Of a stretch of DNA of 32,536 bases, positions 1-32,536 are shown in pieces. The position numbers were made by a program, and so were the translations under genes. The DNA is from Thermoleophilia bacterium (lineage in GTDB: Bacteria; Actinomycetota; Thermoleophilia; BMS3ABIN01), in the NCBI GenBank assembly GCA_014874175.1, contig JACWAD010000004.1:1-32536 (forward strand). Reading direction: 5' to 3'. The notes beneath the pieces were generated by a model that ran no database searches, was not told the origin of the DNA, and saw nothing but the letters and a program-made list of their open reading frames with translations. The first letter of the stretch is position 1. Each line of letters begins with the position of its first letter.

Positions 1-559
1 GACAGGCGCTGCCCGAGCCAATGATGACCGCAACCCGCAACGTTGTCACGGCGGCGCTTCCCTGGCGCAGCTCTTCCTCGACCATGCGGCGCTGGTAAAG
101 AGGGCTGCCCGACTCGCAGCGCACGTCGCCGAGACCGCCCAGATAAATTATGCGCTTTACTCCCGCTTCGCCGGCAGCGGCGGCAAAGTTACGGGCGGCG
201 ACCCTGTCGGTGAGCTCATGCTGGCGTTGCCTGAGGTGGAGAGGATGTATCAGATAAAAAGCGATATCAACGCCGTCAAGTGCCGTCTTAAGACGGGTGT
301 AGTCCAGCGCATTTGCCTGCACGACTTCAATGCCCGGCCAAATTTTTTCATATGCGGAAGCAGCTGAGACGACCATCGCCCGCACCGGGTAACCACGGCC
401 GGCAAGTTCCGGAATCAACCTCCTGCCGATGTAACCGCTTGCCCCGGAAACCAGAACCATATGGCCGGCTCCAGGTGAGAAATCCCTGCCTGAGGTTGCG
501 CCGGCTTCTTTCTTGTGCCCACCGTAGCGGTGGCTCATTCCTTCTGCCTGAAGTACCAT
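1..559 (-). CDS. SDR / NAD(P)-binding epimerase-like protein, YbjT type (partial)
   Basis: The 3' part lies beyond the left edge of the window. The frame reads through a Rossmann dinucleotide-binding motif (VSGASGYIGRR), then DIAFYLIHPL, AARNFAAAAGEAGVKRIIYLGGLG and TTLRVAVIIGSG. The same order of motifs occurs in the next gene upstream, so the two are tandem paralogs. The ATG at 559 overlaps the stop codon of the upstream gene as TGATG, which suggests coupled translation. The first ~33 residues from that start are Gly/Ala-rich and look non-native. The internal ATG at 460 has GGAG eight bases upstream and begins exactly at the Rossmann strand, so it may be the true start; 538 is a third option. 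The substrate cannot be read from the sequence. Confidence 0.8.
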   Translation of the reverse strand, partial: MVLQAEGMSHRYGGHKKEAGATSGRDFSPGAGHMVLVSGASGYIGRRLIPELAGRGYPVRAMVVSAASAYEKIWPGIEVVQANALDYTRLKTALDGVDIAFYLIHPLHLRQRQHELTDRVAARNFAAAAGEAGVKRIIYLGGLGDVRCESGSPLYQRRMVEEELRQGSAAVTTLRVAVIIGSGSAC

Positions 560-1524
560 CACCTTCTGTGCCTAAAAAGGCCGGGCCGGAAAACGTCCGC
601 CTCCTCGACGGCCGCTTTGCGAACCGCTTCCTCCATGTCAATCAGTTCTACAGGCACCAGCTGACGAATACGGTGTTCCCGGCAGACAGTCTCATTTTTA
701 AGTCCTTCAAGCAAAGGCGCCACTATTCCTGCCGGCAGCGGCGAAATGATATCCATCCCCTTGGCAAACAGGCGGGTCGAGGCCAGCGGCACCTGCACAA
801 ACCTTCTTTTCAAACCGCGGAACCTGGCGTATATCTTGATCAGGTCCTTGTAAGTCAGCACTTCCGGGCCGCCGACATCGAAAGTCTCACCGATGGTCGC
901 CGGCTGCCTGAGGCAGCCGGCAAGGTACTGAATGGCGTTTTCAACGGCAATGGGCTGCGAGCGGGTGTTTATCATTGGCGGACACAAGATTACCGGCATT
1001 TTCTCCACCAGGTTGCGGATCATCTCGAAGGAGGCGCCGCCAGCCCCGATGATAATGGCTGACCTGAGAACGGTCGTGGGCACATTTCCCGAGCTTAAGA
1101 TCTCGCCCACTTCCTGCCGGCTTTCCAGGTGGCGCGAGAGGCTGCTGCCCAGATCGCCCAACCCGCTCAGATAAATGATCCGTTTCAAGCCGGCTTTCCC
1201 GGCAGCGCCGGCAAAGTTGCGGGCGGCTATCCGGTCCCTGGCGGCAAATTCCTGTGCTTCAGAAATCTTGCGGCCGCTCATGGAATGGACAAGGTAAAAA
1301 GCGACCTCGATTCCTTCCAGAGCGGGCACAAGCGTCTCCTGCTTAAGCAGGTCGCCCTGGACCACCTCGGGCTCGTTTTTAAGAATAAACCTGAACCTGG
1401 TCTTGCCTAGCGACCGCTGCAAGGAACGGACCCGGTAGCCCTGGCCGTCAAGCGCCGTTAGCAGCCTCCCGCCGATAAAGCCCGTCGCCCCCGTGAGAAG
1501 AATATTTGGTTTGGTTGTTGACAT
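559..1524 (-). CDS. SDR family oxidoreductase, YbjT-like (atypical short-chain dehydrogenase)
   Basis: About 321 residues starting MSTTKPNILL. The N-terminal Rossmann motif GATGFIGG binds NAD(P). It is followed by features of the E. coli YbjT family: EVAFYLVHSMSG, AARNFAGAAGKAGLKRIIYLSGLG, NVPTTVLRSAIIIGAG, FEMIRNLVEKMPV and PQ/IAVENAIQYLAGCL, then FDVGGPEVLTYKDL. These proteins are extended atypical SDRs without a clear Tyr-x3-Lys catalytic pair, often of unknown substrate. The frame is open to 1599, but the family begins at the ATG at 1524, and AGGAAGG lies directly against it, an unusually short spacing. The gene overlaps the next SDR by one base (TGATG), forming a two-gene operon. A TGATA-N3-TATCA palindrome lies 34 bases upstream. 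Confidence 0.85.
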   Translation of the reverse strand: MSTTKPNILLTGATGFIGGRLLTALDGQGYRVRSLQRSLGKTRFRFILKNEPEVVQGDLLKQETLVPALEGIEVAFYLVHSMSGRKISEAQEFAARDRIAARNFAGAAGKAGLKRIIYLSGLGDLGSSLSRHLESRQEVGEILSSGNVPTTVLRSAIIIGAGGASFEMIRNLVEKMPVILCPPMINTRSQPIAVENAIQYLAGCLRQPATIGETFDVGGPEVLTYKDLIKIYARFRGLKRRFVQVPLASTRLFAKGMDIISPLPAGIVAPLLEGLKNETVCREHRIRQLVPVELIDMEEAVRKAAVEEADVFRPGLFRHRR

Positions 1525-1557
1525 CCTTCCTGTCCATATAGGAATAAGGTATACAAG

Positions 1558-1570
1558 TGATAGCGTATCA
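1558..1570. promoter_or_regulatory. 13-bp palindrome upstream of the SDR pair, possible operator
   Basis: TGATAGCGTATCA has perfect 5-bp arms around a 3-bp centre. It lies in the AT-rich 95-bp gap between the SDR start at 1524 and the terminator at 1620-1645, where the SDR promoter must be. A repressor or activator site is an inference from position and symmetry only; no matching regulator gene is adjacent. Confidence 0.3.
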
Positions 1571-1619
1571 ACATAATTACCTAACTTATACTTTATCAAG
1601 TTTTATTGCCAGTAAAACA

Positions 1620-1645
1620 AAAAGCCCTTCCAGGGAAGGGCTTTT
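1620..1645 (-). terminator. Rho-independent terminator of the duplicated-domain gene
   Basis: Perfect 10-bp stem (AAAAGCCCTT / AAGGGCTTTT) with loop CCAGGG. Read on the minus strand it is followed by a T-rich tract (TTTTTGTTTT). It lies 60 bases beyond the stop of the 1706-2440 gene and separates that gene from the SDR operon. Confidence 0.85.
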
Positions 1646-1705
1646 GATGCTGCCAGGTAGCAGCCGGCTCTGATTTTATTTCGGCAGGGCTCGGGAAGGC
1701 AGATC

Positions 1706-2440
1706 CTATGCCGCTTTTGCGCCTGCGGGCAATTTCCAGTCAAGCACCAGCCGCGGCGGCGGCGCGGTCTGCCGGCGAATGAAGTCTATGCCGCACAAGT
1801 TAAGCAGTTCTTCCCGCATCCATACGTCAAAGGGATGGCTCGACCTGGCGAAGCGGGCAATCGCCGCAGCCGGGTCCTCGCCTTCTGCGTACATGATAAT
1901 CATGTCGCCCTGGCCTGTATGCCTGAGGAAGAAACGCTCGCCGCCAAGGCCATAACGCTGCTGATAGTCCCGGTAATCATCCGCCCTGGTTACGGTTGCG
2001 TCATGAAGCCAGAAGCGCAGTTCATCAACCTTTCCGGGCAGAACCGGGAAAGCCGTAGCAGCGGAGGCTGCCTCATTTGTTCCTGTCTCCTGCGACGCGT
2101 AAAGCAGCTCGGCAGGCTTGATCTGGCGGTAATCGCATAAATCAGCACCGGTGAGCGCAAATATCTTTTCCCGGAACCAGATGTCATGAAGGTTGTCAGA
2201 TTCGCCAATTATCATCATCGACCTGTCAAGATCATCTCCCTCAAAATAAAAAATCAGCAAATCTCCTTCATTGCTGGTTTCTATCCAGGCCCGCTCATGT
2301 GAAATGCCGAGGCGGCGCCGGGATTCCTCATGCTCGCTAAAGCGCTGCTCCTGAATCTCCCCGGCAAACTCGAGAACTTTCGGCGTCATTCCGGGCGCAA
2401 TATGGAACACCGCCGCAGTTGATTTAATTTTTTCGTTCAT
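1706..2440 (-). CDS. Protein of two tandem ~95-residue domains (DUF6176-like)
   Basis: 244 residues, soluble, no signal peptide. The two halves align with each other. Residues ~12-105 (FHIAPGMTPKVLEF ... GDLLIFYFEGDDLDRSMMI ... HDIWFREKIFALTGADL) match residues ~130-222 (FPVLPGKVDELRFW ... GDMIIMYAEGEDPAAAI ... FDVWMREELLNLCGIDF). Each half has the strand-helix-strand pattern of a dimeric alpha-beta barrel subunit, so the chain probably folds as an internal pseudo-dimer. It resembles the small single-domain proteins annotated DUF6176, recalled from pattern only. The start is supported by GAGG six bases upstream. It has its own terminator at 1620-1645 and is flanked by unrelated genes. No function is assigned. 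Confidence 0.75.
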   Translation of the reverse strand: MNEKIKSTAAVFHIAPGMTPKVLEFAGEIQEQRFSEHEESRRRLGISHERAWIETSNEGDLLIFYFEGDDLDRSMMIIGESDNLHDIWFREKIFALTGADLCDYRQIKPAELLYASQETGTNEAASAATAFPVLPGKVDELRFWLHDATVTRADDYRDYQQRYGLGGERFFLRHTGQGDMIIMYAEGEDPAAAIARFARSSHPFDVWMREELLNLCGIDFIRRQTAPPPRLVLDWKLPAGAKAA

Positions 2441-2589
2441 TTTTCCTCACCTTCCTCAAAATTCGAAACCGGCGCCGCGCCGGCTACAATTGTCAGATTA
2501 CCCTTTAAATTCCCTCTTGTCAGACACGTGAAACGCCGTTTCCCAAATCCCGTTTCCCGCATGCGGTGAACGCCGTCAGGGATGAAAAA

Positions 2590-2616
2590 AAGGGACCGGT
2601 GAAAACCCGGTCCCTT
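2590..2616 (-). terminator. Rho-independent terminator of the rhodanese lipoprotein gene
   Basis: Perfect 10-bp stem (AAGGGACCGG / CCGGTCCCTT) with a 7-base loop. On the minus strand it is followed by a run of seven T. It starts 27 bases past the stop codon at 2643. Confidence 0.9.
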
Positions 2617-2642
2617 CCGTTTTGATTGATATAGCGCGGGTC

Positions 2643-3728
2643 CTAGCTTGATCCGCCCGGCGCCGTGCCAGTCACAGTCGGCAGGCTGTTTTTGTCAGCG
2701 GGGGTGAACTTGCGCCCAACCGTATTGTTCCAGGTGGCGATGTCAAACCCAAGCGCGCCCGTATTCGACTTCTGCTGGCTGATCCCCAGCAGGTTCAGCC
2801 CGATTGCAACATATTCCTCCAGATCATGCCGGTCCCCAGTGACGAGGATCTGCTTGGACCTGTCTATCTTGGCCAGGTTCGGATATGCGTCCCCAACTTT
2901 CTTGAACAGATCCTGATAGGGCAGGTTAATTGCCCCGGGCAGATGCCCTTTGGCGTAATCGGAGGCGCTTCGAATGTCAATAATGGTGTAACTTGACAAG
3001 GGCTTCTTGTTGACTGTCTGGTCGGCTCCAACGTTAAGCCGGCCCGGCATGTTGGGAAGCACCTTCTGGGCCTGCGCGATCAGGTCGCCGCTGACGCTTG
3101 GCAGCGGGAAACTGCTTGTCTGTTGCACGGCGGCCGTTTGCAGAGGATAGGTATTGTTATAGGCAGGCGGCTTCTCAACAGAGTTGTAGCCGAGCATGCC
3201 CCAGTCCAGCCCTTCAATCTTGGGCGCCGGCGAACCCAGTTTGCCGCTCTTTGCCAGGTCGTAGAGGATGGGGACATCGATGCTCTGCGTGTGCGCAGTA
3301 TAGCAGTGAACCACGATTGTCTTGTTTGTGTGCTTTGCCAGCTCGGCGTTGATCTTGGCGATGCTGTCAGGGCTGGCGATGGTTTTAAATGGAATGTTGA
3401 TTGCGCTCGGGATATGGCCGGGCGACGAGGTGGACGCCTGCTGGTAGTCCGTCGCGCTGCGCACGTCGATTACCAGCGGGGCATCTGCGGGATTGCTTGT
3501 CAGCAGTTTGTTCAGATCAGTGGCAGAAATTGTCTGTTGAGCCGCCGGCGAGTTCAGGAACTCATTCATTATGCTTGCCGTCTTGTCAAAACTGGTGACC
3601 GGCCCGGCGGAAGTAGTGGCCGTACTGGTTGTGCCGCCGCCACAGCCGGCTGCCAGCGCCAGCGATCCCACGGCAAGCAGCAGCGCCATTGCCGTAAACA
3701 GGAATTTAAGCATTGCGTATTTTCTCAT
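2643..3728 (-). CDS. Lipoprotein with two rhodanese domains
   Basis: 361 residues. The start MRKYAMLKF at 3728 is preceded by GGGAGAGGG and begins a typical signal peptide: hydrophobic residues 9-27, then a lipobox-like AAGC with Cys29 as the predicted lipidated residue, then a Gly/Ser/Thr-rich linker. It should sit on the outer face of the membrane. Domain 1 (~65-190) has the rhodanese hallmarks VIDVRSATDY, GHIPSAINIP and an active-site Cys142 in VVHCYTAH. Domain 2 (~215-345) repeats IIDIRSASDY and GHLPGAINLP, but the active-site position reads VTGDRHD, with Gly298 where Cys is expected, so only the first domain can form a persulfide. Such proteins transfer sulfur or act as redox sensors; the substrate is unknown. 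The frame is open to 3794, but the signal peptide fixes the start. Confidence 0.88.
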   Translation of the reverse strand: MRKYAMLKFLFTAMALLLAVGSLALAAGCGGGTTSTATTSAGPVTSFDKTASIMNEFLNSPAAQQTISATDLNKLLTSNPADAPLVIDVRSATDYQQASTSSPGHIPSAINIPFKTIASPDSIAKINAELAKHTNKTIVVHCYTAHTQSIDVPILYDLAKSGKLGSPAPKIEGLDWGMLGYNSVEKPPAYNNTYPLQTAAVQQTSSFPLPSVSGDLIAQAQKVLPNMPGRLNVGADQTVNKKPLSSYTIIDIRSASDYAKGHLPGAINLPYQDLFKKVGDAYPNLAKIDRSKQILVTGDRHDLEEYVAIGLNLLGISQQKSNTGALGFDIATWNNTVGRKFTPADKNSLPTVTGTAPGGSS

Positions 3729-4319
3729 TCCCTCTCCCTTCGAATAGAAAGTTTGAAAAGATATTTGAGGCGAAAAACTTCCCCCGAGCCACATTGAAAA
3801 CTTGCCGCTCGATTCCGGCCAATCCTAACATATTTTTTAAAATCCGCAAGAGGTTTAATTGCTGAATCAAGTAGCGTGAACTGCCGGGTGGTTGGCTCTC
3901 GCCGGATTGTAAGCTTGCATGCATGCTGCCGGGTTTATAAAGCTGGAGAGAATAAAGCGCCAAGGGGAAACCGCACCATCTTGTAACAATCATTACATTC
4001 CCTGGAGACAAAGTCAAGCTGCCCATCATCACCGAAACGCCAGATTTGCTTATGGCGCTTTATCAGGCAAGGCACAGGCTTCCTTGCATAAAGGCGCGCG
4101 GGGTGATTACCGCGCCGTGATCATCTTTTGACGCGAGCCGGCGAAGGCAGTTATTGGGACGGGCGGTGACGGCCGCGATAGCACGCTTCAGGACAAAGCC
4201 TTCTCCTTCTATCGTTACCGTGGAGCCGTGGGGATAAAGAAATTGGAATCAGAACAATTCGACGGTATAAAAAAGAGCGGCCCGGGAAGACCGTCCTTTG
4301 GTTGATCTCCTGTTTGCTT
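3729..4319. other. 591-bp non-coding gap
   Basis: No convincing gene on either strand. It contains the leader of the rhodanese lipoprotein, an inverted repeat TGTAA-N6-TTACA at 3982-3997 (possible regulator site, untested) and, near 4261-4295, the weak terminator of the propeller gene. A plus-strand open frame at 3956-4120 reads protein-like at its end but has no start codon. No riboswitch class was recognised. Confidence 0.5.
4271..4300 (-). terminator. Weak putative terminator after the beta-propeller gene
   Basis: On the minus strand, about 25 bases after the stop at 4320, a GC-rich imperfect hairpin (GGACGG paired with CCGCTC, one A-C mismatch and one G-T pair) is followed directly by six T. 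The stem is short, so this call is tentative. Confidence 0.35.
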
Positions 4320-6719
4320 TTACGGATACGTGTAAGTTGCCCCGCAGCTATCCTGGGCTGAGGCGCGAAGAGATGTGATAAATGAGCCCGTCCCCACCGG
4401 CACGTTGTAGACAAGAGTCACGGGAGCAGAGCCGCCGGCGCTGATATTGCCGGCTCTGGCCGGCACCGGAGAGAACACGGAGACACCGTTGGAACCGGTC
4501 GCGCTGTTGATCTGGACATTTGCTGCGTCAATGCCGCCGCCATTGCCAACTGTGAACGAGACCGACAGACGCCCGGCCGCATAATCGTTTAAAGAAAACC
4601 AAAACGCACTGTATGATTTTAAGTACAGGGCCGGTTTGCCGCCGCTGCAAGAAGTATAGTCAAAGACACCGCCGCCGTAAGTGCCAGCAAAGACAGTGTT
4701 TTCTGAATTGATGTTTTGGGAGGCCGCCAGCGCGTTGATAGTGGTATTGGAAAGGCCGCTGTTTTGCGCGCTCCAGGTGGCGCCGCTGTCGGCCGACTTA
4801 AAGATGCCGCCACCGTAAGTGCCAGCATAGACGGTGCTGTTTTTGGCAAAGTTAGCTGAGACCACCAGCGAAGTAACATAAAGGTTGGTCATTCCGGCTC
4901 CGGCGCTGCTCCAGCCGGCGCCGCCGCTGGTCGATTTGAATACGCCTCCACCCCAGGAGCCGGCGAAGACAGTGCCGTCGTTAGCAAAGTCAGGCGAAGT
5001 TGCCAACGAATAAATATTCATGCCGGCAAGCCCTGAATTAACCGCGCTCCAGCTGGCGCCGCCGCTGGTTGACTTGAAAACTCCGCAGCCATTCGTGCCT
5101 GCAAAAACGGTATGGTCTGTAGCAAAACCCGACGAGACAGACAAGGCCGAGATTGAGCAGCCGCCACTCGTGTAAACCCGGGACCATGTCGCTCCTCCAT
5201 TGGTGGTTAAGTAAACTCCGTCCACACTCCCCGCAAACGCTGTGTTGTCGGTGGCGAAGCCGGGAGAAACAGCCAGCGCGACAATATACAGGTTGGCAAA
5301 GCCGCTGTTCTGCACGCTCCAGGTGGCGCCGCCATTGCTCGATTTATAAACGCCGTTGCCGTACCCGCCTGCAAGGACAGTGCCATCGGCTGCGAAGTTG
5401 GGTGACACTGCCAGGGCATCAAAATAGGCGTTTGCGGGCAGCCCCCCGTTCACTGCGCTCCAGCCGGCGCCGCCGTCGGTGGACTTGAAGATGCCGGCTC
5501 CGTTGGGGGCAGAAAAAACTGTATTGTCGTTACTAAAATTAGGAGAAACTGCCAAGGAATAGACGTAAGTGCTGATTATGCCGTCATTGGCAGCGCTCCA
5601 GCTGGCGCCGCCGCTGGTTGACTTGAAGACGCCTCCGCCGCGGCTGCCGGCAAATATTGTCTGGTCATTAGCAAAGTTTGGAGATATCGCAACCGACAAT
5701 ATAAAAGTGTTGCTAAGGCCACTGTTTAACTGCGCCCAGCTGGCGCCGCCGTCGGTGGACTTATAAAGGCCCGAATTGGCAACATTGGCCAGGACAACGT
5801 TGTCACTGGCAAAATTTGGCGATACCGCCAAAGAGACGATATCGAGAGGCAGCCCGTTATTGACGCTGCTCCAGTTGGCGCCACCGCTGGTGGACTTGAA
5901 GACGCCGCCGCCCCAAGTGCCCGCGAAGACGGTCCGGTCTGTAGCAAAACCAGGTGACATAATCAACCAGGATATGTTCTGGCTGGTGAGGCCGCTGTTT
6001 TCCGCCGCCCAGCCGGCGCCGGCGTCGGTTGAGGAGTAAAGGCCACCGCCATAAATGCCAGCCATAAGTGAGTGGTCGGTGGCAAAGGCTGGTGAAAGCG
6101 CTAGCGCGAAAATATCCATGCTGGCAGGCAGCCCGCCGCCAACTGCGCTCCAGCTGGCGCCGGCGTCGGTGGATTTGAAGAGGCCGGCGGCAGTGCCGGC
6201 AAAAACGGTGTGGTCCAGGCCAAATCCGGGAGAGATGGCCAGAGAGTCAATACTGCTGTTTGAAAGACCGCTGCTGGCAGAGCTCCAGGTGGCGCCGCCG
6301 TCGGTGGATTTGAAAATGCCGCTGCCGGAGCCGGCAAAGACCGTCTTGTCCGATGAAAAGCCAGGCGAGACTGCAAGCGCGCTAAAATTTGCGCCGGCAG
6401 GAAGCCCGCCATTTTCCTGCGCCCAGCTGGCGCCGCCGTCAGCAGACTTAAAAATTCCTCCGGCTGTGGCTGCAAACAGGCTGTTGTCACTGGCAAAGGC
6501 GGGAGAAACTGCAACCGCCTTGATTGTGCCGCCGTAAGGCCCGCCCGTTGTCCACTGGTTTATGCCGGCGAGGCCCGTTTGCGGTGAGCCGGAAACAGCC
6601 AGCAAAGTGAGCAAAAAAAACCCGGCGGCAAATCTGGTCAGCCATGAACCGGGTTTGCGCCGGCGGTTTTTTCTAGCGGCGCAAGAAGCGCGCGCTTCAA
6701 TACCCCAATATGATTTCAT
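4320..6719 (-). CDS. Secreted 14-repeat beta-propeller (Asp-box/BNR-like) protein with C-terminal Ig-like domain
   Basis: 799 residues. The start MKSYWGIEARA at 6719 has GAGGGG eight bases upstream; the longer frame to 6752 lacks a site. A basic N-terminus is followed by a hydrophobic stretch (~30-50, FAAGFFLLTLLAVSG), a signal peptide or membrane anchor. Fourteen consecutive ~45-48-residue units follow (~55-690). Each has a strand of type SLAVSPNFAxDxTVFAG, then GGGVFKSTDGGASW, the S-x-D/S-x-G-x-x-W Asp-box of sialidase, BNR and sortilin propellers. Fourteen units would make two seven-bladed propellers. No sialidase catalytic Arg/Tyr set is apparent, so a binding or scaffold role is more likely. 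The last ~108 residues match the C-terminus of the protein at 21214-22584 (PVPxxxGxIxxGG, YxVPVG). It stands alone between non-coding gaps. Confidence 0.88.
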   Translation of the reverse strand: MKSYWGIEARASCAARKNRRRKPGSWLTRFAAGFFLLTLLAVSGSPQTGLAGINQWTTGGPYGGTIKAVAVSPAFASDNSLFAATAGGIFKSADGGASWAQENGGLPAGANFSALAVSPGFSSDKTVFAGSGSGIFKSTDGGATWSSASSGLSNSSIDSLAISPGFGLDHTVFAGTAAGLFKSTDAGASWSAVGGGLPASMDIFALALSPAFATDHSLMAGIYGGGLYSSTDAGAGWAAENSGLTSQNISWLIMSPGFATDRTVFAGTWGGGVFKSTSGGANWSSVNNGLPLDIVSLAVSPNFASDNVVLANVANSGLYKSTDGGASWAQLNSGLSNTFILSVAISPNFANDQTIFAGSRGGGVFKSTSGGASWSAANDGIISTYVYSLAVSPNFSNDNTVFSAPNGAGIFKSTDGGAGWSAVNGGLPANAYFDALAVSPNFAADGTVLAGGYGNGVYKSSNGGATWSVQNSGFANLYIVALAVSPGFATDNTAFAGSVDGVYLTTNGGATWSRVYTSGGCSISALSVSSGFATDHTVFAGTNGCGVFKSTSGGASWSAVNSGLAGMNIYSLATSPDFANDGTVFAGSWGGGVFKSTSGGAGWSSAGAGMTNLYVTSLVVSANFAKNSTVYAGTYGGGIFKSADSGATWSAQNSGLSNTTINALAASQNINSENTVFAGTYGGGVFDYTSCSGGKPALYLKSYSAFWFSLNDYAAGRLSVSFTVGNGGGIDAANVQINSATGSNGVSVFSPVPARAGNISAGGSAPVTLVYNVPVGTGSFITSLRASAQDSCGATYTYP

Positions 6720-6802
6720 TCCCCATCCCCTCAACAAAACTATTGTAGGCAATATATAAAAATTGCAGGAAGTTTATTGTACAACAATAGAAATGGTTGT
6801 CA

Positions 6803-6976
6803 ATGTTTGCAGTTCATGATCAACTCAGACAAAAAGCAATCATCTCTGTTCCCGATACTGCAAAAACGCTTAATTTAACCCAGCCAACAATAGCGGCGGC
6901 ACTCACTAGGTTGATGGAGCTTGGCATAGTACATGAAATAACAGGAAGGCGAAAAAACCGCCTGTACACTTATTAA
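6803..6976 (+). pseudogene. Remnant of a Fic-family protein C-terminus (winged-helix)
   Basis: A 57-codon open frame reads VHDQLRQKAI, ISVPDTAKTLNL, TQPTIAAALTRLMELGIV and HEITGRRKNRLYTY, then TAA. This is the C-terminal winged-helix and tail typical of Fic/DOC proteins (xxAKxLxxSxPTVxxALxxLxxLGIVxExTGRxRNRxFxY). The Fic catalytic domain with its HPFxxGNGR motif is absent: a stop lies five codons upstream of the ATG, and the upstream sequence belongs to the divergent propeller gene's leader. No ribosome-binding site precedes the ATG. Base composition is AT-rich compared with its neighbours, which fits transferred DNA. It lies 63 bases from a tRNA gene, a common integration site. It could instead be a stand-alone small regulator. 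Confidence 0.6.
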
Positions 6977-7039
6977 ATTATTTGTCAATTCTACGCGAAG
7001 GGACAGATAGTTGACCGCAGCATTCGCAGGCGAATTGAA

Positions 7040-7115
7040 TGGAGCCGACGTGCGGAATCGAACCGCAGACCTGCTCATTACGAGTGAGCTGCTCTACCAG
7101 CTGAGCTACGTCGGC
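7040..7115 (-). tRNA. tRNA-Thr (anticodon CGT)
   Basis: A full cloverleaf can be drawn: acceptor GCCGACG/CGTCGGC, D-stem GCTC/GAGC, anticodon stem GCTCA/TGAGC with loop CTCGTAA (anticodon CGT, reads ACG), and T-stem TGCGG/CCGCA with loop TTCGATT. Discriminator T is followed by an encoded CCA at 7040-7042. A TATAAT box lies 44-49 bases upstream. Confidence 0.96.
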
Positions 7116-7158
7116 AAACGGATCCCGAAAGCTGGATGCTGGAAAAACCGGCACCGTC

Positions 7159-7164
7159 ATTATA
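7159..7164 (-). promoter_or_regulatory. Putative -10 box of the tRNA-Thr promoter
   Basis: TATAAT, a perfect consensus -10, is 43 bases upstream of the tRNA 5' end. The -35 is weak (TTCGCA at 15-bp spacing). Confidence 0.5.
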
Positions 7165-7250
7165 GCCAAGGGAACCACGTGCGAACAGGCATACTTGCCA
7201 CGGCCCGGTTTCCGATTTCATCCAACATCCAAAGGCCGGTGCCCGTTTTA

Positions 7251-8351
7251 TCAGCCTGTTGCCAGCTCGCGGTAAAGATCGAGGGTTTTTGAGGCGGCTG
7301 TCTCCCAGGAGAACAGCGCCGTCCGGGCCAGGCCGCGTTTGCGAAGACGCTGGCGGAGGCTGTCATTGTTAAGCACTTCCGTAATGGCGGCGCTGATGGC
7401 CGCCGAGCGGGGCGCCACCAGCAGGCCCCCGTCCCCAACCACCTCGGGCAGGGATGAAGAATTTGAGCAAATGACCGGCGTGCCGCAGGCCATCGCCTCC
7501 AGGGGAGGCAGGCCAAAGCCCTCGTAAAGCGAAGGGAAGCAAAAAAGGGAAGCAGCCGTGTAAAGCGCCGGCAGGTCCGGCTCCTCAATAAACCCGGTGA
7601 ATTGAACCAGCTCGCCAACGCCGCGGCGGACAGCCTCCTTCTGCACGTCCACCCAGTCGCCGCTTTTCTCGCCGGCCAGCACCAGCCTGTAATGAGATCT
7701 GATCTTTGCAGACAAGGCGGAAAAAGCGCTAACTAGGGTGGCCGGATTCTTGTGGGCGATGAACTCGCCCAGCCAGAGGATGTGAGGGCGGCCAATACCA
7801 TACTTGGCGCACACGGCCGCTACTTCTTCCTCACTGCGGGGGCCAAACTCGTGGCCAACGCCATCGAGTATCACCGAGACCTTCCCCAGTGACAGGCCAA
7901 AGTGCGCCAGCAGGTAGGACTGTGAAACCGTTGATACAGTAATTATGTGGTCTGCTTTGCCGATGGCGTCCGCAAGCAGCCCCTTGTAAGTGCGGCGGGT
8001 CCAGAAACTGGGGATGCTCTTGGGAAACAGAAGCGGGATAATGTCATGAGCGGTGACCAGCAATGGGCATTTAAGGTTGCTGGGAGCCACCACGTAGGGG
8101 GTATGAAAGAGCTGGCAGCCGGCTTTATTTACAATTTGACCTATTTTTGCCAGGTTGCGCGGCGAGAAGATTTCTTCGTTTAAGGCAATCTTGATGAAAT
8201 TATCAGCAGCGGGAATGCGGCCGGCGGTATCATCGTTATAGAAACAAACTACCTGCAAGTCGGGAACTTGAGCAAACTGCTTAAGCATGTTGCGGGAGTA
8301 GGTGCCAACTCCCCGCCAGGCAATCATGCGCGCGTCAAAACCAATTCTCAA
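7251..8351 (-). CDS. Glycosyltransferase family 4 (GT-B fold)
   Basis: 366 residues, the usual size for a GT4 retaining glycosyltransferase that moves a sugar from a nucleotide-sugar donor to a cell-surface glycan or lipid acceptor. The N-terminal acceptor domain starts MRIGFDARMIAWRGVGTYSRN. AHDIIPLLFP and ITVSTVSQSYL lie in the middle. The C-terminal donor domain has LWLGEFIAHKNPATLV (~193-208), LVLAGEKSG and the E-x7-E motif EGFGLPPLE (Glu277, Glu285), followed by GTPVICSNSSSLPEVVGDGGLLV. The start is a TTG at 8349-8351 with GGAGG eight bases upstream; no ATG or GTG lies in frame nearby. No other glycan genes are adjacent, so the sugar and acceptor cannot be named. Confidence 0.92.
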   Translation of the reverse strand: MRIGFDARMIAWRGVGTYSRNMLKQFAQVPDLQVVCFYNDDTAGRIPAADNFIKIALNEEIFSPRNLAKIGQIVNKAGCQLFHTPYVVAPSNLKCPLLVTAHDIIPLLFPKSIPSFWTRRTYKGLLADAIGKADHIITVSTVSQSYLLAHFGLSLGKVSVILDGVGHEFGPRSEEEVAAVCAKYGIGRPHILWLGEFIAHKNPATLVSAFSALSAKIRSHYRLVLAGEKSGDWVDVQKEAVRRGVGELVQFTGFIEEPDLPALYTAASLFCFPSLYEGFGLPPLEAMACGTPVICSNSSSLPEVVGDGGLLVAPRSAAISAAITEVLNNDSLRQRLRKRGLARTALFSWETAASKTLDLYRELATG

Positions 8352-8436
8352 ATGTGTTTCCTCCTCAGGTAAAAGGAAGCGAAACTTATGGGGCGTCAGC
8401 CCCGCTAACAGAAAACTGGTCGTCCCATCTATTACA

Positions 8437-8534
8437 TGTCATCCTGAGGAGCGAGCGACGAAGTGTCTGCTTTTTAGCTAAAAGCAGATTCTTCGCGGAG
8501 TTTATGCTGAGCTCGCGAAGTGCCCAGAATGACG
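8437..8534. repeat. Palindromic dispersed repeat (REP/MITE-like)
   Basis: A 98-bp element starts TGTCATCCTGAGGAGCGAGC and ends with the inverse-type end CCCAGAATGACG. It contains a perfect 9-bp hairpin (TCTGCTTTT / AAAAGCAGA, loop TAGCT, 8466-8488) and repeated GAAG/CTTCG segments. Elements with GTCATTCTGAG ends and internal CTTCG words are common as non-coding dispersed repeats in many environmental genomes (from memory). Only one copy is in this window. Confidence 0.6.
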
Positions 8535-8568
8535 GTTTCGGGCGTCGCCTGAGCTAACAGGATGAGCG

Positions 8569-8591
8569 TTAACAGAAAAGATTTCTGTTAA
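8569..8591. terminator. Perfect AT-rich hairpin downstream of the sensor kinase gene
   Basis: Ten-bp arms TTAACAGAAA / TTTCTGTTAA around AGA, eight bases after the kinase stop codon at 8599. No clean T-run follows on the minus strand, so it may be a 3'-end stabilising or terminating hairpin. Confidence 0.4.
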
Positions 8592-8598
8592 AGTTTCC

Positions 8599-11004
8599 TT
8601 AACCCTTCCCGGCCGGCAGAACCTCCGAAACAAGAGAGCGAATCTGATCCACCTGGAACGGCTTTGCTATTACTGTATCAATTTTGCTGGCTTGCATCTT
8701 CCCCGGGTCCAGCTGGTCTCCCCAGCCGGTGATCAGCACCACCGGCGTTTGGGGGCTGAGATCCTTGATCTTCTCTGCAACTTCCCAGCCGGACATTCCC
8801 GGCATCCCCAGATCGGTGAAAACCAGGTCGAACGCAGCCTGCGAGCCGGAGCAGGCGTTGGCAAACTTCTCCACCCCCGCCTGGCCGGTATCGGCAGCTT
8901 CCACATAATGTTTCATCCCTTTAAGGATATCAACAAGGAGATCCCGTATCATATCGGCGTCGTCGGTTACCAGTAGCCGCGCCGGCCGCATCTGGGGGGC
9001 AGATGACCCTGCGGGCCGCCCGTCCTGCTCCTTCTTCTGCCCGGCAGCAGGCAGGCGCACGGTGAAAACCGTACCTCTTTCAGAATTGCTGTCAACGGCA
9101 ATATCGCCATTATGGCGGTTGACAATTCCATAGGCGACGCTGAGTCCCAGGCCGCTGCCGGCCGCACCCTTGGTGGTAAAAAAGGGTTCAAAAATCCGGC
9201 GCCGTACCTCGTCTTTCATGCCGGGACCGTTGTCAGCCACAAGCACCTCGACCCAGGAGCCGCTGGCCCGGGTCGTGATTGAGATCTCTCCGCCGCCGGC
9301 AAGAGCATCGACGGCGTTCAGAAGCAGGTTGACAAAAACCTCGCTCAGCTCCGACTCGTTGCCTTTGACAAAAGGAATATTGTCGATGTCAAGACTGATT
9401 TCAATGGCGGCGCCGCGCGCGTCGGCTTCGTCATTCCAGCGGGGCCGGGCGACCTCAATGGAATTCCTGATCACTTCATTAATATCAACGCCAGAGAAAC
9501 GGTAAGATGTCCTCACCCTGGTAAATTCCTGAATCCGGCGCACCGTCTCGGCAGCGTCGCCCGCCACCCGCTCGATTGTCCTTAGCAGCTCTCGCTCATC
9601 AGCCCGGTCGTTGCCGCCGGCAAGCAGCAGCTGCGTATTGCCAAGAATGACGGTGAGGAAATTATTAAAATCATGGGCGACCCCACCGGCCATCTCTCCC
9701 AGCGCCGTCAGCTTCTCCTTCTGGTTAACCTGCTCCTGGAGGCGCTCCTGCTCGGTAATATCACGAATTCCATGCACCACGGCCAGTATCCGCCCATTGT
9801 CATCCATGATCGGATCGGCGGAGATGCTGAGTATCCTGCCCAGGGTGGGCTCTTCAATAACAACAGTCACGTTTCGCCGCCTGCGGATTGCCTCCGCGAG
9901 CGGACATTCAGCAATCGGCTCCGGGCGCTCATGAAACGCCTGGAAGCATTTCCTTCCCACCAGCTCACGGCTGCCGGTGCCGAGGAGCCGAGCCAGCGCC
10001 CGGTTGGCCCTAAGAATTGTAAAATCGGGAGCATGGATGGAAATGCCGTCGGCCATAGCGTCGAATGTCGCCTCCCATTCGGCTTTTGCGCTGGCCACAT
10101 CGTTAAACAGGCGGCTATTGTCCACGGCGACAGCGATGGTCTTTCCCACAGCCATGAGCAAATCCCTCTCTCGACCACTAAATTCATGCGGCTCCGTGGT
10201 TACGGCAAGCATCACGCCGAGCAGGCGCCCCTTGGATAGAAGCGGCACCGCCGCCAGGGCCGCAAACATCGCGCCAGCGCTTCCGGGATCAGCACCAAGG
10301 CCGCCGGCCCGGTCTGCCTGGCCGATAAATATTGCCTTGCCGGTTTTCGCTATCCCGGGAACGTACCTGTCACGCAGCCGCCTCAGAGACTTCTCCGGAA
10401 TGCCGTCGGCGGCGCCGAGGGAAATGTCCAGGCACTCATCACCGCACAGGAATATGACGCCACCGTCGTAGTTCATGGACTCCACCACAGAGGATATTAT
10501 TGACATCAAAATATGTTTCAGGTCTAGTGATTTGGCGGCGCTCGTGGCAACGGCATTAAGCACGGCAAGCTCGCGGTTGCGGCGCATGATTTCCTGCGTC
10601 ATTCTCTGCTCCGAAGAGACGTCGCGGGCAATGGCGACAAGCGCGATCGGTCTGCCGTTTTCGTCATCAACCTGGCTAAAGGAGACAAACACGGAGAAGC
10701 CGGCGCCGTCCTGCCGGCGGCCCAGCAACTGCCCCTGCCAGCCGCCAGCCAATGATGACCTTAAAACAGGCTCCAGCAGATCTTGGTGATTCATGCCCGA
10801 CAACAGCTCGCGGATGTTGCGGCCCGTCAGTTCTTCGCGCCTGTAACCAAAATAGCGGGCGCCTGCCTTGTTAATGGAGATAATTGCGCCGCCAAGGCTT
10901 GAAACAATCATGCACTCATGGCTGCTTTCCACAGCGGCCGCCAGCAGCCTTATTTGCCGCTGCGCCTGTTCATGCTTCAGTTTGCCCCTCTTGGCGGTAT
11001 TCAT
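8599..11004 (-). CDS. Hybrid sensor histidine kinase (PAS-GAF-PAS-HisKA-HATPase-REC)
   Basis: 801 residues, no membrane segment, so a cytoplasmic sensor. In order: PAS (~20-135, with YFGYRREELTG), GAF (~160-300), PAS (~305-420), dimerisation domain with phospho-acceptor His444 in GGVAHDFNNFLTVILG, ATPase domain with N-box NLLLNAVDAL (~560), G1 VADNGPGM (~590) and G2 GSGLGLS (~617), then a C-terminal receiver (~675-795). The receiver keeps acidic Asp681/Asp682, phospho-acceptor Asp731 (FTDLGMPG), Thr759 and Lys781. It autophosphorylates on His and can pass phosphate to its own receiver. No partner regulator with an output domain is adjacent, so the pathway is unknown. The ATG has no clear Shine-Dalgarno sequence. 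Confidence 0.93.
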   Translation of the reverse strand: MNTAKRGKLKHEQAQRQIRLLAAAVESSHECMIVSSLGGAIISINKAGARYFGYRREELTGRNIRELLSGMNHQDLLEPVLRSSLAGGWQGQLLGRRQDGAGFSVFVSFSQVDDENGRPIALVAIARDVSSEQRMTQEIMRRNRELAVLNAVATSAAKSLDLKHILMSIISSVVESMNYDGGVIFLCGDECLDISLGAADGIPEKSLRRLRDRYVPGIAKTGKAIFIGQADRAGGLGADPGSAGAMFAALAAVPLLSKGRLLGVMLAVTTEPHEFSGRERDLLMAVGKTIAVAVDNSRLFNDVASAKAEWEATFDAMADGISIHAPDFTILRANRALARLLGTGSRELVGRKCFQAFHERPEPIAECPLAEAIRRRRNVTVVIEEPTLGRILSISADPIMDDNGRILAVVHGIRDITEQERLQEQVNQKEKLTALGEMAGGVAHDFNNFLTVILGNTQLLLAGGNDRADERELLRTIERVAGDAAETVRRIQEFTRVRTSYRFSGVDINEVIRNSIEVARPRWNDEADARGAAIEISLDIDNIPFVKGNESELSEVFVNLLLNAVDALAGGGEISITTRASGSWVEVLVADNGPGMKDEVRRRIFEPFFTTKGAAGSGLGLSVAYGIVNRHNGDIAVDSNSERGTVFTVRLPAAGQKKEQDGRPAGSSAPQMRPARLLVTDDADMIRDLLVDILKGMKHYVEAADTGQAGVEKFANACSGSQAAFDLVFTDLGMPGMSGWEVAEKIKDLSPQTPVVLITGWGDQLDPGKMQASKIDTVIAKPFQVDQIRSLVSEVLPAGKG

Positions 11005-11350
11005 TTCGCTGTGGTCAGGTCTTGCTTTTGCTTCTTGTCTGGCGAGGAAACACCGGGCTAATGGCTCATCTGGAGGAGCCGTTTGTTCCCAGCAACCTGG
11101 GGAAGAAAATCACATTAAATTCCCCAAATCCGAAAATTCTCAAACGCTTCTTTCTTTAACCTTAAGGCAATGCGTGCCTGAACTGCCCATATCTGTGTAT
11201 TATTTTCTCCTCCGCCTGTTTGTGATAAATTGCCTACCGCCTCGCGCGGCTTCCGGGACCTGTTTCCCGGAGGGGCGCCGGCTTCGATGTGTAATCCGGG
11301 GAGAGCCCGGGTATCTTAATAGCAGTTTCAATCCCGACAAGGAAGCAGCG
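11005..11350. other. Divergent intergenic region, sensor kinase / ybaK
   Basis: 346 bp with no gene seen. It holds the promoters for both flanking genes, but none matches consensus well. A 7-bp hairpin (TCCGGGA / TCCCGGA) lies in the ybaK leader at about 11250-11272. No riboswitch was recognised. Confidence 0.4.
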
Positions 11351-11839
11351 ATGGCGATCGCCACCAGCGTAAAGTGTTACCTCGATGAGCAGGGGCTTGC
11401 CTACGAAACAATGAGGCACCGGCGGGCGCTGACAAGCGGCGATGAAGCGCGCGCCCTGGGAGTGACGCCGGCGCATGTAGCCAAGACGCTCGTTGTCAGG
11501 TCGCAGGGCGGCGATGCTCTTGTGGTGCTGCCAGCCTCGGCCCGGGTGGATATGCACAAGCTGCGCGACGTCCTGGGAGACAATCACGCCCGCCTGGCCA
11601 GCGAGGTGGAGTTGGAAGCGGAGATGTCGGAGTTTGAGCTGGGCGCCGTGCCGCCCCTGGGGGAGCTGATCGGCGCCCGCGTTTACCTGGACGAGAAGCT
11701 TGAGCAAATGGACGAGGTGGTCTTCGCCGGCGGGACCCACCAGGACTCGGTAAAGATGTCAGGGGGCGATTTCCTCAAGCTCGTCCATCCCCGGGTGGCC
11801 GACCTAGCCCTGGAGCCGGGGGCGGAGCTGCTGTACTAG
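11351..11839 (+). CDS. ybaK: YbaK/EbsC-family aminoacyl-tRNA deacylase
   Basis: 162 residues, the usual length for this single-domain family, which hydrolyses mischarged aminoacyl-tRNA (classically Cys-tRNAPro) in the cytoplasm. Family features: an N-terminal helix CYLDEQGLAYE, then HVAKTLVVRSQGG with the conserved Lys, LVVLPASARVDMHKLRDVLG, VGAVPP-type GAVPPLGELIG (~100-110) and the C-terminal VVFAGGTHQDSVKMSGGDFLKL. ATG 11351 has AAGGAAG seven bases upstream; the longer open frame is a chance extension. It converges on addA: the two stop codons overlap within the palindrome CTAG at 11836-11839, with no space for a terminator between. Exact tRNA specificity is not determined. Confidence 0.9.
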   Translation: MAIATSVKCYLDEQGLAYETMRHRRALTSGDEARALGVTPAHVAKTLVVRSQGGDALVVLPASARVDMHKLRDVLGDNHARLASEVELEAEMSEFELGAVPPLGELIGARVYLDEKLEQMDEVVFAGGTHQDSVKMSGGDFLKLVHPRVADLALEPGAELLY

Positions 11840-14800
11840 TTCAGCCGGCGCCCGGCCGGACAGACTGCTCCTCTGGCTGGCCCACCGGGGCAGTGGCTGC
11901 AGTGGTACGCATCGAACTCCATAAGCGCCGGGAACTCTCCCGTTTCCATTTTTCCCATCGCCTCCTTAAGCTGGGCCTCGAGCGCTGCCGCCTCGGACGG
12001 CCGGTATTCCCGTTCGATCTGCAGCGGCTCCGCGCCGCCGAGGTAAAGCAGCACGACCTTCACCGGCCCCGCGTGCAGGCGCAGGGCGGCAAGGGCATAG
12101 GCGGACATCTGCAGGCGATATCTGTCTGAGGTTTCGCTTCCGGCTCCGGTCAACCCTGCTCCGGGATTGCCGGTCTTGTAGTCGACCACCAGCGTGGTGT
12201 CTTCCCTGCTCCCAGAACCGCCAAAGCAGCAAAGCGCGTCCAGCTGCCCTTTGAGGATCGTCCGGCCGAGCAGGGTCGAGAATCCAAGCTCTGTCTTAAG
12301 CCCGCCCGCCCTGGCAGCGTTGAGCAACTCGGCGGCGATACCAGCTTTCAGAAAATTGTCCAGCAGGCGGCGGGCAAGCTCCATGTCGGCCTGCGTAAAC
12401 CCTGTTGGCGCCAGGCCCGCTTCAGCGGCCCGCTCCTGGAGCTGCTTCGGCCCCGGCAGCCCCGTTTCGAGATTAAGCATATCCTTCTCAAGGACCTTAT
12501 GGATCAGCGAGCCCATTCCAGTGTTAGATAGCCGCCGGCTGGCCGCTTCCGTATCCGCGGACTCTTTCCCGGCGCTTTCGTCCGGAAACAGTCCGCCAAG
12601 CCCCAGGACTTGCTCGAAAAAGTAGCGCCGCGGGCAGGCCGCAAACGTGTCCAGCGCCGTCGGCGAGATTTCCGCCGGTACATAGATGGCCGGATCTGGC
12701 ATGCTGGCAATGCCTGTGTTGATCTTTGGAAATTCTGTAACAGAATCACTTTTGCCGCTCTCTCCGTTCCGGTCCAGACAGTCTTCAGGATCATCGCATG
12801 TCTTCAGTTTGACGGCTGCTTCCCCAAAATAACTTAAGCGGCAGCCATCCTCATCGGCGTCCCGCCCCCACGGTATCTCCAGCCGGTCAAGCAACCATTT
12901 AAAAGGAGCCCGATCGTCTCTCCTGGGCTCACTGGCAGAAATGATCAGGTGGCGCCTGGCCCGGGTCATGGCAACGTAGAGGAGGCGCTTTTTCTCATTC
13001 AGGCTGCGCTCTTTCTCCTCTTTCTGAAGCTCGTCATAATCAAACACCTTGCTTTTGCCGCCTCCGCTCGCCTTGTATTTCAGGCCGATGCGGTCTCCTG
13101 TCTTGTGGTCAACTAAAACCGCATCTGAAAAATTGTTTTTTCCGGGGGACTGCAGGTTGGGAAGCACCACCAGCGGGAATTCCAGGCCCTTGGCGCCGTG
13201 CATTGTCATTATGCGGACCGAGGCGGCCCCCTCGGTTTCGGTGGGCGCCTCCGCCTCGCGAACTTCAACTTCCTTCTGATGCTGCAGAAACCCGGTAAAA
13301 TCAGCAAGACTGTTTCCCCAGCATTCTTCGAACGCGACCGCCAGGTCCAGCAGCTTCATCAGGTTGGCGTAATTCTGCCTGCCGTTCGTTCCTGCCAGGA
13401 TATTAGCGGCGTAATCGCCTGTCTTGATAACTGCAGCCGCCAGCGCGCGCAGCGTCTTTCTGCCTTCCATCAGGCGAAGCTCGCCGAGCCTCTCCACAAA
13501 ATCGTCCAACCGGGCGCGGTCGGGGCCGTCCAGGCGCTTAAGCCGCTCCGGCCCCGCCAGCCCCGCCCAGATGGGGGCGCGGCGCATGTTTTTATCCCCG
13601 ACCGGCTGCCCGAGCCAATAAAGGGCGTCGTCGCTAAGGCCGACCATAGGCGAGCGGAGCACCGAAAGCATGGCAAGGTCATCCAGCGGGTTGATGATAA
13701 GCTTGAACATGCTAACTACATCGCTCAGCTCCAGCTTGCCGTGGTAACTGGCGCCGATGGCGAGGTAGCTTCTGACGCCCGCCCGCGTGAGCGCGTCGCG
13801 GTATATCTCGGCCTGGTTCCTTCCCAACAGCAGAATAGCCGCGTCGCCAGCGCAATAGCCGCTGTCTTTATCGTCAAACAACTCCCTGAGGCGCTCCGCA
13901 ATCAGCCGCGCCTCAGCGCGCCGGGTCGTGTCGATACCGACCCTTTTTTCGGGATTATCACGGCTTGGTGCATTTTCCACAAGCATGATCTCAACCCGGC
14001 AGTCCTCTTTTTTTACGTCGGGCCCTGCGACCGCCTCGAGCTCCAGATATCCCGGGGCCAGCATTTCATCACAGCCGAACACATAGTCTACGAAATCGAG
14101 GATCTCCTGCTGGCTGCGGAAGTTTTGCTTCAGCTCGAGGAGATAGCCGCCCTCATCGGCTTTCTTCTTCTCTTCCTGGAAGCGGGTGACGTCGGCGTCA
14201 CGGAACCCGTAGATCGACTGGTTCTCGTCGCCGACCACCATGAGGTTAGGGCCAGATATCAACCTGATCACCTCGTGCTGCAGCCGGTTGGTGTCCTGGA
14301 ACTCGTCGACCATAACCATCCGGTACCTTGATCTCACTTTCTCCAGGATGTGGGGATTGCCAATTAGCAGATCCATGGTCTTTTGGTTGAGGTCGGCGAA
14401 GTCGAGCAGGCCCAGCCCTTGCTTGGCGCCTTTGTATTCACGGTCGAAGGATTCCAGCAGTTCGCGGATGAAGTCCAGGGTTTTAACCGAGGCGTGCGCG
14501 TACCATCCTTTGATGTAAGCATCATGCAAATCATTTACGCTTTGAAATTCCTCTTTGAGATTCCCGACCCTCAGATCCAGTTGGGCTTCCCCCAGTATAT
14601 TAATCCTGGCTGCCAGATCAGGCACATCCAGCGCGGCCTCCATCTCTGCAATCCTCTCAATTCCTTTCTCTTGTGTCGGGCTTGGCTCGCTGAGCTGACC
14701 GAAGGCGGCCCTCGCGTCAGCAATCGCGGCGCGCAGCGCCCTTTCGAGCGCCTCAAGGTCCGGCAGCGCTTGCTTGGGCAGCTTCGCCGGCCTTCCCTGG

Positions 14801-15369
14801 CTTCTGAGTGTTGCGTAAACGCTCTCGATGATCTTGAATAATTCTCCCTTGCGGTTGGGATCGTAGGCGGTGATGAACTCGATAACCTCATCTTTTTCTT
14901 CATCGCCGCGGTTTTCGAGAAGGTCCTGCAGACAGGTTTCAAAGGCTTCCTGCCGCATCAGGTTCGCCCGGGACTCCTCGGCGACGCCGAAACCCGGATC
15001 GATGCCGGCGGCCAGCGCATTGGCGCGCAAAAGCGCGGTGCAGAAGCTGTCAATGGTGCTGATCTGGGCGCTCTCAATGCGGCGGCACGCAGCGTTCATC
15101 CGCTCATCGCCGCTACTGCCGGCCCCGCAGATTGTTTCCCTGTCCCGCAGCATCTTGCGGATGCGCTGCATCATCTCCGCGGCGGCTTTTTTCGTAAATG
15201 TGATCGTGAGGATCTGGTCAACCTCCGCGAAACCGGTGGCGATTGCGTGCACGAACCTGCGGGTGACGACGCCGGTCTTGCCCGAGCCCGCACCGGCGGC
15301 GACAACCAGCGGCCCCTCGAGGGTCTCGATAGCCCGGCGCTGGTCAGCAGTCAATTTGATTTCATCCAC
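11836..15369 (-). CDS. addA: ATP-dependent helicase/nuclease AddA (RecB-like, double-strand break processing)
   Basis: 1177 residues. Superfamily 1A helicase motifs in order: Q-motif TADQRRAI (7-14), Walker A AGAGSGKT (25-32), DEFQDTN (355-361), GDENQSIYGFRDAD (380-393), QNFRS (~415), TMHGAKGLEFPLVVLPNL (~715) and LLYVAMTRARRHL. The C-terminal PD-(D/E)XK nuclease has FAACPRRYFFEQ, LVVDYKTGNPG and a final Cys group (C-x2-C-x9-C), suggesting an Fe-S staple as in AddB/Cas4 nucleases, although the last spacing is longer than usual. With AddB it unwinds and resects broken DNA ends for RecA. The start is GTG at 15369, overlapping the addB stop by 8 bases, so translation is coupled. Confidence 0.93.
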   Translation of the reverse strand: MDEIKLTADQRRAIETLEGPLVVAAGAGSGKTGVVTRRFVHAIATGFAEVDQILTITFTKKAAAEMMQRIRKMLRDRETICGAGSSGDERMNAACRRIESAQISTIDSFCTALLRANALAAGIDPGFGVAEESRANLMRQEAFETCLQDLLENRGDEEKDEVIEFITAYDPNRKGELFKIIESVYATLRSQGRPAKLPKQALPDLEALERALRAAIADARAAFGQLSEPSPTQEKGIERIAEMEAALDVPDLAARINILGEAQLDLRVGNLKEEFQSVNDLHDAYIKGWYAHASVKTLDFIRELLESFDREYKGAKQGLGLLDFADLNQKTMDLLIGNPHILEKVRSRYRMVMVDEFQDTNRLQHEVIRLISGPNLMVVGDENQSIYGFRDADVTRFQEEKKKADEGGYLLELKQNFRSQQEILDFVDYVFGCDEMLAPGYLELEAVAGPDVKKEDCRVEIMLVENAPSRDNPEKRVGIDTTRRAEARLIAERLRELFDDKDSGYCAGDAAILLLGRNQAEIYRDALTRAGVRSYLAIGASYHGKLELSDVVSMFKLIINPLDDLAMLSVLRSPMVGLSDDALYWLGQPVGDKNMRRAPIWAGLAGPERLKRLDGPDRARLDDFVERLGELRLMEGRKTLRALAAAVIKTGDYAANILAGTNGRQNYANLMKLLDLAVAFEECWGNSLADFTGFLQHQKEVEVREAEAPTETEGAASVRIMTMHGAKGLEFPLVVLPNLQSPGKNNFSDAVLVDHKTGDRIGLKYKASGGGKSKVFDYDELQKEEKERSLNEKKRLLYVAMTRARRHLIISASEPRRDDRAPFKWLLDRLEIPWGRDADEDGCRLSYFGEAAVKLKTCDDPEDCLDRNGESGKSDSVTEFPKINTGIASMPDPAIYVPAEISPTALDTFAACPRRYFFEQVLGLGGLFPDESAGKESADTEAASRRLSNTGMGSLIHKVLEKDMLNLETGLPGPKQLQERAAEAGLAPTGFTQADMELARRLLDNFLKAGIAAELLNAARAGGLKTELGFSTLLGRTILKGQLDALCCFGGSGSREDTTLVVDYKTGNPGAGLTGAGSETSDRYRLQMSAYALAALRLHAGPVKVVLLYLGGAEPLQIEREYRPSEAAALEAQLKEAMGKMETGEFPALMEFDAYHCSHCPGGPARGAVCPAGRRLN

Positions 15370-18300
15370 CTTCGCCCGCCGGTCCGGTTTCGACGCCCTG
15401 CCTGCGGCAGATGCCGGTCAGTTCGCACCACTTGCAATCATTTTTTTTGTCAACTTCGGCGATTGGGAAGCTCCCGGCTCTGATGCCGGCCACAGCGGCA
15501 ACCGCCAATTCTTCGGCTGCCCCCAGGCAGGCGGAGAAGGCAGCGGAGTCGACAAAATCCTTGCTGTTGATCTGCCCTGAGCCGGAGCCAGCAAGCTCCT
15601 CGTAGCCTTCAAGGTAGATGCCCCGGCGCGCCTGGCCCCGGAGTGACAAATATTCTCCCCCGATCGGCGTCAGCCCGAAGATGTCTTTAAGCGCCCTTAT
15701 ATAGAGCGGGATCTGGATCTCATTATTTTCCCCGAACTTTTCCGCGCCTTCGGGAATGCTTCCGAATTTGTAATCAATAACCATTGCCCGGTCGCTATCA
15801 CCATCGATATCAATGCGGTCCAAGCGCCCCTTCAGGCTGAAATCTGCAAAACTGATGGTGTCCTGCGAGCTGTTTCTCCCCCCGCATTCCCGCATGGGTT
15901 CGCCAAAGCTCACTTCAAAGTCATGGTAAGTGAAGCGCCTGCCGCTTGCGAGCTCCATATCAATGTAACGGTCCAGGCAGGATGTCAGTTCGCTCTTCAT
16001 GATCTGAGCCTCGAGATCATGGCCCGCTTCCGCGAACTCTTCCTCGATGAGACCTTTCATCTGCCTCCTGATTTCATCCAGCTGCTGCTTGCTGACGCCG
16101 TCGCCGCCCAGATATATGCCTGAACGTTTGAGCTGGGCGCCGAACCGGCACAGGATCCTGTGAACGGCCTGGCCGCGGTGAAGCGCGTGAGCCAGCGGTT
16201 TCAAATCTGCCGGCGCCAGGATCTGGCTGATGAAATAGCGGAACGGGCATCGCAGATATTTCTGCAGGCCGGTAATACTGAAAGTGGCCTGCTCGCACAG
16301 CCTGGCGAGGATGCGCGGGTCCCTAATCCCGCGCCGGCCGGCGTTATCCGGATTCAGACATTCATCAAGGCGGCTGCCCAGCCCTGCCGGATCGGCGGCG
16401 GCGAGTGCGCGCCGCGCTGCCGGCGGCTGCTCCCGAGCCCATTCTGCCAGCGAGAGCACGGCCTGTCCGGCCGTGGGCGTCTCCTCCGGAGCAAAGACGA
16501 TATCGCTGATGCTCCTGTCCCTGCTTTCGACAGTCTTTTCTTCAAACAGGTCTTCCACGTCGCTGATGAAAAGCGACGGAATCGTGGGCTTGCCTTCATT
16601 GTCGCATGACGGGTAGCACAGGTAGACTCTTTCCGCCGCCCGGCTGAGCGTGCGCAGAAACAGGAATCGCTCCTTGTCAAGCTGGTCTTTCCGCTGCGCC
16701 AGCTCAAAGCCATGGCTTTCGGCCAGTTCGCGGCGGTCGGAGTCTGAAAGGAACGGGTCCTCGCGCCCTGCCACCGGGAACTGCTTCTCCAGCATGCCGC
16801 AAACAAACACTATGTCAAATTTCTGGTTGAGGATGCGGTGAGGGTCCAGGAGGCGCACGCAGCCGCGCCGGTTTCCTGCGGGCGCCCTGAAAGTCGCCTG
16901 CCTTATCGCCCTCATGAACATCCTTTCCGGACCGGCGTTTGCCGGCAACGGCGGCTTGCCATCCGGCGCCAGCTCCGCCGCCCACCGGCCAGCGACCCCG
17001 GCAGCACGGCAAATCTCCTCGATACACTTAAGCGCCGGCATGTCGCCGAGCAGCGTGTCCACTGAAGCTCTGACTACAAATTCACGTCTTGTCAATAATC
17101 CGCGGATGGCCCGGCAGAGCTCATCGCCGAGCGCCTCCAGCCCCGCGCCGGCCGCCTCTCGCAGCCTCCCGGTCTCTTCCAGCGGAAATTCCCTGTTTTC
17201 GCACCTCCATCGCCATAAGAGAGAGTCGGCATCCTCGACGCCGTGGAGGCGGCAGTCGAGGTCAAAACGGTCGACCCGGTCCACCGGATAAGCAGAAAGC
17301 GGGCTTCGCAAATAGGCAAAGAGACTGTCGCGGCGCCGATCGCCGGCTGCAAAGTCAAGCAGGGCCAGCGCCGTCCGGCCTACGGCCGTAAGGGCAAGCG
17401 GAACGGGAGCTGACAGTTCACAAGGGACGCCGAATTCCTCCAGCGCCGCGGCCACGGCAAACAGGTCCGGCCCCAGGCTGCGGCAGACGACAGCGATATC
17501 ATCAAGCGCGTGGCCGTCACGAAACAGATTCAGAATCTCTGCCGCCACGGCCTCCGCTTGTCCCCGCAAGCCGGCTCCAGTCAGTTTCCGGACGGCGCCC
17601 GCAGCGTGCACCCGCTCTGCGCCCGGCTCAAAAAGACTGTTGACCAGATGTATGATTGCAGGATTTCGGGCAAGGCTGCCGCGGGGCTCAAGCGCCTCGA
17701 TGGCTCCGTCCCCCAGCCTGCCCAGGCGTCTTAAATGCTGGCCCGGGGCCCTGTAGGCTTCCCGGCCTTCGACAAAAGGAAGCGTCACCAGCAGCTCGTG
17801 GCCGGACGATGCCAGCGTCTCGATGAGCTCATGCTGAAAGGGAGTGAAATCCCAGAAACCATGGATAACTAGGGCTTTGTGCGCGAAGTCAACCTCCGGG
17901 TCGCCGAGTCTGGCCATCGCCCGGCGCCGGGAAATTTCTTCATCCATCAGCAAGTGATCTTCAAGGACGGCTTCGTAGCGCTCGAATAGCCCGTAAAGGA
18001 CACTTGCCAAACGCTGCCGCCATTGATTGCCGTTTGCCCACGGCTTCAGGTAATTGCCCATGCGGGCAGCATCAAAGCCCAGCAACTCCAGCTCGCCAAT
18101 CAGGTCTGACAGCGCGCCGACAAACCCGTCATGTGATGCGGAATGAGCAAGATCTTGCAAGTTTCCGGCAAGATCAATAATGGCCCTCAGAATGACAAAA
18201 CGCTCGTTTGCATTGATGATGCCGCCGCCTGATCCGGGATCTTCAAGCAACTCCCGGCACAAGCCGCCAAAGGTCGTCACCTTTCCGCCCGCCAGCACTC

Positions 18301-18478
18301 CGGGTGAATCGCCGCCGCCCGCCGCCCGCAATATCTGGCGCTGAAAATGCCGCGCATCCGGCTGGCTGGGAGCGATGAACACGGGATTGCCGCCGCCATC
18401 CTGAGCATCGAGGAAAACTTCAATGGCGCGTTCAGTCTTTCCTGAGCCTACCGGCCCGCAAATCAGTCTTAAGGACAA
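15362..18478 (-). CDS. addB: AddB-like nuclease subunit of the AddAB helicase-nuclease
   Basis: 1038 residues. The N-terminus carries Walker A GPVGSGKT (~8-15) on an otherwise degenerate helicase fold. The middle has the AddB landmarks VFVCGMLEKQFPVAGREDPF and RVYLCYPSCDNEGK. The C-terminal nuclease has ITGLQKYLRCPFRYFISQI, AMVIDYKFGSIP and CKWCELTGIC (C-x2-C-x5-C), which with the Cys of RCPFRYF makes the four-Cys Fe-S staple. This fits AddB rather than mycobacterial AdnB, which keeps a working motor. The start is TTG at 18476-18478, with only a weak GAGAG site upstream. It follows the 48-residue gene by 39 bases and overlaps addA by 8, so all four genes from 18921 down look like one operon. 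Confidence 0.92.
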   Translation of the reverse strand: MSLRLICGPVGSGKTERAIEVFLDAQDGGGNPVFIAPSQPDARHFQRQILRAAGGGDSPGVLAGGKVTTFGGLCRELLEDPGSGGGIINANERFVILRAIIDLAGNLQDLAHSASHDGFVGALSDLIGELELLGFDAARMGNYLKPWANGNQWRQRLASVLYGLFERYEAVLEDHLLMDEEISRRRAMARLGDPEVDFAHKALVIHGFWDFTPFQHELIETLASSGHELLVTLPFVEGREAYRAPGQHLRRLGRLGDGAIEALEPRGSLARNPAIIHLVNSLFEPGAERVHAAGAVRKLTGAGLRGQAEAVAAEILNLFRDGHALDDIAVVCRSLGPDLFAVAAALEEFGVPCELSAPVPLALTAVGRTALALLDFAAGDRRRDSLFAYLRSPLSAYPVDRVDRFDLDCRLHGVEDADSLLWRWRCENREFPLEETGRLREAAGAGLEALGDELCRAIRGLLTRREFVVRASVDTLLGDMPALKCIEEICRAAGVAGRWAAELAPDGKPPLPANAGPERMFMRAIRQATFRAPAGNRRGCVRLLDPHRILNQKFDIVFVCGMLEKQFPVAGREDPFLSDSDRRELAESHGFELAQRKDQLDKERFLFLRTLSRAAERVYLCYPSCDNEGKPTIPSLFISDVEDLFEEKTVESRDRSISDIVFAPEETPTAGQAVLSLAEWAREQPPAARRALAAADPAGLGSRLDECLNPDNAGRRGIRDPRILARLCEQATFSITGLQKYLRCPFRYFISQILAPADLKPLAHALHRGQAVHRILCRFGAQLKRSGIYLGGDGVSKQQLDEIRRQMKGLIEEEFAEAGHDLEAQIMKSELTSCLDRYIDMELASGRRFTYHDFEVSFGEPMRECGGRNSSQDTISFADFSLKGRLDRIDIDGDSDRAMVIDYKFGSIPEGAEKFGENNEIQIPLYIRALKDIFGLTPIGGEYLSLRGQARRGIYLEGYEELAGSGSGQINSKDFVDSAAFSACLGAAEELAVAAVAGIRAGSFPIAEVDKKNDCKWCELTGICRRQGVETGPAGEGG

Positions 18479-18517
18479 AGGCGTAACTCTCGAATACGGC
18501 GGGTTAAGCCGGCAGCG

Positions 18518-18664
18518 CTACCATTTAAACAGCCGCCTGGCCACTTTGCGGCCAATGTACTTGTTCCGGGCGCGCCGGGCCATTTTTTTCGGGTCGCCCG
18601 AGTAGATGACCTCGGCGTCCCGGGAAAGGCGGGCAGCGCGGTAAAGAAAGGATGAAAGCCTCAT
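18518..18664 (-). CDS. Small basic protein, 48 residues
   Basis: Starts MRLSSFLYRAARLSRD, continues with SGDPKKMARRARNKYIGRK and ends RRLFKW. The ATG has a perfect AGGAGG five bases upstream and overlaps the stop of the preceding gene as ATGA. Net charge is strongly positive in the C-terminal half, which suggests nucleic-acid or membrane-surface binding. I recall similar short proteins (SGDPKR-x-RRAKNK-x-xGR pattern) in actinobacterial genomes without known function. It sits directly upstream of addB. Confidence 0.75.
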   Translation of the reverse strand: MRLSSFLYRAARLSRDAEVIYSGDPKKMARRARNKYIGRKVARRLFKW

Positions 18665-18921
18665 CTTCGCCTCCTTTGGTCTGGTTGCCCTTGCTTTGGT
18701 CGGGGGCTTAGAATTATACGCCTGTCGCCGCGGCATGCGAAGCAGAAATAATTCTGGCAGCGATCGCATGAAGCAGCCTGGCAGTCGACTTCGGCAAAAT
18801 TTGAGGCAGCTTCGTCCGACGGCCGGGTTAGCCGCAACCAGCGAACAGTTCCCAGCGCCGCCGCTCCCAGGCAGGCCATGGAAAAAACAAACCATAAATC
18901 GGAATACTGTCCAGAGCCCAT
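18661..18921 (-). CDS. Small membrane protein with a C-terminal Cys cluster, 86 residues
   Basis: Begins MGSGQYSDLW. One membrane segment (~9-30, LWFVFSMACLGAAALGTVRW) is followed by a loop and a Cys-rich stretch, CQAASCDRCQNYFCFAC (C-x4-C-x2-C-x4-C-x2-C), then a basic tail ending QRRRR. The paired CxxC motifs could bind zinc or an Fe-S cluster. AAGGA lies ten bases before the ATG. Its stop overlaps the start of the 48-residue gene as ATGA, which supports both being real and co-translated. It is the first gene of the addBA operon and is divergent from the PafBC-like regulator. No family was recognised. Confidence 0.6.
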   Translation of the reverse strand: MGSGQYSDLWFVFSMACLGAAALGTVRWLRLTRPSDEAASNFAEVDCQAASCDRCQNYFCFACRGDRRIILSPRPKQGQPDQRRRR

Positions 18922-18958
18922 GCTTTCGCAATCCTTTCCTGCGGGTTAGAATTATCCA

Positions 18959-18980
18959 ATAATAACGGCCGGCCCGGACG
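18959..18980 (-). promoter_or_regulatory. Candidate PafBC-type (RecA-NDp-like) promoter of the small-gene/addBA operon
   Basis: Mycobacterial PafBC-dependent promoters are described as TGTCRGTG-N8-TANNNT. Here the minus strand has CGTCCGGG, exactly eight bases, then TATTAT, 38 bases upstream of the ATG at 18921. The upstream element matches only 5 of 8 positions; the spacing and the -10 fit. The regulator gene itself is transcribed divergently next to it. Tentative. Confidence 0.35.
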
Positions 18981-19026
18981 GAAAAATTGCGGCGCCCGGG
19001 AGGCAGCTTTTCGGGGAGGGCAGGAA

Positions 19027-21072
19027 ATCTCATCTGACAAAGACAAACTGATCCGGCAGCTGTCCCTTGTCGCCTATCTGATATCCGTTTGCGGCAGAAA
19101 GGCGACAACCTGGGATATCCGCCGCAGTGTCGAAGAGTATGACGGCATGCGGGACGAGACCTTCAACCGCCGTTTTTATGCCGACAGGGAAGAGCTCTCG
19201 CGCCTGGGCATCGAAATCCTGAGCAAGGCAAACGAGGGAGGCAACCAAGCCGAAGCCACCCTTTACTGGCTGCCTCCGGAAAATTACCGGCTGCCGCTAA
19301 TCGATTTCAAGCCGGGGGAGCTGGCCGCGCTTAACGCCTGCCTGTGGCTCCTGGAAGGCCAGTTTCCCTACAGCGACGTGCTGCGCCTGGCGCTGGCAGG
19401 TCTGTCCCTGACGGCTGGCAGCCCCGGGCAGCTTGAGCCTGATTACATCAGCCTGAACCTGCTGCCTACGGCGGCGGACAGGGCGGCCGCGGATCGCCTG
19501 GCGAAAATCGAGCGGGCCATCGACAAAAACAAGAGCATCGTTTTTGAATATCATGCCGCATGGCAGGACAGCGCCGGGCGGCGGCGAGTCGATCCCTATG
19601 CCCTGATGATGATCAGGGGAGAATGGTATATGACCGGATTTTCCCACGAGCGCGCCGGCATCAGAACTTTCAAGCTGAGCCGCATAGCGGGAAAAATCAG
19701 ATTCGCTACAAAAAAACCGCACGACTTCGAAGTGCCGGCCGATTTTAACGTCCGCGCTTACCTGAACCTGGAGCCTTGGCAGCTGGGGCCCAAGAAAGGG
19801 GAGGCCGTTATCCGTCTTTCCCCACGCATCGGCTGGCGGATAAAAAGGGAGCTGGGCCATTGCGGCAGCTTTGAGGCCAGCCAGGACGGCAAGACCCTTT
19901 TTGTCACCGCCTACGCCAATGAAAAACAGCTTTGCTCGCTGGTGCTGGGAATGGAGGCCGACGCGACTCTGGTTGGGCCGGATTCCCTGCAGCTAATGAT
20001 GGGCAGTTTGCTTAAGAAAATCGCGGCCGCTCACAGCGGCGTGCCGGCGCCTGTTGAATCACCGGCCCGGAGGCCGCCGGCCTGTCCGGATGCAGGCCCG
20101 CCGGTACAGGTTAAGCCGGAGCGCTTCACGCGGCTGGCCACGCTCAGCGCCTATCTTACCAACTACCTTGGCGATGCGGAGTCAGCGCAGCTTGATGCGG
20201 CCGGCGCGGCTGCCAGGCTCGGCTACCGGAGCATCGACAGCCTTAAACAGGATGTAGATCTGCTGCAATTGGTGTGCATAGACGCGGGCGGCTACCTGGT
20301 TGAAGCCTATATCGAGGACGGCAGGCTGCGCGTGGAGCGGTCAGTTTACGGCCACTTGCTCAGAAAGCCTGCCCGCCTTTCGCCTCTGGAAGCACGGGCG
20401 CTGCTACTGGCGATTGACCTGGTCGGCGGGCTGGTGCTGCCCGCAGACAGCGGATCCGCTCTTAAAAGCGCGCGCGAAAAAATCATCAAGGCCGGCGGCG
20501 GCATTGATGACGGCCGGGCCATTATTGTTCATGACGCCGCCCGAAACGACGCCATCGAGAGCGTCATTGCCAGGGGAATTGACGAGCGTCGGCTGGTTGA
20601 GATTGATTACCTCTCCGAGGGAGATGACATGCCCCGCCGCCGCCGGATCGAGCCTTATATGATAATCGGCCGCGCGGGGGAGCGCTCCGTTGTCTCCTAT
20701 TGCCGCCTTAAGGAAGCCGAGCGCACTTTCCGCTTCCGGATGATCAGGAGCGCCTCCCTTCTTGATGAGCGCTTCCGGCCTCGCAAGATCGATCTGGACC
20801 GTTACCGCGTCGCCCGGTTTTCTTCCAGCGAAGCGCCGCACGTCGCGCGCCTTCGTTTTTCACCAGCGGTCGCGCGGTTTGTTAATGAAAAGCTGCCGGG
20901 GGCGGTGCTGCTCAGGGACGGAAGCCTTGTTGATGATATTCCCTATTTTAACCAGAGTTGGCTGGTGCGGGAAATCCTCAAATATGGTGGCGAGGCGGTG
21001 CTGCTGTCGCCGGAGGAGCCACGCCGCCTGGTCGCCGAAACGGCCAAAGAACTGGCGCGAAAGTATTGTTGA
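19027..21072 (+). CDS. pafBC: Fused PafB-PafC-like WYL transcriptional regulator, probable ATC start
   Basis: 681 residues from the proposed start. Each half has a winged-helix domain and a WYL domain. Half 1 has a helix-turn-helix (~8-70, LSLVAYLISVCGRKATTWDI and TFNRRFYADREELSRLGI), then a WYL core KSIVFEYHAAW, RRRVDPYALMMIRGEWYMTGF. Half 2 starts RFTRLATLSAYLTNYLG and has RRLVEIDYLSEGDDMPRRRRIEPYM as its WYL core. This is the PafB+PafC pair of actinobacteria, joined in one chain; there it activates DNA-damage genes. The first ATG in frame (19147) would cut off the DNA-binding helices. No ATG, GTG or TTG lies in frame upstream, but ATC at 19027 has GGGGAGG seven bases before it and would give a natural N-terminus (SSDKDKL). 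Confidence 0.88.
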   Translation: MSSDKDKLIRQLSLVAYLISVCGRKATTWDIRRSVEEYDGMRDETFNRRFYADREELSRLGIEILSKANEGGNQAEATLYWLPPENYRLPLIDFKPGELAALNACLWLLEGQFPYSDVLRLALAGLSLTAGSPGQLEPDYISLNLLPTAADRAAADRLAKIERAIDKNKSIVFEYHAAWQDSAGRRRVDPYALMMIRGEWYMTGFSHERAGIRTFKLSRIAGKIRFATKKPHDFEVPADFNVRAYLNLEPWQLGPKKGEAVIRLSPRIGWRIKRELGHCGSFEASQDGKTLFVTAYANEKQLCSLVLGMEADATLVGPDSLQLMMGSLLKKIAAAHSGVPAPVESPARRPPACPDAGPPVQVKPERFTRLATLSAYLTNYLGDAESAQLDAAGAAARLGYRSIDSLKQDVDLLQLVCIDAGGYLVEAYIEDGRLRVERSVYGHLLRKPARLSPLEARALLLAIDLVGGLVLPADSGSALKSAREKIIKAGGGIDDGRAIIVHDAARNDAIESVIARGIDERRLVEIDYLSEGDDMPRRRRIEPYMIIGRAGERSVVSYCRLKEAERTFRFRMIRSASLLDERFRPRKIDLDRYRVARFSSSEAPHVARLRFSPAVARFVNEKLPGAVLLRDGSLVDDIPYFNQSWLVREILKYGGEAVLLSPEEPRRLVAETAKELARKYC

Positions 21073-21099
21073 CTTTGACATAAATTAATAGATTTTACA

Positions 21100-21128
21100 T
21101 TTACGTTTCCTGCACATACTGGTACAAT
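21100..21128 (+). promoter_or_regulatory. Sigma70-type promoter of the TolB-like propeller gene
   Basis: -35 TTTACG and -10 TACAAT, 17 bases apart. The start of transcription would fall near 21135, giving an ~80-base leader before the ATG at 21214. Confidence 0.6.
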
Positions 21129-21213
21129 TGGCCAGAATGCAGTGCAGGCATGATGCCGCTTGATCAGTCCGCGAGAGGAATGCTGGTGGCCAACCCTGCC
21201 TATGGAGCCGCAA

Positions 21214-22584
21214 ATGTCAAAGCGCCCTGCTTGCAAATTAATGACCGCCCTGGCGGTTTTTCTGCTCATGTTCCTGGGCGGCCAGGTCGCCGCCGTGGCT
21301 GTAACTCCCATCCAGGTTGCCAGCAGCTTCCACCAGGGCCGGCCCGACGTCAGCGGCAGCCTCGTCACCTGGAAAAGGGATCTTCCCGCACCTACGGATT
21401 ACGAAATTTACGCAAACAGCCTGACCAGTCTTTCAAGTCCGGGCGAACAGGACATCACTGAAAGCGAAGGAGGAAACCAGATAAATCCTGTCACAAACGG
21501 CAGCGACATTATCTGGGAAGACTGGAGCGCCGGCAACGGCAACATTTACATGAATCACCTTGGCGTCAACGAGCCGCTTGTGACCGGTCCCGGCAACAAG
21601 GGAATCCTGGCAGTCAGCGGCAGCACGGTGGCTTTCGTTTACAACCCCGGCACTGCCTCAACGTCAATCACTGATCCCGGCAACCAGGTTTATTCTATCG
21701 ACATATCCGGCGGCCTGGCCCAGCCGGTTGACCCCACAGGCGCCGCCCAGTGGCAGCCGCGCATCAGCGGCAGCAAGGTGGTCTGGATGGACTACCGCAA
21801 CGGGAACTGGGATATATTTGAGAAAGACATAAGCGACGGTCTGGAGCGGCAGCTGACCGCGGGCGGCGACAATGAATTCCCGGACATCAGCGGCAACATA
21901 GTCGTCTGGCGGTCCTACCTGGACGGCGCATGGAATATGCACTGGATGAACCTCGCCGACGGCATCGACCATCAGCTAACAAGTAACAACGCCTACAAGC
22001 AGTCCATCTGCATCAGCGGCAGCCTGGTCGTCTGGATGGACGGCAGCAATGATCCGGACCCGGCCAGCCCGTCTGCCTACGACCTTTTCATGGAGGATCT
22101 TAACACCGGCGTCGTCAGCACCCTGGCTGCCCTCAATACCAACCCCGCTTATCCCGCCGCCAGCAACGGCGCCGTTGTCTGGCAGGACGATCCGTCCGGG
22201 AGCTGGGACGGCTATGACATCATGGCGGCATACGTTCCGACGGCGAAACTGTCGCTTAAGCTGCTCTCCCAGAGCGCTTTTTGGGCTTCCTTTAAGGATT
22301 ATCAAAATGGTCTATTGTCAGTGAAGTATACGATCGGCGCCCCGCCTGATGCCGCCGCGGCCTACGGGACGCAGATCCTTGCTTCGCCAGCAACATCCGG
22401 CGTGATGCTAAACACTCCTACGCCCGTGCCGGTCGGCGACATCCAGCCCGGCGGGCAGACCAGCGTCACGGTCAAGTACCAGGTTCCAGTGGGAGTGTCG
22501 GCGTTCAGGACCACACTTTACGCCAGCGCCAGTGACGCTGTTGGCGACACCGCCTACTTTCCGGGTCCTCCGCCCGGCGCATGA
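21214..22584 (+). CDS. Secreted TolB-like beta-propeller protein with C-terminal Ig-like domain
   Basis: 456 residues. The start MSKRPACKLM at 21214 has GGAG six bases upstream and opens a clear signal peptide (ALAVFLLMFLGG, then AVAV). Residues ~35-340 hold about six propeller repeats of the form ISGSKVVWMDYRNGNWDIFEKDI and DISGNIVVWRSYLDGAWNMHW, as in TolB-type WD40-like sheets. The C-terminal ~108 residues (from LKLLSQSAFW) closely match the end of the unrelated propeller at 4320-6719: both read SAFW, a DY..G.LSV strand, TPVPVG/PVPARAG, GG, YxVPVG and ASAxD. The protein is outside the cell or on the wall; its ligand is unknown. It has its own promoter and converges on the peptidase gene at 22622. 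Confidence 0.85.
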   Translation: MSKRPACKLMTALAVFLLMFLGGQVAAVAVTPIQVASSFHQGRPDVSGSLVTWKRDLPAPTDYEIYANSLTSLSSPGEQDITESEGGNQINPVTNGSDIIWEDWSAGNGNIYMNHLGVNEPLVTGPGNKGILAVSGSTVAFVYNPGTASTSITDPGNQVYSIDISGGLAQPVDPTGAAQWQPRISGSKVVWMDYRNGNWDIFEKDISDGLERQLTAGGDNEFPDISGNIVVWRSYLDGAWNMHWMNLADGIDHQLTSNNAYKQSICISGSLVVWMDGSNDPDPASPSAYDLFMEDLNTGVVSTLAALNTNPAYPAASNGAVVWQDDPSGSWDGYDIMAAYVPTAKLSLKLLSQSAFWASFKDYQNGLLSVKYTIGAPPDAAAAYGTQILASPATSGVMLNTPTPVPVGDIQPGGQTSVTVKYQVPVGVSAFRTTLYASASDAVGDTAYFPGPPPGA

Positions 22585-22621
22585 TTATCACCTGAACTTG
22601 CCGCGAGCGCATCCGTCGCAA

Positions 22622-23179
22622 TCACAGCCTCATGCCAAGCCGGAGTACACGCTTCAGCAACAGGCCGCCCGCCGCAAGCAGGCGCCTCTGCCGCGCGCCT
22701 GCTGCGCCGCTGGCAGTAATGCCCCTTGCCTGGAGCCGGGCAAGCAGCCTGCCTCCGATTTTATAAAACCGCCACTCAAGGTCCGTCTTCCGGCCGCGGC
22801 CCCAAACAGCGGTCACTAAACCAATTATCTCATCATCGGTCAACGGCAAATCCGGGGATGATGAATTGTCGCCCATGGTTATCAGGGTGGGTTTGTTTTC
22901 AAACATTGTGCGCCCAATCACCCTGTGGACGATGACCAGGCCGCCCTTAAGACAGGCCATGACGACATCGCCCGGCCTGAGCCTGTCAAATTCACGTGAC
23001 CTCACCAGCACAGTTTCTCCCGACCGAATCGTGGGGCTCATGCTGGAGCCGGTGGCCCTGAATGAAAAGGCGCCGCCCCTGGCGAGAACTTCCCGGGCCA
23101 AAGCGGCTAGATCCGGGCCGGCAAGGCGGGCGTCCTGCTCAGCGGCTGCGATTTTGGGGCTCTGGTATATTTCTGACAT
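22622..23179 (-). CDS. S24/S26-family (signal-peptidase-like) protease, Ser/His/Asp type
   Basis: 185 residues from MSEIYQSPK. The S26 core is present: catalytic Ser46 in TGSSMSPTIRSGE, box LRPGDVVM, His85 in VIVHRVIGR at the place where bacterial enzymes have Lys, and GDNSSSPD with Asp104 and Asp110. This is the Ser-His-Asp arrangement of the archaeal/ER signal peptidase group. Unlike those enzymes it has no N-terminal membrane segment, so it may act in the cytoplasm or at the membrane surface. The start at 23179 overlaps the kinase gene by 41 bases; a start at 23212 is possible but less likely. As last gene of the peptide cassette it is a candidate for removing the leader from the 57-residue precursor (inference). 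Confidence 0.82.
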   Translation of the reverse strand: MSEIYQSPKIAAAEQDARLAGPDLAALAREVLARGGAFSFRATGSSMSPTIRSGETVLVRSREFDRLRPGDVVMACLKGGLVIVHRVIGRTMFENKPTLITMGDNSSSPDLPLTDDEIIGLVTAVWGRGRKTDLEWRFYKIGGRLLARLQARGITASGAAGARQRRLLAAGGLLLKRVLRLGMRL

Positions 23180-24059
23180 GCTCAACCGCGGCCGGCCCGG
23201 GCGTGAATCCAAGCTCGTAGCCAGGCACGGCCTGCGCTATCTCTGCCGCCAGGCCGGCGCTAAACTGCATGCCGGTCTCGTTCCAGAAAGTGGGGAAACA
23301 AGTGGCCAGGATGCGCGAGGCTATCTGGGCGGGACCCAGACTTTGGTGACTGTTTGCGGCTGCTTGCTTCAGGAAAAAAATGGACTTGAGCGGGGCGCCG
23401 GCGGCCGCAGCCAGCCCGGCCTCGCCGTGCCAGGGAGTGCCGTGGATATTAAAGCCTCCCTCACCGCGCCTCGTGATGATGATGCGGTCATCGCTGAGGA
23501 CTGCGGCGGCGCCTTCAGCTTCCCACAGCCTGGACAGCGTGCTTTTACCGGCCCCGGAAGCACCCAGAAAAAGAATGCCGGCGCCATCAACGTCGATGCC
23601 GGCGGCATGGACCTCCAGGCCGTGGCCGAGCCCCAGGCGGTTGACGACAACAACCTCATCGAGCGGGTAGCTAAACGGGAAAAACCCCGGCATGCTTTTT
23701 TCAATCTCGCTGTCGAAAAAAGTTTCCCCCCTATCAAAGTTTTGATCAAGAAATGCAATCTGATAGGGATCTTCGCTCCGGGCCAGGTTGTGGAGGGTGA
23801 TTAAATAGCGCCTGTCGCTGCGCCAAAGCCTCCAGGGGCCGCCCGAATCAAAGAGAAGTTCTCCTTGCCAGCGGGGGATGCCGGCGTCACGTGTCTCAAG
23901 CAGGAAATCGGTTTTGCCGCTGTCAGCGAGGAACGGCTGGTAGGCAGGCGGAATCTCAAAACCGCCGCCCCGGGGAGCGGAATCGCCGCCCCGGGGAGCG
24001 GAATCTATCTCAATGACAAGACCGGCTATCAGGAACCTGGCCTTCTTCATGAAAGTCAT
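23139..24059 (-). CDS. HPr-kinase-like protein (peptide-cassette associated)
   Basis: 306 residues. The C-terminal half is an HprK-type P-loop kinase: VHAAGI, Walker A GASGAGKST (166-174), VLSDDRIII (~188-194) and GTPWHGE (~207). True HPr kinase/phosphorylase is longer and has a different N-terminal domain; this N-terminus (LVIEIDS ... GFEIPPAYQPF) is that of HprK relatives found in PqqD/radical-SAM peptide cassettes. In lasso peptide clusters such kinases phosphorylate the C-terminal Ser of the precursor. The precursor 54 bases upstream ends in Ser, so the same job is plausible here but unproven. Residues 19-32 are a perfect duplication of DSAPRGG. The ribosome-binding site is weak (TTAGAA). 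Confidence 0.85.
   Translation of the reverse strand: MTFMKKARFLIAGLVIEIDSAPRGGDSAPRGGGFEIPPAYQPFLADSGKTDFLLETRDAGIPRWQGELLFDSGGPWRLWRSDRRYLITLHNLARSEDPYQIAFLDQNFDRGETFFDSEIEKSMPGFFPFSYPLDEVVVVNRLGLGHGLEVHAAGIDVDGAGILFLGASGAGKSTLSRLWEAEGAAAVLSDDRIIITRRGEGGFNIHGTPWHGEAGLAAAAGAPLKSIFFLKQAAANSHQSLGPAQIASRILATCFPTFWNETGMQFSAGLAAEIAQAVPGYELGFTPGPAAVEHVRNIPEPQNRSR
23964..24005 (-). repeat. Tandem 21-bp duplication inside the HPr-kinase-like gene
   Basis: Two identical 21-bp copies, 23964-23984 and 23985-24005, add seven residues (DSAPRGG) in frame near the N-terminus, in a loop between predicted strands. Confidence 0.9.
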
Positions 24060-24113
24060 TTCTAATGAAGAAAGTTTTTTCCCCGGCTTTTCACATGATT
24101 AAAAGAATTCCGG

Positions 24114-24287
24114 CTAGCTGCCCACGGATGAGCAGCTCTCTTGAAAGACACCGCTGCACCAACCGGGAGGAGGCCCGGAAATCTGAGGGCTTACGGTCTT
24201 GCAATTACCAAGAACTGCCTCTTCGGCAACCAGGGGCACCCGCTCAATCCTCGGCTCCCGGTATGGCCTTCGCCCACTATTCTTCAT
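24114..24287 (-). CDS. Putative RiPP precursor peptide, 57 residues
   Basis: Starts MKNSGRRPYREPRIERVPLV, then AEEAVLGNCK, TVSPQISGPPPGWCSGV and ends FQESCSSVGS. A charged leader with the K/R-P-Y-x-x-P-x-I/E-x-V pattern, then EEAVLGxCK, then a Gly/Pro/Ser/Cys-rich tail, is the layout of precursors that accompany PqqD plus radical SAM/SPASM enzymes. Cys29, Cys44 and Cys52 are candidate modification sites, and the C-terminal Ser57 is a candidate for the neighbouring kinase. GGAGGGG lies seven bases before the ATG at 24287, the best site in the cassette. It has its own promoter in the 90-base gap after the maturase. Sequence of a mature product cannot be predicted. Confidence 0.78.
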   Translation of the reverse strand: MKNSGRRPYREPRIERVPLVAEEAVLGNCKTVSPQISGPPPGWCSGVFQESCSSVGS

Positions 24288-24303
24288 TAACCATCCCCTC
24301 CTC

Positions 24304-24323
24304 GTATCAATAAGTATCAATAA
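24304..24323 (-). repeat. Perfect tandem 10-bp repeat in the precursor leader
   Basis: Two adjacent copies of GTATCAATAA (plus-strand reading) lie between the predicted transcription start and the ribosome-binding site of the precursor gene. A 10-bp period puts both on one face of the helix, as in many regulator binding sites. Confidence 0.6.
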
Positions 24324-24334
24324 AATTAATCTGT

Positions 24335-24361
24335 ACTATAACAATTCCAGCTTGATTTCAA
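24335..24361 (-). promoter_or_regulatory. Predicted promoter of the precursor peptide gene
   Basis: -35 TTGAAA and -10 TATAGT with a TG one base before it (extended -10), spacer 15 bases. It lies between the maturase stop and the precursor, in AT-rich DNA. Confidence 0.55.
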
Positions 24362-24377
24362 TACCCTTTATCTGAAT

Positions 24378-25473
24378 TTACTGACCTGAATTCTCGGAGA
24401 ATAATTGATTACCGTAAGCGGCGCTGCGCAGGTGCGCCAGCCGGCAGAGAAACTCCGATGGCTGCTCACCATCGCCGTTTTCAATCTCGCCCCAGCCGGG
24501 GCATTGGCCGCAAAGATGATACAAATTGCAGATGGCGCAGGGATTTTCTCCCCTGGCCTCCTGGAACCGGATCCGGGCCAGGAAGTTGTCCCATCCATCC
24601 ATGAATGAACCGGTCCGCAAATCGTACCCGTCCCGCCGGGCCAGCATGCAAAGACAAAGGCGGCCCTGAGCATCAATGTGGAAGGAATTGATGCCGGCGC
24701 CGCAATGGTAGATGCGTTTCGGATCTCTTGTGAACCGGGCGGAATAGTTAAGAAACTCTCTCAGGGCGGCAATGCGGCGGCTGTCCGCCGCGTCAAGCTC
24801 AAGCACCTCTTCCGGGGTAAGCCGGCTCCGGTGCGGCTCCTTGGAGCCGTCAACATGTCCATGAATGTTGCCGTCATAGCGAAATTCTCCCCCCCAGGCC
24901 CTGCGCCATTTTCATCATCTGGCCCAGCTCATGGCGGTTTATGCGGAGCAGCATCGTTTTGAACCTGAGGCGAACGTTATTGTGCTTCAGCAGATTTATG
25001 CCATCAAGACAGCGCTGGAATGAGCCCGGCACGCCGGTCACCCGCTCGTATGTCTCTGCGGAGGCGCCATAGAGCGTCACCTCGACTGCAAACGGCGGCC
25101 ATTCGGACAGCATCGCTGCTATCTCCTCCGTGACCAGCGAGGCATTCGTGAACAGGTTTACCAGGAATCCTCTCTTTTTTGCAAGGAGATAGATCTCGCG
25201 AAAATCAAGACGCAGCAGCGGCTCGCCGCCCGTGATCAGCAACCAGAGGCAGCCGGCTGCGGCAAGCTCGTCAAATATGCGCTCAACCTCGCCGAGCGCC
25301 AGTTCGCGTTTGCCATCGTTGCTTCTGACATAACAATGAACACATCTAAAATTGCAGCGGGAGGTGAGGTCGATGCTGCCGCCCGCCGGGATGCGTTTAC
25401 TCGCGACCATCCGGTGCAGCCTGTAGCTGAAGCTGCCATAGTTGACATCAGGAATATTACTTACGCAATCCAT
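24378..25473 (-). pseudogene. Radical SAM/SPASM peptide maturase, frameshifted
   Basis: The N-terminal part (25473 to 24874) has the radical SAM motif C-x3-C-x2-C (Cys40, Cys44, Cys47 in TSRCNFRCVHCYV), LLITGGEPLLRLDF, NASLVTEEIA and VEVTLYGAS. It ends at a premature TGA at 24874-24876. The SPASM part (24888 to 24378) continues in another frame: YHCGAGINSFHIDAQGRLCLC, NPCAICNLYHLCGQCPGW and a late Cys in EFLCRL, enough Cys for two auxiliary [4Fe-4S] clusters. Removing one base from the run of seven G (C at 24889-24895 on the plus strand) joins the two into one 364-residue protein with natural sequence across the joint (LGGEFRYDGNIHGHVDG). It would use SAM chemistry to form cross-links or epimers in the precursor. 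The start ATG at 25473 is 17 bases after the PqqD stop. Assembly error, true mutation and slippage all fit. Confidence 0.85.
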
Positions 25474-25490
25474 CGCTCTTGCCGTGACAG

Positions 25491-25745
25491 TCAGCCGGCT
25501 TCGTGGACAGCCGCGATTTCCTGCAGCTGGACAAGGCAATGCTCCAGATCCGCCTGCGCCTGCTTTTGCCCAACCTCGAACTCCGCCACCAGCCGGTCGC
25601 GAATATCGGCAACCGCCAATATGCCGTCAATCTGCGACCAGATGAAGGCGGCAGTTTCATTAAGAGTGTAAACGCTGTCAAGATCGCCGACATCACGGTG
25701 AACGGGAACAAGAATGGTTTCATCCCCGATCTGCCGCCATACCAT
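25491..25745 (-). CDS. PqqD-like peptide chaperone (RiPP recognition element)
   Basis: 84 residues from MVWRQIGDETILV. It has the PqqD pattern: DETILVPVHRDVGDLDSVYTLNETAAFIWSQIDG, three helices and a C-terminal stretch LVAEFEVGQKQAQADLEHCLVQL. PqqD-type proteins bind the leader of a precursor peptide and present it to the radical SAM enzyme. The frame is open to a TTG at 25838, but that lies upstream of the predicted transcription start, and the family starts at the ATG at 25745. It is the first gene of the cassette; the maturase follows after 17 bases. Confidence 0.88.
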   Translation of the reverse strand: MVWRQIGDETILVPVHRDVGDLDSVYTLNETAAFIWSQIDGILAVADIRDRLVAEFEVGQKQAQADLEHCLVQLQEIAAVHEAG

Positions 25746-25815
25746 ATTCTTGTCTTTTTCGAAAACAGTGACTGCCCCCACCCCCAGTGGCAGTTTCCAG
25801 AGAAGAGCTTGCGTA

Positions 25816-25843
25816 ATTCTATCATCTATATGCAACAAGTTAA
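25816..25843 (-). promoter_or_regulatory. Predicted promoter of the peptide-modification cassette
   Basis: -35 TTAACT and -10 TAGAAT with a 16-base spacer. The leader (~64 bases) contains a 6-bp hairpin, ACTGCC/GGCAGT, enclosing a G-rich loop. Confidence 0.5.
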
Positions 25844-25863
25844 ATAACCATTATCAATAGAAA

Positions 25864-25915
25864 GAAAGATGCTGGAAAGATGCTGATTGGCGCTACAAAT
25901 CCCTCCAAATCCCTG
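25864..25915. repeat. Two short tandem duplications upstream of porG
   Basis: GAAAGATGCTG occurs twice in tandem (25864-25885), and CAAATCCCT plus one base twice in tandem (25896-25915). They lie in the divergent gap between the peptide cassette and the por operon. Confidence 0.7.
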
Positions 25916-25922
25916 CTAGAAT
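25914..25922 (+). promoter_or_regulatory. Predicted extended -10 promoter of the por operon
   Basis: TGCTAGAAT (TGN plus TAGAAT). No good -35 at standard spacing. The leader to porG would be ~115 bases. Confidence 0.4.
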
Positions 25923-26044
25923 ATGGCGGATTTATTGCGATTCGACGGGTGCGCCAGCGCCCCGAATGTAATCTTGGTTTTCCCAGGCAGATTCCTCCGG
26001 CAGGCGCCGGGGACGAATTTTTTCATTCATCGAAGGAGGCTGGA

Positions 26045-26617
26045 ATGCAACAGGTAACAGAGATTCGCTGGCACGCGCGCGGCGGGCAGGGAGCCGTCAC
26101 CGCCGCCAAGATGACGGCGGAAGTGGCGCTCAGCCAGGATAAATATTTCCAGGCGTTTCCCGAGTACGGCCCCGAGCGCTCCGGGGCGCCCATCGTCGCC
26201 TTTACCCGCATCTCCAATGAGCCCATACAGATCTACAGCGCCGTCGAGCACCCGGATTACGTGCTTGTGCTTGACCCGACCCTCCTGGACTCGGTCGATG
26301 TAACCGCCGGGACCGGCGAGTGCGCGGTTGTCATCATCAATTCGGAAGACAAGGCTGCGGCGCTGGAGGCCCGGCCGGAGATGGCCGGCAAGAGCGTCTA
26401 CACTGTTCCCGCCACCAGGATTGCCCTGGAGACGATAAAACGGGCAATTCCCAACACGCCGCTCATCGGAGCGCTGGCGAAGGTGAGCAGCATCTTTCCC
26501 CTGGAGGGAGTCCTCGACGAAGTAAAAACGTCACTGGGCAAGAAGTTCTCAGACGAAGTTGTAAACGCCAATCTCGACGCCGTGCGGCGCGGGTTTGAGG
26601 AGGTCTCCGGGCAATGA
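26045..26617 (+). CDS. porG: Pyruvate:ferredoxin oxidoreductase, gamma subunit
   Basis: 190 residues, the usual length. It begins MQQVTEIRWHARGGQGAVTAAKM; the RGGQG-xxT segment and FPEYGPERSGAPIVAFTRIS are hallmarks of the gamma domain of 2-oxoacid:ferredoxin oxidoreductases. It helps bind CoA and completes the heterotetramer that converts pyruvate, CoA and oxidised ferredoxin to acetyl-CoA and CO2, or the reverse for carbon assimilation. ATG 26045 has AAGGAGG five bases upstream; the longer open frame upstream is leader. Its stop overlaps porD as ATGA. Confidence 0.95.
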   Translation: MQQVTEIRWHARGGQGAVTAAKMTAEVALSQDKYFQAFPEYGPERSGAPIVAFTRISNEPIQIYSAVEHPDYVLVLDPTLLDSVDVTAGTGECAVVIINSEDKAAALEARPEMAGKSVYTVPATRIALETIKRAIPNTPLIGALAKVSSIFPLEGVLDEVKTSLGKKFSDEVVNANLDAVRRGFEEVSGQ

Positions 26618-26961
26618 GCAAAAAGTGGAAGTTCAGCGACATTGTCAAGTGGGGCCCGGGGAGGCACGAGCCCGGCGCCACGATTCCGGAGTCAGGCACC
26701 GCCGAACAGTACGAGACGGGGGGGTGGCGCACCGAGCGGCCCATCCGCGACCGGGAGAAATGCAATGACTGCATGATCTGCTTCTTTGCCTGCCCGGATT
26801 CGTCTATCCGGGTCGAGAACGGCAGGCTGGTGGACATTGACCTCAAGCACTGCAAGGGATGCGGTATTTGCGCCCAGGTCTGCCCCCGCGACGCCATCGA
26901 AATGAAGAACGAGATCGAGGCGCGCATGGAAGAGGGGAAAAAAGAGGAGGAAAAAGTATGA
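26614..26961 (+). CDS. porD: Pyruvate:ferredoxin oxidoreductase, delta subunit (2x[4Fe-4S])
   Basis: 115 residues. Two ferredoxin-type cluster motifs, CNDCMICFFACPDSSI (~48-63) and CKGCGICAQVCPRDAI (~79-94), bind two [4Fe-4S] clusters that carry electrons from the thiamine site to external ferredoxin. The N-terminal WKFSDIVKWGPGRHEPG segment is typical of the delta subunit. The C-terminus is charged (EEGKKEEEKV). Overlaps porG by 4 bases and porA as ATGA. Confidence 0.95.
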   Translation: MSKKWKFSDIVKWGPGRHEPGATIPESGTAEQYETGGWRTERPIRDREKCNDCMICFFACPDSSIRVENGRLVDIDLKHCKGCGICAQVCPRDAIEMKNEIEARMEEGKKEEEKV

Positions 26962-28160
26962 GCCGCAAAGCCATGACCGGCAACGGCGCCATCGCCCTGG
27001 CCCTGAAGCAGGCGGAACCGGATGTGATGTCCGCCTACCCGATCACGCCCCAGACGGAGATTGCCCAGAACTACGCCCAGTTTGTTGCCGACGGGGCCGT
27101 AAAAACAGAGTACATCGCCGTGGAGAGCGAGCACAGCGCCATGAGCGCCGCCATCGGCTCGGCGGCGGCCGGCGCCCGCACAATTACCGCGACTTCCTCC
27201 CAGGGCTTCGCGCTGATGTGGGAGATGCTGTTTATCGCCGCGTCCTTGAGGCTGCCGATCACGATGCCCGTGATCACGCGGGCTCTCTCCGGGCCAATCA
27301 ATATTCACTGCGATCATTCGGATTCAATGGGCGGCCGCGACTGCGGCTGGGTCCAGCTCTACGGCGAGGACGCCCAGGAGGGATATGACAACGCCATCCA
27401 GGCGTTTCGCATCGCCGAGCATATGGATGTCCGCCTGCCGGTGATGACGATGATCGACGGCTTCATTATCAGCGGCGCCATCGGGCCGCTGGAGGTGCTC
27501 CAGGATGATCAGGTGAAGCAGTTCGTTGGCCCTTACGAGCCCATCCATCCCCTGCTGGACATCGATAATCCCGTCACCGTTGGCGCTTTTGACAGCCTGG
27601 GCGGCTGGTACTTCGAGCACAAAGTCACCCAAAATATGGCTATGGACAAAGCTATGAGTGTAATCGAGTCAGTCGGACGCGAGTACGGCCAGCTGACCGG
27701 ACGGGAATATTCACATTTTAAGACGCACATGATCGAGGATGCCGACATTGTGCTGGTCGCGATCGGCTCTGCGGCCGGCAACGTCAAGACAATGGTGGAC
27801 AGGTTGCGTGCCGGAGGCGTGAAAGTGGGAATGATGAAAGTGCGTACGTTCCGCCCCTTCCCGCATTTGCAAGTCGCCGGGGCGCTGGCCGGCGCCAGGG
27901 TTATCGGCGTCATGGACCGCTCCGACTCGTTTGGGGCCCAGGGCGGACCGCTCTTTACCGAGATTCGCTCTGCCATGTTCGAAGCGCCCCGGCGGCCGCA
28001 GACCTTCAACTTCATTTACGGTCTCGGCGGCAGGGATATCTTCCCGGATGACATCGAAGGCGCCGTCAGGCTGCTGGAAAAGGCGGCCGCCGGCGAGGAA
28101 ATTTCACAAAAAAGATATTATCTCAACGTCAGGGAGGTGAGCCTGGATGGCCAAGCCTAA
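26958..28160 (+). CDS. porA: Pyruvate:ferredoxin oxidoreductase, alpha subunit
   Basis: 400 residues starting MSRKAMTGNGAIALA. Landmarks: PDVMSAYPITPQTEIAQN (~20-37), ESEHSAMSAAIGSAAAGART, ATSSQGFALMWEML, and HSDSMGGRDCGWVQLYGEDAQE (~115-136), which favours pyruvate over 2-oxoglutarate or branched-chain types. Transketolase C-terminal-like domain from ~235 (IVLVAIGSAAGNVKTMV, GMMKVRTFRPFP). GAGGAGG lies eight bases before the ATG. The open frame starting at 26859 is an overlap artefact. The stop overlaps porB by 14 bases. Confidence 0.95.
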   Translation: MSRKAMTGNGAIALALKQAEPDVMSAYPITPQTEIAQNYAQFVADGAVKTEYIAVESEHSAMSAAIGSAAAGARTITATSSQGFALMWEMLFIAASLRLPITMPVITRALSGPINIHCDHSDSMGGRDCGWVQLYGEDAQEGYDNAIQAFRIAEHMDVRLPVMTMIDGFIISGAIGPLEVLQDDQVKQFVGPYEPIHPLLDIDNPVTVGAFDSLGGWYFEHKVTQNMAMDKAMSVIESVGREYGQLTGREYSHFKTHMIEDADIVLVAIGSAAGNVKTMVDRLRAGGVKVGMMKVRTFRPFPHLQVAGALAGARVIGVMDRSDSFGAQGGPLFTEIRSAMFEAPRRPQTFNFIYGLGGRDIFPDDIEGAVRLLEKAAAGEEISQKRYYLNVREVSLDGQA

Positions 28161-29079
28161 GGAGATAGCAAACAGGCCCGAACGGCTTACGGGCGGCCAC
28201 AGGCTGTGCGCCGGCTGCGGGGCCCCCATTAATGTGCGCCAGATCATGAGCGTCTGCCCCGGCCCTGCCGTGGTGTCGGTCGCCACCGGCTGCCTGGAGG
28301 TATCGTCGACCATTTATCCGTACACCGCCTGGAAAGATTCGATGATCCATTCGGCCTTCGAGAATGCCGCCGCCACCATCAGCGGCGTCGAGACAGCCTT
28401 CCGGGCGCTGAAGAAACAGGGAAAAATCAGCCATGACATGTACTTTGTCACCTTTGGCGGCGACGGCGGCACGTATGACATCGGCCTGCAGGCGCTGTCG
28501 GGCGCGGTCGAGCGCGGCCACAACTTCCTTTATGTCTGCTACGACAACGGCGCCTATATGAACACCGGTTTTCAGCGCTCCAGCGCCACCCCCTGCGGCG
28601 CCTGGACAACCACCAGCCCTGTGGGCACAGAGTCGTTCGGCAAGACGCAGAACCGCAAGGACCTGGCCGAGATCCTGGTAGCGCATGACATCCCTTATGT
28701 GGCCACGGCCTCGCCACACAACTTCAAGGACCTGATGAACAAGGCAGAGAAGGCTTTTACCACGCCTGGACCGGCGTTTATCAACGTCATCTCTCCCTGC
28801 CCGCGCGGCTGGCGAACCCCCGGCGACCAGACGATCGCCCTGGCCAAGGAAGCCGTGCAGTCGTGCTACTGGCCGCTTTACGAAGTCGAGCACGGCAAGT
28901 ACAAGGTTAACTACAAGCCCAGGCCGGAGAGGAAAACGCCGGTGGCCGACTGGATGAAAAAGCAGGGCCGCTTCGCCCACCTGTTCAAGCGGCCGGACGG
29001 CGAAAAGGTGCTGGCCGAAATTCAGGAGTACATCGACAGGAAGTGGCAGGAGTTGCTGAAGAAAGAGGAGTGTTTGTAA
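28147..29079 (+). CDS. porB: Pyruvate:ferredoxin oxidoreductase, beta (thiamine-binding) subunit
   Basis: 310 residues. The N-terminal CAGCGAP gives two of the cluster-ligating Cys. The thiamine diphosphate motif runs from GGDGGTYDIGLQ (~106-117) to CYDNGAYMNTG (~134-144). FINVISPCPRGW follows (~218), then the C-terminal extension seen in Thermotoga/archaeal type PorB. GGGAGG lies eight bases before the ATG. It is the last gene of the porGDAB operon, in the gene order of heterotetrameric enzymes; the strong palindromes at 29153-29244 follow. Confidence 0.95.
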   Translation: MAKPKEIANRPERLTGGHRLCAGCGAPINVRQIMSVCPGPAVVSVATGCLEVSSTIYPYTAWKDSMIHSAFENAAATISGVETAFRALKKQGKISHDMYFVTFGGDGGTYDIGLQALSGAVERGHNFLYVCYDNGAYMNTGFQRSSATPCGAWTTTSPVGTESFGKTQNRKDLAEILVAHDIPYVATASPHNFKDLMNKAEKAFTTPGPAFINVISPCPRGWRTPGDQTIALAKEAVQSCYWPLYEVEHGKYKVNYKPRPERKTPVADWMKKQGRFAHLFKRPDGEKVLAEIQEYIDRKWQELLKKEECL

Positions 29080-29088
29080 ACCCGGACG

Positions 29089-29116
29089 CTGGATTTTGGA
29101 TAGTGGATTTTGGATA
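29089..29116 (+). repeat. Tandem 14-bp repeat after porB
   Basis: TGGATTTTGGATAG occurs twice in tandem, starting 10 bases after the porB stop. Low-complexity GGATTTT words of this sort look like a decayed microsatellite-type insertion. Confidence 0.6.
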
Positions 29117-29152
29117 GAAGCCAAAACCGTCCGGTTGCTACTTGAACAGATT

Positions 29153-29180
29153 GCAGGGATGCAGCATGCTGCATCCCTGC
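29153..29180. repeat. Perfect 28-bp palindrome downstream of porB
   Basis: Twelve-bp arms (GCAGGGATGCAG and its complement) around the self-complementary CATG. No T-tract follows. Candidate U-tract-less terminator or cruciform site. Confidence 0.75.
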
Positions 29181-29205
29181 GCGTTATGCACGACGATTCA
29201 GCAAT

Positions 29206-29244
29206 GCCACAGGGGGCGCGGCCGGAGGCCGCGCCCCCTGTGGC
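29206..29244 (+). terminator. 18-bp perfect GC hairpin, candidate U-less terminator of porGDAB
   Basis: Arms of 18 perfectly paired bases, mostly G and C, with a 3-base loop (GGA). It starts 26 bases after the previous palindrome and ends 23 bases before the aspartokinase -10 box. Actinobacteria often use strong hairpins without a U-tract as terminators; that function here is inferred. Confidence 0.55.
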
Positions 29245-29267
29245 TCGCAGCCTGTTCCACAATGTTC

Positions 29268-29273
29268 TAGAAT
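29268..29273 (+). promoter_or_regulatory. -10 box suggesting a leaderless aspartokinase mRNA
   Basis: TAGAAT is exactly seven bases before the ATG at 29281, and no ribosome-binding site is present. The -35 is not recognisable. Confidence 0.45.
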
Positions 29274-29280
29274 CTGCCCT

Positions 29281-30498
29281 ATGCCAACAATCGTTCAGAA
29301 ATACGGCGGTACGTCTGTTGAGGGTGCGGAGCGGATCAAGAACGTGGCGCGACGAATCGTGGCGGCGCATGATGCCGGTAACAAGGTAGTGGTTGTGGTC
29401 AGCGCCATGGGCGACTCCACCGACGAACTGCTGAAGATGGCGCACCAGATTTCAGCAGCCCCTCCCGAGCGGGAGCTGGACATGCTGCTCTCCACCGGCG
29501 AGCGCGTCAGCGTTGCTCTTCTGGCGATGGCCATTCATGAGCTGGGCCGGACTGCGATCTCTCTCAGCGGCAACCAGGCCGGCATCCAGACCAACACTGT
29601 CCACACCCGGGCGCGCATCACCGGCGTCGAAACCGGCCGTTTAATCGAAGAGCTTGAAAGTGGTAAGATTGTGCTCGTTGCTGGCTTCCAGGGCGTTTCG
29701 CCCGATGAAGATGTAACCACGCTGGGCCGGGGCGGCTCGGACACAACCGCCGTGGCGCTGGCGGCGGCGCTGGGCGCCGGACAGTGCGAGATTTATACTG
29801 ACGTCGAGGGAGTCTACACCGCCGATCCGGGCATCGTGCCTGATGCGCGCAGGCTGGCGTCCGTCTCCTACGGCGAGATGCTGGAGATGGCCGCCACCGG
29901 CGCCGAAGTGCTGATGCTGCGCTCGGTGGAGTACGCCCAGAAGTACGGCGTGCCGCTGCATGTGCGCAGCAGCTTCTCAGGCGATCCCGGCACCTGCATC
30001 AGGGAGGAAGACGAGGAAATGGAAAAAGCCGTAGTCAGCGCGGTAACGTATACAAGCGATGAATCAAAACTGACCCTGCTGCGGGTGCCCGACCGTCCCG
30101 GCGTGGCCGCGACTGTGTTCGGCGCCCTGGCGGAGGCAGACGTCAATGTTGACACAATCATCCAGAACGTCAGCGAGCAAGGCACGACCGACATATCCTT
30201 CACGGTCAACCAGACAGACCTGCCGGGAGCGCAAAAGGCGCTGCAGGCGATCGCTGGCGATCTTGGCGTCGCTTTCCTGATCGACAACGATATGGGCAAA
30301 GTATCGATCGTAGGCGCCGGCATGAAGAGCTATCCCGGCGTCGCCGCCAAGATGTTCGGCACGCTGGCCGCAGCCGGCGTCAACATCGAGATGATCAGCA
30401 CCTCTTCCATCAAGATTTCCTGCGTCATCAAGCGGGGGCAGGTGAAAAAAGCGGTGCAGGCGCTGCACGAGGCTTTCGGGCTCGGTAACACCGTTTAA
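29281..30498 (+). CDS. lysC: Aspartate kinase (aspartokinase)
   Basis: 405 residues. It phosphorylates L-aspartate with ATP, the first step to lysine, threonine and methionine. The kinase domain (~1-240) has the N-terminal [52 protein letters not shown] and [14 protein letters not shown]. Two ACT domains follow (~260-400: [17 protein letters not shown] and [20 protein letters not shown], then [15 protein letters not shown]) and would bind Lys/Thr as feedback inhibitors. It is followed 87 bases later by asd, the next enzyme. No Shine-Dalgarno sequence precedes the ATG, but a -10 box lies seven bases upstream. Confidence 0.96.
30019..30498 (+). CDS. Internal start giving the aspartokinase beta (regulatory) subunit
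   Basis: In-frame ATG at 30019 begins [20 protein letters not shown], closely parallel to the known beta-subunit start of Corynebacterium glutamicum aspartokinase (MEEAVLTGVATDKSEAKVTV). The purine-rich AGGGAGGAAGACGAGG upstream could serve as a ribosome-binding site. The product would be the 159-residue tandem-ACT part. Inferred from homology. Confidence 0.55.
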
Positions 30499-30585
30499 AG
30501 CTTCACAGGTTTCGATTTGGGTCTCGTTAAACTTGAAACGAAAACAGGGATGGGGGCACAAACCTGAAGCAAAGGAAACCTTTCT

Positions 30586-31605
30586 GTGGCCGATGGTTAT
30601 AACGTAGCCGTCGCCGGCGCCACCGGCGCCGTCGGCGGCGTCATGCTGAAGCTGCTTGAGGAGCGGAATTTCCCTGTGGCAGAAGTGCGGCCGCTGGCCT
30701 CGGCGCGCTCCGCCGGCCAGGCGGTCCCATTCGCCGGCAAGGAAGTCGAAGTCAGGGAGCTGACGGCGGGCAGCTTCGACGGGATCGACATTGCCCTGTT
30801 CTCTGCGGGCAGTGTCCGCAGCAAGGAATTTGCCCCGCCCGCTGTCGAGTCCGGCGCGGTGGTTATTGACAACTCCAGCGCCTTCCGCATGGAGCCAAAC
30901 GTGCCGCTGGTGGTGCCCGAGGTCAATGCAGATGATATCAAGTGGCATGAGGGCATCATCGCCAACCCCAATTGCTCCACCATCCAGATGGTGGTGGCGC
31001 TTAAGCCGATTTATGATGCAGTGGGCATCGAGCGGATTGTGGTCACCACCTTCCAGTCGGTTTCCGGCACTGGCAAATCGGCGATGGCGGAGCTTTTCCA
31101 GCAGTCGGAAGCGGTGCTGGGATCAGGTCAGGTCTCCTGCAACGCCTATCCACACCAGATTGCCTTCAATATAGTGCCGCAGATCGAGCACTTTCATGAC
31201 AACGGCTATACTAATGAGGAAATAAAATTGATCAATGAGACGCGCAAGATCTTCGGCGACCCCCGGCTGCGCGTCACGGCGACCTGCGCCCGTGTACCGG
31301 TCTTCACCGGCCATAGCGAATCTGTGAATATACAAACGGCGCGGCCCGTCAGCGCCGGGGAAGTGCGCCGCCTGATGCTGGCTGCGCCGGGCGTGGCGCT
31401 TGTCGATGACCCGGAAAATCTTGAATATCCCATGCCGGTAAGCGCCGCTGGCCGCGACGAAGTGATGGTGGGCCGCATCCGCGCCGACGAGTCGGAAGAA
31501 AACTCGCTCAACCTGTGGATTGTAAGCGACAACCTCCGCAAAGGCGCCGCCACCAACGCGGTGCAGATCGCGGAGCTCCTAGTAAAAACCGGCGTTTTGG
31601 AGTAG
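30586..31605 (+). CDS. asd: Aspartate-semialdehyde dehydrogenase
   Basis: 339 residues from a GTG start, with AAAGGAAA nine bases upstream. It reduces aspartyl phosphate to the semialdehyde with NADPH, the second step after LysC. The NADP motif GATGAVGG (~11-18) is at the N-terminus. IDNSSAFRMEPNVPLVVPEV (~87-106) and the catalytic Cys in NPNCSTIQMVVALKP (~127-141) mark the active site. TTFQSVSGTGK and the substrate region RVPVFTGHSESVNIQ follow. Length and motifs are normal for the bacterial enzyme. It is separated from lysC by 87 bases with no obvious terminator, so the two are probably co-transcribed. The strong hairpin at 31620 closes the unit. Confidence 0.96.
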   Translation: MADGYNVAVAGATGAVGGVMLKLLEERNFPVAEVRPLASARSAGQAVPFAGKEVEVRELTAGSFDGIDIALFSAGSVRSKEFAPPAVESGAVVIDNSSAFRMEPNVPLVVPEVNADDIKWHEGIIANPNCSTIQMVVALKPIYDAVGIERIVVTTFQSVSGTGKSAMAELFQQSEAVLGSGQVSCNAYPHQIAFNIVPQIEHFHDNGYTNEEIKLINETRKIFGDPRLRVTATCARVPVFTGHSESVNIQTARPVSAGEVRRLMLAAPGVALVDDPENLEYPMPVSAAGRDEVMVGRIRADESEENSLNLWIVSDNLRKGAATNAVQIAELLVKTGVLE

Positions 31606-31619
31606 GGAGCCGGCATACG

Positions 31620-31650
31620 GGGGCGCAGCGCGCCCGGCGCGCTGCGCCCC
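31620..31650 (+). terminator. 14-bp GC hairpin downstream of asd, candidate U-less terminator
   Basis: Perfect 14-bp arms (GGGGCGCAGCGCGC and its complement) around CCG, 15 bases after the asd stop. It is followed by C-rich, not T-rich, sequence. Similar in type to the hairpin at 29206-29244. Confidence 0.55.
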
Positions 31651-31683
31651 GCCCCCCTACAGTCAGCAGCACGTCTGATTCAG

Positions 31684-31734
31684 CTTCCTTTTTTCGGGAA
31701 TAGCATGGCATGCACGCCGCGCCTGAAAAGGAAG
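31684..31734 (+). promoter_or_regulatory. Inverted repeat that can pair with the capA-like ribosome-binding site
   Basis: CTTCCTTTT (31684-31692) is perfectly complementary to AAAAGGAAG (31726-31734), which is the ribosome-binding site five bases before the ATG at 31740. Pairing would hide the site. Confidence 0.45.
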
Positions 31735-31739
31735 ATAGC

Positions 31740-32536
31740 ATGAGGCTACTGTTCGTCGGAGACGTCATGCTGGGACGTCTTGTCAACAGAGAGCTGAAGA
31801 GCCGTCCGCCGGAATATCCCTGGGGCGATACGCTGCCCCTGTTCAGGCAGGCAGACTTGAGGTTCTGCAATCTGGAGTGCGTCATCTCCGGCCGGGACCG
31901 GCCCTGGTCAGTCAGCCCCAAAGCCTTTCACTTCCGCTCTGACGCCAGGAACATCGCCGTGCTTAAGGCCGCCGGCATTGACGCCGTCTCCCTGGCCAAC
32001 AATCATGTTCTTGACTATGAATATGAATCCATGTTTGAAATGTTCGTTATTCTCGACTCGGCCGGCATCGCTCATGCCGGCGCCGGCGCGCACCTTGGCG
32101 CAGCCTCGAAAGCAGCAGTGCTGGAGAGAGACAGCCGCCGCATCGGCATGCTCGCCTTCACTGACAATGAGCCAGGCTGGCAGGCAGGCCCTTCCCAGCC
32201 AGGCGTTCTGTATTCGCCGGTCGAGCCTCACGACGAACATGCTGCAAACCTGTTTCGGTTGGTTAAAAAGACCTCAGCCATTGTTGACTTGCTGATAGTT
32301 TCTGCCCATTGGGGCCCCAACTGGGGATACGGGCTGCCGGCCGGGCAGCAGTCATTCGCCCACGCCCTGATCGAAGCCGGCGCCGATATCATTTTTGGTC
32401 ATTCGGGTCACATATTCCGCGGGGTAGAAACCTACCGCGGCCGGTCGATTCTTTATTGCACGGGGGATTTCATCGATGATTACGCCGTGGACGAGGTTGA
32501 GCGAAATGACGAATCCGGCATTTTTGTGGTCACAGC
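31740..32536 (+). CDS. CapA-family metallophosphatase-like protein (partial)
   Basis: Runs off the right edge after ~265 residues, about two thirds or more of a typical CapA-family protein. It starts MRLLFVGDVMLGRLVNRELK. Metal-binding motifs of the calcineurin-like CapA (PGA_cap) fold appear in order: GDVMLGR (7-13), FCNLECVISG (~47-56), DAVSLANNHVLDY (~81-93), VSAHWGPNWG (~190) and IIFGHSGHIFRG (~218), then SILYCTGDF. CapA proteins take part in poly-gamma-glutamate capsule export or related surface functions; many homologs have no capsule genes, and none are seen here. No signal peptide or membrane anchor lies at this N-terminus. AAGGAAG lies five bases before the ATG. Confidence 0.88.
   Translation, partial: MRLLFVGDVMLGRLVNRELKSRPPEYPWGDTLPLFRQADLRFCNLECVISGRDRPWSVSPKAFHFRSDARNIAVLKAAGIDAVSLANNHVLDYEYESMFEMFVILDSAGIAHAGAGAHLGAASKAAVLERDSRRIGMLAFTDNEPGWQAGPSQPGVLYSPVEPHDEHAANLFRLVKKTSAIVDLLIVSAHWGPNWGYGLPAGQQSFAHALIEAGADIIFGHSGHIFRGVETYRGRSILYCTGDFIDDYAVDEVERNDESGIFVVT

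Follow-up and report, generated by a model that had tools for sequence, protein, structure and literature searches.

A predicted RRE-guided RiPP cassette combining radical SAM/SPASM, HprK-like kinase and S26-type peptidase genes in a Thermoleophilia bacterium

Contig JACWAD010000004.1 of a Thermoleophilia bacterium carries a compact block of genes for a PqqD-like protein, a radical SAM/SPASM enzyme, a short peptide, an HprK-like kinase and an S26-type peptidase, which raises the question of whether these genes form one peptide-modification pathway and to which known pathways it is related. All five genes lie on the minus strand of the window (the whole stretch of DNA analyzed, 32,536 nucleotides) in an operon-like arrangement, and domain matches and coordinates bore out the consecutive order given in an earlier note made from the sequence alone. 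The probable actinobacterium proposed there as the source agrees with the same-genus MAG JAJYIM010000031 (Actinomycetes bacterium). The features of the locus are:

25491..25781, minus strand: discrete PqqD-like RRE (PF05402 match; start picked by comparing relatives)
24378..25473, minus strand: radical SAM/SPASM maturase gene, split over two frames (PF04055, TIGR04085, cysteine pattern, intact G001 orthologue)
24889..24895, minus strand: run of seven G breaking the radical SAM frame (relatives have no G run there)
24114..24287, minus strand: precursor peptide of 57 aa (orthologue identity, leader-only profile, ribosome-binding-like GAGGAGGGG upstream)
23139..24059, minus strand: HprK-like peptide kinase (catalytic residues, AlphaFold model, Foldseek)
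22622..23179, minus strand: S26/S24-type serine peptidase, predicted leader peptidase (TIGR02228, triad, Foldseek)

The PqqD-like protein scored 54.0 bits against PF05402 (cut-off 23.4). From the sequence its start is probably the GTG of frame 25491-25781; an alternative TTG start would give 25491-25838. The longest ATG open reading frame at this place (25457-25825) was rejected as lying in the wrong frame. With its start at ATG 23179, the peptidase gene shares 41 bases with the kinase gene. As in RRE-dependent RiPP pathways generally, the PqqD-like RRE adjoins modifying enzymes, and the short precursor ORF combines a conserved leader containing [Y/W]xxPx[hydrophobic] with a variable core, as RiPP precursors generally do.

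The locus is more than a chance grouping, since gene order and precursor are kept in related genomes. The order PqqD-radical SAM-precursor-HprK-S26 was found in G011, G013 and G006, with precursors about 70% identical, and was unchanged in the distant G027. Relatives do combine the PqqD/radical SAM pair with the kinase and the S26 peptidase, and a short ORF is conserved at the precursor position, the two points on which the earlier note had let its proposal depend; its RiPP reading is well supported. Complete sets were found in MAGs of about ten phyla, and 23 loci in named genomes have PqqD, HprK, S26 and precursor genes beside the radical SAM gene. At uncut loci of the closest radical SAM enzymes (E<1e-90), PqqD and HprK were each present in 21 of 22, the precursor in 16/22 and S26 in 14/22, the peptidase thus being absent near about a third of them; the corresponding figures for loci with distant radical SAM enzymes were 2/11, 3/11, 0/11 and 3/11. 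An HprK match occurred in 22 of the 399 genomes of the class, a patchy spread.

The radical SAM/SPASM gene, counted as one gene in the earlier note, has both domains but is not a single open frame. Its first part runs from ATG 25473 to a stop at 24874, includes CxxxCxxC and matches PF04055 (81.8 bits). The second part, in another frame (about 24899-24378), bears the SPASM cysteines (CX9-15GX4C, CX2CX5CX2C and a last Cys) and matches TIGR04085 at 29.1 bits (cut-off 27). The seven-G run at 24889-24895 holds one G in excess of the frame read in all orthologues, and a full-length enzyme cannot come from the window copy as assembled. The cysteine set of sactipeptide and ranthipeptide maturases (CxxxCxxC plus SPASM Cys) is thus spread over two fragments in the window and is intact in G001. 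Among solved structures the best match was the sactipeptide maturase SkfB, PqqE also being related. Both the radical SAM protein and the kinase fell below every curated cut-off for their specific families: StsB gave 78.4 bits with the N-terminal fragment (cut-off 625) and PapB 31.0 bits with the C-terminal fragment (cut-off 340), PapB being the best-scoring model for the SPASM half yet far under its cut-off. An intact relative in L073 was likewise under the curated maturase cut-offs.

Because of the frameshift, the window copy of the cassette may be non-working, and a search of the source genome for a backup radical SAM paralogue returned only distant other matches (E about 1e-28 or weaker). 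It is a real possibility, if one we would not bet on, that the cassette in this genome is a pseudogene being lost, without a product. The cassette of G002 is decayed, with the radical SAM gene mostly deleted and the kinase broken, no close cassette was found in G003, G004 or G005, and the window precursor has lost one of the four core Cys that most close relatives keep (CKT in place of CKC). Taken with the frameshift, the G002 deletion indicates that the cassette is decaying within the genus or that the assembly is wrong. However, dN/dS against G001 was 0.13 and 0.19 on either side of the frameshift and 0.17-0.25 in the remaining cassette genes, neither half contains a further stop codon, and a lone homopolymer indel is a common sequencing or assembly error in draft MAGs. 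Purifying selection on both halves, together with the intact same-genus copy, indicates that the frameshift either arose by recent mutation or stems from faulty assembly. The nature of the cassette in relatives is unaffected in either case.

The window precursor consists of a leader with the YxxP motif and a core with three Cys and a C-terminal Ser, and is 63-74% identical to close orthologues and 35% identical to the distant one. The leader consensus in the family is about YxxPxIxxVxLxxEEAVLxxCK. At a threshold as loose as E<=10, six precursors of the cassette type and of neighbouring types matched no NCBIfam model, and a Pfam search with the window precursor gave no match. In 44 precursors collected with a leader-only profile the last residue was Ser in 39 and Thr in 3, Ser making up 12% of the remaining core positions; the binomial figure of 2e-31 for the C-terminal Ser is descriptive, as relatedness of the sequences was left uncorrected. 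The exceptions were the precursor of the same-genus G001, in which the Ser is followed by a final Tyr, and another that ends in Ala. C-terminal Ser/Thr conservation segregates with the kinase clade: in type-2 cassettes, which have a separate kinase clade, the precursor ends in Ser/Thr in 3 of 9.

The window kinase is P-loop/HprK-like, scoring 20.4 bits with PF07475 (under the cut-off of 33.3). His151, the P-loop GxSGxGKST and Asp190-Asp191 are conserved, matching the His/P-loop/Asp-Asp catalytic residues that BsfK requires (PMC10368454). Its AlphaFold model (pLDDT 89) matched HPr kinase (HprK/P) and PEPCK structures in Foldseek. The HprK-like kinases PadeK, ThcoK, SyanK and PsmK of lasso-peptide clusters phosphorylate a C-terminal Ser (PMC9266682), and since this residue is their known target, C-terminal phosphorylation is predicted here, with the last Ser of the precursor as the candidate site.

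It is unlikely that the kinase targets an internal core Ser/Thr instead, with the C-terminal Ser kept for another purpose, for instance to serve as a recognition tag or to carry a sugar or nucleotide. LppK and BsfK do modify core residue 3 (Ser3), type-2 cassettes have an HprK-like kinase mostly with no C-terminal Ser, and the L098 precursor ends in Ser although 13 kb of this locus yielded no kinase. The Ser-ending precursor of L119, again with no kinase, likewise speaks against the predicted C-terminal phosphorylation. On the other hand, 42 of the 44 precursors end in Ser/Thr, no other Ser/Thr is near-invariant in the last twelve residues or beside the CK motif, and lasso-cluster kinases whose precursors end in Ser modify exactly that residue.

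The peptidase matched PF00717 (37.3 bits) and the archaeal signal peptidase I model TIGR02228 (55.5 bits, over the cut-off of 51.85), and its best Foldseek matches were signal peptidases. Its archaeal/ER-type triad Ser46-His85-Asp104 is invariant in a 12-sequence alignment, and no N-terminal membrane anchor was seen. In the linear polyphosphorylated peptides (LPP; LppA/K/B/S/D/N) described by Popov et al. 2026 (PMC13381572), an archaeal-type signal peptidase adjoining an RRE and an HprK-like kinase is the RRE-dependent leader peptidase, proven for LppS (triad S29/H68/D93). By its sequence the window enzyme is likewise a predicted leader peptidase. Relatives carry the S26 domain as a fusion with a GNAT acetyltransferase, with NTP_transf_5 or with both, an arrangement that fits an enzyme working on a newly cut N-terminus.

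From the gene content, order, conservation and catalytic residues observed, we infer the chemistry, step order and cleavage site that follow, and with them export and biological role. The cassette is probably an unnamed, widespread variant of RRE-guided RiPP pathways, in which the LPP trio of RRE, kinase and S26 peptidase is joined by a radical SAM cross-linking enzyme. The PqqD-like RRE would bind the 57-aa precursor at its YxxPxI/L leader motif, and the radical SAM/SPASM enzyme would set one or more cross-links in the Cys-rich core. These would most likely be Cys thioethers; Cys conservation is compatible with such bonds and is no proof of bond type. The HprK-like kinase would then phosphorylate the C-terminal Ser hydroxyl, once or repeatedly. 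Finally, the RRE would present the bound precursor to the soluble S26 peptidase, which would cut off the leader either at the conserved EEAVLxxCK segment or immediately ahead of it. Small residues ahead of CK fit such a cut, and no one position is conserved strongly enough to be named as the site. The product would be a modified core of about 25-35 residues.

A peptide-derived intracellular cofactor or electron carrier of the PQQ or mycofactocin type, in place of an exported RiPP, is quite improbable because of the precursor features (unlike cofactor precursors, those found here have variable cores holding 2-7 Cys and number up to three at one locus), and the kinase and S26 set resembling phosphorylated RiPPs and the patchy distribution also speak against it, although the window cassette has no exporter, PqqD/radical SAM pairs also occur in PQQ and mycofactocin systems, and the opposite-strand neighbours read as ferredoxin oxidoreductase-like.

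More tentatively, and with somewhat less than even confidence, the RiPP cassette may represent a large class without a name in about ten mostly uncultivated phyla, its products being radical SAM-cross-linked, Cys-rich peptides (poly)phosphorylated at the C-terminal Ser, trimmed by an RRE-presented S26 peptidase and often N-acetylated by the peptidase-fused GNAT domain, a fusion suggesting a possible coupling of leader removal to end-capping. The conserved C-terminal Ser offers a direct and cheap test of the role of the kinase and, as the family is broad and found mainly in uncultivated phyla, many genomes could be annotated from a single worked example. The cassette unites radical SAM cross-linking with HprK-type peptide phosphorylation and a signal-peptidase-like leader peptidase, so far separate RiPP fields. 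The earlier note had taken the addition of the S26 peptidase in a probable actinobacterium as not yet described in detail; its pairing with RRE and kinase was published in 2026 (PMC13381572), and no description was found in which a radical SAM enzyme joins this pairing outside Bacillota. The S26/PqqD/radical SAM/HprK combination was absent from the open-access literature searched, a description in subscription papers being possible; no NCBIfam model naming the cassette was found, nor any mention of a kinase in the RRE-Finder paper and a 2025 RRE paper.

Among known systems, SynChlorMet (ScmC/D/E/F, TIGR04248-TIGR04251) also brings HprK-like, PqqD-like and radical SAM/SPASM proteins together, but has two radical SAM enzymes where the cassette here has one with a dedicated S26 peptidase. 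Membership was rejected on scores of 39.1 bits for ScmC (cut-off 125), 25.2 for ScmD (100), 83.4 for ScmE (400) and 72.2 for ScmF (400), the last two covering the N-terminal radical SAM fragment only. Sactipeptide and ranthipeptide systems (SkfB, CteB, PapB) share the SPASM-type maturase and Cys-rich core, whereas the window enzyme scores far under their model cut-offs and the cassette adds a discrete RRE, a kinase and an S26 peptidase. Lasso clusters of the paeninodin/pseudomycoidin type (PMC9266682) share the RRE, the C-terminal Ser, the His-Lys-Asp-Asp kinase and, in some relatives, an NTP-transferase, but the five window genes comprise radical SAM and S26 enzymes in place of a lasso cyclase and B2 cysteine (leader) peptidase. 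LPP pathways differ in that the paper describing them mentions no radical SAM enzyme and restricts them to Bacillota (PMC13381572), in phosphorylation at core residue 3, in the NTP transferase and MsbA-like transporter, neither of which is among the window cassette genes, and in the leader YxxPxVLxHQxIxFETxxS, of which only YxxPx[hydrophobic] is common to both. With LPP the window cassette shares the discrete RRE, the YxxPx leader motif, the HprK-like kinase and the archaeal-type signal peptidase with its Ser/His/Asp triad, and some of its relatives also carry NTP_transf_5.

The five-gene peptide-modification cassette proposed in the earlier note was borne out in its gene content: genes for a PqqD-like protein, a radical SAM/SPASM enzyme (rSAM), a precursor, an HprK-like kinase and a peptidase of S26/S24 type lie on the minus strand from 25781 to 22622 of the window, which is contig C99 of a draft MAG (1.78 Mb, 95.7% complete). 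Their spacing is operon-like, with 90 bases between rSAM and precursor, 54 between precursor and kinase, and a 41-base overlap of kinase and peptidase. Domain searches recognized the PqqD-like protein (PF05402, 54.0 bits), the rSAM (PF04055, 81.8 bits), the peptidase (PF00717, 37.3 bits; TIGR02228, 55.5 bits) and, weakly, the kinase. The AlphaFold model of the kinase (mean pLDDT 89) matched PDB entries of HPr kinases and PEPCK (probability 1.00, low overall TM-scores), and the predicted peptidase structure matched human signal peptidase, SipA and SpsB. The precursor is:

Minus strand, 57 aa, precursor: MKNSGRRPYREPRIERVPLVAEEAVLGNCKTVSPQISGPPPGWCSGVFQESCSSVGS

The SPASM maturase is present as a gene but not as a single reading frame, since its frame is broken at 24889-24895. 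One frame runs from the ATG at 25473 to a stop at 24874, and the SPASM half lies in another frame to 24378. The break is a run of seven G, the counterpart in the same-genus MAG G001 being CTGGGCGGCGAG; removal of one G gives GLGGEFRYDG, where orthologues have GLGAEFRYD and similar. The CxxxCxxC and SPASM cysteines are present across the two halves. Against the intact G001 gene, dN/dS was 0.13 before the break and 0.19 after it, matching the other cassette genes (pqqD 0.22, hprK 0.19, peptidase 0.25, precursor 0.17; all rough values, dS being near 1), which indicates that selection probably acted on the rSAM up to recent times, or acts on it still if the additional G is erroneous. The related genome G002 has lost a large internal part of its rSAM and carries a broken kinase, and no close rSAM or kinase was found in G003 to G005. 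At the CKC of most close relatives, the window precursor reads CKT.

The short ORF at the precursor position is conserved. The gene order recurs in G011, G013 and G006, with precursors about 70% identical to that of the window and two precursors per genome in G013 and in G006; the order also holds in G027, a more distant genome, whose precursor shares 35% identity, and the G001 cassette is divided between two contig ends. A scan of named genomes with an rSAM alignment yielded 80 loci, which were analyzed with profiles built for this analysis from few seeds, four for the enzymes and one for the leader alone. The expected co-occurrence of kinase and peptidase with the PqqD/rSAM pair was found in 23 of the 80, all with a leader-type precursor and 18 with one close rSAM. 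By record titles, nearly all of MAG contigs or draft records and some end-truncated, cassette loci belong to Acidobacteria, Omnitrophota, Aminicenantes, Chloroflexi, Deltaproteobacteria/Desulfobacterales, Aerophobetes, Nitrospirae, Kiritimatiellia, Lentisphaerae, Verrucomicrobia and Actinobacteria. Co-occurrence declines with rSAM distance: uncut loci with rSAM E<1e-90 had PqqD in 21/22, HprK in 21/22 and S26 in 14/22, and those with E>1e-60 had 2/11, 3/11 and 3/11. A kinase match (E<=1e-10) occurred in 22 of 399 genomes of the window's class, and the cassette distribution is therefore patchy.

A second cassette type of the same family (type-2), ordered HprK-PqqD-rSAM-precursor-S26, was seen at L030 (2731-6024, plus strand), L037, L038, L039 and L040; its precursors, e.g. 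MKKTYAKPVIKSFLINEPLAYACNVYNASCCKGRWTGCNLPTDLHLVCD, mostly lack a C-terminal Ser. Both types are present in G011, tail to tail. Eight Nitrospira-type loci (L112, L115, L117, L118, L121, L124, L127, L129), seemingly also without a name, combine three radical SAM genes with a kinase and, in many cases, an S26-like gene, and their precursors share EQAILSACS with Ser at the end. Contig C83 of the window genome carries a further PqqD (L001, about 14.6-15.9 kb) beside a kinase-like gene and what may be a lasso B2-like (transglutaminase-type) gene; this 3.2-kb locus showed no cyclase. Two other window genes were noted:

21160-22584, plus strand, secreted, beta-propeller-like protein without Pfam match, C-terminus FPGPPPGA
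4320-6752, minus strand, 810 aa, C-terminal domain type apparently common with the 21160-22584 product

Proteins similar to the former, all with a PGPPP-like end, are encoded convergently and directly behind the peptidase gene at L031 (4217-5809) and L032 (7662-9398), and behind the type-2 cassette at L037 (1755-3422).

Because the search profile ended at the leader, the precursor C-terminus was not selected for. The last residue of the 44 unique precursors so found was Ser in 39, Thr in 3, Tyr in 1 (G001, VGSY) and Ala in 1, with Ser at 12% in positions -25 to -2; with hand-picked, motif-found precursors added, 59/61 ended in Ser/Thr. In a midpoint-rooted kinase tree the type-2 cassettes separated, their common ancestor comprising exactly those 12 (support 0.98), and 3/9 type-2 precursors ended in Ser/Thr (Fisher p 1.7e-5, relatedness uncorrected and motif-found precursors hand-picked). 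No kinase was found at L098 and L119, though their precursors end in Ser. The C-terminal Ser of lasso peptides is the phosphorylation target of PadeK, ThcoK, SyanK and PsmK (PMC9266682), and core residue 3 is that of BsfK and LppK (PMC10368454, PMC13381572). The aligned cassette kinases keep the residues that BsfK requires: His, the P-loop Gly/Lys/Ser and Asp-Asp. Conservation of the terminal Ser/Thr, the lasso-kinase precedent and these kinase residues together suggest that the kinase may phosphorylate the precursor C-terminus.

Ser46, His85 and Asp104 of the peptidase were invariant among 12 aligned sequences. LppS, an archaeal-type signal peptidase, requires the same kind of triad, and its cleavage of the LppA leader depends on the RRE (PMC13381572). 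The peptidase frame includes a GNAT acetyltransferase at L072, L073, L075, L076, L078 and L079, and NTP_transf_5 at L072 and L136; neither fusion is present in the window peptidase. S26 fusions with GNAT and/or NTP_transf_5 include:

L072, 3889-5970
L073, 8265-9305
L136, 7075-8454

A natural reading is that the GNAT domain would acetylate the newly freed N-terminus. No curated maturase model exceeded its cut-off for the cassette rSAM, whose solved relatives are SkfB and PqqE. Precursors mostly have 3 or 4 core Cys, and since Cys is conserved in the core, a thioether is the favoured predicted bond.

Six precursors tested had no NCBIfam match, and no description of this gene combination was found in the open-access literature searched. 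The nearest described system is that of the linear polyphosphorylated peptides (LPP), which has an RRE, an HprK-like kinase, a signal-peptidase-like leader peptidase, an NTP transferase and a transporter and is described as Bacillota-restricted (PMC13381572); the text of that paper does not mention radical SAM. The window cassette is not an LPP member, because its leader consensus differs. From ORF reading, the distant cassettes at L073, L076, L077 and L079 are seemingly near polysaccharide-export or exosortase-type genes, and LPP clusters are reported in capsule loci. By its genes, the cassette resembles LPP with a putative cross-linking enzyme added.
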